From Bryopsis sp. KO-2023 (taxonomy: Eukaryota; Chlorophyta; Ulvophyceae; Bryopsidales; Bryopsidaceae), in assembly GCA_030272585.1 (NCBI GenBank), contig BSYQ01000005.1, positions 868,001 through 932,000 on the forward strand: a stretch of 64,000 bases of DNA, written 5' to 3'. Numbering within the stretch: the stretch's first letter is position 1; each line of letters starts with the position of its first letter. The notes beneath the pieces were generated by a model. The model did no database searches. It worked only from the letters and a program-made list of their open reading frames with translations, and had not been told where the DNA came from. This document shows positions 1-64,000 of the stretch, piece by piece. The translations under genes and the position numbers were made by a program.

Positions 1-1663
1 AGGAGAAATGTGACAGGCATTCCTGGGAACTGCGCTTATTATTTAAAAAATTGCTGGCCATTTTTAGTCGGGGATTTTTTTGTTTCATTTCAATGTAAAA
101 TATTGAGAGGAAAAAACCAGAATAAAACAAACATAAAATTCGATCCCATTTTTGCATTCCAAAAAGAAAAAAAATCGATGAACAATGCGCTCCGATTTCA
201 AAAAAAAAAAAAAAAAAAATTCTTCAAAAAAGAAAAGGGTAAAGTGCGGAATTTTCCCTCTGAAGCTATACTTAGTGGAAAGTCGACGAAACAAGGCCGG
301 CTGTCAAAACAATGTGAATTGAAAACACAAGGGAAAAGAAAGGGGGCGAGAAGGTGAAAAGAACCTACCGGATATGGGGGTCGAAAGAAATCTGTTAAAG
401 AAAAACCTTGGATCCTCCAATTCCCACCATTGCTTTTCTTGCGAGGCTGTGTTCGACTGGAGGTCTGCCTGGAGGTCAGAATTCCTTTCCGTGGAGAGAG
501 TGAGGTGCCCAGTGTAAGAAAAATATAAACCCCGGCCGTGCTGCTCTGGATTCAATGCTGACTTCAACAGCGAAAGGTATCTGAAAAATAAAATAAAAAT
601 AAAATAAAATAAAACCAGAAACATTCTTTGAAAAGAAAAAAAGCTTTTTTTGATGAGATGGAGATTTATGTGTAAAACGTGAAAAAAAAAACCCTGAATC
701 GTTGCTTTCCTTTAAGACTTGATCACGCTTACCTTAGCCAAGCTGAGAATTTCCAACATTGGTGTTTTTGTTTTTTGTTTTTTTTCTCTTCTTTTGTTCT
801 CGTTATTCATTTTTTTCTTCTTTTTGTTTTTTCCTAGCTAAATTTTCTGGCAATTTTCAGAAGCTATATAATATTCAAATAGAAAATAAAACAATTATTA
901 AAAAAAAATGAATTATTGATTGTCTGAGAAGTCAAATTGATTAAAAACAGAAAAAAAAAGATAATGATAATGCATAATCAAGCTTACTGTGCATCCTCGG
1001 GGAAGGCGCTACCATGCTCAGGCAGAATAAAATCTGTTTCAACGATGTGGAAAGCTGGATGCCCAACTACGGTCCCCATCTATATGAAATTTTCAGGAAA
1101 AGAAAAATACAAATTATGAAACTAACCAAAGAAAGCAAAAAATTGCATTGTGGAAAAAAAAAACATTCTTCAAAACTGGCCAAAAACAGCCAAAAAAAAG
1201 TGAATTGTGGGAAAAAATTACATTATTGAACTGACCAAAAAATGCAGAAAATTTGTATTGTGCTTTGGCATTAAAAAAAAAATTAAAAAATGTGTTGAGA
1301 ACAACAAGCGACCTCTTTCTGTTTTTTGTGGATAAGTTTTCATCTCTTTTTTAAATTTTCCAAAAAATTGACACAGTTTTGTTTTGTTGACACAGCTAAA
1401 AGAAGGGATCAAAAACAACTCACGTGATTCGTTGCTTTCACGATTGCCAACACAGCCATTCCTTTAAGCTTCATCACCCCGATTAACCCCGGCGACACCA
1501 AACAGTCCCTTTTCAATGCGGCTTGCCTCGACAGATCTACTTTCCCCGTTTTCAGATCCACTCGCAGCGTCGGAACGTTTTCCTCCGAATCCCGCAGAGG
1601 CTGAACCAGCGCGACATTTTGCGAGTTCCTGATCCGAACGCCAGGATAGGGGGCTTCGGGCAT
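1..1663 (-). CDS. SAC1-like phosphoinositide phosphatase, N-terminal part (runs off window)
   Basis: Multi-exon gene on the minus strand whose 5' end is in the window. Exon 1 is 1663-1424 (ATG at 1663, 80 codons, starting MPEAPYPG, donor GTGAGT). Exon 2 is 1079-988, acceptor ATATAG. Exon 3 is 580-369, acceptor TTTTCAG, donor GTAGGT. Splice phases agree (0, then 2 to 1). A further exon may begin at 29 and leave the window. Exon 1 carries the SAC-type stretch SPGLIGVMKLKGMAVLAIV, exon 2 has VVGHPAFHIVETDFI, and exon 3 has GRGLYFSY, GHLTLS and DPRFFFN, matching GLYFSY, DLTLS and DPRFVWN of SAC-domain proteins. Known family role: removal of phosphates from phosphoinositides, mainly PI4P, at ER/Golgi membranes. 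The catalytic CX5R motif and C-terminal membrane segments would lie outside the window. The family call is good; the subfamily is not resolved. Confidence 0.75.
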
Positions 1664-2865
1664 TTTTTCTTCTTCAATTTTTTTTTGTTTCCCGACTCCG
1701 AACTTCGTTTTCAAACAACTTTTGTATTTCTGGAGCAAGAAAGCAACAAGGCCCCATTCTTGAAAAAGTGAAAAAAGTGAGAAAAAGTGTGATCTTCTGT
1801 ATGTCAGTCTGTACTCCCAATTTTCTTTTTTTGGAAATTCGCCAACGGGGGGATGACACATTCCGCGTCAGACTTTCGTTTTCTTTTTTCAACGTTTTCT
1901 GGGATGCGGAGAAAAAAACGACGGAAGCGAAAGGAGGGAAAACCACCACGTCGACCATTACTGTCTCTCTTATTTCAAAGGTTTTATTTGGGCGTTCTTT
2001 TCGCAAAACCCCACACTGCCTGCCTGTTGAATGCAAAACGGCTCATTCTATTGTTTCGTACCAAGGTGCGCTCGCTATCCTTTCTCCTCCTTTGGGTTGT
2101 CTGTTTCCTTTTTTTGCATTTTTTTTACCCCTCCCTGTTCGCTCGCCGGTGGGCGGACGGACGGAATCATGTCGAGCTCACCAGTTTTTTCATTTCCACT
2201 TCTGGACTTTTTTTTATATATTTCTCGACCTTTCTTTCGGGAGTGGTTTTTTGTTTCGCGTTGCGGGCAAGAATGAACGTGGCTGAGGATTTTTGTGCAG
2301 GAGGGGCCAGGCGTCTGGTTGGCTGCCGCACTCGAAAGCCGTCCAGCGAGACCTCCACAGGCGCATTAATGATTTACTGAAAAGGTGAGAGTCGTTGCCG
2401 TGACGACGGGGGGTTTTCCGAACGAACGAAAACGCAAAAATCGTTTCCGAAAGCATTCCGATCTCGTCCTAGGGTATTGCCATCTTTTGCGACTTAGGGT
2501 TTTGGGTCGTCGAAAGGCGAAAGGGGGGGATGGGGGTTGGAAAACTGTGGGACGTCGGGTCAGGTCGTCTTGTCGCTGAGCTGTGGACTAGTGCTGCGCT
2601 CTTCGCCATTGTCGAAACGAAACCTTTCGAATTCGGGAAAGAGATCGTGACAGAGATAAAAGAAAAATTCTTTTTCCCTGTCCAAAACCCAGCCTTTCTC
2701 CAGGGTTTTTCCGGGACCTCCGTCAAACAGGGGGGTCCAACCCACGTTTGCAGATTTTCGGTTGGACCTAAATGTTCAGGATTTGGAAGAAGAAGAAGAA
2801 AACAAACACAACTGAAACACCTTTGAGACGGGATTTTGAGACGGGGTGGTGTCGGGTCGCTGCAG
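1664..2865. promoter_or_regulatory. Shared upstream region of two divergent genes
   Basis: This 1.2-kb stretch separates the start of the minus-strand SAC-like gene from the first recognisable exon of the plus-strand DUF3700 gene. It is probably a bidirectional promoter plus the missing first exon of the DUF3700 gene. Frames are open on both strands in places, but none gives a recognisable protein. No clear TATA box was identified. This is inference from gene arrangement. Confidence 0.35.
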
Positions 2866-3962
2866 TCGTTTCTACAAGAGTGGCGAAGATGGCGCCAGCT
2901 ATTTGTCCCCACCGAGTCCCGACGTCCAAGACGACTATCACCACGACCCAGAAACCGGAACCCACAAGCTCGTTTTACCAGGGGGCGCTGTATCGCTCCA
3001 ACACGGATGGTATGAGCTCGCCGGGGGGGTCTACAAGATGCAACCCTTTCTTTTCAGAACCGACAGGGCCGTGATCGTGTTCTACGGCTACCTGTCGAAC
3101 GTCGACGAGCTGCGACTGCGGATGGGGCTGCAGGTGGACAGCATTTTGACGAAGACGTCACCGCTGAGATGCGATCCGGGGAGTCTGACGGCCAGCACCG
3201 TGTTGCAGCTCTATCTTGACCGGGGAGGGAAGGATCCCATCGTTATGCTGTCCGACTTGCAGGTTGGTTTTTGATTGTTTGGTTGTCTGGTATCGTTCTT
3301 GCGAACACCTGAGAAATGGGGGTCGGACAAAAAGCCAGATAAAGCGCTCCTTGTTAGAACTTCGAACACCGGCGACGTTTTTTCTTTTAAGCGACTCACC
3401 AACGCTATTAGAATTGCTTGCGACCTTGCACTGCGCCTGCTCGCTCATTTCTTTTTTGCGCAAGGCCGGCCGCCATATTGAATGCCAGAAATGCCAGAAT
3501 CTACAAGCCTGAGAAACTTGGGAAATATACTTGCAGGGACAATACTCGTTCGTAATATACGACAGCGGAAACAAACAGGTGTTCGCCGCCCGCGACCCCG
3601 GTGGCAAGCAGCCGATCTATTACAGTCCGACGTCGGCTTTCGACAACGGGGTCGCGTTCACTGACGAGCCCCTCGACATTCCCAACGGCGAGGCGAAGTC
3701 CGACTGGGTCGAGATTCCTCCAGGACATTTCGTTTCCGGAAAGAACCCACGGCTTCAGCAATTCGCCTTGACCCCCGAACAGTTGCAGAGCAGGGAATCG
3801 ATGGAGATTTTTGACGAAGAATGGTGGGAATGCGCCAGCGGGGGGACGAGTCCCATCGGGGGTAGCTTCGGAGCGGGGGGTTTCGTGAGATCGCTCCAGA
3901 GGCGTCGGTCGCTGTTCAGCCGCCGCTCGACGGAGGAGCTCCCCAGCAGTCAGACTTTGTAA
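2866..3962 (+). CDS. DUF3700 / TSJT1-like (aluminium-induced type) protein, 5' exon unresolved
   Basis: Two exons are clear. The first runs from an acceptor GCTGCAG at 2859-2865 to 3262 and ends in SDLQ. The second runs 3537-3962 after TATACTTGCAG, starts GQYSFVIYDSGNKQVFAARD and ends at TAA. The join is phase 0. The protein has VIVFYGYLSNVDELRLRMG, then LQLYLDRGGKDP, then GQYSFVIYD, in the order seen in plant stem-specific TSJT1 / aluminium-induced proteins (DUF3700, a class-II glutamine-amidotransferase-like fold). The family's role is poorly known; it is stress- and hormone-responsive in land plants. No in-frame ATG precedes the conserved core, so a short first exon must lie upstream and was not located. 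The Ser/Arg-rich tail after about residue 240 looks lineage-specific. Confidence 0.65.
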
Positions 3963-6900
3963 CAGTAGCGCTGTGTAAGATTAAAAGACGTCAGAGACGT
4001 CACATGAATCGTAGTCGTGCCACGTGACTTTGGCGTCTGGAAGGTTATAAAATCAAAGCATGATAATTTCAAACAGTTTTTGTGGAATGGTCAAATGTGA
4101 CGATCGTGGATTGGGGAGAGAGAAAATCTTGTAGGGCAAAACCAAAAAAACGAAAAGTAGTTGGATGATGGTTGTGGGTCGGGGTTTTTTGGAGGGGGTG
4201 AATGTGGCAGAAAGAAGTAAGGAATCCAAGAATTGCAGCTTGTTCCAGTGGATGTGCGAGGTTTTGTTTTTTAAGGTGACAGGGAGGGTTTTCACAGTGG
4301 TTGGTTTGTTGGGTTGGGGTTTTCCCCAACCTTCATCGACCCCCCTCCCCTCGCCTTGTTTTTCTGTTTGAATTTATTCGGGTTTGGTGTGCTGTCCACC
4401 CCCCTCCCTCTGATTTCTTAGTGAATTGTATGTTGAAGAGCGCGGTAGTGTGTTTCGAGTTCTTTTTTTTTTCTTTTTCTTTTTTTTATTGAATAAATTC
4501 CGAGACTCTGAGTAGGTTATGATGTGTTGCTTTTCGTGCTATTCAGCGGATGGTTGGGTTTTTTGCTAGACAGATGAGCATTGGTTTTTGGGGGCGATTT
4601 TTCCCCCTCAATCGTATCCTTGGTTGTAGGAATTTTTGAGGGACTTTGATTTCTTAGTTTGATGGGCTCATGCATTTGCATGTTTGGTTTGGGTTTTTTC
4701 CTTTCTTTCTTTTTTTTGGGCAGGGTTGGTTTCGATGCATTCACAGGAATTCATTGCTGGTTGGTTCTTATGTTTGGATAGGCTTTTGCAGTCCAAAAAG
4801 AAAGAAAGAAAGAAAAAAAAGAAGAGAAAATCGCATTTATGGGAGGGTTTCCCTTTGCCTTGCTGTTCTGGTGAGGTAAAGTTTGGTCGCAAGTGATGGA
4901 AAATTCAAGAAAACGAGAAATTAAGTGGCAGACTTTTTCTTTTTTTTCCTTTCTTGGAGGTTTTTGGTGGGTTGAAAATTGATGGTTGTATTTCTCATCC
5001 AGGAAATGGGTGACCATGGATTTAATTGTCAAGAGCAATTGTTGGACAGAGGAAATGTTGAAAAATATCAGCTAAAAATATGGAATCGTATCAGCATGTT
5101 AACAAAACAAGAAAAAATGTGCAGCACCTATTATATCGACCCCTGTAGTTGGCACCAAGGTCCTCGTTGGGAAGAATTACCAAATAGAAAATAGAGAAAC
5201 CAGAAAAAGAAACAGGGCTGCTCCACGCACAGTCACCACCACAATCTCATGCAACCTTGGAACACCCACTCTGAATGCAAGTCGTTGAGAACCTCTGCAC
5301 AACATCGATTGGGATAACCTTATGATAAATACAATACACGCAAAGATATTTGCAAGGTTGAAAGCTTATTGTTAGGCAGTTCGGCCCAAGGCTGTGTAAA
5401 AAAAGGCTTATGCCTTGAGTGGTCCGCAAGGACACACTCAAACCAGGTAAACAAAACACCAGATTCGGAGAGAGTCTCCCTTCGAAGGGAGTTGGATGTT
5501 GAATTCAACATCCAACTTCAGCCCCAGCGGTCTTCTCAAGTATAAACAGATTCCTAAAAGATTCCAACTTCAGTCACCCCTGTGTTGTACTCACTCTATG
5601 TGACGTCGTCGTGATTGTACGACAGTACCAAGGCTAAAACTATCCACATTGTTCGTTATTCATCTTTTCGAAGGTCACCGTTGTAAGAGTTTCAATGTTA
5701 CAACACCTGATTAATTCCCACATCTCCATCATGCATCCATATTCACAATCACCAAACCATTATCCCGTACTGCCAGAATACAATCTCCTTCTTCTTCCCA
5801 CTGTTAAGTTTGCCAGCCTTCTCCTTTTGTCGAACAGACTTTTCTTACAGAAAAATAGTTCCGTGAGACAATTCCTCTTCACCACTTTATACCTAGAGAT
5901 CTCCCATCTCATGAACTAAATGTTAAAAATTAAAGAAATTCAGTTCAATCCAAAATCCTAATTATAACACCACGATTATGTTTGTCTATTTTCTGCCTGA
6001 AACACCCCCCACACTTTCCTTCGGGAATGCAACAGCTGCAGATCACATCGAGTCCTCACAGTTCGCCCCAGCTTCTAGCTTCAGGCACTGGAGTGAGATA
6101 CAAAGGAGCCCCCTCAAAAGCAGTAATTTGTGGCTGGACAGGTGCTGTCCAAGTGTGGGGTTGGGGCTGAGAGGATTCGCCGTTCTCTGCTTGGGGGGTG
6201 CTGGTTTGAGAAAATGTTGAGAATGGTGACGCAACATCGTGCAGTGGCTGCGTGATTTTGAGTCGAATTTGTCGAGGTGGCGTGCCGAGTGGACGGGCTG
6301 ACGAACCTGGCAGGTACTGCCATCAAGGCATCATCAGAGAAAGAGCTTCCGTTCAGTCTTGCTCAAAGCGTTGCGAGTTGCTGGAGGACAGAAAGCGAAA
6401 AAAGCGAGAGAGAGAAAAAGAAAAAAGAAGTAGAACAAAAAAGACGAAGGGGATTAAACAAGCAAGAAGCCAAGAAGCAAGCAAAAGACGAGGCGATAAG
6501 GAAAAGGTCACGCTAGACGAACAAACACGCAAACGAGACGATAGGAGCTGTGGCAGGTTTCCCCCCAAAGTGGTTTTCCGAGAAGATAGGAAAAATAGCC
6601 CCGAGTAGGTGAGTTTCTGTATATGCAAGCCGAAAGAGTGTGATATTTTTTTATTTTTTTGTTCAGGGGGCTGTTCAGTCGCAGGTGGGGGTGGCGCCAG
6701 GTTCATTCGTACCTGTTGTTTGCTTGTTCCTTGTTCCTTGCCTCGAGAGGGCGGGTTTTTCGTTTTATTTTGGAGCGATTCTTCTTAGTTCGTGGCTCGG
6801 CCATTCGCGCTCGTGGTCCTGTTCAGTTTACGCTTCCATATTTGAACCTTCGTCGAGAAACAAGCGTCCATCGCTGTTCTCCTGTTGTCTGCGGGTGATG

Positions 6901-8264
6901 CCCGCGAGAGTTTCTCGTAGCGAATAAACGAGCCTCGTCCCCATCCCACCCTTCCCCCTCCGTCCGACAATTTGCGTTCTTGCCATTTCTCAGCATATTT
7001 GTCACGGAGAGAGGCATCAGCATCGGACTGTGTGCGCGCTCGTTTTCTATAGCTTTTTTTCTCATTCCTGTTCGGGTTTCTTCGCGCGAAATCCTCCCAG
7101 GCTGGGAATGCTTCTCGCGTGTCGCTGTCTTTTTCTCGAGTTGGAGGTTGTTGCGTAACATTGTCTTTTTTCGTCTTTTTCACGCGATGCTGCTTGGGTC
7201 CACAGCGTGGGAGAGGCTTGTTCTGCTTCGAACACTGAGAAGTAGCCCTGCTGGCGTGGCGGATTGAAATACCTCATCCCCGTGTTGTGATGGAAAGCCC
7301 TAGTGGGGCCCCCGTTTTCGAGCCGGCTTCCGGTCTCGCGTTACAGTCATATAAATGCTTTCGCTCATGTTCTATTCGTCTTGGCCCCCTTTTCGAATCT
7401 TTCTGCAGCGTCGACGTGGGGCGTTGGACCCTCTCGTTCCGATGAGCGAGCGTTTTTTTTCTTCCGCCGAAAAAAAACGCGTGGTCGGTTTGATAAGCAC
7501 CCTTTCTAATTTTAGAACGTCACGTGATAGGTGCCAGTTGTTGAGAATATTCCGTCTACTTTGTGAAGAATAAAATAAAAAAGGAATATCATAAAATATA
7601 ATAAAATAATATATATTTATGTATTGATAATAATAACATAAGGGGTGTATCGTTTTGCTCGGCTTCTAACAGTTTCTGTGTTTGTGGTTTTTCCAGTTCC
7701 ATTACCCAAACAAAAAAGCTGCAGGCGATATCTCTTCACCCAGAAAAGGTGTTTATTTATTCACCCCTGATTCTGTTTTCATTTTACACAGATGCACATT
7801 TTGAATTTTTTTGTTCTAATCCCCATCATGGAAAGATGGCATCCACCCAGTTAAAAATTGAAAAAATCTCTTTTCAAAAATTTCCACATAACTGTAGTAC
7901 AAAAGAAATCATAATTTTTTTCCCACTGATAAAAAAAACAAATCAATTGACATCATGTTTTCTTTCTATCTTCCTAAACCGCTATACATTTTGACTTTTT
8001 GGTTTTTTGTGGCATATTCGCCAGGTCAAAAAGTAAAATAAACTAAAAAATCTACGACATCATTTAAAAATAAAATAAAATAAAATAAATAGGATATGCT
8101 GGGCATGGAATTTCTAAAAATATCCTCATTATGGCTGACCTTAAGGATTCGCCAACATCACCTTCCAAAACAAAATTTATTGCATTTGTGGTGAACCACA
8201 ACATATCACCAAAAATGTGTCATGGAATTTATTCTGTTGCGTTTTTTTTTCAGGCACTTGATTT
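3963..8264. other. Gene-poor interval; probable promoter and 5' leader of the PP2C gene at its right end
   Basis: No convincing exon was found. 3963-6200 is A/T-rich with T and A runs. About 6250-7500 is richer in G+C and CG dinucleotides and may hold the promoter and a non-coding first exon of the phosphatase gene. A Lys/Glu/Arg-rich open frame at 6252-6608 looks like low complexity rather than a gene. A splice acceptor (T-run then CAG at 8251-8253) directly precedes the PP2C start, implying a 5'-UTR intron here. Confidence 0.4.
5490..5517. repeat. Perfect 28-bp palindrome
   Basis: AGTTGGATGTTGAA is followed at once by its exact reverse complement, centred on GAATTC. No flanking target duplication or gene context explains it. 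Confidence 0.6.
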
Positions 8265-11150
8265 ATGGGGTGGATAATGTCCACGCTGGCGAGCATAGGA
8301 ACAGCTGCGTTAGCACTGTTCCTGTTCGTTATTTGCTTACCACGTTGCGTCATGAGGCGAGTCGGCCGATGGTCCAGACTCGAAGAGGAGACCCCCTCCA
8401 CCAACGCCTCAGCCAACACCTCGACCACCGTCATGTCCAAATCGGAGCAGCCCTACACGCACCCCTCATACAAGTCTGAAGAGCACATTGAGGTGGTAGT
8501 GGTGGACGACAATGGACTGGGGACGATCCCCTCACAGCGTGAAGTCGACCCCACCAGGAGGGATTTGATTTCCACCGGACAGCCTCACCAGCCCCAGCAC
8601 GAGATGCCACCGAATGTCTTCTCGGAATTCGATCCATTCCACGTCGTTGTGGGCCGGGGCCTGGACCAGGAAACGCTGCATGAAGCTGGAATGGCCGGGC
8701 GAGGATCGAACAATGATTCGACAGGGTTTGCCAGTGATCACCTGCAGCAATCCTCGGAAATGTTGGCGCGCGTGCAATCCGAGCAGGTCCGACTCAACCT
8801 GGATCTGAAGAGTGTCGAGACGCTGACGGAGAGCGCGAAAATCGGGCCGAAGAGTCCGTTCATGAACCCGACGACGGAGGGAGGTGTGCCTTTCCCTGCG
8901 GTCCCCCCCCCCAAGCTGGAATTGTCGCTGCACCGCACCAAGTCTGCCCCATCCGCGCCGCTCATGGATCAAGTGGAGCCTCTGGACCCAGAATTGGCGA
9001 TTGCTGGCCAGGTCGAGGCGAAGAAGACTCACGTCATTTGTGGAGCGGCGTGCGACATTGGGCAGAGGAGCAGCATGGAGGATGCGCATGCGGTGGCCCT
9101 GGACTTGGCGCGACAGGGAACCCCATCGGTGATCAATGCGCTGGTGGGGGTGTTCGACGGCCACAGTGGAGCCCGGACGTCGGAGTTCATGGCGGAGAAG
9201 TTTGCTGGGTTCGTCTCAGAGGAGGGAGGCTGCCCAGCATCCGCGATGGAGAGCGCCTTCGGCCGGTAATGACCAAGAAACTCGAATTAACAGCTTTTTA
9301 TGACGGCAACCTTTTTGAATGAAACTTTACCCCCCTTTGATCCTCTTAGTTCTTCAAGATCAAAAAATAGTATTGACAGATTATAAGAAGCACAAGATTG
9401 TCACACCCATATTTGAACGATAAAAAAAAAAACCTGCTGAGCACTTTCCGTGTTATTTTTTTGTGAAAGGCTTGATTTTGTGTGTTCCACAAACCTGTAG
9501 GTTCCATGTTTCTGTTTTTTGTTTGCTGGATCTGGAGGTCTTGATTATTTTTTTTGCGTTGGACTTGTAGGTGTGAGAGGGAGCTGTGGGCCCGGTACGA
9601 CGACGGAGGAGCCACGGACGCCAGCGGCACAACCGCCCTGGTTGCGATGGTCGTGGAGGACAGGATCCACGTTGGCAACGTGGGGGACTGTCGGGCTGTG
9701 CTCTGCCGGGATGGTCGCGCCGAACAGGTGTGCATTCTGGCCCTCTTTGTGTTGCTTTGTGAAAATGGGGGGGTACATCAGAATGAGTCCAAGAATGCCA
9801 ACATGTGTATAGAGTGTTTGTGTGTGATTTACAAAAAAAATAAAAAAATAATCCAGTAATGGTATTTAATGAGAATAATAACAAATAATTAATTGATGAA
9901 AAATGCTCACCTGATGAAGGGGTTTTGCAATGGGGTTGCCTTATTGAAATTTTGTACTGATAAGGAATGTGATTGGCTCGGGTGATTGATAACTAGACAT
10001 CTGAGTGGGCTGGCACACGATTGATCTATTTTTTGACCATCCGCTGTCGATTTCAAAAAAACTAAAAACTGACGGCAGTCCCTCAATGGGAGGAGCATGT
10101 ATTAAACCTGGGTATTTTAAAGATTGGTCCACAGGCGTTACATTGACATCGGTTGTGAATTTTGCTGCTGCAGATCACCAGGGACCACAAGCCAGCAAAC
10201 GAGAAGGAGCGAGTGGTGGCTGCTGGCGGTTACCTCGACGGGGAGCAATACCTCAACGGGGAAATAGGGGTGTCCCGGGCCTTGGGTGATTGTCACCTGG
10301 AGGCCGAGAAGATCAAGAAGCGGGACGGCACGGGGCCCCTTATCGCCCTCCCCGAGATGCACACCCAAGTGAGTGTGGCTTTGTTTTCTGTTGGATGAAA
10401 AGCATTTTTGGATATATATATGTATATGTGTGTGTATATGAAAAGCGATTGTTCTACCCATGCATTTGTGGTCTGTGTTTTCTTCTGGAGGTCCTCGACC
10501 CAGTTTCTTTTTGGTTCAGCTTTTGGGTAGAGAGCTATAGATATGGACATTGGGATGAACAGGTGGTTTACTTCTGAGTCAGCAAATAACGCATTCCTGT
10601 GAACAGGCTGCACTCGATATTTTCTTGCGGTGTGATATTTAAACCATGTCAATTCAAAATACATTTACATAAAGGCACCTCGTGAACCATCATTTGATCA
10701 TTTTATTTCGTTCCATGCATGTATGTGTTGCTGACCTGGGACATGAAGAGCCTGATGACTGACCAATCGCTGACCAGTTTCTATGATGTTTGTTTTCAGG
10801 AGGTAACCCAGGGATCCGAGTTCCTGGTGATCGGGAGTGACGGCGTCTGGGACGTCATCTCCAACCAGCGGGCTTCCGACATGGTTCGGAAGCTCCTGGT
10901 GGAAGGCGCGACCCCGGAGAAGGCTGCCCTGGAGCTGGTGGACGAGGCCAAGCTCCAGGGCAGCAGGGACAACATCACCGTGGCGGTGATGGCTCTCCGT
11001 CCCCTCCCCCTTCCCCCCAGGAAAGCTCCACCCCGCAAGCTGCGCAACTCCCGGCTCCGGCTGGCGTCGCGCAGCATGCTGGACGTCAAGGGGGCGTTGG
11101 AACAGGCAGAATCCGAGCCTGTCCGGCGCCCTCTTGACATGGATCTCTAG
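8265..11150 (+). CDS. PP2C-type protein phosphatase with N-terminal membrane anchor
   Basis: Four coding exons: 8265-9265, 9571-9727, 10174-10368 and 10800-11150 (TAG). All junctions are GT-AG and in phase, giving 567 residues. Residues about 6-28 (STLASIGTAALALFLFVICL) form a hydrophobic segment followed by Arg, so the protein is probably membrane-anchored with the catalytic part in the cytosol. A Ser/Pro/Gln-rich linker of about 230 residues follows. The PP2C domain then shows RSSMEDAH, GVFDGHSGA, SGTTALVAMV, VGNVGDCRAVL, ITRDHKP, GVSRALGD, GSDGVWDVISN and SRDNITVAVM. The metal-binding Asp residues are therefore kept and activity is expected: Mn/Mg-dependent Ser/Thr dephosphorylation. The tail after about 500 is Arg/Pro-rich. 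Substrates are not predictable. A 5'-UTR intron ends at 8253, and a possible 3'-UTR donor (GTAAGTG) lies just after the stop. Confidence 0.88.
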
Positions 11151-14100
11151 CTTGGTAAGTGAACATCACTCGAACGATTGTCAATTAGTCATGGCTTGTT
11201 TCAGTGGATGTGTTGAGATTTCTGATGTTGAGGGTTTTTTTTTTTGTATGCATGTTGAATTTACTGGATGCTTGAATATGAGTGCATGTTGAAATAAGAG
11301 GACTCGATGTGCTACCTGTGGATGTGTAAATCTAATATTTGATAGAAATTTGATCTGTTGCAAAAGCACCGAAACTGGGGAAATCAGTGGATTAAGTACA
11401 TAAACACCAAAAACACCGAAACTGAAATGCATGGTGGAAAGTGATGGGGGATGAGCAAATTTGGACAAAAAGAATGTCGATGATCGTGCAGATATTGATG
11501 TCTTTTTGCTTCTGTGTTTGTTGTTCAGGGCTAGAGATTCGGGGTGGGGCGGGTGTTTATTTTAGGGTTGTTTATAGGGGGGTGGGGGTGGCACAGCCAG
11601 GGGAAGGAGGAGGAGGGGGGCTAGGCAGTCAGAAATCGGGGGGACCAAAAAGTGTCCGATTTCTTTTTTTTAATTTTTTTTGTTCATATATGACTGACTG
11701 TCTAGCGGGGTGGCAGCTTCTTGGAAGGGGGCAAAAAAAAAGAAAGAAAAAAAATGGTCCGCATCGTCAAGGGGCCAAATTTGGCAGGGATAGTGTTTTT
11801 CTTTTTGTTTTATTTTATTTTTTTCTCCCTCTTATTTCTTTTCCTTTTTTTTTCTTTTTTTTTTACATTAAGCGTTGTTTTTCGAAAACGCATCCGGAGG
11901 AGGAGAAAGATTCCAGAAGGAGTGTTTTGGAAAAGAAAATTTGGGGGTGAAAAAACAAGGATTTCTCGAACAGCTGAGGTTGGTTTCTGGACCTCCTCAA
12001 AAAAAGGAAAACACGAGAAAGGAAGAAAATGCTGATTTGTTTGTGGGGTTTTGTTTTTTTCTTTCTTTCCCTGATGGATATGGTTACATCGGAGGGTCAG
12101 GATAAAAAGAAATAAAAAAAAAATACTTGAACAAGAAAAAAAAGAACAAAAAAAAAAATTGACTGGGAAACAATGGGAAAATTGACGCATCGTTGGTTTC
12201 TGTTATTTGTGCGGGGGTTGGAAAAAAGTTGGATGCGGTTATTGGGAGTTTTTTCTTTTCTTTTCTTTTTCTTCCAAAAAAAAAAAAAGGACCTCCACTG
12301 GCGAACTATATTTCGAAAAAAAAAAAGAAGGAAAAGATGCGAGGCAATTTCTGGGAAGGATAAAATCAGAAAAAAAAAAAAAAAAGGTTATGCAAAAATG
12401 CACACTGGAAAACAAAATCGGAGGAAAAACAAAGATGATTTTTTTTTCTTGTCAAGTTTTCAATTCAAGAAATGGAAAACTGAGAGGGTCAGAAAGAGTG
12501 AGGTTAGTGTGACCATGCTTGACTTTCATCTTTTATTATTCTTTCTTCTCCCTCTCAACACATAATCAGGGAAGGGTTTTGTTTTGGGTTTTATTTTGAT
12601 CAAGGGGAAAAGAAAGAAAAACAAATCCTCATCGAAAAAAGAAAATGTCTGGAGGGCGAAAAAAAACCCATGGAGTTCTGTTGAAAACAGAAGAAAGGGG
12701 GGGAAGGAACAGAGAGAGGGGTAATTCAAAATGTGCAGATTTGCATTTTTCCCAAAAGTTGAAGTTGTGATTGAAGTGTCAAGGGAGCTTTCAATGGGGA
12801 AGGAAGATTCGGGAGGGGCCAAAAAAAAAGAAAAAATGGGTTAAAAAAATTACCAATATTTGAGATCCATTTTTATGGGCTTTTGGGAGGGCCAGAGGAA
12901 AATTATGAAGAAAGGGACGATGAAAGAAAACACACACACACAGGCGCACATGCTTTGAGGAAAATTTGGACTGGATGCGCAGCGGGAAGAGTGCGAGGAT
13001 GAAAAGGTAGGTGGGAAAAAAGAAACAGAGAGACAAAAGCTTAACTTAACTAAATTTCACCTTCATGCGGTTGAATTTTCAACAAGGCAAAAGTGTGTGT
13101 TTGGGGGGGAAATCGAGAGAAGGTGTGAAAGCAGACAGTTTTTTTTGGGAAGAAAAGCTACAATCGAAGCCTTTTTTTTTTCCTTTTTGCCCTTTCTTTT
13201 TTCAGGGGTCTTAGAAACCTCATCTCCTAACTCCTAACCCCAGTTTTTTGTCCCTTGCAGTGTTTGATTTCTCAAGATGGGGAGGTACAAGTTCGTGTGT
13301 GTGCAAGTGAGGAAAAACGAAAATGTGAAAGTTGCTGATAGAACCCCTCCCTGCTTCTATTTATTTTGTTGATCACATTTTATCCGCCCCTCCCTTTTCC
13401 ATTCTCAAATCAATACAAGAAGAGAAAAAGGGAAGAAGGAAAAAAAAATGCTTCTTACACCAGAGTAATGAGGGTTTTTTCTTGCTACTCTTTTCTTTTC
13501 CTTTGGAGAATGGGCGATTGTCTTTCCACCCGTTTCTTTTTTTTTTTGGTGGTTCTATCGACTGAAGGGTTGATTTTTCTTTTTCCCTCCGAGAAAATAA
13601 AAGGAAGTGATGCAATATTATATGGTCTCCCTGAAAAAAAAAAAGACCCAAGAGAAAAAGAAAAAGAAGCAAAAAAGGAGGATTCTTAGTTGGTAAAAAA
13701 AGAAGCATGATAAAATGGATTTGGGTCTTTTTTGTTTTGTTTTTTTCCCTGATGGGATCGAGTCCTTGCCTTTTTTTTTCCTATCGGAGGAATTCGATAT
13801 TCTTGGGAAATCATAAAAAAAAAGAAACTCCTGACATAATTCTACATGCTTTCTGGAAGGGAGGTTGGATTTATGAACAAGGGGGGGTAAGAAAACCCTC
13901 AATGGGCTGATCGAGGGAAGAATGATGCAGTGGAGGGAAAAAGGGAAAAAAAAATTGGATGGTCATAAGGGTTTTTTTTCTTCTTACCCTTCTGTTTTTC
14001 CTCTCGTTTCGTTGCTGGTGAGAAGAGGGGTTGAAACGTGGCGAGGAAAGAAACTGGATGTTGCATGGAATTAAATCATTCAACCCAGACCATTATTGTT

Positions 14101-17100
14101 GGATTTTGCCAAAGAAAAGAAAAGGAATCTCTTTTTTTTTGGGGGGGGGGGGGTTAAAAGATGTGAAAAAAAAAGAAAATCCATTTATCCCTGAAAGTTT
14201 CGGAATTTGGATTATTGAGAGGAAGAAGAAGAAGAAAAAGAAATTGCTCTTTGGAGATTTTTTTTTTGTTTTCTGCTGCTTTGAGGGTCATGACTGGAGA
14301 GGAAAGAATTGTCTGATGGGAATTGGATTAGGGATGGGGGAAAAGCTGAGCAGAGCAAGGGACGAAGCGATTAAAAGAATGAGAAAAAAAAGTTTATGAA
14401 GGAATATGTGTGCTGTGAAATTTCGTTCTTGCGGAAGAATTTTTGTCCCCTTTTTTTTCTTCTTACCCCAAAATTTTATCTCCATATTTCTTCGAGTTGG
14501 ATTTTTCTTAATTTCTTTTTCCCGTTCTTATTCATACTTGGCTTCAGTGTGAGGAGTTTTCTGGAGGAAATATTATCGGTTGGAAAAAGGGCATTTGGTT
14601 GGAGCCCGTTTCAAAAGCAATTGAGCTGGACAGCGAATTTGCAGAGCGTGCATCTTCCTCGGAAAAAGTTCGATTTTTTTTTCCGTTGGGAACTTGGCAA
14701 CTGAGAGAGAGGAAAAGAAAGAAGTTGAAAGAAAATCCATAAATGGAGTAATATATTTGTTTGGGGAATAGAATCTGTTTCACCCCTCTGGGTTATGTTT
14801 TATTTTGATTTTTGTTTTCTTTTTGGGCTCGTTTTGGAGCGTTTGTGTGGGGGAGGGTATTTTCCCAAATGGAGGGAGTGCTGATTTGGCGTAAGAGATG
14901 AAAACAAACGAAAAAGAAAAGGGGTTGGAAGTGGGAAAGGAATTCGTTTTTGTTTCGGAGGATGCTCTCTTGGCCTTACTTTCAAACTTCTTTTTTTGGG
15001 TCGCCTCCAGACGAGTTTTCCCCCGTCGCATTTGGAGGTGGGGGGAAAAGAAAGGAAAGGTTTGGAAAGAAAAATTGGATTTTTGCTTTTCTTTTGCGAA
15101 ATGAAACAGCGATAAAAAAATTTCAAAAAGGGGGGTTGGAAGGAAAAGGCATGACGTTTTTTTTAATGAGAGTCTCCGTTCCCTTTTGCTTCGTTTTGCA
15201 TGACCAGGGTAGTTTCTTTTTTTTTGTTTTTTTTTTCGTCTTGATTCTGTGGCAAAAGGCCAGGAAAAAAGAGTGAAAAAAAAAAAAAACAGAGAAAGAA
15301 ATAAACATAATCCAGCATGAAATTGTCGAGAGGAGAAGAAACAAAAAAAAGAACACAGAAAGGTGTGCAATTTGTTTTCATTGAATTTTTGTTTTCTGGG
15401 TTTTCGAATTCCAGAAAACGAGGTCAGGATGGTTCGAAAAAATCTGACAGGAAAAAAAAAGAAGAAAAGAATCCTTCCTTATCTTTTTGTGTTTTTTTCC
15501 CCTTTTTCCCCTGTGGAAAATATTTGAAAAAGAATGGTCTCTTGGATTTCTTTTTTTTTCTTTTTGAGAAGAAATTGAGCAGGGAGAGGGGAAATTGAAA
15601 ATGAAAATGAAGATTTATCTTTCGTTTGCAGAAGAAAAAAAAAATAACTTCTATCAGGGGCAGAAAATTTGTTTTACAAAAAAAAAGGCGGAATTGCTTG
15701 TAGGGATGGATGTATTTGCATAAGCAAAAAAAAAAACAAAAAAAAATCGATGGGATGGAAAACGGCAGATTTCTATTAATAGCCAAATCCTGATGCGTTT
15801 CCTATTGAATATTCATGATATAGTCAATTTTTTTTTTCTACAGTTTTTGTGTGTTGATATTTTTTTTTTTTCGAAGTTGAACTCTAGAAAGAACAAAAAT
15901 ATCGCTGGTCCAGAATACAATTTTTTTTTTATTTTCTTTTTTTGGATAAAAAAAAGGAGAAAACAATCAACAGAGTCGATGGATGTTTTTTTAAAAAGGG
16001 AAAGAAAGAAAAAAAAAACCTGAAGGAAGAAACGAACATGAAGTTTTTCTTTTGGAGGTGCATTAAAAAAAAGAAAAAAAAAGAAAGGGGGTTTCTGAGG
16101 GAAGAAAAATTAAACAAAAAGAATTTGAAGGAAAAAAGAATCCTATCCTAATGGAAGAGGTTTTCATTATTAGATGTTGTCAGCTGTTTGAGAAATTTTT
16201 ATGAGATGGGGGGGAAAGAAGAGGGAAAAAAAACACGAAAAAAACGAAAACTCCCCCCAAAAGAGTGACCGAAAGTGTGAGAATTTTGGGGGTTCTGTTG
16301 TTTTTTTTCAATTTCCTCTTACTGCTTTGTGTGTCTGTATGTGATTTTGTTGATATCGACGATTTATAGTTGAATTGAATTTGCTGTGGTTGTGCGGTTT
16401 TGGATTTTGTTTTTGGGGGTGTCGTGTATTTTTTTTTTGGTATTTTTTTTCACTTGTTCAAAAATGTCCCTTTTCAATTATATATATATATTTTTTTCTC
16501 TTGACGGGGAAAAAAATCACATATATAGAAGGAACCCTAAGAAAACAACTCTACAAGAAAAAGGAGGGAAAAGAAAAAATACCTCGCCCCCAAATATTAT
16601 ATATAGATGGAAAAAAAAGTCAACAGGGGAAGAAAGAGGAACAAAAAAAAAAATAGCCGAAAAAAGAAAAAAAGAAAAATTAGTTTCTGTCTCTATTATC
16701 CCTGTGTGAGTTTGTTAAGGTTGATGGGAAAAGAAAAAAAACGACTTTGGTCGGTTTAAATTGGTGGATTGCAAAAATCAATGCAAAGAAAATTAAAAAT
16801 ACAAAAGGAAAGAGCATAAAGTAAAACAAAGAAAGTATGGTTTTTGAAGGATGGGTGGGGCGGGTCAAAAGAAAAAAAATATATACAAAAGAAAAACACA
16901 ACGTATGATAAGGGCTGAAAATAAAATCTTGCTACAGGTAGAAAAAAAAAAATGGAAAAAGGAAATGGAAAAAAAAAACCGAACAAGGAAGAACGATTTT
17001 GCGATAATCGCTGTTTTCTTGTTGATTTATTTTTTGGTTTCCTTTGGAGTGTTTTCTTTTTTTTTCTTTTTTTCATTTCGAAAAATTCAAGGGATGGAGT

Positions 17101-18950
17101 TTTCCAGAGAGACGTTTTTGGAAGGAACAAAAAAAAACCCAAAAAAAAAGAAGTCTAAAAAGACTTTTTTTTAGTTGTTGCAAACACTGAAATGTGAAAG
17201 AAAAAAAAGAAAAAAAAGAAATGCAAGATATTTTGATGGGGGGAAAAAAAATTTAAGAAAAACAAACAAAAAGGTAAAGAAAGGATTTTGACCCGTAAAA
17301 AAAAAAAAAAAAATGGGAATCGAAAAAAGCAATTTTCAGATCGGGAAAAAGAAAAAGGCAATTGGCTTGAGGTTTTCTTGGGAGGGGGAGGGAAGGGGTT
17401 GTATTATTTTTGTTTTGGGGAAAAAAGCTGGGGCAAAGTTTGGGTGTGGGAAGGGAAGGGAAAATGAGTTCGGAGTATTAAAAGAGTTTCTGGACCGTAC
17501 GGGGAAAAAGCCAGGGGATTTCGTTCTGGGTTTTTTTGATTCCTGGGGGAAAATTACACGATTCTTTGAATTTTCGGGGAGGGGGGGGTTCAGAAAAATT
17601 AGTAAAATTTTTATGGAATCCATTTTGGGGCAAAGAATGCGTGTGTAAAAATTTAGGGTCGATCTGTCAACAAAGGCAAGAAAAAAAAGAAGACAAAAAA
17701 AATTCACCGAGGCCTTTATTTTTCTCATGTTGTGTCCTCTTTTTCATTTTCGCTGTATATGTGTATATATATAGTATATATATGTGTATCTGTTTTTGCC
17801 AGTGTGTGTTATTATGTGTGTATTTGTTTGTGAAAAATCATTTTAATGGAAAAAAAAAGAACAAGGATAGCGAGGTGGCAGAACTCTTGTTTTTCGATTT
17901 TAATAAATTATTCACGAAGCCATTCCTGTCATTTTATTGTTTCATCTTGCTGGGGGGAAAAAAAATGAAGGGAAAAACGGATGCAGTTTTGGGACTTTTC
18001 TGAAACTTTTTTCTTTGTTGTCAACAGCAGGAAAGAAAAAAACTTTTCAGTTGGTAAAACAACATTTCAATCTTCGATAGTCCTGTCTTCCCCCCCCTCC
18101 CCAGTTGGTGTCAAGTTTGTTTTGGAAATTTATGCTTTAAGAAAGAAAAAAATATTGTATCCGGGGTGGAGGGCTTCCTATAAGTTTTTCGAAAGAAAGA
18201 CAGTATACCAAGACTTTGCCAGTTTTCTATATCTGAGGTGTGCAAAAATTGTGCTTCCTCCCTCTCTATTTCACTGTCTCTGGGGTGGTGTTCTTTTTCA
18301 AACAAAAAAACAGAATTGAGTACAGAATTGAGTAAAAACCTGGGGAAAATAAAGTTTGCTTAATAAAGGCAGAGGAAGGGGGGAAGAAAGGATCTCGAAG
18401 AAAAACCCAAGCTATCAAAGGGAAAAAAAATCAAGATGCAATGTGGGCTGATATTCCTACTTTTTCTGTTTCAACGGATGGTTTATGTTGACTAAGCCCG
18501 GGGGAGGGGGGACTGAATGGGTGGCTGGTGTCTAGAAAAAGAACCAAGGGCTGAGTGAAATGCTACACAACAACAATTTGTAATCAAGATTTCCTGTTTC
18601 CTTTTCCTGTCTTTGTGATTTCGATACAGGAGGTGTTGGAACGAGTAGAACCTAGCCAATCAATCAATTAGTTAACAATTACAACCCACAGAGAAAAAAA
18701 GCCATAACCCTCCATGAGTAGGACCTAATGAGGGAGTGATATTTTTGTAAGAAAAAGAGTCCAGTAACATCATGACTTCAACTCAGGTCGGCCCGACAAC
18801 CGATAACAAACTAACGAACATGGGCAGTTACACAGTCAGACGCCCCGAAAACCACATCTCATAGTCTCTGCCCCCCCCCCCCCCTCTTTGAAAAACAAAT
18901 CAAATATCGAATTACATTCAATAGAGGGAAATTTCCACTTTTGAACTAAA
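11151..18950. other. 7.8-kb gene-free stretch packed with A and T runs
   Basis: No exon, RNA gene or element boundary was found. The plus strand is a dense mix of purine tracts (A7-A15 with G runs) and T/C tracts, so long open frames appear by chance as Lys- or Phe-rich peptides on both strands. Short alternating TA/TG runs occur near 16480-16610 and 17755-17830. It lies between the PP2C and NEK genes and may include long UTRs. Confidence 0.5.
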
Positions 18951-19405
18951 GCTTGAAATCATTAAGTGGCAAGATCATGGCCGACAACTGCAAATACAGA
19001 GGAGGCTTGTGTGTGTGCAACAGAAACAGATGTGTTGTTGAATGTACGTCCAAAACAGGGACTCCGATAAAAGTATCACCACCACAACAGTATGCTGTTG
19101 CCACGAAACTTCATTTGTATTTCTGTTGTGCAACTGTGGCCCCCTTTCAGAAAAAAAAACCCTTTCATTCGCTGAGTGTTTGGCCAACAAACCACCGCAA
19201 CAAAGGGTTCCCTTGCAACAAACCGATATCGCACATTAACAACGCCCGTCTTTGCTGGCAAGAACCCTAGAATTGACCGTTGCCAACTGTTGGACACAAA
19301 AAAAACACACATCCAGCTACGCCGCCATGGATACTTGTGCAATTTTCCGTGCCCTTCGTTTTTGAGCCATTCAGCATGCATTGCGTCGGCACGTTTCTCG
19401 GCAAA

Positions 19406-22400
19406 ATGGGTTGTGGGATGTCGTCTTCGAGAAATATCAGTTTCAACAGCCAGCCACAAAACACCCCCAGCACCCCAAAACCACAACAATCGTACAACAA
19501 GAGTGCAGGACCCGAGGAATCTGCAGATTCCTACCCAGGCCTCGTGGCACAAAAGCTGTCCCCATGTGGCGGCGTCGAAAAAGTCGGGGAATGGCTGAGC
19601 GACGCCAAGACGCAGCATCACGATTCCAACCACACGGGTCAGTCTGCACTCTCACACGCGATCGTTAGTGTTACGCGGACCCTTTGCCCTCGTAGTTTTG
19701 CGAGAAAAGTTTTTTTGGGGGAAAGGGTGGGGAGGGGGGGCTGCGAATGGAAGAACAAGGATGCTTGATCGCTGATGAAGCGTGTTCGATGTGCAGTCGC
19801 TGCAGCGAACCCGACACTCAGCTCCATCTCTTCGCAAATGATCGGCGTTCTACCAGCAGCGCCGTCCTGCGATGTTGATCATGGTAGAAACGTGTCCAGC
19901 CGAAGTGTTGTGCTAGAACGTCGCTCAAACTCTCTGATTGAGCGAGCTTTCTCTTTTTGTTGTTGAAAAGATTCAGACAGTGACGTCCCGGTTGTGGCGA
20001 AGAGCGAACCGAGGGGGTTGAATCCTCAAGATAGCGCTTTCGAGGTCAGAAAGCTATCTTCCAAAGGTATCAAAGCTGATTGTTGAAGAAAAGCTGCGCC
20101 CGCGATATACACAGTGTGTGAGCAATAAAGAAAGATGGAAGTACCAACCAAACTTGTGTTTTATGTCAAGAAACCACACAAGACATGAAGAAATCGACGT
20201 TTGTCCAAGAAAGCTCGCCCAGCACAGAAGAAGAACAAGAGTCCACCGGGGGAGGATGGGGGGAGATGACAGGGTGGCGTATGATTGCTCAAGAAGTGAT
20301 GAGGGAAGTGGAAGAGCATGGGACGATCACCACACAGGAAGAAGAACACTTTCCCCGGAACGACCCGCCGCCCCAAAACAAGCTCATGTCAGAATCGTCA
20401 CTGCAACGCGCCCGAGTGAAGTCTATCATCGCGAAGGCCGGGTACGGTTTCCCATTACTCTGGGGCTCTTCTGCAACGACAAGAGAGACTGATGCCTGAT
20501 CTCGGTGTTCCACGAGCGTTGAGCCAGACACTATGCTGTGAATAAGGCCAGCTGTTGATGTTCAGAGAGAATTTTTACACGGACTACCAATTATTGGAGC
20601 ACATTGGAAGTGGCGCATTTGGGAGAGCAATGAAAGCTAAGAGGCGGACGGATCAGGAGACCGTGGTTGTTAAGGAGGTTCTGATTGGGAGGATGTCAGA
20701 AAAAGAACGCTATGAGGTGCGAAGCAACCTCCAGATAGACTTCACCTAAAACGCAATGAATTGGTCCATGTTTTCGGTTCAAGTCTTTCAATTCGAACCT
20801 GGGCTATGTTTGAAACAGCCAAGGGTGCCATTCTGAGGTTCGGTGTGCATACAAACAGACCAAGAATGAGGTCAAGGTTTTAGCACATCTCAGCCACCCC
20901 AACGTCGTGAAGTACTATGACTTCTATGCTGATGGAGGCAAAATGCACATTGTAATGGAATACTGTGAGGTAAGAAGTCCTCCAGCTTTTGGTGCGGCTG
21001 AAGCTGTTTTTGGGGGGTCTAATAAACTGAAATATTCTTCTCGTTTCGTACAGGAAGGCGACTTAGCTGGATATTTGAAGGATCAGAATGGGGAATACTT
21101 GGAGGAGAACGAGATAATGCTTAAATTCGTTCAAATATGCCTGGCTTTACAGAACATACACAACAAGGTATAATATCCAGGTACAACACGAGACCAACAC
21201 CCAAGCTGTCCAGGGAAAAACTTCAAAAACGTTCAAAATTCAAACTCACAGTCTCTAGAAACAATTAATAGTCAGGAATCCACACAAGTGGAGCGAGATC
21301 GAAGTTTGATTAGGCCCCCTCAAATACCACATTGAAAGGTTGTCCCTGGATAAAGTGACGCAGTGATTTTTCTGGTCTAAAGGGAATTCTTCATCGGGAT
21401 CTGAAGACGCAGAACATTTTCCTCTCTTCGAAGGGGATAGTAAAGCTGGGCGATTTCGGTATTTCAAAGGTCCTGGGGGCCGACCAAGCAATGGCTAGGT
21501 CAATGGTTGGGACCCCTTATTATCTATCTCCAGAAATGTGTGAGGTAGGAGCAACTGCTTGTTTGCAGCCCACAAGGCACCCGAAAGAATTTCAGAACAA
21601 AGGAAAAGACAAACTCCTTTTTGGCGGGGTGTACTGATAAGAGCTGAGTTTTTTTAATTATCAGGACAAACCTTATGGTCCCAAAAGCGATGTTTGGTCT
21701 CTGGGGTGCGTCCTTTACGAGCTCTGCACATTAAAACACGCCTTTGATGGAGGTTCACTTCCAGCTCTCGTGATAAAGATTCTGAGGTGAGTGGCATCTT
21801 TTCAGCAAGTGTGAGTTCGAAGTATATTCCATGGCCAGTGGTTCTTGGAGGCAAGCTTCTTGTTGTCTTTTGCAGTGGCAAGTTCCCTCCCATCCCTCCC
21901 AAGTATAGCGAACAGCTGAAAAACGTGGTGAACAAAGTTCTGTCGAAAGACCCTGACGCCAGGCCAACTCTAGATGAAATCCTGAACTACGACTATGTCA
22001 GGTGAGCTACGTCGTCATCTGGTCAAGGACGCCACCAGTTTCGTGTGCAAAAGCTGTGATTTACTGTGTTTCTTGGCGTTATTCGGTCAGATAGAACCCA
22101 CATGCAACGCTATGCAGCCCACATTCATTTTTGTGTTGAGCGTCGGCGGGAATCCTTCAAGAGGTCTCTTCAAGCCTTCGATATAACGGACGAAGAGCTA
22201 GCAGATCCATCGGAGGAGCACCCGAGAAGGGTCAGCTTTGAAAGGGGGGCTGGTGAGCTGCACTCATCCCATTCACAAGCAGCACACATAGCCGTGTCTG
22301 GATCCGTGAAATGAACCCCCAGGTTTTTCTGTTTGCTCAGAGCAACGCCGTCGTTCAAGAACATCATCGTCCAGCGAAGCACGTGCTCGTGCCTCAACGA

Positions 22401-23786
22401 TGTTTGATCTAGCACCAATTCTTGAGGAAGAATCAAATCTTAGCGACACTCTGAACACTGGAACACCATGGCTGGACGTCGACGAGGATGATGATGAAGA
22501 AGCCGAGGGGCTCGGGCTCCATGTTTCACCCTACAAAAACTACTCCCAGGTCGGCAAGGTTAACCTGACAACTCATCCAGTTGCTGGATTCGTTTTTGTT
22601 TATTTCCAGGGAATTCACGAGAACACTTTGCCTTGTGCATTTGCTTTTGGACGTGAGTACACATATCAGCTGAGGTCGAAAAATGAACTTCTCAGGATGT
22701 AGAGGTCAGAATTAATCGAGGCAGGACAACTGAGGCTCCATCGCTGCCAATCACGCCCTTGTTCAGGGAGCATTCTGAGGCCAAGGAAAAGCTCCGTTTC
22801 TTCAAATACAGATTGACCGGACAGCCTCCAGATTCTCCATCAGTGGGTAACGAGCAGGCCATGTCCCGTCGCTCAGCATCCGACAGCAATCTCTGGAGAG
22901 GAGATGTTTTCTCGAACCCTATTGCTGAAGTTCCACAAGATAAAGGTACAGGGAGGAAAGAGAGTTTTGTATGGCTGCCCCACCCACCGTAGAACCATGG
23001 ATAGAAGTGGTTTCGGCGGCTCCGCAAGAAGCTTGAGGTACTTGTGTTTCACAGATCGTGTTGAAGGCGATATGGATGATGCCATGGAAGAGGGATATGC
23101 AACAGACAAGGAGGAAGAGGCCGAGCTGTGTGAAGATGACGACTCTTCTGACGACTGTACAGATTTCCATCCCTTGGAGCTATCAAAGTACGTAACACAC
23201 CCCTCTTTCTGAGCTCTCCTGTTGGAGCACGTGGTTTGAAAAACGGGTGGAGCACCAGCACTGGACATACAACAACGAACATGAGATCTCTTCTTTTTCA
23301 CTGCAGCACTGTTGCACCATGACTCCCAGTTGGGAGTTTTGACAGTGTCTGTGTGCTTTCGCCTCCAGCTCATCCCCTTCGATGCAGGAGTTCAGAGCTG
23401 ATGCCCCGAACGTCATTGCCCAGATGCACGAAATATTGAATCAACCAGCAAGCGTCACCCTGAGCATCGGCCGCATAACAACGTCGAGCGAGTCGGAAGA
23501 TCTTCTGCGATCATCTTCGAAGGAGGCCGGGGGGGCGACCATATTCAAGCAGAGAGCTACCGTTCTCCGTGAGAAAGCCGAAGCAGCGCTGGGCAAGCAT
23601 ATCTTAGAGGACGCTATCAGTTATATCAGAGGCGTCAAGGATTGCGATGGGGAAGAGGTCCAGAAACGTTTGAGCGTTATTATGGGGCCAGAGAAGGTCG
23701 AACACGCGAAATTGATTTACAAGATGTTGCAAGCCGAGGATATCGCTGCCCACTTGAAAAGCGAGACGATGGAGAGCGTCGAATGA
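19406..23786 (+). CDS. NEK-family Ser/Thr kinase with myristoylation-type N-terminus
   Basis: Fourteen exons join in phase: 19406-19637, 19977-20066, 20171-20441, 20566-20716, 20859-20969, 21054-21167, 21383-21544, 21665-21786, 21876-22001, 22095-22252, 22341-22549 (or 22558), 22696-22945, 23055-23187 and 23369-23786. They give about 848 residues. The chosen start reads MGCGMSSS, a classic N-myristoylation plus palmitoylation context; an upstream in-frame ATG at 19376 is the alternative. After a 200-residue Ser/Glu-rich extension the kinase domain shows [45 protein letters not shown] and [10 protein letters not shown], so it is complete and probably active. The NEK pattern ([23 protein letters not shown]) is clear. 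The acidic C-terminal half ends in a helical motif resembling the tail of ciliary NEKs. Ciliary or basal-body function is inference. The 20171 and 22549/22558 boundaries are the least certain. Confidence 0.85.
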
Positions 23787-25137
23787 ATTGGAAAATGGCA
23801 GTTTTGCTTTGGGTATCGTAAAACGTGTAACCTTGATTTGTTCTCCATCCCAGCGAATGGTCGTTCAGCCGAAACAAAAAGATCTACCCACATTGTTGAA
23901 GCAGCAAAGAAATGCTGGGGTACAGATAGAGGCCTCATAGGAGGGTGTCAGTAGTAAGACATATATTGATACCATTTGTTTTTTTGTATTATACATTTAT
24001 AATTTTGAGGTTTGACAGCTGATGCACAGTTTGATGCTCAATTAGTCACCAGCAGTGAGATGAAATGCACCATTGTAACACTCCACATTCCATTGAAAGA
24101 TCATGTTTCTAGCCCAGATTATATTTCCACAGAGGAGCATTGAAGGAATGATATCATATGAACACCACAGCTCCGGCTGAGTCGATGGACGGAAATGCAT
24201 TATGTTGCACAATTATTTGAACAAGAAATCAGGAAAGGGTAACCTGGAAGCAACTAGCAAAATTAATTAAATTTATTTTTTTATTTTTTTAACCCATGAG
24301 CATCCAAGAATAAATAACCGATCAGTGTGGAAATCACCCCCCCCATACATATTACTCATTGTAAAAGTGGAGGGGCATCAACACCCTCATGATGGGGAAC
24401 CCTTGTAAACAAAGCGCTCCCTCTTTTCTTTATGCTTCGTTCTCTAAATCAGTTGAACAAACATAAAAAAACTGGAAAATCCCACAATGGATGCCAAATT
24501 CTTCAAAACTCCCGCAAGATATTTCCTATTTCCAGCTTCTCTTTGGTATAAAATTTCTGAAAATTCTTTGCAACATGTTTCAACTGCTTGTAGCCTGATG
24601 CCATCTCCTTTGTCCTGTGCACAACTCCACATCAATGGAAAATGGCTAAACTGTAGCATATCTCCAGGAATGACTGTTCCAAGAAAATCCATACTTCCAA
24701 TTGTAGAAGCTCCCTGTTGAAGTGGGAAATCCGTGGAAAGACTCAAATGCTTCGAGTTTCATCACACTCAACATTCCTTGCCCATCAACCTGGTGGCACT
24801 TTTCCTCTTTTCACATGCACGCCTCATTAAATTTGTTCACCCTTCCTGCTTGCTGCTGTCATATTGACATTTCTGTCTGGTTGCTGGCTGCCAAAAATTT
24901 TTCGACTAGACTGATGACCGACTACTTTGGACTGATGACATACATTTGACAGGAGCAGAACTACGCTTACTAATCAATCAATGGTCCTAAATTTTACTAT
25001 TTTACATAATATGCATATCCGAGAGATGAAGGAAGGAATCAAAAAGGTAGAAGATGAAAATGCAAAAGATACCAAAGTTGGAACAGGAAAGCGCCCCGGG
25101 AGTCGAACCCAGCCAAGACCATCGCGCGTTACTTCAT
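23787..25137. other. Intergenic, nothing recognised
   Basis: This is the 3' flank of the NEK gene and spacer to the U2 gene. It is A/T-rich with scattered stops in all frames; short open frames such as 24487-24720 show no recognisable domain. Confidence 0.5.
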
Positions 25138-25330
25138 GGGTGCCCGATCACAGCGGTAGTGGAAGACCGCAACCACGCTGCGCAAGGCAGATGCAAGCAT
25201 CTGTTTACCCCCGCGCCCCATGAAAAATCGGCTTAATCGTTATAAGGGATCAAATAGATCCCATATCAGCGATTAAACTGATAAGAACAGATACTACACT
25301 TGATCTTAGCCAAAAGGCCGAGAAAGGTAT
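25138..25330 (-). ncRNA. U2 spliceosomal snRNA
   Basis: On minus the sequence begins ATACCTTTCTCGGCCTTTTG, the plant-type U2 5' end, and continues through GGCTAAGATCAAGTGTAG, then TATCTGTTCTTATCAG and TTTAATCGCTGATATG. It therefore contains stem-loop I and the GTAGTA branch-point-recognition segment. Stem IIa and a variant IIb (GGGATCTATTTGATCCC) follow. A GATTTTTCA Sm-type site lies near 25222, then stem III/IV-like hairpins (GATGCTTGCATC; GCGTGGTTGCGG). The 3' end is set from the usual length of about 190 nt and is approximate. U2 pairs with the intron branch site in the spliceosome. A T-arm-like GGGTTCGACTCCC follows about 30 bp beyond the 3' end (25098-25111), significance unknown. Confidence 0.92.
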
Positions 25331-25616
25331 GATTCCTTGGTGTAATCCGCTCATACAGATTCCAAATTACCATTCTCCTCCTGCGCAAGACTTTAAACGC
25401 TTGAACTGGTCGGCACCCACAGGACTTGAATTTTTTTGTTTTTCCGTGCTCGGCAAAAACGCGCGGGCGAAGACGTCTTCCCTGAGAGAAGCGGTGCTTC
25501 GACGTAAATAATCGAGGAACGGAATCCGGACGTCGTCAGGTGAAGAAGGTTCACTCTTTTTTTTTTGTTGGAGCGCTCTCACGGGGATGAGCTGGTCGGG
25601 CAATGCGCAACCAACC

Positions 25617-25812
25617 CTGGACCCCTTAATAATCTTGGAGCCTCCTCCTACCCTAAGGTTGTGGGCTATCCAGAAACAGAGAGGTCATCGCGCGGCCAAC
25701 CCTCGGGCCTATCGGCCCTCGGGCGTTGGGCCCGCGCGCAGTGCCCTCCCATTTTCTGGATAGCCCACAACCTTAGGGTAGGAGGAGGCTCCAAGATTAT
25801 TAAGGGGTCCAG
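25617..25812. repeat. Perfect 60-bp inverted repeat forming a 196-nt hairpin
   Basis: The left arm 25617-25676 (starting CTGGACCCCTTAATAATC) and right arm 25753-25812 are exact reverse complements over 60 bp. The 76-bp loop contains a second nested GC-rich foldback (CTCGGGCC...GGCCCTCG, flanked by GCGCGG and CCGCGC). No target duplication was seen. It could be a young foldback element or a hairpin-RNA locus. It lies about 290 bp upstream of the U2 5' end. Confidence 0.85.
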
Positions 25813-28800
25813 TGGGTGTTTTGTATCAATTCCTTTCATGGTTTAGAAAAAGAATATATATATATATATTTCAGTTCTTTTCCATATTTCGAAAGCAATT
25901 TTCTATTTTTGTTTAGTTTGTATTTCTCCCAGGAAGCATGGTAGAACTCAGCTGTGAAGAGCCCTATACTAGTCAGGATGAAAAACGCTGCCCCCTGTTT
26001 CAAGAAAAATATGACATAATAGAGACATATATCTTTCTTTTTTTTTCTTTCTTTCTCCATTCTTTTTTTGAAAAGATAGCCACTGCAAGGCTTCAGCGAG
26101 TGCGATCTAACTAAAAACGAAATCATTTTTTTTGCTTCTTTTGGGGTTGTTTTGTTTTCACCCAGAGCGTCAGTGAAAATAATGTAAATGAAGAACTGTG
26201 GGAAAAACCCCTGACAAGATCACTATCCAAGCAGTTGAGGGTGGTGGTTACAAAAAAGGAAAAATTCCCCTTTTTGTTGCTCAGGAAAATTTCTGGATGG
26301 TGAGGTGACTCCACATGGTGTGATTGGACTGCATCAATGTCAGACATGAGGGAATTTTGCTTTCGATGGTTTAAGCATCACAGTGTTAAAAAGGGACCTT
26401 GCAGTGAGTTCAAATCTTTCCTTTTCATTCAAATCGATGGGTTGATAGACAACAGATATGTTGTCTTATTTCGTGAAAATGGGTTGTTTCAAGTCAACTC
26501 CAGTCACACTGTTCGAAATTCAGGGTCGATGGCACAACTGTTCTGAATAAAATGAGATGTCGATCAACTTTAGATGAGGTGATTTCGGGCTAGTGGACGT
26601 TTCAACTATCTGGTGGAATGTCACTCAACAAATAGAAAATACAACAAAAGAAGAAGGCACTTAGCATCATTGACCCTGCCCCAGTGTATGACTGACTGAG
26701 TTGTGAATAATGGTGGTCAAAAAGAGTCGAAAGCTGCTGCGATGATTCTGTTCGGGCATGGTAAATAGACCCTGAGAATGCAAGATATGATAGGTTTTCA
26801 GTAAGGTCGAACATATGGAGACTTTACTGCATGCTTGGAATTCTCGTCTGAAATTCAGCTCGAGAAATATATCAGGTTGTGGCAACTGACTGCTTCTGTC
26901 TTGAAAATTTCATTTAAACTATTCCTGGAAATAGGTGAAGGTGGGAGTTGCAGAAAGAAACAGAAATAGGACTGTAGGCATGTTCAGCGACAATTCTTCA
27001 ATATGTACTTCCTATACAAACCTTTTTTTTTGATTGGAATCTGATTGCAGGATACGGGGAGGGGGGGGGAATTGCAAGACGAAATGACCGAGCAAGTTGT
27101 GATTGAAGAAACAAGAAGGCAGTCTCACCTAGAAAAAGTTAGCAAATTGAAGTTGCATTTTTTTTTCCCCTTTTCCACCTCTGTTGTTTCTTTCCGTGGC
27201 CCATTAGATAGAGCGCATTCGATTGAAGGTTATGGCACCTCCAACAAAAAAACCTCCTATTGCTGTCACAATGTCAATGACCATCAGCCTGCCAACAGAG
27301 AATCACACCTCCACAGGAAAACTCACAAAAAAAGCTCTCCTTGCCAAAAAATCACAGGCAGAAAAAATAAAAAAAAATTGCCAGCAATATTAGAAGAAAA
27401 ATAAGTCCCACAAAAATATGAGGTTGAGTGAAAACATCAGGGGGGGAAGTTGAAAAATAGTCTGATCCTCTTTTCTCGGAGCGGGGCAAGGGGGAGGTTT
27501 CGAACCCACGACATACACTCCAACGGAAAAAAATGAGGTCTGGATGCTCGAATAAGCCTCGAATATACAAGCTTTCACAACTGGCATTTGTTCTTGCTTC
27601 CAGTCTGACCTCCAAAAAATATCCACAAGAAGATTTAATAGTAACATGGACTCTTTTCAACAAAATGTGTTCTTCTGTTTGCCTTTTTTGTGTGTGTGCT
27701 CGCACAACTTGATTTGACAGCACCTTTCCACTTCAAATCCATATCTTTCCCAACAAACACCATTCAAATCATGCAAAGAGTTCAAAGAAATGGCACAATG
27801 TCAATGCCTCTCCCCCTTCCCCGGCCGACGCTCTAAAACCAAGAAAAGAATGTGAAAAATCCGTTCGAAATCCAAAAGTGATTGACCTGGACTTTTCTGA
27901 GGACACTGGCTCATGCTATTTCATTCATTCTTGTCCTTCAGGATTCTCATTTCCATTTCTTTTGCCATTTTGTTTCTTATGTATACACTCTCAGGTGACT
28001 GAAAATTTTCAGCACCGCCACGACCCTTTTGGATGCATATTTTACCCCCGAACGCCAATTCTCAAAACTCCTTCAGGCCATTTCTGGAGCCAGTCCATTT
28101 TCTACCCAGCATTACGATGCCTTCTTTCACTGTCCGCCATCAAAATGCAAAAGGGGAAATATTTCAATAAACGTATTTCATGCAAAAACCTCACCCCTCA
28201 TCACATTAAGCGGTACTTCTGCCCAAGCGAAAAAAAAAGGAACGAAAAAAGAAGACACAGAAATAAAAAATAAGAAACTCAAAACTGCATGGCCACCACT
28301 TTCTTTCAAACAGGCAGCTGTGGGAAAACAGACAAACAGAAAAAAAAAAAAAGACATAAAAAACTCTCACCAGGAAATGAAACTGGTCACCAATGCCTCT
28401 TTTCACTTTTTCATGATTCCCCCCCATCCTCCCCCTCCCCCCCAAAAAAAACTCCTCCTCTTTTCCTTCTTTTGTACAACCCCTCAAATGAACCTCCACC
28501 TCAAAAACCCCAAACATTCCTTTAATTCAATCGTACTTGCACCAGAGTGTTTTTTTGGAAAATTCGTTTTCAATGAACTTCCATTGGAGGTCTTCCAAGT
28601 ATCAGAATCCCCATTTTGTGCATTCTGTGCACTTATCGACTCAAAAGCCCAGCAATGCAAACTGCTGACTGCTTAGTATAGCCCTTGTCTTGCAGCTTTC
28701 TAAATTTTCAACAGAAAGGCTTATCCTTTTTCCTGGGGTATGTCCCACTTTACCACCTGCCCTAAACTGAGGTAGAGAATAAGGCGCCGTTTGGGGGAAA

Positions 28801-29445
28801 CTTGGAACGATAAGGGGCGTGTGGTGGAGCCTTTCTGCAATTATTGGAACAAGCAATGGGTTATGCGTAGCCCATGACAGCAGCGAGACGAACATTCTCA
28901 TCTGAATCCTACTCACTCACTCAGTAGCGATGCTGGGGAATGGCCTCCTTGGAAATTCCTTTCTACTCGATTACGGCACCGCACCTCATGAATGAAGAAG
29001 ATCTTCTTGGGCAGGGAAACAGGCCAGCATATGCATCAGCCATAAAAAGGCATCACCTTTCCTCGTCTACTCCAGAACCAGCACATTTTTCCAGCATCCC
29101 CTACCGAAAGAGCCGAGCGTGTGAATTCAGCCGCTGATGCTATAGCATTAGCTATTGTTATGTTTGATAATTTTATATAGCAGTCTGCTACCATAAAAAC
29201 ATGTTGCTTTTTTCCCCCCTGGCAGACAATGCAATTGCGCTTGCTTCTTGGTGTTCATCATTTCATATCTTTCCAGCAAATGTGTTACCCAGTGCTTTTC
29301 AAGGCTCAGCGATTTGCCTCATTTATCAGTGGGGACAAACAAACATGTGCAAAGAAAAGAATTTTGTTGTGTCATGTCACAACCAGCATGAAAAGAAAAG
29401 AAAGCGCTCGATTGATCATTGCCAGTATATTTCTACCTCATAAAA
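25813..29445. other. Intergenic, no gene recognised
   Basis: A/T-rich sequence with a short (TA)n at 25856-25869. A T-arm-like box (GGGTTCGAAACC on minus) at 27496-27508 suggests a decayed tRNA-derived repeat. No multi-exon structure could be supported. Confidence 0.4.
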
Positions 29446-29586
29446 ATGCGCCAGGATGGAGTTGGTACCAACACATGCAGCCTTGAGCAGCCGCCAGCAG
29501 CACTGGCCCCATCCCATGTCGAATCCATTGGCGGTAACGACGCTCCCAAACCTCCCACAGCCCAAGAAGTTTGTCGTGCATTGACA
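29446..29586 (+). CDS. Possible first coding exon, unrecognised
   Basis: An ATG-led 47-codon open frame (MRQDGVGTNTCSLEQPPA..) ends at a GTAATT donor in phase 0. Composition is protein-like, but there is no known domain. It could belong with the phase-0 exons at 30704-30781 and 30942 onward, but intermediate exons are not established. Confidence 0.2.
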
Positions 29587-30179
29587 GTAATTACTGTTTT
29601 TAAACGATGTGAAACAAGGCAAAGTTCTCTCTGTTTGCATTGATTGATGGGACTTGCCATTGCAAGGAGCCCGCTCAAGGTCAGTTTTTTCCTCTGGTGC
29701 AACGGGTATTTGTTCTGGAGGGGCAGCTCAAAGGGATGATCGTAAGCGAAAGCTGCTGGTGGAAAAAAGAAAGGAAGAGATTGGATCACGACCAGAAAAA
29801 CAGGGGTCCTTGAGTTGCCGTTTTTTGGGCGATGTGCACGCGGGATCGTAGCTCGATTGCGAGTATTGGTGGCGGCGTGTTTCTGCACGATACCTGGTTT
29901 TCACTGAAGGTATGATCGCTCGATGGCTGTATTTTTGTCGCTTTTTGTCGATCTGGGGGAAGGGTTCTGCTCCCCATGATTTTTTTGCTTTTTTTTGGGG
30001 GGGTGGAGGGATCCCTGTCAACGAGGTGGGGGTGATCTGCGAGATACAGAGTTCCTTCTGTGTTTCGGATGGGGCGTTGGAGATGCGGCAGTTCGACTCT
30101 GCCCCGCCCCCACGCTTTCGCTATAGGACCACCGGCCTCTAGGTATTGCAAGCTCTTAGTTAGGCATCGCTTTGTACAA

Positions 30180-30310
30180 GGACGTGCCTTCTCCACCGCC
30201 ACCACCGCCTCTTGTACGACCTCCTCCCCCACCGCCGCCTCCACCGCCTCCACCGCCTCCACCGCCTCCACCGCCTCCACCGCCATCATCGTCACTATCG
30301 CCACCACCGC
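30180..30310. repeat. (CCGCCTCCA)n minisatellite
   Basis: Tandem CCGCCTCCA-type units give an open frame on both strands: Pro-rich on plus, Gly-rich on minus (ending GGRTRGGGGGGEG). Either strand could be coding, and no flanking exon decides it. Confidence 0.6.
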
Positions 30311-30703
30311 CTTTTCTGTGGCCTCCATCCCGCTCTTCTGTACAAGAATTCACAGCTGCCCCAGGATGACATGCGTTTTCGAATTGAGGTTGCGATGCCC
30401 CTCCTAAGAGTGGCACATCCTAAATAAATCAGATGGCGAGGCGAATTGATTCATCGCTGTGAGGAGGATCTGTGAAAGCGTGGCTGGTTACAAAAGCTGA
30501 AGGAGTCTCGGTGAATGCTCCACAACTTATCAAAGCATTGGACTAAATATATACACGTATATATGTATAGATATATTATGGACTAAATAGAAGAGATCGT
30601 CTACGTATATATAGATTGTCAAAATAAACTTTACTTTCAAACGCAGTTTTTTTGGACAAAAGTTTTGTTGTCTTTTGAACATTTTGTTTTTTGTTTGGGT
30701 CAG

Positions 30704-31190
30704 GCAGCTGGCAATGATGTCCAGTACATGTTCTCACACTCTGGAGCGGTGCCAACTTTGAACGCATGGCAATCAAACAAGGTATTTTGAATTTTCAAGA
30801 AAAGAGGAGTTTTGAAATATATACACAGCCATTTGCTTTGCTTGAAGCTGAGAGTTCACATTTCCAGAAGGATTTTTTTCCTTCTAATTTCCTATCTGTT
30901 TTTTACCTCTGGGATGGTCATAACATGAGTCATGGTTTCAGGTACAAGTTTACCTGACCGAGAATGATGACTTTTCTGGAGGGGGGTGTTGTGTTTGCTT
31001 CGGATTCGACCGGGGTCTGGATGCCCAAGTTTATTTGGATTTGGATGGTGATGTGTATTTAACATTTGGGGTGTTGTGGAAAAGTTAGATTGGAGGGAGA
31101 AAAAGGGGGGTACTGTGGAACAGTTGGATTGGAGGGGAAAAAAAGGGGGTACTGAGGAAAAGTTGGTGGAGGGAAAAAAAAGGGGGTACT
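30704..31190 (+). CDS. Two phase-compatible exons of an unrecognised gene
   Basis: Exon A (30704-30781) follows TTTGGGTCAG and reads AAGNDVQYMFSHSGAVPTL and so on to SNK before a GTATTT donor. Exon B starts at 30942 after GGTTTCAG and reads VQVYLTENDDFSGGGCCVCF, then stays open through the 43-bp tandem repeat at 31075-31225 to a stop near 31190. Both junctions are phase 0. I recognise no family. The open frame over the minisatellite may be chance. Confidence 0.25.
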
Positions 31191-31225
31191 GAGGAAAAGT
31201 TCGATTGGAGGGGGAAAAAAGGGAG
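31075..31225. repeat. About four tandem copies of a roughly 43-bp minisatellite
   Basis: The unit reads approximately GGGGGTACTGAGGAAAAGTT then GATTGGAGGG and an A run. Copies differ by a few bases and small length changes in the A run. Confidence 0.7.
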
Positions 31226-31827
31226 AGGGGTTTGCAGAAAATATCTACAAACCTAGAGAAAAAGGTGGGGTAGGGTTCAATATATGTGAAGAGAAACAAA
31301 AAATCAAAATAAACTGACAAAAAACACACAAATAATAAAACGAGAAGCACAAAAACAGAACAAAACAAAGAATAAAATAAAATAAAAACAAAACAGAACA
31401 AAAATAATAAAACGACATACATGCATCAACAAAAAGTATAATGAGACTACTGAAAAAAATCGGACTTTTAACCACCACTACCACCACCACCACCATCAAT
31501 AATTTCAAATTCATTTCGTGCACAAAAGTATCATTTGCTTCCCTAATTCATTCATACACTCAGACTGCGCACATCTTGAACCTCATGCCCTGCTCTCATC
31601 ACGCATCAAGCCTGTCATGTGTGATTCCATCGCTGAATCTATCCAAAGTAAACCTAAATGTTCATACTGGAACTGCTGGATGATGTCAATCCGCCCTACT
31701 CTCTCTGGAGCTGCGCCAACTTAACCAGAACTGCACGAACAGTAAACGCAGCCTTGCGCGACGCACGGCGTTTATCGTAGCCTCTTCAAAAAGGAAAAAC
31801 AACACGATGTGGTGTGAAGTCGATAAG

Positions 31828-31829
<2 letters not shown>

Positions 31830-31860
<31 letters not shown>
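31830..31860. repeat. (TA)n microsatellite
   Basis: About fifteen uninterrupted TA units followed by a T run. Confidence 0.9.
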
Positions 31861-31868
<8 letters not shown>

Positions 31869-32871
31869 TTTGCACCATCAAAATATTACATCTCAATATT
31901 CGTCCATTGATCTCCTCGGTTCCCAACTATTACCCAACAATTGATCTGTGTATATCTCTGTATATCTCTGTATATATATACAACACAGGGTGTTATAGAT
32001 AAGACATGTTTGCTTGTTGAAAAGATATTTGCATGCGCCCATGACCGAATTATAATTCTAAGCTTTTAATTAAAGGCTTAGATTATAGCCGATCGAAGTC
32101 GCTGGTGCCCTAGGCGTTCAATTCAGAGAGTGTCAAAGCGAGATCAATACGGGATCTTCGGAAAGAGCAAGACACAGATTTGGTTTTTCTATTATTGTTC
32201 TCATCCAGCCAAAAGTCTTATTCCATATTTGTCGAAACTTCCAAGGCTTTCGAACGATCATCAATTGATCTTTTTTGAAGTTTGTGTAAACAAGTCGGAG
32301 CAGATGGTGCCTACCAAAAATTAATTCTGGGCGCAACAACTGCGATATAGATCCACGTAAACTTCATTTAAACTTCTACATTTCCAGAGGGACATTGATC
32401 CATTTGGGACGATTCAAATCTCACCGGGGTCTGGGATTGTCCAGAAGACCGAACGCCATTCCTCACACACTTCACAGGGACCTCCTTCCATAGCGATCGA
32501 GTATCGAATATGCCACAATGGTCATCAGCAAATTAATTACGCCTGTCAACATACTGCTGATTTATTTCCATCAGGAGCAAAACCTGAACTAGAGAAAAAT
32601 AGGTTTACACCACACTCTCTACATATACCTACATACAAACAAGTGTCCGAGTTACCAGTTTTCACTACTAGCGCTAGTACTGAAAATCGCTTCCACGTTC
32701 ATCATTCCACAGTTATTGGCAATAGGATTTAAGATCTCATTTTTTGAACAATTGTTTACAAGATAAAGATAGATCGCATAAAAAAATTCGGAAAAGTGGA
32801 AAAAAAAAATTGAAAGGCTCGTAGCTTGTCACCAATATTAGAGCATTTTTAGCTTTTTCTGCAGGATTATG
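31861..32871. other. Intergenic, nothing recognised
   Basis: A/T-rich sequence between the TA microsatellite and the first 465-bp TIR element. No coding or RNA signal seen. Confidence 0.4.
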
Positions 32872-32879
32872 ATACACGA

Positions 32880-33344
32880 CAGAGATAGGACTTTACGGTT
32901 ACGGTCACCGTAACCGGACCGTAACCACCGTAACCGGACCGTAACCGGAGTACAATTTTCGTCAGAAAATCGTACTTTTACGGCCGTAACCGTAGCACCG
33001 TACCACTCCGTACCGCTCCGTACCGGACCGTAACGACCGTAACGGCCGTAACAACCGTAAACCGTAGAAAGTGACCCCCGCAGGGTCCCGCGATTCCAAA
33101 GGAACCCAGGGGGATTCGAACCCGCGACCCTACTGACTGCAGCCTAACGCTTTAGCACTGAACCACGCTACTTCACGGTGATTTAGGGCCTACCGTAGTT
33201 ATACCGTACCTGTTCCGTACCGTAAAAACAACATATTACTCCGGTTACGGTACGGAGTTACGGCCGTAGTACGGTGACCGTAACCCGACCGTAACCGGAC
33301 CGGACCGGAGTCGGACCAAAAATTTGGCCCAAGTCCTATCTCTG
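32880..33344 (-). mobile_element. 465-bp TIR element, copy A (hAT-like TSD, tRNA-like core)
   Basis: The element starts CAGAGATAGGACTT and ends AAGTCCTATCTCTG, flanked by the 8-bp duplication ATACACGA (32872-32879 and 33345-33352). The interior is saturated with ACGGT/CCGTAAC words in both orientations. It holds a tRNA-like module whose B box GGGTTCGAATCCC reads on minus. An 8-bp TSD with CAG...CTG ends is typical of hAT DNA transposons; the element has no coding capacity and must be mobilised in trans. It is opposite in orientation to copies B and C but has the same length. Confidence 0.85.
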
Positions 33345-33411
33345 ATACACGATACGGGACGTTGGTGGACCGGCCCTTTGCGGGCTCTTCTCGCTTTATC
33401 CCGTATCATCT
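33345..33411. repeat. Short foldback repeat, copy 1
   Basis: ATACACGATACGGGACGTTG through CTTTATCCCGTATCA. Its outer GATACGGGA/TCCCGTATC parts are inverted. A near-identical copy is at 35151-35222. The two flank the LINE-containing segment. Confidence 0.6.
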
Positions 33412-33739
33412 TGTCCCCCCTCGGGCCAGTGGTCGCCCTCGACCACCTTCTCCTTGTGCCCGTTACTCCATTCTCCTTGACCCCTCTGCGATTACCGGGT
33501 TACCGTTCTCTCGCGGGTCTATTCGGGGGTTCTCCAGGATCTTTCTTGTGATCCTCTGATCCTTTGTTTTTATCCCTTTGATCCGTCTAGTCTCTTGAGC
33601 TCTATGGTCTTTGCCTTGCTCGCGACGTCGCGTCGCGTCTACTGTGATGATCTCAGCCCCCTCCCCTCCTTCGCAGTGACCGTCGCGCCCTTTCACCTCT
33701 CGTTACTACCCCTCTTGGGACAGAGGTGCCATCTCACTC

Positions 33740-33809
33740 TCAACTTCCATGGCCTCGCTAGGACTCGAACTTGTGACCTTCGGATCGTAAGTTCAGCTCC
33801 GAAACCAAA
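33740..33809 (-). repeat. Decayed tRNA-like (SINE-type) fragment
   Basis: On minus, a B-box-like AAGTTCGAGTCCT (33759-33770) follows anticodon-arm-like TACGATCCGAAGG. The 5' half is missing. Confidence 0.35.
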
Positions 33810-33819
33810 TGATACACGA

Positions 33820-33822
33820 TCG

Positions 33823-33851
<29 letters not shown>
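33820..33851. repeat. (ATCA)n LINE tail microsatellite
   Basis: About seven to eight ATCA units, forming the 3' tail of the minus-strand LINE. Confidence 0.85.
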
Positions 33852-33854
<3 letters not shown>

Positions 33855-35150
33855 TTACATTTGAGAGGCAGCCGCCGCCGACCACCTATTTCAAAGATAC
33901 AACGATCGACAATGATAACAATCGCGAATAAAACGCGCAATAACAAAAGGGTCTTCATACCTAAAAATTAACCATAGCGAACGGTGTCGAAAAAGAGTCG
34001 GAAAAGCTAAGCGAATATCGACAAAAATGGGACAATGAAAGAAAAAATGAACCTGATCACCAACAGTAGGAGGTCCACAAATGCGACAAAAACGAGAAGA
34101 AAACGAAACCTTAGCTAATCGACCCGTATCAAGTTCCACAAAAGAGGCACCCAACCGAAAACGGGCATACAAACCCCTAAGAGATCTATCCTCCAAACGA
34201 ACGTAACCCAGGTGCAATGAAGGACGAACAAAAAAGAAACGAAAGTAAGAACGAAAACGAGAACTCGAATCACAGCGTGAGAGCAGAGTTGTGCCGAAGT
34301 CGTTTTTGCGACAACGACAACGGCCGTTAACGGCGTTAACGGTTAACGGCCGTTGTCGTTGTCGCAAAAACGACGTCGGCACGACTCTGATTCATTTTTC
34401 AATGATGTGATGTGACTGCTAGGACAAGCAGCCACCAAAGCGCAAGCGAATCCCGCTAGTCAATGACTTTGGTTTGATGCCGAGTTGTGCGCCGTTGCAA
34501 CGGCGCACAACTCTGCGTGAGAGTAACTGCTCTTTTTGCCGTTTCCGAAAAGCACGAGACCATGCACCGATATCAATCGGCTGAGAAAGTAACAATGACC
34601 CATTCCCTAAAAGATCCTCAACAACAGAGCGCACACGAAAACACCAAGAATCTTTTTGACCAAGCAAACGAAGAGCAACCTTCCAAAACACTCTACAAGC
34701 AAGGTTACGCCGATCACCCAAAAACAGATAATTCCAGTAACAAAGAGTCTGCCGAAGCAAATAAAAACGAATCGGCAAACAGCCCATCTCAATCAAAACA
34801 AGAGAAGAAGGGACATAATCCGGCAAACCAAGAAACCATCGAAAAAACCGAATCTGAAGATTTTCAAGAGCATTAACTACCCGTAAAGGACAAAAAACAT
34901 ACCAAATCTCGCTAGCATAATTAATAGAGCCCAACACAAATTGTTTGAACAAAGAAATAGCCAACTTCGGGCACCGTAAGTCAGATCTGCGAAAACGAGA
35001 CCATAAGCAACCCAAAGCTTTATTCCCCTTCGCCAAGACCTTATCAAAATGAGTCTGAAAAAGAGAACCCTCCGATTGAAACTAAACACCCACGCATCTG
35101 ACCACCGAACTGATCGGAATATGAAGAGCCTCAACTTCCTTTTTTTTTTT
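33821..35150 (-). mobile_element. 5'-truncated LINE (reverse transcriptase tail and zinc knuckle), interrupted
   Basis: Flanked by the 11-bp duplication TGATACACGAT (33810-33820 and 35151-35161). On minus it ends in a (TTGA)n tail (33821-33851), as expected for target-primed LINE insertion. The coding remnant (about 35150-33891) reads HFDKVLAKGNKALGCLW, then NYASEIWYV, ENLQIRFFRWFLGLPDYVP and LPIRFYLLRQTLCYWNYLF, the region after the RT fingers/palm. It ends in a CCHC-type knuckle CRICGPPTVGDQVHFFFHCP. There is one in-frame stop near 35084. The small TIR element at 34284-34515 splits the frame (ending QLLS on one side, CDSSSRF on the other), and its removal restores it. Dead copy. Confidence 0.75.
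34284..34515. mobile_element. 232-bp CAGAGTTGTGC TIR element inside the LINE
   Basis: Starts CAGAGTTGTGCCGAAG and ends GCGCACAACTCTG, with the 8-bp TSD CGTGAGAG on both sides (34276-34283, 34516-34523). It holds a near-perfect palindrome of CGTTAAC/CAACGGC words (34284-34390) and a short second palindrome around 34477-34515. No coding capacity; hAT-type TSD length. Confidence 0.8.
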
Positions 35151-35222
35151 TGATACACGATACGGGACGTTGGTGGATAGGCCCGCCCCCTTTGCGGGCT
35201 CTTCTCGCTTTATCCCGTATCA
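35151..35222. repeat. Short foldback repeat, copy 2
   Basis: TGATACACGATACGGGACG through CTTTATCCCGTATCA, matching 33345-33411 with a small length difference in the loop. It contains the insertion target of the LINE. Confidence 0.6.
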
Positions 35223-35307
35223 GATTGTCTTTTCTATCACATTATGGTTAGTAGCTCAAAAACTAAAATTTTCGAGCTCATGGGATAGATTGTAGGTAAA
35301 TCCACAC

Positions 35308-35470
35308 CAGAGTTGTGCGCCGTTGCAACGGCTCCGTTAATAACGGCGCCGTTAACGGTAACGGGCCGTTGCCGTACCGTTACCGTCAGCGGTTCCGTGT
35401 GACCGTTAATAGCCGTTAAAACGCCGTTAACGATCAAAAAGCCGTTGCAACGGCGCTCGCCGTTGCCAGT
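35308..35470. repeat. Third, poorly delimited CAGAGTTGTGC/CGTTAAC foldback
   Basis: Starts CAGAGTTGTGCGCCGTTGC and is filled with CCGTTAAC and GCCGTTGC words in both orientations. The right terminus is not clean and no TSD was found, so it may be decayed or truncated. Confidence 0.5.
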
Positions 35471-36004
35471 GATTACAAAGGTCAATGTTACCAAATTAAG
35501 AGTATTACTAATGAACAATCCACCCCGTCCCGTTCGTGTCTCGCTCGTTTCGCGGGTAAGGAAAGCAGTGAACCCGTTTGAGAATGGAACCAAACGTAAG
35601 AAGACGCCTTTCCGAGCACGACGCACTTTCTCACTCGTTTTGCACGCGACAAAGTGCGTCGTGCTCGGAAATAGTTTTTCTTTTGTTTTAGCTGCCTTTT
35701 CTAGGTCTAAAACGACTCTTCAACCAAAACGACGTGTGGTGTGGGTCAAGATCTACATCAGATCTTTTTTTAAGTTGATAAGAAGTTCCGTCGTTGTTCC
35801 GCTTTCACTGCCGCTAAAGTTCCACAAAAAGCGGAACTTCGACGGGTATTTTCACGAAGAAGAGGGCGAGATAGAGCAAGTTCCGCCTTTTCCCATTACC
35901 TCCCTAAATTTTAAGTTTTAGTTGGTTTTAATTCTGAAAATAGCATTTGGAAAAGGCGGAACTGTTTCCAAAATTAAACGGGTACTTAAAAGTAACGGCC
36001 CCCT

Positions 36005-36185
36005 TTTGAGCGTCCCTGTGGTGGGGTCCACTAGTGATAGTGCCTTCGACTCGGGCTTAGCCAACCCGGGTTCGAATCCTCCTTGAGTCGACCGACTCCC
36101 TCTAGTCGGTGGCTGGTGGGCTTGGCTCACGTCATTCATGCATTAAAAATGTGTATAATAAATAACACTTCGTTCTTTAATTAAT
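36005..36185 (+). mobile_element. Candidate tRNA-derived SINE
   Basis: A tRNA-like head (GTGGGGTCCACTAGTGATAG, then B box GGTTCGAATCC at 36069-36079) is followed by an unrelated body with a short hairpin (CGACTCCCTCTAGTCG). The A/T-rich end reads TGTATAATAAATAA. This head-body-tail order is that of a SINE. No other copy is in the window. Confidence 0.45.
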
Positions 36186-36227
36186 TGAATCAGTTCTCAG
36201 TCGATTAACACATTAAAAAGTGCTTAA

Positions 36228-36535
36228 TTGTGTGACCTGTTCTAGACAGGTGCCAGGTCGGTCTAAAACAGGTCATATTGGGCGTCACACCGGTCTAAAA
36301 CAGGTCACACGAGTATGACCGTACTAGACAGGCGACAACCTGTCTGGAAAGGTCAAATCCGGTCTAGAAAGGTCAAATCCGGTCTAGAAAAGGTGGCCTT
36401 TACTAGACCGGATTTGACCTTTCTTGGACCGGATTTGACCTTTCCAGACCGGATTTGACCTGTCTAAGAAAGGTCAAATCCGGTCCAGAAAGTGGTTGCC
36501 GGTCCTGTCCGGTCCGGTCCAACGGGTCGGCGCCC
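36228..36535. repeat. Foldback array of AGGTCAAATCCGGTCT words
   Basis: AAAGGTCAAATCCGGTCTAG units occur in direct orientation at 36350-36395 and 36470-36490 and inverted at 36400-36465, with CTAGACAGGT words outside. Termini are not resolved. It abuts the long direct repeat starting at 36543. Confidence 0.6.
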
Positions 36536-36542
36536 AGGTCTG

Positions 36543-37350
36543 CTCGAGAGACCTTAGGCGCTCAGGAACTCACTGACTAGCAGTGACACGACGATGGGGA
36601 GAGACTTTACGGAGGATTTATATCACGAAAAGTAATACTTTTTTTTGGGAGTAGGGCAGTGATCTCGTCATTTTGTTTTATTGAACATAGCTACTCGTCG
36701 CACCGTGAAAAGCTCCATTGCGGAGGGCACTTCAAAAAACGTTTTTGATGGTATTAACAAGGTATTGCCTTGCTCGTTATCGTGCAATTCTTCAAAGATG
36801 CATCATAGGTTGATCTACTAGCATTATGAAGAAATAAAATTAAAAGTAGGGCGAGAATATTTACACAAGACCTTACAGTTGCGAAGAAATAGTAAGAATC
36901 GCGCAAAAACACCGCCTTGGTAAATAAATCAAATAATTAATTGTCGCGTTGTCACAACTGTTTTGTTTTTCTACAAGTGCCCGAAGAGTTTTTTAATTGT
37001 CGAAAAATGAGAGACAAGACCATATCAAAGAAAAAGAAACAAACATTTTTTTTCCCAAAATTATGAAAAGGAGGGGGTTGAAAGTTAACCTCGGGCATTT
37101 AAGTGAAGAGCAGAGTTGTGCCCCGTTTTAACGGCGCACAACTCTGGTGTGGGTGGTATGCGCGTGGGGCTGTGTTTTTGACTCTGATTGCTGAAGTAAA
37201 AAGAAGACTTTCCGAAGATTTCTAAAGTTGTTTTTCTGAAGATTCCCGAAGTCGTTTTTGCGACAACGACAACGACTGTTAACCGTTAACGGCCGTTAAC
37301 TCTGTCGCAAAAACGACTTCGGCACAACTCTGGTGAAGAGTATCTTTTTG
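36543..37350 (+). repeat. Long direct repeat, copy 1 (candidate LTR or duplicated segment)
   Basis: From CTCGAGAGACCTTAGGCG to about 37110, and past a TIR element to about 37350, this matches 42890-43470 almost base for base (for example the shared CACCGTGAAAAGCTCCATTG). Copies differ by substitutions and small indels. The spacing of 5.5 kb and the retroelement remnants nearby suggest LTRs, but TG/CA ends and a primer-binding site were not identified. Confidence 0.6.
37111..37332. mobile_element. 222-bp CAGAGTTGTGC TIR element inside the long repeat
   Basis: Begins CAGAGTTGTGCCCCG and ends CGGCACAACTCTG, with 8-bp TSD GTGAAGAG at 37103-37110 and 37333-37340. The interior has GTCGTTTTTGCGACAACG and CGTTAAC foldbacks like the copy in the LINE. 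It is absent from the second long repeat at 43440-43470, so the insertion came after the duplication. Confidence 0.8.
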
Positions 37351-38650
37351 CAACCTTTTCGGGCCACAACATTGGGGATGGGACTTTGTTCGGTTGTCAA
37401 TGCATTGGAACTCAAACGGAAAGAGACAGATGTCTTATTTCGGAACAGATTTTTAGCGTTGACGTGTGTTTAATATTAACTTTTACGCCTATTGTTTCAC
37501 TTTCCCAGGTGGCATATCGGGGCGATAGCAACTTCACCTGTCAAGTTTGGAAGCAACACTCTAAAGGAAAGGAGACTTCGATTTATCCGAGAGGTCTCAA
37601 ATTTTGTCCCCGTGGGGAAGGGATTGGCTAGGTGTTTATTTTACTAATAAAAGGCTTGATAGAAAAGCGAAAAAAAATAAAAATAAAGAATCTTTTCCGA
37701 GAGTCGGCAATTCTGGACTCTAATGAGTTATGCGGGTAATTATGTCCGCTTGACCTTTCTGAAGTCGAAATATATATACTCTTTTTGAAGCTTTCGATTG
37801 TACTATTCAACGAATATTAAAGATTGGTTACCAGAGAGCGTTTTTTCAGTGGGCGAACGACTTTGTTCTGCGGAGGGTCAAGGAAAATAAAAGCATGGAC
37901 CTATACCCATCCGAGTGCAAACCCCGTTGTCCTCAACATAATTTGCTCACTATTTTTTTTGAAGTTGGCCCTCTACAATGATAATCCTTGTTGTTATCTT
38001 TTGAAGACCAAATCAGGCCGAAGTAGGGGTGTTACTTTGGAATTGAATTTTTATTACTAGTAGCGTGTCAGTGCCATCCATATTTGTAACCACAAAATCG
38101 AGGTTGTTCCGTGAAGGAAGTCCGGTACAGAAAGACTATTGTCCTTCGAAAGTGTTTACAAGAGTACCTCCAAAATAACACCTACTTCTACAACGCCCTT
38201 CCATTATAAAATAGACGAAGATTAGCTTCCCACTAACTTCCTCCTATGTGTAAACTACCTTCTAATGACACCAATAATCAATTTAATCGTCATCCCTTTT
38301 TGAAGGACTCTTTCCTATACCTCTTCCACACAAGTCTTTCCTTTTGCAACCTTCTAGTATTAATCAACCTCTATTCTCGACTACACATATTTCAAAATCG
38401 AGGTGGTAATATTCAGCCCAGTTGATTTCGTTGGAAATGCAATTAGGTACTTCGAGAATTACGAGAAGGCGAAAAAAGTTAGAAAAGAAGGTGGTTTCAA
38501 GCTTACAGTGGATGAGACTTTTTTCCCGGATGAAGAGTCTAGATGAGATGCATGCGAGTGTTGCACTCTGGTTGAGTCATACTGATTGAGTCATATTGGT
38601 TGTCGGACATGGGTCGTTTCAGGATGATGACGTCACGGCGTCAAGTGTTA

Positions 38651-40035
38651 CCGTAAATTCCCGGCAATAGTATCCACCCACCGTTAGTATCCACCCTATT
38701 TTCAGAGGTCGTTTTCACGTTAGTACACACTACCCGCTGTTAGTATCCCACCCTGCCCCACAAAATCAAGAACCCATCCCTCGACGCGATCTCCAACAGC
38801 GCGGGGACGCACCCCACATGTTTGCGCGACCGAGTATGCGGAGCCACCTCGATGATGAAGTAAAAAATTATATCGGGCTGGTGGTACATCTATATCGATA
38901 ATTCCAGGTGGATGTACTTTAGTAGTCCAACTGTTAGGTGTCGGGGTAAGATAAGTCTACAGCCTCCTTCGTGATCTCTGGAACCTTGGATGGGGAATCC
39001 GTCCAACCATTTGTATACCAAAGGTGGTAATTTGCGGGCACCTCCCTTCTGACTTGTTTGCCACTGGATTGAACGGGCTTGACAATTTCACCAGACACAA
39101 TCCAAAATGCTTTTCGTGCTTGTGGTTTGGTGGAAAGTTCTGGTACCGTGTTTGAAGAGGCAGTTCAGGATTTAAGGAAGGCGTATGTAGAGTAAAGGAT
39201 CGATTGGTGTTTTTTTTTAAATGAGCTTGGGGACTCAGATTGAATTTCTGATTGTTGAACTTTTCTCTTATAACAAATGATTTTTACCCTACAAATCATT
39301 TTCTGATTGGTCAGAACCATGTTTTTGATACGAGGTGACGAGCAGTCATGGGCTGGGACCCCTGTGCACAGGACAGGACAGAACAGACTGTCTGTTCTGT
39401 GCACAGGGTCAGACCTGTGCGCACAGGCGCACAGACTTCACAGCACAGGACAGACCGTGTCTGTGCACGTGTCTGTGCACTTTCTGTGCAGATTCTGCGC
39501 GCTTTCTGTGCACTTTCTGTGCACTTTCTGTCCTGTGTTGTACAGTCTGTGCGCCTGTGCGCACAGGTCCGACTCTGTTCTGCGCACAGACAGTCTGTTC
39601 TGTTCTGGCCTGTGGAATTGCGCTCCACAGGACAGAACAGCACAGGGTGCACAGAACCTGTACAGAACCCTGTTCTGTGCGATGCACAGAACAGGGGTCT
39701 GTCCTGTGCAGCCCACCACTGGTGACGAGGTTAGTGTCTAGATATCCCATCGGTGAGTTAGTGTGTCACTCTAGAGTAAGGGGATAGTGTGTGATGGACG
39801 GTATTTAAGGGGTTGTATTTTTGACGTTGTGTAACCTTTGGGGCTGGGTTAGCTCTTGTTTCGTGTTCCCACGTTCCACCCTCCTCCACTTGGAGAAGGG
39901 CCCCTATCTACCCTTCCCCCTCAGGGGGAAGGGCCCCTAACAGTTTGTATCCACTCTCCACCTTTAGTATCCAGGACGGCTTTTCCAGGGTCAAAATTAA
40001 GTTTGTATCCGGATACTATTGCCGACAATTTACGG
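38651..40035. mobile_element. Tc1/mariner-like element (25-bp TIRs, TA target), 1385 bp with a nested insertion
   Basis: Left end CCGTAAATTCCCGGCAATAG (continuing TATCC) and right end GGATACTATTGCCGACAATT (continuing TACGG) are inverted repeats matching at 23 of 25 positions. A TA dinucleotide lies directly outside each end (38649-38650, 40036-40037). Subterminal TAGTATCCAC motifs recur. The 379-bp element at 39343 is inserted within; without it the element is about 1.0 kb. No intact transposase frame was found. Confidence 0.7.
39343..39721. mobile_element. 379-bp CTGTGC-word TIR element (hAT-like)
   Basis: The TIRs are CAGTCATGGGCTG and CAGCCCACCACTG (11 of 13 matching), and the exact 8-bp TSD GTGACGAG is at 39335-39342 and 39722-39729. 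The interior consists almost wholly of CTGTGC/GCACAG and CAGAACAG words, direct and inverted. Open frames across it are by-products of the repeats. Confidence 0.85.
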
Positions 40036-40400
40036 TAAATAAGGCACACACGTTTTCATTGCAATTATTGCTTATTGTTTATCGCTCCTCCCCTCTCTCA
40101 CGAGTCTCCCACCACCACACCCCTCTTCACAACGCTCGGTCACAGCCGGGCGTTACATGACCGCTCTCGTATATTTTTTTTGCCAGGTTGTCGGTCCGGC
40201 CCGGTACTCATTGGGACCGGACCAAGGTAACAATGTATTCGAGTAAGCTTGTAAGTAACTCTTGATATTCGTGTTTCCGTGGTTCTAGACGTAATTCTAC
40301 CGTTTTCTATTCTTCTCCCGTGTTTTTATCATTTTCCCCCCGAGTACAGTCCCCCCGTCAATCCAAAACATCCCTGTACAATTGGTTGGGGGAAATTTAG

Positions 40401-42880
40401 ATGAACTTTACCTCCAAGAAAGGCAAGAAGGGAATCCCTTCCGAGGATCCATGGAGTATGAGTGGATGCGGAATGCTCTCGTCAATTGATAGAGTGCACG
40501 GATATAAAGAAATGTGCTTGACAACGCCCCCCCGACGCCAAAGGAAGAGGGTTGCCTGCAGAAAAGCCCTTTTTAGAGTTAAAGCTATGTGAAGAACGCC
40601 TCCAGGGGAGGAATCAAAAGAAGGTGAGGGTAGTCCATATGTTTATAATAGTATTTCAGACTCGCACAAAAGAAATGATGCCTACAGACTTCATACGCCA
40701 AGTTGAAACGATGCCAAAATCCAAGAAGAAATTGGTAATGACAGGAAGGTCTTTGGCTGTCACGGCTGCAATAACATTGGCACACCCTCCAGTTCAAGTG
40801 ATATTGAGAGCGAGGGGGTTGCGGACGTAATTGAAGTGAACTACTTAACATTGCAACACAACCTTAGAAGCAAGAGAAACAAGAGAGGAATCGTCCACAA
40901 CGATTCTCACTAGTTTTCGCACCAGGGGGCAAAGGATCGACTTGCGACGGGCAAGGCCCAACTTTGAGAATAGTGATTAAAGCAGCCTCACTCCTTGAAG
41001 CATAGTTGCGTCCTTGTCCGAATAATAACCATGTGGCGCTCCATTGCGGAAACACTCGACGAATTCCCGAATTCCCGAATTCCCGAATTCAAGAAAATCC
41101 CAGACCATCGTTGCCAGAAAACCAGAGTCGGCAGCCCAGTGTGGAGGAAAGGGTAGAAGCCATTTTGAAACCTTTAAGAGAATCTAGAGATGCGAAAAAG
41201 ATATGCGGAGGCGGATAACAAATACGAGGAAGGTTTGAGACAACTGGGACCCTCGTCTCCGATAATTCTGAAAAAAGATATGATCTGTCGGAGGGCAGCG
41301 GTGGCAATGCAGTTGAGAAAATATGTGGATGTGGTGGAGATGTTCCAGGATCCCTACGAAACTTTTTTTTCTTGGACGGATCCTTAGAACTCTACCTAGT
41401 ATCCCTGTCTTTTTCTTAAATTTCAACTCCAAATTCCGTTAAGATTTTTTCTCCGTAGTAGTTCTAGTATATTTCGGAAGGATGCCGACGTCGACAATTG
41501 AAAAAAAATTCCCTGATCGCAATTCACATTGAATTGTGGGAATGGGGCTCTACGGCTTTATCAAGTAGTACGGACCTATTTGGACGATGACCCCTTTTGG
41601 CGCCAACAAGTTATTGCAATAAATTTGAGGAGGCCTTTTAAACATGTTTGATTGCCCCAATTCAAGACATAATTTTCACATATTTTTCTTTCACGCCCAC
41701 GAGCAGGGTCAAGTTGAGATTAATGTTGGTGGTCGCAACCGAAAACGTCGACAGGAGACAACAAAGACGACCACCCTCCGCTACAACTTGAAAAGTATCT
41801 GCTAAGGGTTTTGACTCACAACAAATTGCACGGAAGAGGAAAGTTAAGACTCTCTAGCAAGAGAATAAGAAACTAGAGGGTACGTGGAAGAGAAAAGCCG
41901 CGACTCTCTAGGAGAAAAAAAGATTGGCGATATATGTCGGGCGAGGCAGGTTTGCCGATGCGTTGAAAGCAACCATTGACAAGTTGTGAACGTAAGGAGC
42001 TTGAGTGTTACAGCCGTCCCAGCCAGTCGACATTGAGATTAAGGAGCTTGAGATTATTATCCCACACGTCGTGTGCAGCAAGGGGGTTGTCAAGTTTGGT
42101 GAAAAAAGAAAGGAACGGACTAATGCTTAAAAAAAAGGCTCTTCCCGAAGGCTCATAGATAATCGGATTCATTGAAGCTGTATATTGAAGAGTACAGGAA
42201 TAAACTCCTATCACGAAGTAATCGGGTATAAATATGTTCCACCCATATTGAGGCAGAAGCAAAAGTTATCAAGGTATTAACCTTACCGAAGAGCAGTGCT
42301 TTTACACTCGCTCTTTGTGTAGCGGCTCCAAGGACTGTAACACTTTGTTTTTTGTTGTTTTTGTCGAAGCTTGTATTTGATGTTCAGGATCCGCCCGCGC
42401 TTATTTCTTTTGTCCTCCAGATACCTCTTTTGGTCTTTGTTGGTATTGATCAGTGCCCACGTCATCATGTTCGACTTACTCCAGACGGTCGCACAAATGA
42501 GGGCTCAATACAGAGGAGTTTTAATACAATATCGAATCAGATACAGATCGTCATCGCAATAAAAAAATAAAAGATTGCATGCCAGGAGAAGATGTTCTTG
42601 CTGCAGGGAAGGTCACCGGCTTCGAATCTTGGCTTGTGGATACTTTTTTTTAAACAGAATTTGTTGTCAGAGTGGGAGTTGAGACAGACATCTAATCATC
42701 ATTGAAAGCACAAATACAAAAAAAGAAACACAATCTTCGAGATCTGGATGACAACCTCAAACGAAGAAATTACAGTTCCGCTATATCTAAAGGCAAAAAC
42801 CTGACTCAATGCACTTTTTCCTATCCTGCTCAAACCAAACTATATTATATTCATTATTACTAGTAACTTTGAGAAAGAGA
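40401..42880. other. Decayed coding-like sequence, probably retroelement remains
   Basis: Short protein-like stretches occur (for example 41105-41215, with VEERVEAILKPLRESRDAKK, continuing in another frame at 41190-41387). They are broken by frameshifts and stops, and no domain is recognisable. Position between the long direct repeats suggests degenerate retroelement interior. Confidence 0.3.
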
Positions 42881-42889
42881 TCATCATCC

Positions 42890-43470
42890 CTCGAGAGACC
42901 TTGGGCGCTCAGGAACTCACTAACTAGTAGTGACATGGCTTCGTTCACGATGGGCAGAGACTTTACGGATTTATATCACTACAAGTAATACTTTTTTTTG
43001 GGAAAAGGGCAGTGATTTCGTCTTTTTCTTTTATTGAACATAGCTACTCGTCGCACCGTGAAAAGCTCCATTGCGGAGGGCACTTCAAAAAACGTTTTTG
43101 ATGGTATTAACAAGGTATTGCCTTGCTCGTTATCGTGCAATTCTTCAAAGATGCATCATAGGTTGATCTACTAGCATTATGAAGAAATAAAATTAAAAGT
43201 AGGGCGAGAATAGTTTATTACCCAAGACCTTACAGTTGCGAAAAAATATTAAAAATCGTGCAAAATTATCGCCTTAGTAAATAAATCAAATAATTAATTG
43301 GCGCGTTATCACAGCTGTTTCGTTTTTTTACAGGCGCGCGAAGGGATTGTCGAAAAATGAGAGACAAGACCATATTAAAGAAAAAGAAACAAACATTTTT
43401 TTTCAAAATTATGAAAAGGAGGGGGTTGAAAGTTAACCTCGGGCATTTTAGCGAAGAGTGTTTTTTTCGC
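42890..43470 (+). repeat. Long direct repeat, copy 2
   Basis: Starts CTCGAGAGACCTTGGGCG and parallels 36543-37110. Near its end a GAGGGGGTTGAAAGTTAACC segment is repeated three times (about 43420-43500), an expansion absent from copy 1. Confidence 0.6.
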
Positions 43471-44359
43471 AAAGGAGGGGGTTGAAAGTTAACCTCGAGC
43501 ATTTAAGTGAGAGTTATTTATTTTCAAAGGAGGGGGGTGTTTTGCTTTTTACAAGCGGTTCGAAGGTAGGATTTTTGAGCTAGATACCTGAGGCATCATA
43601 CCTCCAACCTGGTGGCAAGCAAATGGAAGAAAGTATTGAGGAATTCGTTGCTTGGATGCACAACGACTGCAAGCCAATACGATATATAATACGATGGTCT
43701 GGTTTGACAAGCTCATTACAAAGTTGAAAGGCATGTTGCAAATCGTCCTAAGAAATTTTTACTCGAGAGGGGCGTTATCTTTCAAAACATTGTTTCTTCA
43801 AAGGGAAGGGTGAAAGAGGGGTCTTAAAAATAAATGTCACCACCACATACTAAGTGGAGGAATTCACTAGATGTGTTGGGGGATGACAAGTTGAATCTCC
43901 CGTGACAAGAGCACACGTAAGAGCTACGTTAAGTTCTTGCATGAAGTTAAATAGTGGTTGAAACCTTAATTGTTCTCGTGGTCAGGGTTGGACTTGGAAC
44001 TCGTTGTATTGAGATTATAGATGTTTGTATGGTATAAGCGGTATCATCAACAACTTACGGTTTGGTTAGTGCTGATGTTACGACTAGTCGCACGTGACTT
44101 CCGGTTGTTTTCTCTAAACTTTATTTTAAACTCACACCCGTTAAATTCTTGTGCGGAAAGGTTGGACTTCCGGCATTTGTGGGACAAATTTCTAGATTGA
44201 GTGATAATTTTCGAGGGCCAGCAATTCACAATTCTCTTGTTGAAAAAGAATGGTTTTGTGGTAGGATACTTAGTCAAGAGCCCTCACACAGCATCATGTT
44301 ACCCGACTATTTTTATTGTATCTTCGTACTTGATACTCAATAGGTACGGGTCTATATGA

Positions 44360-44857
44360 ATGGCGAAGATTTCCCCGGACATACCAACTCCTCCAGAAGT
44401 CACACATCTTGGACAATGTCCATACTACTTTAGAACGCAATGGATGAGGAATTGTTCCTCATATATATTGTATATTGTTCCTGCCGAAGATTTCGAGCGA
44501 GGTAGAGTGGGCAAGCAAATGGTTCGCCCATTCATGGGATACTTGGACGATTACAACCGGCCCAGTGATATTCCTCAACACTTGATTCCCAAGTACTGGT
44601 TGCGTTTTACGCACGAGGATAAGGTCCTAGACCCTATCGCATCTTTCTAATTGCTTGACGAAGATACATATGACGTGACCAGGCGCTTGGCTGGACGCTA
44701 CATTATGCAAGGCGGCAAGCTATACTTCGTGGATCGTAAAGACAACTGGAGGTTGGCGGTGCCAGCAGTTTTGGTATCGGTAATTTTGAACAAAGCTCAT
44801 GACAGACTGGGGCGGACTAAAGACCCACACATATGCTGGCATAGGCATAAGAAATAA
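44360..44857 (+). pseudogene. Ty3-type retrotransposon integrase remnant
   Basis: Two short frames. The first (44360-44650) ends in a stop. The second (44651-44857) reads GRYIMQGGKLYFVDRKDNWR, then LAVPAVLVSVILNKAHDRLG, matching the start of the H2C2 zinc-binding domain ahead of the Ty3/gypsy integrase core (pattern: GKLY, VP, ILxxAHD, GH). The catalytic core was not found. Non-functional. Confidence 0.5.
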
Positions 44858-45409
44858 CCACTACATGAACGTGGAAAATCGTGGAACAATTGGACCAAGC
44901 TATGTTGAAACGACCTCAAAAATTGTTATTTTTCACCCAGAGGCATTATAAGGAGAAATGAAAGGTGGGTAAGCTTGTGAGTTTTTCAAAGATAATGTTT
45001 TGCTTAACATATATTTTTTTTCACTACAAAGAAGATCACCTTTGACAAAATCAACACTACAATGAGAAGGATTTAATTGAGAGGGGCAAGGGACCTGAAA
45101 ATTGATCGATAATTTTGAAGCACTTGACCAATGCTATGATATCTTTTCTTGTACCGGACGTTGACACACTTATTCTGATCTTACTTTTGTTTTACGGGTT
45201 GCCCTTTAACAAAGTTGTGCCTATTGATAGTCAAACATTAACAACGCTCAAACGCTAGGTACCGGTCCGACGAGGATCTCTTGAAGGTGAAAGTATGTTG
45301 CTTGAATTTTCGTCATGCCCAATGAAAACGCCACCAATGCCCCCACCGGTTGGACTCGACCACATTGGATTCTATTATTGACTTACCCTTTGCCATACGG
45401 GCTCCGGAA

Positions 45410-45874
45410 CAGAGATAGGACTTGGGCCAAATTTTTGGTCCGACTCCGGTCCGGTCCGGTTACGGTCGGGTTACGGTCACCGTACTACGGCCGTAACTCC
45501 GTACCGTAACCGGAGTAATATGTTGTTTTTACGGTACGGAACAGGTACGGTATAACTACGGTAGGCCCTAAATCACCGTGAAGTAGCGTGGTTCAGTGCT
45601 AAAGCGTTAGGCTGCAGTCAGTAGGGTCGCGGGTTCGAATCCCCCTGGGTTCCTTTGGAATCGCGGGACCCTGCGGGGGTCACTTTCTACGGTTTACGGT
45701 TGTTACGGCCGTTACGGTCGTTACGGTCCGGTACGGAGCGGTACGGAGTGGTACGGTGCTACGGTTACGGCCGTAAAAGTACGATTTTCTGACGAAAATT
45801 GTACTCCGGTTACGGTCCGGTTACGGTGGTTACGGTCCGGTTACGGTGACCGTAACCGTAAAGTCCTATCTCTG
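45410..45874 (+). mobile_element. 465-bp TIR element, copy B
   Basis: CAGAGATAGGACTT to AAGTCCTATCTCTG with exact 8-bp TSD CTCCGGAA (45402-45409, 45875-45882). Nearly identical to copy C. The internal tRNA-like module spans about 45583-45655, with A-box-like GTGGTTCAGTGC and B box GGGTTCGAATCCC (45630-45642). The flanks are long runs of GTTACGG/CCGTAAC words. Confidence 0.9.
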
Positions 45875-46027
45875 CTCCGGAAGCCCGTGCGAGGGACGCT
45901 TGTCTCGCCGCCATGCGAGGAAGATTTGATTATGATATGTTCAAATAATCGACAAAACTGGACGAGGAAAAAGAAGGTGGTGGAAAAAGAAATAATATCA
46001 AGCTCATATTCTTTCTCAAGTCGCATA

Positions 46028-46492
46028 CAGAGATAGGACTTGGGCCAAATTTTTGGTCCGACTCCGGTCCGGTCCGGTTACGGTCGGGTTACGGTCACCG
46101 TACTACGGCCGTAACTCCGTACCGTAACCGGAGTAATATGTTGTTTTTACGGTACGGAACAGGTACGGTATAACTACGGTAGGCCCTAAATCATCGTGAA
46201 GTAGCGTGGTTCAGTGCTAAAGCGTTAGGCTGCAGTCAGTAGGGTCGCGGGTTCGAATCCCCCTGGGTTCCTTTGGAATCGCGGGACCCTGCGGGGGTCA
46301 CTTTCTACGGTTTACGGTTGTTACGGCCGTTACGGTCGTTACGGTCCGGTACGGAGCGGTACGGAGTGGTACGGTGCTACGGTTACGGCCGTAAAAGTAC
46401 GATTTTCTGACGAAAATTGTACTCCGGTTACGGTCCGGTTACGGTGGTTACGGTCCGGTTACGGTGACCGTAACCGTAAAGTCCTATCTCTG
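46028..46492 (+). mobile_element. 465-bp TIR element, copy C
   Basis: Same ends and length as copy B; TSD GTCGCATA/GTCGTATA (7 of 8; 46020-46027, 46493-46500). By eye only one base differs from copy B in the compared core (CATCGTGAAG versus CACCGTGAAG). The near-identity suggests recent movement. Confidence 0.88.
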
Positions 46493-46500
46493 GTCGTATA

Positions 46501-48048
46501 ATGAAATGCGTCATTGCTCAATTATTCAATGCCACGCTGGAAGGTGAGAGACTCCCACTTAGACCCTTGAAACTTTAAGGTGTGCTTCTACATGAGTAAG
46601 ACGTTTAGTTGTTCGCGTGCGGGTCTGCATCGTCTTCGGACTATAAGAGTATGTTGCTCTTGAGCTCATCTAAAAGCACCATAAGAAGAGGACAAGTTTG
46701 CTTGCACGAAACCCCTCTCAGAATCAGAACAGAACAAATATATTGCAGCTATTCTCTCATCATTCCATAATCCCATCCAAAGGCATCCAAATACAATTAT
46801 CATATTAATTATTCGCTCGTTAGGTATGTGGCTATCTTGCCACATAGTGAGCTAATGTTGATATTAGAGGTACTAAAACCATTATCTCAAGCATTTTCCA
46901 CGTATATTTTCTCGGATTGCAACAACAATAATATTTTAGTTTTCAACATTACTCTACAGAAAGTCATGGCATTGATAAAAAGAGAATATTGTCCTTAGGA
47001 CAACGGAGTTGGATCGAAAGATACGAGAGGTATGAATTTATAATTTGAAACCGTTTTACACAAAAGGAATATATATATCAAGATATCGCAAGATCAATTC
47101 CCAAACGGTCGGGTTTCATGAAACATACTCGTAGGAAATTGAAATAAGCGTGGAATCTAAGGCCACAACTACAATATACCATATCTGCACATAAAAATCA
47201 TCCCTACAGTAGTATTTTCCAGTAGCGGCAAACCCCATCCCTTTTTGTCATGTGCAACACTACTATGCTTGGTGCACAACTATTTTATCACTCCTTACTT
47301 TCCTATGGTCTTTTTTATTTTTCCCCTGATAAGTGGCGGAGAATAATCTTGTGCAAACAAAGATTACGATTGGGTACAAGATAACTTGAAAGTAAAGATG
47401 GATAAAAGAAATTGATTTAGAATATTATCAAATGATTGAGCCAACAATAAGCTGTGATTCTACAATCATGCACCACAATGCATGGATACAAGACTAATTC
47501 GCACACACACACGTGTAGAGTATATCTTCGTAAATATGATTTTTTTCCGAAGCATTATAGGCAACATGCTCCACTAGCTTGCTCCAAATAGCTATCATAA
47601 GGAGAAAGAGCTCAAGCATTACCATCCTGACAGTTTTGTTTTGAAGCCTTTTGGCATTTGGTGCTATCCATACCTTTCCCACATCCCTGTTGAACGTAGA
47701 TACCACCAAGTGGATCACTATTCCAAAATTTTTCTTAGAGAGATGGACTATTTAACTTCATGTCTCGTCTAGCCTTTCTGAACCTTCTTGCTCCTATATC
47801 AAATGCTTGGGTTGACCATTGAGAGAAAGCGAAGAGAGTCTCATCTTATTAAAATAAGGATGCCTTAAATCTTCTCTTGCCTAAGAACGAAAGCCAAGTA
47901 CAACCCTCCGCAAGGTTGAAAATAAATATATGTGGATAAAGCAAGCGCGGACCCACACGGTAAAATATAAAGCAATACTACCATATGGAATTAGGTGCGA
48001 CACAAGTCGTTGAAATTGGTATTTTCGTAAATTCATAGGATAAATGTG

Positions 48049-48084
<36 letters not shown>

Positions 48085-48206
48085 TACGTCGTTTCGAAGA
48101 AAGTAATTTGTTCTACCCCCACATAGTGGGTTTACTAACCCAAAAAGGATATAAAGCTTTACAATCTTGTTTTTCAAACTCATTATGGAATATTAACGCC
48201 ACTTAC
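46501..48206. other. Intergenic, nothing recognised
   Basis: A/T-rich sequence with frequent stops. An (ATT)n microsatellite lies at about 48047-48084. Confidence 0.5.
48047..48084. repeat. (ATT)n microsatellite
   Basis: About twelve ATT units; on minus it reads as an Asn run. Confidence 0.9.
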
Positions 48207-50002
48207 CAAGATGCACATCTTCGGATTAACTATGAGCATTTTTTTCTCAACGAGATCCAATAATTCCAAATCCACATCACCCAAGAGAGATTGCATTGGG
48301 TCAGGATTCCAACGTGAATATTCATGCCTGGCAAAAAACCCAACAGAACACCCATACGGAATCAAATGCTGTGATTTCTTTGGTATCCAAGAATAAGCCA
48401 CCCATCATATATCACAACAGTGGAACCTCGTATTCGACTTCTTTCTTTTTTTTTCCTGACTAGCTGCATTATTCGAATAATCGAACTAAAACCAAAAAAA
48501 TCCAACAGTTGGTTTCCCTTAAAACGAGAGAATATTCGGTTTATCTCGAGGTGCATCAAAAAGCCAAAGATTATGGTGTCGGTGGCAAGTTAACCTACCA
48601 GTTTTTGAGGTTTTCTTTTCCTTCCCAATTGCTGTGGTTGGGTGTGCCACGAACAGCAAAAAATTTCATCAGTTGATCAACCTCACATATTCCAGGAGAG
48701 CGGCTTCTGAAAATCAAAGTCGACATAATCAAATTTTACCAAAGATCAAGAAACCAAGTGTCCCTCTTCCACAAATGTGTGTTGAATATAATAACAAAAA
48801 AAGGTGTGATCCTCATCCTTCTCCAGACAAAAAAAATTCACAACAAAAAGTAACGACACTACGGTAGTCGGCACAACAGAGCATCAGGAATAACGAACCC
48901 CTCTACTTCCCACCCCCCAATTTCTTGGAAATGCTTGTTGGAAACTCACAACACAAAACAGAAAACGTTTGTACCATTGATTTTCAATACCCTACTAACT
49001 GTTTCAGCCAGAATGCATCCGATGCTCCATATGTCCACTGCTGATGTGTACTGATCATCTCCGAGAAGAATTTCAGGGGGACGATACCACATTGTCAAGA
49101 CCTGCACACAACAAAAAAAGATTTCAGTTTTATTTTCCCTTTCTTTCTTTGTTTTGTTTTCTTATTTTTTTGAGGGGGGGGGAAGGGAAAGGGAAACAGG
49201 ATGTGGCCAGAAAATTAGTCAGCGGTTTTTGATGTTCGAAACAAAGATTCTGTCGCCAGGTATACTTCTGCCAGTAGACGTTGGGAAAATGCAAATACAT
49301 AAACCTGCACTAATAATACATCATCATACAAACTACACGCCTGGAAAAATGAAGCAAGCTGAAAAAAAAGAGAGAAAATAAAAATAAAATCACCCCATGG
49401 AATTGAATCCAGTGTGGGGGATTGTTCCACTGTTGCGCACATCATGAGTGTCCGTGTTTTTTTCGATCGAGTATGGCCTTGCCAAACCAAAATCTGCCAG
49501 TTTGACGATAGGGGTTGCGCCTCTGCTGAGCAATATGTTCTGAGGTTTGATGTCTCGGTAAAATATTCCTCTTTCGTGGCAATATTGGACAGCTTTCAAC
49601 ACTTGTGAAAAAAATCTAATTAATTCAAAATAAATTAAGAAAATACTGCACAGTGGTTTAAAGGTCACCTGGGGCTTTCCATACTTTTTTTTTTTTTCTT
49701 AACCGAGCAAAAAAGAGTGGAACAAAAAAACCTGGTGCGACCGCAGAACGGTTGAAACAGCAGAAATGAGCAAAATGAGCAAAAAAAAAATAAAAAAATC
49801 AGCGAATCCCGTCCGCGTTCTGACAGACCAACCGCAATCAATTATACTGGAACCCCCTCGTCTGAATCCGGGTGTCGTCAAAAAAACGACCCTTCCCAAA
49901 CATGTAGCTGGGCGTTGCTACGTCCAGCTGGGCGTCGTGCGCTCGAAACACTTCGCCATACGATCCTTCGCCAATTTTCCTGAAACTCGTGTACGCCACC
50001 AT
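48207..50002 (-). pseudogene. Cyclin-dependent-kinase-like gene, apparently broken
   Basis: Exons on minus: 50002-49922 (MVAYTSFRKIGEGSYGEVFR, glycine loop), 49601-49441 ([20 protein letters not shown], then [20 protein letters not shown]), 49101-49000 ([20 protein letters not shown], then [13 protein letters not shown]), 48706-48599 (RSPGICEVDQLMKFFAVRGT) and 48327-48207 (EYSRWNPDPMQSLLG, then LLDLVEKKMLIVNPKM). The order and motifs are those of a CDK. Three defects stand out. The N-lobe part with the ATP-binding Lys and the PSTAIRE-type helix (about 85 residues) is absent from the 320 bp where it should be. HRD reads YRD. The junction between 49000 and 48706 does not keep phase with the best splice sites. 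A 1025-bp transposon sits 90 bp upstream of the ATG. It could be a gene with unseen exons, but decay is more likely. Confidence 0.6.
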
Positions 50003-50532
50003 CCAAATCGCGTGTCAACCTCAATTGCATCCCGATCAATTTTTCTGCCGGACGGTTGGTGGATCGAACTCACAGCGGCTGGTGTGATGTGACCATACTA
50101 TGGATCTGATCGATCTTCCAAAACTAAGGTAATATTAGGTCACAGCAGTAATCCGACATCATAACTGCGTCCTAGAACCGATTTTAGCAATGATCGGTTT
50201 TTTTTTTTTTTTTTTTCATTTTTGGCTGATCGGTGATCGTGATCGTGATCGGCCGATCAAATGTTGATCGTGCTCTTGATCGTCCGATCACATGTTGATC
50301 GTGATCGTGATCGGTTCGCCGATCACCGATCGGATCGGTTGTTCCGATCACGATCCCGATCACGATCAAGCGCCGCGACCTGTCGGCACTTCATCGGCTG
50401 ACCTTGATCGGTGTGATCGTGATCGGCCGATCGTGATCGGACCTGCATCCGATCATGATCGGTATTGATCATTTGATCGATGAATTGATCGGTCTCGCAA
50501 AAATGCCGACAAGTCACCACCCGCAGGTGTTT

Positions 50533-50607
50533 CTGAGGTGGAAGGATTCGAACCGGGTACCTAACGGATTAGAAGCATACTCACTAACGCTTGGACCACT
50601 CGGAGCC
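50533..50607 (-). repeat. tRNA-like module, left arm
   Basis: On minus: GGCTCCGAGTGGTCCAAGCG (A-box-like) and CCCGGTTCGAATCCTTCC (B box). It does not fold into a convincing full tRNA. It pairs as an inverted repeat with the module at 50698-50772. Confidence 0.6.
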
Positions 50608-50697
50608 TCGGTTTGTTGGTCATCCGTGTCATTATATACGTGATCAGTCAGTCCGACAAACTGAGGTATATAATGACACGGATGACCTAGTGACCGT

Positions 50698-50772
50698 GGC
50701 TCCGAGTGGTCCAAGCGTTAATGCGTCTGTCTCTAGTCTCTTAGGTCCCAGGTTCGAATCCCTGCACCCCAG
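50698..50772 (+). repeat. tRNA-like module, right arm
   Basis: GGCTCCGAGTGGTCCAAGCG, then CCCAGGTTCGAATCCCTGC. Same head as the left arm, with a better B box and a different anticodon region. Confidence 0.6.
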
Positions 50773-51213
50773 AAACACCTGCGGGTGGTGATTTCTCGGC
50801 ATTTGTGATGGACCGATCAATTGACCGATCATGATCCGATCTAATCGGCATCTCCGATCCCGATCCCGACCCCGATCAAGCGCTGCGATCTGTCGGCACT
50901 TGATCGGCTGACGTTGATCGGTCTGATCGTGATCGGCCGATCAAAGTTGGCCGATTAAATCGGTCATCCGATCAGATTGGTGATCGGCCGATCTCCATCG
51001 ATGATCGGCCAAACCGATTTGATCGGCGATCGATCTGATCGGAAAAACCCGATCACGATTTAATCGGTCGGACCGATCAATCCACGACCGATTAGATCGT
51101 GATCGGATCCATAGTATGGATGTGACTTGGTGCGACCATCAGCAAGATTCTACAAAAGGAATAAGAGCTGCGTGGGCGAACAGCATGAACTCCCCCCCAC
51201 CAGATTTCCCACA

Positions 51214-54200
51214 ATGCGTGGGGCGAGCCCCAGAAAGACTCTTTTCGTCGTGGTGGCCGTGGCGGCGCTAATCGTTGCTGATGTCGATTCGCTCTCCGTA
51301 AGCCGTGGGCTGCTTGGGAAGAAACGAACAGGAAAAAAGAAAGAACCAAGAAGTGGGGTGCGGAAGGAGACGGGGATTGGGAAACAGAAAGAAAAAGAAC
51401 CTGGGCCAGGGAGAGAGAAGGAGAAAGAAAATGAGAAAGACATGGGGAGAGGCAAATCACCGGGTTCAGAAAAAACCAAAAAAGAAATGAGTGGGGCGGG
51501 GACGCAAGAAGAGAGCAAACCGACAGCGGAGAACGAGAAGGGCAACGGGGATAGAAATGATAACGGTAGCGGTAATGGTGATGGTAACGGTAACGGTAAC
51601 GGAAGGCGAAGGCGAAGGCGAAGACATGATGGTGATAGGGACGAGAAAGGCAACGACCTGCAGGAGATAAATCGGGGTGGGGATGATTCTGAAGGTGGGT
51701 TTGCTGAATTTGTTGGATTGAATGATAGGTAGTTCACCAATTAATTTATTGCTCTTGTCAATCTGAACCAAAAAAATTGGTTACAGAAGGAAGCCTTTAA
51801 CATAATTTTTGATTCGAAAAACCAGCATTAGAACAGGTGGCCACCCATTCCACCTTTATGGATCAATTTAGACAAAAATCTGTCTGCGCAGATGTTCGTA
51901 GTGTTATCATTCTGTCTGACGAGTCAAATTATCATTGTTTATTTTGGCTTTGGAGAAATTTCTGTTTAAACAGCCTCAGAACTACTCATCCATAAGATCT
52001 TTCTCATGGTGTGGATTCAGTGGAGTACCTGCTGTTGGTCATAAATCAGTACTGTCTCAGGAGACGATAATTATTCTGTGTTGCACAATTGAACAATGGC
52101 ATCCTGTTTTTTTTTGGGCGAAAGTGAATATGCATGAGAAAGATCGTATTGTTGGTCTAGTTTGAGTAAGAGAGTTTCGGCTGGCTCGGTTTCTTCACAT
52201 AGAAAACCTGATGTCTTGAGGTGAAACATAGTCGGCGGAACAAGATGTTAGTTTAAACTGCCTAAAATTTTAGGCACCGAAACGCATGTCAGACTGTTGA
52301 AAAAGATTGATTTGTGAGGCGATTGCAGCATCGTCCTTTTCTGGTGGAAATGAAGAGGGAATTACTGGGCAACCCAGAAAGGCTGAAAAGGATGGAGACA
52401 ACAGGGGAGCTGAGCAACAGTGCCGGTCGAATGATTCTGGCTGTCGAGACAGTGCGGGTTCTCCTGATGAGCCGGTGGCACCACCTGATCCAAGTGATCC
52501 ACTGCCACAGACCACAATTATGGCATCACTTGTTGTGGACGGGAGTGGGACTGAGGAAGAACCTCCAAATCCATCAGCACCGTCACCTCCCTCTGCTTCA
52601 GCTCCCGCTCCTGCTCCTGACACTAGGAAAAAAGACCCACTTTCACACTCGCCTACACTCGCCTACACTCGTTCCAAACTCGCTGACCCAATGAACACCG
52701 CTCCACACTCGTGGACACCATCGACAATTTCCAACCTTTGATGCAACTTTCATCCACACTCGTGCACACTCAGTGTACACTCGTGAACACCATCGACACT
52801 CAACAACACCTGGTGTAACTTTCATCCACACTCGTGCACACTGAGTGCACACTACTGAAACCATCGACACTCAACAACACCTGGTGTAACTTTCATCCAC
52901 ACTCGTGCACACTCAGTGTACACTCGTGAACACCATCGACACTCAACTACACTTGATGTAACTTTCATCCACACTCGTGCACACTGAGTGCACACTACTG
53001 AAACCATCGACACTCAAAAACACCTCATATTACTTTCATTCACACTTGTGCACACTCCTGAGGCTGGAAGTCACAGTGACTCAGCTTCAGGGCAGGCCTG
53101 CCCTAGGGTACCTTGCACCGGTGCACAAGCCTACTTAAGTGGCTTGAGTTTTGAACTCAAAAATCACTCGTCACATAGGATGTCTTCGATAGGTGAGCAC
53201 GTACAGGAGTCGAGGACTTGGTGTGATATCTCTTGATGGGAATTTTGGGTCGGTCACTTCTTCTGTTACTAGAATCCAAATTGGAAGTTGTGGTTTTTCA
53301 GGTGCGAGGGCAGCCACTGTCCGAGGACATAAGTGCGGCATCACATGGAACTCGGCCACACCGTCGCAGTCGGACCCATCCAGAAAATTGTGTCCCTTTT
53401 GCAACAATGGATATGGGAAATCTCGATGGCATGAACATACTCGCAAGTCGTCGGAATGTTTCACCCACTCGTTTCCATGGAAACTTACTTGGAAACGCGA
53501 TTCCATCACGCTTCCCTGGAAACGACACGTTTCCAAATTCGTATCCAGAGGGAAACAACACGTTGCCAAGTACGTTTCCAGGGAAACAACACGTTTCCAA
53601 TTCACATCCAGGGAAACATCACCATCGCATCTTCGTCGTCGGAATGTTTGATGCCGTCGTTTCCGTGGAAATACGACACCTTTCACTTCATGTTCGACTG
53701 AACACGATTCCCAAAATTTTCAGCCCTCAAAGCATCGCGCGCAGTCCCTCGACTGGGTGGGTGCCGCAGTCTCGGCGGGTTCGATGGCGCCGCCGTTCTG
53801 AGGGACCCAAGCGCCCCAAGCAAAAATCGAGGACGACTTCGCCTGTCGGTTATTCAACAGTGTCGCGCTGGGCTTCGAGCCCATGGATCGGAAGGGGAGT
53901 GCATCAGGTTTCTCAGTGTGGAAAAAAGAAGGAAACTGATGAAGCAATGGTGAAAACAGAGAATATGCTATCATTCCATAGCAAGCCCGGTTGTGATAAG
54001 GGAGTATGTGAGAGCCCAGTTCAGAAGCAGGCAAGTGAATACCAAAGCTTTCCTGTAGAGGAAAGGGGAGCCTGAAGGTGAAAGTGGGATCGTGCGGACT
54101 GCGATCAAAACAGCAGATGAGGTAGATAAAATACTAAGAAGATTAGTTGTTGATGTTGCTACATGTCGTGCTCGTTTATTTATGTATGGGATATATTGAT

Positions 54201-57200
54201 CTACAAATTTGAATTTTATTTTCCTTCTTTCTGCAACAACGTAAGTTTTCAGTGAAATAGCTGAAAGAAATAGGCACAATAGCTGACTTGCACAAGATAA
54301 TACCTGTTTTGAAGTGAATCAGTCCAGTCAATTGTTTCTTGATTGCAGCATGTTTTGGGATGACGGGGTGTACTACGCTTGATATCCTGGAAATATTGGT
54401 ACTGTCATCTAATTCTTTATATGGGAGGGGAGTTTGTTGATTGAGAATTTATGAAGAATGTACATTCACCCATTCCTTTACTTTTTTCCAACTTGTTACA
54501 TCTACTAGTACCTTGGATTTTGTTTTCAGACCTGCCATGTATTATTATATCAAGAGCTCACACATTGCCTGTCAGGCAGGTGGAAGTCATGCGGCTAACG
54601 AGGATTTCCTGCAAAGGAAATTCTCGAAAGGAAATTGCAGCAGCTGGTGGTGGAGTGCAGGAAACTGAGCCTTGCCGTTCAAACTTCCCTTCCCATCTCA
54701 ACGGTAACACCAGTTCCCCAATCTATTGGATGAATCTGTTTTTTTCTTCTTCCCAAAATCGTTACATCAATCGTGTTCATCCTCTAAATCAATATCCCAG
54801 TAACTGCTGCACCGTTCAGTCCTGTGAATTCGCTAAGAATCCTAAACACCAATAACCCCACTTGAGATCCTTTTATCCAGCATATGCAAACTCTAGCCCA
54901 CAACTGAACAACCTTTCCCATTGAACACCCAGCCAAATATTCGGACTAGTATCTTTTTCTTTCTCGTTCAATATTTCCAGAGTAATGTTCTTTTCCCTCC
55001 ACTCCATAACTTATTAAACTATAGCTCTTGAAGTGCATTTTCCCGCATTTTCCCTCATTAAAAAATATGTTTTAAAGCTCCTTCCACACGAAAGGAGTTG
55101 CATGAAAAATTATAAGCTCCGTTACGTTGGCCGGAGATGCCTTGTTGGCTGTTGATGGTGTGCCCACATTAAAATTGACTCCCTATGAAGCTGGTGAGAA
55201 GCTGCAAGGCATTGCAGGTACTGAGGTGAGCTGGACTTCAAGGAACCCTCTTGAGTGAGGAATGAATGACGAGGAGTGAGGTGTAGCTGAATAACATCGT
55301 TTTAATTCTCAGGTGGGTCTGACACTGAAAACTCGATCGGAGCCGCCCAGGGATGTTGTCTTGAAGAGGTACGATAGGAGTTTCGTATGTTGCTGCTCTT
55401 CTTATTCGGCGTTTGTACGTGAGTCCAAAAAAAAAAAAAAAAACAATTGTCAAAAAACAATTATCACTTTGTTTTTGTTTTTTTTCCCCTTTTTTTCCCC
55501 AGCCAAGCTGCGGAGGCGGAAGATGCAGGGGCGATGAGTCATTTGGGCCACATGTATGCGAATGGCCTGGGGGTCGAACAGAACAACAAGACTGCTTTGA
55601 AGTGGTTTGAGAAAGGTGCCGGGGAGGGGCACCCCAACGGTTATTATGGACTGGGCTAAATGTACCTCGCAGGCTACGGAGTCAAAAAAGATTTACAGAA
55701 AGCTCTCTGATGGGAAGAGCAGAAAGCTCTCTGAGGAAAGTGAGGAGGTGGAATCAAGAAGAGACTTGAGCAATCCTTATTGCGGGTTGCCTCTGAAGGC
55801 CATTTGGGTATTATTCATTCGAATATGCAACTCGTAAGAGTTTTTGCAGATGGTGCATAGCTTTTTGAGAGAGTGTTTAGGGTGATGGTGGAGTTTTGGG
55901 AAGTGAGTTTTGGGTGGGATGGGACTGGGAGAGTGATTGCAACAGGGGATGATGGGAGGGAGAGGGATTGTAGTAACTCTTATGTAATGATTGTATATTT
56001 CATTATGCGTGCATGGTTTTAAAATGGAATCTCTCATGCGTTATTGTCGTGTAATTGGGATCTACACGTCGGCCACATCAATGTCAACTCGAATGTACAC
56101 TCGGGTGCACACTGGTGTCACACCAAGTGTACACTCGATGTCAACGAGTGTACACCAAGTCCGATCTACACTCGAGTGCACACCAGTGTGACACCAGTGT
56201 GCACCCGAGTGTAGATCGGACTTGGTGTACACTCGTTGACATCGAGTGTACACTCGCTGGTTTTTTCCTAGTGTGATCCTCCCTTTCCCCCTGGCCCTCC
56301 CTTTCCTCCAGGTCCTCCATTCCCTCCTGGCCCTCCCTTTCCTCCCGGTCCTCCGTTCCCCCCTGGCCCTCCATTTCCTCCCGGTCCCCCATTCCCTCCA
56401 TTCCCTCCAGGGCCTTCTCCTCCACCATCGCCTCCCAGTCCGCCTCCCAGTCCGCCTCCCGGTCCGCCCCCCAGTCCACCTCCCGGTCCGCCCCCCAGTC
56501 CGCCTCCCAGTCCACCTGCCGGTCCGCCTGCCGGTCCGCCTTCTGATCCACCACCTACGCCACCTAATCCTCTCCCTTCATCTGGTTCTGCTCCGCCTCC
56601 ACCTCTACCTCCACCTGCACCTCCGCCTGAAGTTCCTTCTGATACCCTGAGTGCATCGGAGCAATTAGGTTTTGCTGTTAGGAGTGGGGATTTCACTGAA
56701 GTTGCCAAAGTCCTGAATGAAAATGATGACGTGACCCTTCTAGCTGAAGGATTCAGATTTTCTCCAGATGGTAATGCAAGTTGGTTCCAAACTTTTCATT
56801 AAAAAGCTTCCTGTGAAAAGTGTGAGGTTTGTTAACACCACGACTGCGATACAAAGCCTCCAACAAAGAACATCCTGAACCAGAGTAAAAGAAAGATATC
56901 TTTTTTTAAATAAAAAAATGCAAAGAAAAGAAAATCCACATCTTTAAATTTGTGCATTCTCCCTATTGTTTCTCCCTATAGAAACAAAAAAAAATGTATA
57001 TTAGCTATCTTAATCCTCAAAATGTGTCGGTTTCGAGAAATTAGATCATCAATTACATCACCTTGCGTTCTTTTGGTTCTCATATGAAAAGATTTTTTAA
57101 TGCATTTTTGAATTTTTACCCTATGTGTGTTTTGTACGTAGATTCCATTCTGAAAAGAACTTCTGATCGGCTCAAGGATGGAGATGTTGTGACCATCAAG

Positions 57201-59663
57201 GGGTTGGCTCAATCTGCGCTGGACACTGGGCGATCCTCAAAGTTGGCTGGGGTGATGGCCAGATCAGTTTTGCCAGGTTGAGTTTCTCTCCAGTGAAATC
57301 AGTTTTTCTAGGTTGAGTTTCTTTCCTGTGAAATCAGTTTTGCCTGGTTGAGTTTCTTTCCACAATTGACCCCACTTATTCACAAGACAGCTGACCTGAT
57401 CAAGTGCATCAGCCATGAAGTTTGTTTTTGCCCCACAGGGTGTTTTGAAGTCAATCAAAACCATTTGAAAGCTTTTACAAACCATCAGATCCTCAAAGAG
57501 GATTCGATTTGAGCTGTGTGGATGACTGGAATGCACCCATGAATCGCATTGAATCCTTATTCTGTGTTTCTGGGGTGTCCTTTTGCCTGGATTGCTTTTC
57601 TTATTTTTAGTGTTGCTTGGTGTTATCCCAGACAAGCCATTTGATCAGGCTCTGCTTGCATATGCCATGAGTGGCATACTGAGCAATCGAGAGTTGATGC
57701 TAAGTATCATCCAAGCAGATCCCACATCCCAGGTATGTGTGCAATTGTCTGCTTGCGCCTAAATCTAAACTTACTGCAGGAAAAATAAAAATAAACTTTG
57801 CAAGACGGCCTGCAGCCTTGTGTTTTTTCCCTTCCAAGAAAGCAGATTTTCACTGCTTGAGGAATAGTTGACCGAAAGCGTGGGGTTGTGGTAAAAAAAA
57901 TTAACACATATCAAAAAATGAATCCTACTTCAACAGCACATTTCAAACAGGAGCCTCGACAAGATAGGGAAAAGAAATGGAACAGAAGCTCTTCAAAGGT
58001 TTTTTCTTTTAGGTTTCACAAAAGAAATTCGGCAGCAGAGCGCTCATTGATCAGTTTGTGAGGGGTTTTTTGTCGTAATGAATAGAAAGGGGAAAATGGA
58101 ATGAGAAACTTGTATAAGCAAATTCTTTCATTCAGCTCCCCCCCCGGATTTAAACTGGAACTAACCACAGATACTATGGAGCTGTGTTGCATTTGTTGAA
58201 TCCTCACTTTTTCTTTCATCTATATAAATGAATTGGCTAAATCACCTCGTTTAATACGGCTTTCGTTGGGTAAGTTTGCACATGTTCGTGAACATTCATT
58301 CAAAAATAGATAGATTAAAAAAAAATCCTTATTTTTATCTTAAGCAGTTGATTCTGTTATTTCTTCTTTTTTCTGCAGTCAAGTGCCTCTACCACAGGGC
58401 GTCGACTCACTTGCGATTCTTGCAGCCCCGTAGACTCCACCGTTTGCGCCAGCTGCTGGGCTCAAGATGTATGCTCCCCCATGTTTTGGTGTCCATGATA
58501 TTCAGGGATGAACTAATTATCTTTCGAGTTTATATCAAAAAAGAAAAAAATAAAAAAGCATGATTTTTTAAATCTTGACGTCTGTTCATCAAGATTCCTC
58601 AATTTTGAAATTTCTTAATATGATTTATCGGGAGTGTCGATTCACCAAAGGCAAATAGTTGCCTTCTGTCTGACAGGCAGGGTTTTCAAATTTTATTATT
58701 AAAGGGAAAAAAAATTGTTATGCTGATGTTGATGCATTTTCGATGTTTTGGAAGGGCGTCAGTCATCGTTTCATTAGTCATCTTTATGTAGATCATGAGT
58801 TGGTATTTCGATGCAATTGGCAACAAATGCCATTGCTTAATGCCAAGAATATGCGTGATTTTTAAAACAGGAAGGATTTTCTCAGAAAAAAGCTGGCTCG
58901 ATATTTTGATCATTTCTGAGGTTGGGGGAGTTGGGGTGGAGGGTATTTTGATATGAGAAATTTTTCAATGAGATGTCCATAGATGGGGCGCTCCAGGCAC
59001 TGGCTGCAACATATTGCTAATCCCTGACTCCCTAAAGCAGCGTTGGCCAGTTGAACTTAAGTTCCAGGGGAAACAGTAGGTTCGGTGCTTAATGGAAAGC
59101 AGCAGTTCTACAAAAGAACCTCCATCTTTTTTTGGGGGTGGGGGTGGGGGGGGGGACTTACAAAATATGTTGAATCAATGGAATTGGTCCAGTTGAGGGG
59201 TTTCATGCCTGCTTGGTGTCGAGCCTTTTTTTCATTCTGTTTCTCGGGAGGGGGGGGGGGGGCAGTCCACCTCCATATAATTTTTAAACACAAGGGAAAA
59301 AATTGTTGATGTGGGAACGTCAAGTTATTGGTTACTTGGATCACTGTGGCGGGGGGGGGGTTCGACTTACTTTACGCTTTGATCGATTGATGTTTGGGAT
59401 GCAATATTAGAGAATAACTATTCAGGAAACACACCCATAAACAAACTCCATGTGATTTAGAGGCATTCATTGGAGGGTAATTGTAGGCGAAAGCAAAAAA
59501 AAAATTCTGGAATGTTTCGATATTGGTATCGAAGTGGAGCCATGATTTCAGTGTTGGGTCTTGTTGCATCAAATAATTCTGATCTTCGAGACCAAATCGT
59601 GGGATCCCAGTCCAATGGGGGACCCTTTTGTTTTGGCGGTTTTTTGTTGTTGTATTATTCAAA

Positions 59664-59708
<45 letters not shown>

Positions 59709-60133
59709 GCGCGTTCAAAATTCCAATTAATGGTTGGTTCGATTCTCATAAAATTTGTTTGTACAAATCATGTTCGCTAATCCACTCGTGGCTGGCCTCC
59801 GTTTTTCCTCCGTATTTTCTTGCCTTTGCTTCTGAGGTTTATTATATGAGAGAAGTATAGCCCTCTCCCTTGGTGAACCTAGTTCTGGACTGTGGCAATT
59901 CTGGGGGGAGGAGTGGAGTTTGGATGGATGGCAAATGTTGTCTTTTCCAATGCATCAGATTTGTCAGAGAAAATCTCAAACCATCCAATCAAAGCCCGAG
60001 GGACACAACGTGCACGGGCGACGACCCATTATATAAGTATTTTTATATTTGTGATGCTCTCATCCACTCCTCTCAGATGGAAGGCCAAATCATCCCCTCA
60101 TGGCGGAGGGCAATCTACGCATTGTTGAGATGA
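51214..60133 (+). CDS. Secreted Lys/Glu-rich and Pro-rich protein gene, split by a CACTA element
   Basis: Exon 1 is 51214-51694. It encodes a signal peptide (RKTLFVVVAVAALIVADVDS) and a highly charged KKEPRSG/REKEKENEK region with an NGDGNGNGNG stretch and an Arg run. Exon 2 starts at 52329, is cut at 52620 by the transposon, and resumes at 56277-56770. Further exons are 57142-57276, 57611-57732 and 58379-58468. A possible last exon, 60077-60133, ends in TGA. All junctions keep phase. The reunited exon 2 runs from APAPAPD into PPFPPGPPFPPG repeats, then PPSPPPGPPPSPPPS, then a folded-looking part (SEQLGFAVRSGDFTEVAKVL). The C-terminal part has paired Cys (CDSCSPVDSTVCASCW). Hydroxyproline-rich cell-wall or matrix proteins are the nearest analogy; no family was recognised. 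As it stands the allele is probably non-functional unless the element is spliced out. Confidence 0.6.
52329..52620 (+). CDS. Exon 2 of the secreted gene, part before the transposon
   Basis: Opens after GCGATTGCAG, in phase with exon 1. Reads SSFSGGNEEGITGQPRKAEK through PSAPSPPSASAPAPAP and is cut inside an Asp codon at the TGA target duplication (52618-52620). Confidence 0.65.
52640..53060. repeat. Left subterminal array of the CACTA element
   Basis: About 115-bp units repeat three to four times: ACTTTCATCCACACTCGTGC, ACACTCAGTGTACACTCG, CCATCGACACTCAACAACAC. They alternate GTGAACAC and CTGAAACC variants. CACTCG/CGAGTG-type words are shared with the right end. Confidence 0.75.
53447..53649. 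repeat. GTTTCC/GGAAAC-word cluster bounded by 15-bp direct repeats
   Basis: GTCGTCGGAATGTTT occurs at 53447-53461 and 53635-53649. Between them GTTTCC, GGAAAC and CCAGGGAAAC words repeat in both orientations. It lies within the CACTA element. Confidence 0.55.
55117..55659 (+). pseudogene. Captured PDZ (CtpA-like) plus Sel1-repeat (HRD3/SEL1L-like) exons
   Basis: Exons about 55117-55225 and 55313-55368 encode AGDALLAVDGVPTLKLTPYE, AGEKLQGIAGTE, then VGLTLKTRSEPPRDVVLKR. This matches the PDZ domain of carboxyl-terminal processing proteases (GD.LLAIDG, A...LQG..G..V.LT). The next exon, 55503-55659, joins in phase and encodes AEAEDAGAMSHLGHMYANGL, GVEQNNKTALKWFEKGAGEG and HPNGYYGLG, a Sel1 repeat as in HRD3/SEL1L. 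A TAA at 55657-55659 replaces the expected Tyr, after which homology continues (MYLAGYGVKKDLQKAL) to a second stop. The two halves come from unrelated families, so this is a chimera carried inside the CACTA element. Confidence 0.65.
56080..56255. repeat. Right subterminal foldback of the CACTA element
   Basis: A long inverted repeat of about 120 bp centred near 56180: TACACTCGATGTCAACGAGT on the left is mirrored by ACTCGTTGACATCGAGTGTA on the right. GTGTACACTCG words are shared with the left end. Confidence 0.8.
56277..56770 (+). CDS. Exon 2 of the secreted gene, part after the transposon
   Basis: Frame resumes directly after the TGA duplication as PPFPPGPPFPPGPP, continues into PPSPPPGPPPSPPPS and ends GFRFSPD before a GTAATG donor in phase 1. 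It is in frame with 52329-52620 once the element is removed. Confidence 0.7.
58469..60076. other. Long intron or 3' flank, with a (GA)n run
   Basis: No further exon was recognised. G runs occur near 59140 and 59250, and (GA)18 is at about 59670-59705. It may be the last intron of the secreted gene. Confidence 0.4.
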
Positions 60134-61655
60134 TAACCAGGTGGGGCCACCCTGGATTCCCCCCTCCAGTTTCAAGAAAAAGGTCTGGATTGGATGAACG
60201 ATTGGCTTCCCCAGACGCCTCTTGACGTCTCAGGAGAGCTGGGGACTGTCCATTTTGGCATCTGTAAAGATAAAAGATAGACAAAAGGAGTGGTTATGTA
60301 CGATCCCCCAGCATTGCAATGGCGTTTAGCAACAAAGAGCGTAAAGACTTACGATGGCACGTGCGCCTGCTCGACTCAGGTTCACTATTGCTTACTCGTT
60401 CCCCCTTGCCACGTGGGCCAGGGCTAAAGGTAGCACACGTATAATGTGAGTTGCATGCCGTCGTTTCCCAGAGTCCGCCACTTTTCTCAAGCCTGGCAGT
60501 AACCCACAGAACAACTCGAAGGAGGAAGGTGGAAGAAGACTCCATGCTCAGGAACAACTGTCAAATGCCTCCCCAGTCTGCAGGCTACAGGAAGCGCCAG
60601 CCCTGCATGTCTCGCTCGACTTCTACTTACATAAAACGAAAGAGGTTTGACAGATGGCCGTGAAAAGGGTAGGCGAGCTAAAAGAATTCGAACCCAGTCG
60701 CTCCCTCGCGAAGCCTCCAGCTCTCGCAACGCATGCATGTCCGTAACATGCCCGACACGAAATTACATCGCAAAAATTCGTTCACTTGCAAGTTGCAACC
60801 CACTTGCAGCCCTCATTTGCACGCAAATGATACAGCCAGTGGCCACTTGCGTGCAAGTCTGTCGCAAGCGACACGAGCACTTGCAGAGTCATTTGCATGC
60901 AAGTGCACTTGCCTGTGTCCTGGAGAGGGCCATGACCACAACGAAAGGGGATTTGGAAAAAGGCGTGTTTCAGCATCACCCAGGTCTCATTTTTGTTTCG
61001 TTGGAGTGCACCTGGAGTGTATGTTGCTGCTTCCTTTTTTTGATTTTTCGTGTGGGGGTGTGGGCGTCTTTTGGTACTTTGATTATAAGAAGCATCGATG
61101 TATTGGAGCCGCCATTAAGGTATCCATATTAAAAATCGAGCTCTCCAATGGTCCCAAAAGAAATAGCAGATGTCATATAAGAAACTAACCTACTACACGT
61201 GTTTGCTTTTTTTTTCTCCTGGATGACGCCGGCACCATTTTTATCGATTCAATGCACACAGGTGACACCACCTTATGTTGGTTCAATAGCGATTCGTTTG
61301 GCAATTTTGCCTTGCATTGTTCCCCTTGCAGCCTGCGTCCAGATTCCCATCAAAACTCGGAATTTTTCAACAAGTGTGCTCCCACAGTTCTACTTTGGTT
61401 TCTTTCTCACCTCTCCAGAATTTTCCCACCTTAGAAAACCACCCACAAAAAAAAATCGTAATTTGATTTAAAAAAAAACACTCAAGAAAAACCTGAATAT
61501 TCCTCGTGAAATGAGGGGCCCTCCTGTCCACAAGGAAGACGACAAGTCTCTCCCTCAAATCAACAGTCGAGGATACGCTCCGCTGTCTCACCAGCCAAAC
61601 GAACAAGAGGCAACGAACCGCGGCACCCAATCGCCTCTCCGTTCGCTCAGCAACA
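60134..61655. other. Intergenic with a decayed repeat cluster
   Basis: Contains a T-arm-like box on minus (GGTTCGAATTC, 60685-60695), followed by a cluster of TTGCA words (60780-60920). In the cluster TTTGCACGCAAATGA and TCATTTGCATGCAAG face each other. No gene found until the protease homologue. Confidence 0.4.
60780..60920. repeat. ACTTGCA-word foldback cluster
   Basis: About ten ACTTGCA or TTTGCA words in both orientations within 140 bp. Element ends and TSD were not resolved. It resembles the other word-saturated elements. Confidence 0.55.
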
Positions 61656-63834
61656 ATGGTCAGCACCACCCCTAGCCTGTCCAAAATCCTCCTTCTCTCG
61701 GCATTGCTGTGCGGCTGCCTAATCGGTGAGCGACGGAAGGTTTTGTTGCCGATCGATCGATTATCGTAATGGAGATGAAGCTTGCTTGCTGGGGGTGTGG
61801 ATAGTGCTCGATCCTTATTTTGACTTGCGAGACTGGCCGCGCAGTTTTCCATATCTATGGCTAGAATTTTGAAAAGAATCGGGTCGGGCGATCGTTAAGT
61901 TGTGGCGGGCGATGCGGGTTGAGCCACGGAAGTTTGTTTTTGAACATTCTCGGAACGGTTTAGTATAGCCACGGGGACGTAGAGAGTCGATCGTTGGTGG
62001 CGTTTTTAAGCCTTAGGAACGTTCGCGCCGCCGTGTACGTTACGTGTGGAAAGAGAATTCCACGAGACGGGGATCGCATGCTGCGGGCTCCACGATCGCG
62101 TTCCATCTGCTGGGAAATTGTATCTGAATTCTACCCGCAAGGGAAAACATGGTGCTGGAGCAAGGTCATGGTTACTGCTGGGATCATCAGCACCTTTTTT
62201 CACTGTCATATCCTCATGACTGGTTAATTGAATCTGTGTGTGAGTGTGTGCCAGGGACTGTGGTTTGCCAAGGCCATAAAGATGACGACGAGGATGAATG
62301 CAAACCGGGAATGAGCTTGGCAGAAACATCCCCAAAGCATTCACAAGTGAGGGCAGGGAAATGGAAGCATTCATGTAGATGTATATACGAGTTCCGCCAC
62401 TTTTCTGTTGCGATTGGGTTTCCTGATCGGACATCGAACTCTCCCAGCCCCCCCCCCCCTTCTTTCCTGCCAACCAAAAAAAGGATGAAACCCTGCACAA
62501 GCCACTGCACTTTTTCACCACGAAAATAGATGGATGTGTTGGATACATTGTACACTAGCCAATTGTGTGAAGCATTGCCTTTTTCTTCTTAAAAAATAAG
62601 GCAGGCATACTTTGGTGCATGTTTTCATAGCCCATCTTGGGGATGCCAATTCGATTGCTCCAAATTCAGGTTGCTGTGGATGTTTTGCACGATCGATACC
62701 CCTACTTGGTGTCCTTGCAAAGGGCTTTCAGCGACCAGACTTTCTGCGTGGGAGTTTTGATCAGGAAAGACCTCGTGTTGACCTCAGCCAGCTGTTTCAG
62801 CACCGGGGACTTGGTGCCTAACCTCCACATCGGTACAACCAACATCCGGGATGCGGGTGAAGGCGAGGTAATGCATTTTCAATGAAAAAAACAATAAGTG
62901 GAGTTTTTTCTTGAATTTGGAATTACCAGATGAGTGCAGTGTTTTTTGGAGCATTTGGACTTATCAATCTGCCACGCAGACAGGTGGTGCAATTTTTTTC
63001 ATTTTTTTTCCTGGATCCAAGCGACTATTTTTTCCACATTTTTCATTTTTATGTCATTTTTAGTGTGCTGAGCAAATGTGGTGTTGTTCAAATCCCCACA
63101 GAAGCGGACTGCCTGCCGGGTCATGATCCACAAGAATTTTCAGGATGATAAGATCTTTCTGGGATACGACATTGCCCTCATTCAACTGGACCAGGATTCC
63201 ACAATTGAGCCAGTCAAGCTGGACAGGGATGCTGGAACTCCACCAGCAGAGCACCCCATCACCATGGGATGGTACTTGAACGAAAACAGGTTCAATCCAC
63301 AGCACCTGCAACACGTATCGATGGATACGATCCCGCCCAGTGAATGCTCCGAGAAGCTGGATGCGTTCCTCCCGGATCTGGACACAAACCTCTCCGATCA
63401 AATGGACATGGATAAACTCGTGTGTGTCGAGTTCGATGGCCAGCAGTGCCGTGAAGGTGGGAGAAGTTTACAGGGAATTCACCACCTTTATTAAGGATAG
63501 TTGCTGGCACACTCCTTTGCAACAACAAAACAATATTCACGAAAATCTGTGTTTTTTGGCCATGGTGCTACCTCAGCGAGTGATTTAATCGGATTGGGTG
63601 TGTGTGTGTGTGTGTTTTAAAACAGGGGATGGTGGGGCACCGCTAATTAAGCCTGGGGATGGCTGTGGGGAGAACGATGTGCTGTTAGGGATGCTGTCTT
63701 TTGGACCGCAGTGCCAGAGCCCTGATATTTACACCAGGGTGTCTGCCTATCTGGACTGGATCGATAATTTCGATGGCGAGGAAACTTCTATGTTCACCGA
63801 CCCAGACTGCGAAAGAGATCCCCCAGCCAAGTGA
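61656..63834 (+). CDS. Secreted trypsin-fold serine protease homologue, catalytically dead
   Basis: Four exons in phase: 61656-61739, 62670-62867, 63102-63456 and 63626-63834 (TGA), giving 281 residues. The signal peptide is KILLLSALLCGCLIG. The S1 fold is clear: YPYLVSLQ, TFCVGVLIRKDLVLTSASCF, GYDIALIQLDQ, CREGDGGAPLIKPG, VLLGMLSFGPQC, and DIYTRVSAYLDWI as the closing helix. The usual LTAAHC reads LTSASC (His57 replaced by Ser) and GDSGGP reads GDGGAP (Ser195 replaced by Gly); Asp102 is kept. It should bind but not cleave. Inactive S1 homologues elsewhere act as cofactors or inhibitors (arthropod SPHs, oomycete glucanase inhibitor proteins); the role here is unknown. The donor at 61739 (AAG|GTTTTG) was preferred over GTGAGC at 61726 because only it keeps phase. 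Confidence 0.8.
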
Positions 63835-64000
63835 AAAAAAACCAAAAAAAGGGGGGGAAGAAATCTGCTATGCTATGCTTTTTTTTTTTTTCTTCTTTTT
63901 TTTTTTTTGGTTTATCCCTGCAACGATGCGTTGATGTTTTTGCCGTTCGGATCTGAGGCTTTTTGACATTTTGTATTTCACAATTTTTTGAAATTATATT

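Follow-up and report, generated by a model that had tools for sequence, protein, structure and literature searches.

Results

Host gene and its interruption

The window, the whole stretch of 64,000 nucleotides that was analysed (C5:868001-932000, G000), carries a gene for a proline-rich protein with a signal-peptide-like start, the second exon of which is divided by a Pack-CACTA-like element (Table 1). Exons 1–3 of this host gene are phase-consistent and two later modelled exons are open; exon 4 was left out of the model. Joining 52620 to 56277 gives ...APAPAP-D-PPFPPG... in a single frame through 56770. When read through, the left exon frame runs for 40 codons inside the element and then meets a stop, and the right-hand frame has a TAG within the 3' TIR. 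Within exon 2, the frame of the host copy is thus disrupted by the insertion, and the full-length host protein would be lost.

The element has TIRs starting with CACTA and subterminal direct and inverted repeats, as in the CACTA (EnSpm) superfamily. A reading made from the sequence alone (hereafter the sequence-only reading) had claimed that the ends and the TGA duplication could be read directly, that the element disrupts exon 2 of the gene, and that its removal restores the frame. Each of these claims agreed with our results: the 13-bp TIRs are perfect, TGA stands on both sides, and the frame is broken on both sides and made whole by the join.

The predicted RNA folds of the last 260 nt of six copies of the element (described below) ranged from -107 to -184 kcal/mol. 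The long stem was present in five of them, the arms of the C15 copy being split by a nested insertion, and stem sequences varied among members. A 151-nt stretch of the window copy folded at -118.6 vs. a shuffled mean of -45.7 (z -17.2; shuffles were made for the window copy alone).

Table 1 Features of the interrupted locus, of the element and of its paired copies. Positions refer to the window unless a contig is named.
Feature	Position	Strand	Remark
Host gene exon 1, coding part	51214..51694	+	signal-peptide-like start (by eye); donor AAG/GTGGGT
Host gene exon 2, left part	52329..52620	+	
Target-site duplication TGA, left copy	52618..52620		
Pack-CACTA-like element	52621..56273	+	3,653 bp
5' TIR CACTAGGAAAAAA	52621..52633	+	13 bp, perfect inverted repeat of 3' TIR
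5' subterminal repeat array	52704..53057	+	period 72 bp, 4.9 copies
Motif GTCGGAATGTTT	53450..53461	+	second at 53638
Plavaka-related fragment	53760..53950 (element 1140-1330)		95-96% to 3 of 4 Plavaka-related repeats compared
Plavaka-related fragment	54518..55128 (element 1898-2508)		94% to 4 of 4 repeats compared
Captured S41 (CtpA-like) protease segment	55126..55428 (element 2506-2808)	+	94% to C3:8048639-8048936
Captured SEL1L-like segment	55478..55703	+	whole matches old C5 copy at 97%
3' subterminal near-perfect palindrome	56121..56259		arms 69 nt, complementarity 93%
3' TIR TTTTTTCCTAGTG	56261..56273	+	13 bp, perfect inverted repeat of 5' TIR
Target-site duplication TGA, right copy	56274..56276		
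Host gene exon 2, right part, proline-rich repeats	56277..56770	+	
Host gene exon 3	57142..57276	+	phase agrees with exon 2
Downstream host exon, open	57611..57732	+	
Downstream host exon, open	58379..58468	+	
TIR-to-TIR copy (C5a)	C5:341488-345250		perfect TSD ACT
TIR-to-TIR copy, window	C5:920621-924273		perfect TSD TGA
TIR-to-TIR copy	C7:2006630-2011639		perfect TSD TAA
TIR-to-TIR copy	C13:681052-683811		perfect TSD AAC
TIR-to-TIR copy	C15:1254024-1259163		perfect TSD AGT
TIR-to-TIR copy, variant ends CACTACGAAAAACG	C2 from 926932, 2,752 bp		TSD absent (ACG/TGA)

Cargo of the element

The claim that CACTA-type ends enclose gene-fragment cargo held, and the likely source genes were located. 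As in Pack-TYPE elements, the cargo includes fragments of host genes from other loci, namely an S41-protease gene on C3 and a SEL1L-like gene on C16. The S41 capture comprises a partial exon, the intron after it and the exon that follows (pieces 55127-55225 and 55313-55368); the C3 source region adjoins exons with Peptidase_S41 (Pfam), and “CtpA-like” is a label given in the present analysis. In the SEL1L-like segment, the part at 55490-55703 (element 2870-3083) is 94% identical to the C16 gene and contains a Sel1 exon (55503-55659) with a TAA at its end. The C16 gene encodes Sel1 repeats; among PDB entries it is closest to one named “Sel1 repeat protein”, followed by four named “Protein sel-1 homolog 1”.

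The captured exons retain their GT/AG sites, and the boundary of the two captured segments is intron sequence, in which about 50 bases match neither gene. When the S41 and SEL1L-like exon pieces are joined at GT/AG, phase is kept and the frame reads 103 residues up to the TAA. In this predicted PDZ-Sel1 fusion Pfam recognised Sel1 (7.1e-9), with two PDZ models below their cut-offs (0.0023 and 0.015). The TAA is present in all four young copies of the element, and TAC stands at that place in the C16 gene, the old C5 copy and the C2 copy.

The C13 and C2 copies, and a degraded copy at C5:1.154 Mb, hold different pieces of this one SEL1L-like gene stretch. The piece at C5:1.154 Mb covers the positions of the others almost wholly, and the C13 and window pieces have no mutual overlap. 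Since four element structures carry pieces of one SEL1L-like stretch, a single capture in an ancestor is their most likely origin.

The cargo also includes pieces of another transposon. Both Plavaka-related fragments match repeats that are related to one carrying a Plavaka transposase, and GTCGGAATGTTT is the start of the Plavaka-bearing repeat and of its deleted relatives. Element positions 1112-1417 also match C2:5737890 at 94%.

Family copies and their age

A DNA search of the genome (91.09 Mb, 28 contigs) yielded 55 matches from 34 scored candidates, and TIR pairing resolved six TIR-to-TIR copies. The exact 13-mer TIR had 20 genome matches vs. 13 for the reversed control, which is largely chance level, and was dropped as a family count; because of this nearness to the control, the 26-bp 5' end was used instead, with 10 matches (nine mismatch-free, and C20 with three mismatches) vs. 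none in the reversed control. For four of these ten 5' ends (C4, C2:1.98 Mb, C3:1.37 Mb and C20) a convincing 3' partner was not found, the candidates matching the 13-base TIR with 2–3 mismatches, and they were left unpaired. A SEL1L-like piece was absent from the stretches examined at these four places, where open frames of at least 100–110 aa were read by eye.

The sequence-only reading had proposed a genome-wide search with the TIR and a 3-bp TSD, and had named termini without such duplications as evidence against itself. The exact 13-mer by itself was weak evidence, as described above; the 3-bp TSD that is characteristic of CACTA (EnSpm) elements flanks five of the six paired copies, and the single case without a duplication is the C2 copy.

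Divergence was counted over element positions 470-3430 without gap columns, subterminal arrays and the C7 nested insertion, the C13 and C2 copies being excluded. The window copy differs from the C5a, C7 and C15 copies by 9, 7 and 7 substitutions, respectively, over about 2,950 aligned sites, and the C7 and C15 copies show no differences over 2,945 sites (0.00–0.30% among the young copies). These counts bear out the earlier claim that the insertion is recent. Of the changes, seven occur in the window copy alone, two in C5a alone and none in just one of the others, which makes the window copy the most diverged of the four, though still young. Four near-identical copies, each flanked by a TSD of its own, thus occupy four different sites, as is expected of a Pack-TYPE element mobile as a unit after capture, and they suggest that the element has moved.

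Empty sites

An uninterrupted paralogue of the host gene lies 92 kb away. The left flank of the insertion matches C5:828122-829609 at 93%, this match ends no more than two bases from the insertion point, and the right flank continues at the same paralogue locus. From ...PPSAPAPAPGPPFPPG... on, the paralogue stays open in a single frame across the proline repeats, and stops were looked for in its exon pieces and none were found. Its repeat length differs at the exact insertion point; it therefore supports an empty site that is not base-exact. Two further partial relatives on C5 match two of the six exon pieces in the stretches searched.

The joined flanks of the C7 copy (240 bases, with one TAA) matched three places over 1-240 at 98–99% and three more over 1-239 at 95–96% among the 10 matches listed; the other four listed were partial, two of them being the C7 flanks themselves. 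The empty sites found, at the host paralogue and among the C7 flank matches, are paralogous and not allelic.

Search for a transposase

The element has no transposase of its own, as is typical of Pack-TYPE elements: among its stop-to-stop frames of 60 aa or more, 24 in number, none had a transposase domain (Pfam, E up to 0.01). One of the 24 passed the Pfam cut-off, with Sel1, and a zinc-ribbon match fell far short of its own. The PF02992 and PF18759 matches from the genome search all lie outside the element. Transposase_21 gave two matches in the genome, at one locus (C12), and a protein search with the longest open frame of this locus gave one further weak match, on C10. The C12 locus was rejected as an autonomous copy because similar TIRs were absent from the 9.1 kb around it; in a test there of CACT...AGTG pairs spaced by 2.5 kb or more, the sole pair passing was weak (10/16) and unlike the element TIR. 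The searches revealed no autonomous element bearing the TIRs of the present one.

Discussion

Our analysis confirmed that the element is real and supported its interpretation as CACTA-type, cargo-carrying, exon-disrupting and recent. We consider it, with a probability of about 0.9, to be a non-autonomous, gene-fragment-carrying CACTA transposon of the Pack-CACTA type from a Bryopsis-like green alga, mobilised in trans into exon 2. The TIRs, the duplications and the empty sites document the insertion itself. A CACTA-type transposase, supplied in trans, would have inserted the element at a 3-bp target within the second exon of a gene for a secreted proline-rich protein, breaking its frame there. 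The likely sources of the cargo are Plavaka-bearing repeats and two or more host genes that lie on separate contigs, and after the single ancestral SEL1L-like capture the descendants were probably reshaped by deletion and further capture.

The enzyme might instead be a Plavaka-type transposase rather than a Tnp2-type one, as the genome has 19 Plavaka matches vs. one Transposase_21 locus and Plavaka-related fragments lie inside the element. We regard this as unlikely: the Plavaka-bearing repeat starts with GTCGGAATGTTT and not with CACTAGG, and the internal fragments look like cargo. Even less probable, in our judgement, is that the gene escapes inactivation because splicing removes the element as a newly gained intron through the acceptor-like end of the 3' TIR (TTTTTTCCTAG/TG). 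In some maize dSpm alleles the element is spliced out as an intron through its 3' TIR acceptor. The 3' TIR of the present element resembles a splice acceptor in a phase that suits the downstream frame, the GT/AG sites of the captured exons favour such removal, and fragments inside a soybean CACTA element are spliced (PMC1947982). However, only three of the 15 GT sites reached in the open frame are in the needed phase, and all three, inside exon 2, look like poor donors as judged by eye, which makes the 3' TIR a weak candidate for restoring the exon.

A more serious alternative, which we consider possible though not the likelier case, concerns the consequence of the insertion: the host locus may be a dispensable duplicate and the insertion near neutral. 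The similar, uninterrupted paralogue and the two partial relatives on the same contig fit a duplicate, as does exon 1, which compared alone with the paralogue shows no constraint (Ks 0.010, Ka 0.011; 27 gap letters). Against this, the other modelled host exons are open, exons 1–3 agree in phase, and over six exon pieces the two genes differ at 19 of 303.9 synonymous and 21 of 956.1 non-synonymous sites (hand sums; Ks about 0.065, Ka about 0.022, ratio about 0.34). Constraint is uneven across exons.

The Pack-CACTA reading can be compared with known systems. Pack-CACTA elements are described from Arabidopsis, rice and maize (PMC8903248; Catoni 2019 as cited there), with a Pack-TYPE capture model of tandem insertion and joint mobilisation (PMC8903248, PMC13317346); the word “alga” is absent from the main text of the former and from the latter. 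Like the plant elements as described in PMC8903248, the algal element has CACTA-type TIRs, TSDs, no transposase, host cargo from multiple loci and a low copy number. Unlike them, it resides in a green alga, carries pieces of another transposon, ends in CACTAGGAAAAAA and has a long 3' palindrome. Captured fragments are also reported in Chenopodium CACTAs (PMC8978399). The soybean Tgm-Express1 is likewise a CACTA element in a host gene with unrelated gene fragments that retain splice sites; it lies in an intron and holds five gene fragments, which are spliced, whereas the algal element lies in an exon and two host-gene sources were found for it (PMC1947982).

The sequence-only reading had called such an element unusual outside flowering plants. 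It is a clear green-algal example, but CACTA-type elements as such were already on record in Volvox: CACTA elements are noted to occur in algae with Idaten cited (PMC4158355), and Jordan is described as En/Spm- and CACTA-like (PMC5093975). Both resemble the present element as green-algal CACTA or En/Spm-like transposons; gene-fragment cargo, which the present element has, is not mentioned for them in the accounts of these citing papers. Among titles and the starts of abstracts, a search that left most subscription literature outside, we found no report of an algal Pack-TYPE or gene-fragment CACTA element, whether among papers on such elements or among those on Bryopsis genomes or transposons. 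The element works like a Pack-CACTA and agrees with it in most tests, and its lineage is new for such elements. What stands out most is a hybrid intron that preserves phase, together with the near-perfect 3' palindrome.

Regarding the host, psaB on the plastid contig C28 (91,672 bp) was compared by eye with chain B of 6IGZ, which comes from Bryopsis corticulans (PMC7889890, PMC9931709); 8 of 720 residues differ, which places the host in Bryopsis or near it.

A further proposal, to which we assign only a slim chance, is that this green-algal Pack-CACTA family is shuffling exons now, with the PDZ-Sel1 fusion being transcribed from the recently moved copies and the long 3' hairpin also giving rise to small RNAs with possible effects on the family itself and on its protease and SEL1L-like donors.

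The element brings a siphonous green seaweed into the range of gene-capturing CACTA transposons, and one genome shows where the cargo probably came from, an intron of hybrid make-up, empty sites and sister copies that are nearly identical. This alga regenerates readily and, should the family still be able to move, would allow work on gene capture and exon shuffling beyond land plants.

Repeats and genes in the window and elsewhere in the genome

A repeat of ~120 bp lies directly upstream of the duplicated host-gene segment (window 51000-51124), and matches at least 39 further places in the genome with 97-100% identity (the best 40 of 214 candidates were scored). The C7 and C15 copies of the element each carry a nested, solo-LTR-like insertion. 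On C6 (256001-265500), a repeat with a Plavaka-type transposase begins GTCGGAATGTTT and has relatives that are 98% identical, with internal deletions. The psaA gene on the plastid contig (C28:26106-30404) is in two pieces separated by ~2.1 kb, a stretch that looks like an intron; the second piece contains one in-frame TAG.

Features of the window and of two element copies
Feature	Location	Strand	Length	Ends and duplication
U2 spliceosomal RNA gene	window 25135-25330	minus
Nested insertion	C7 copy		1,347 bp	TG..CA; 5-bp TGGTG
Nested insertion	C15 copy		1,408 bp	TG..CA; 5-bp GAGTG

The 3' hairpin of the element

RNA folding of the window copy gave a near-perfect 3' hairpin (window 56121-56259) of -118.6 kcal/mol with a z-score of -17.2. 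MicroRNAs have been reported from the element ends of Jordan in Volvox (PMC5093975). Five of the six element copies fold into a long stem at the 3' end despite differing stem sequences, which suggests arm homogenisation or selection.
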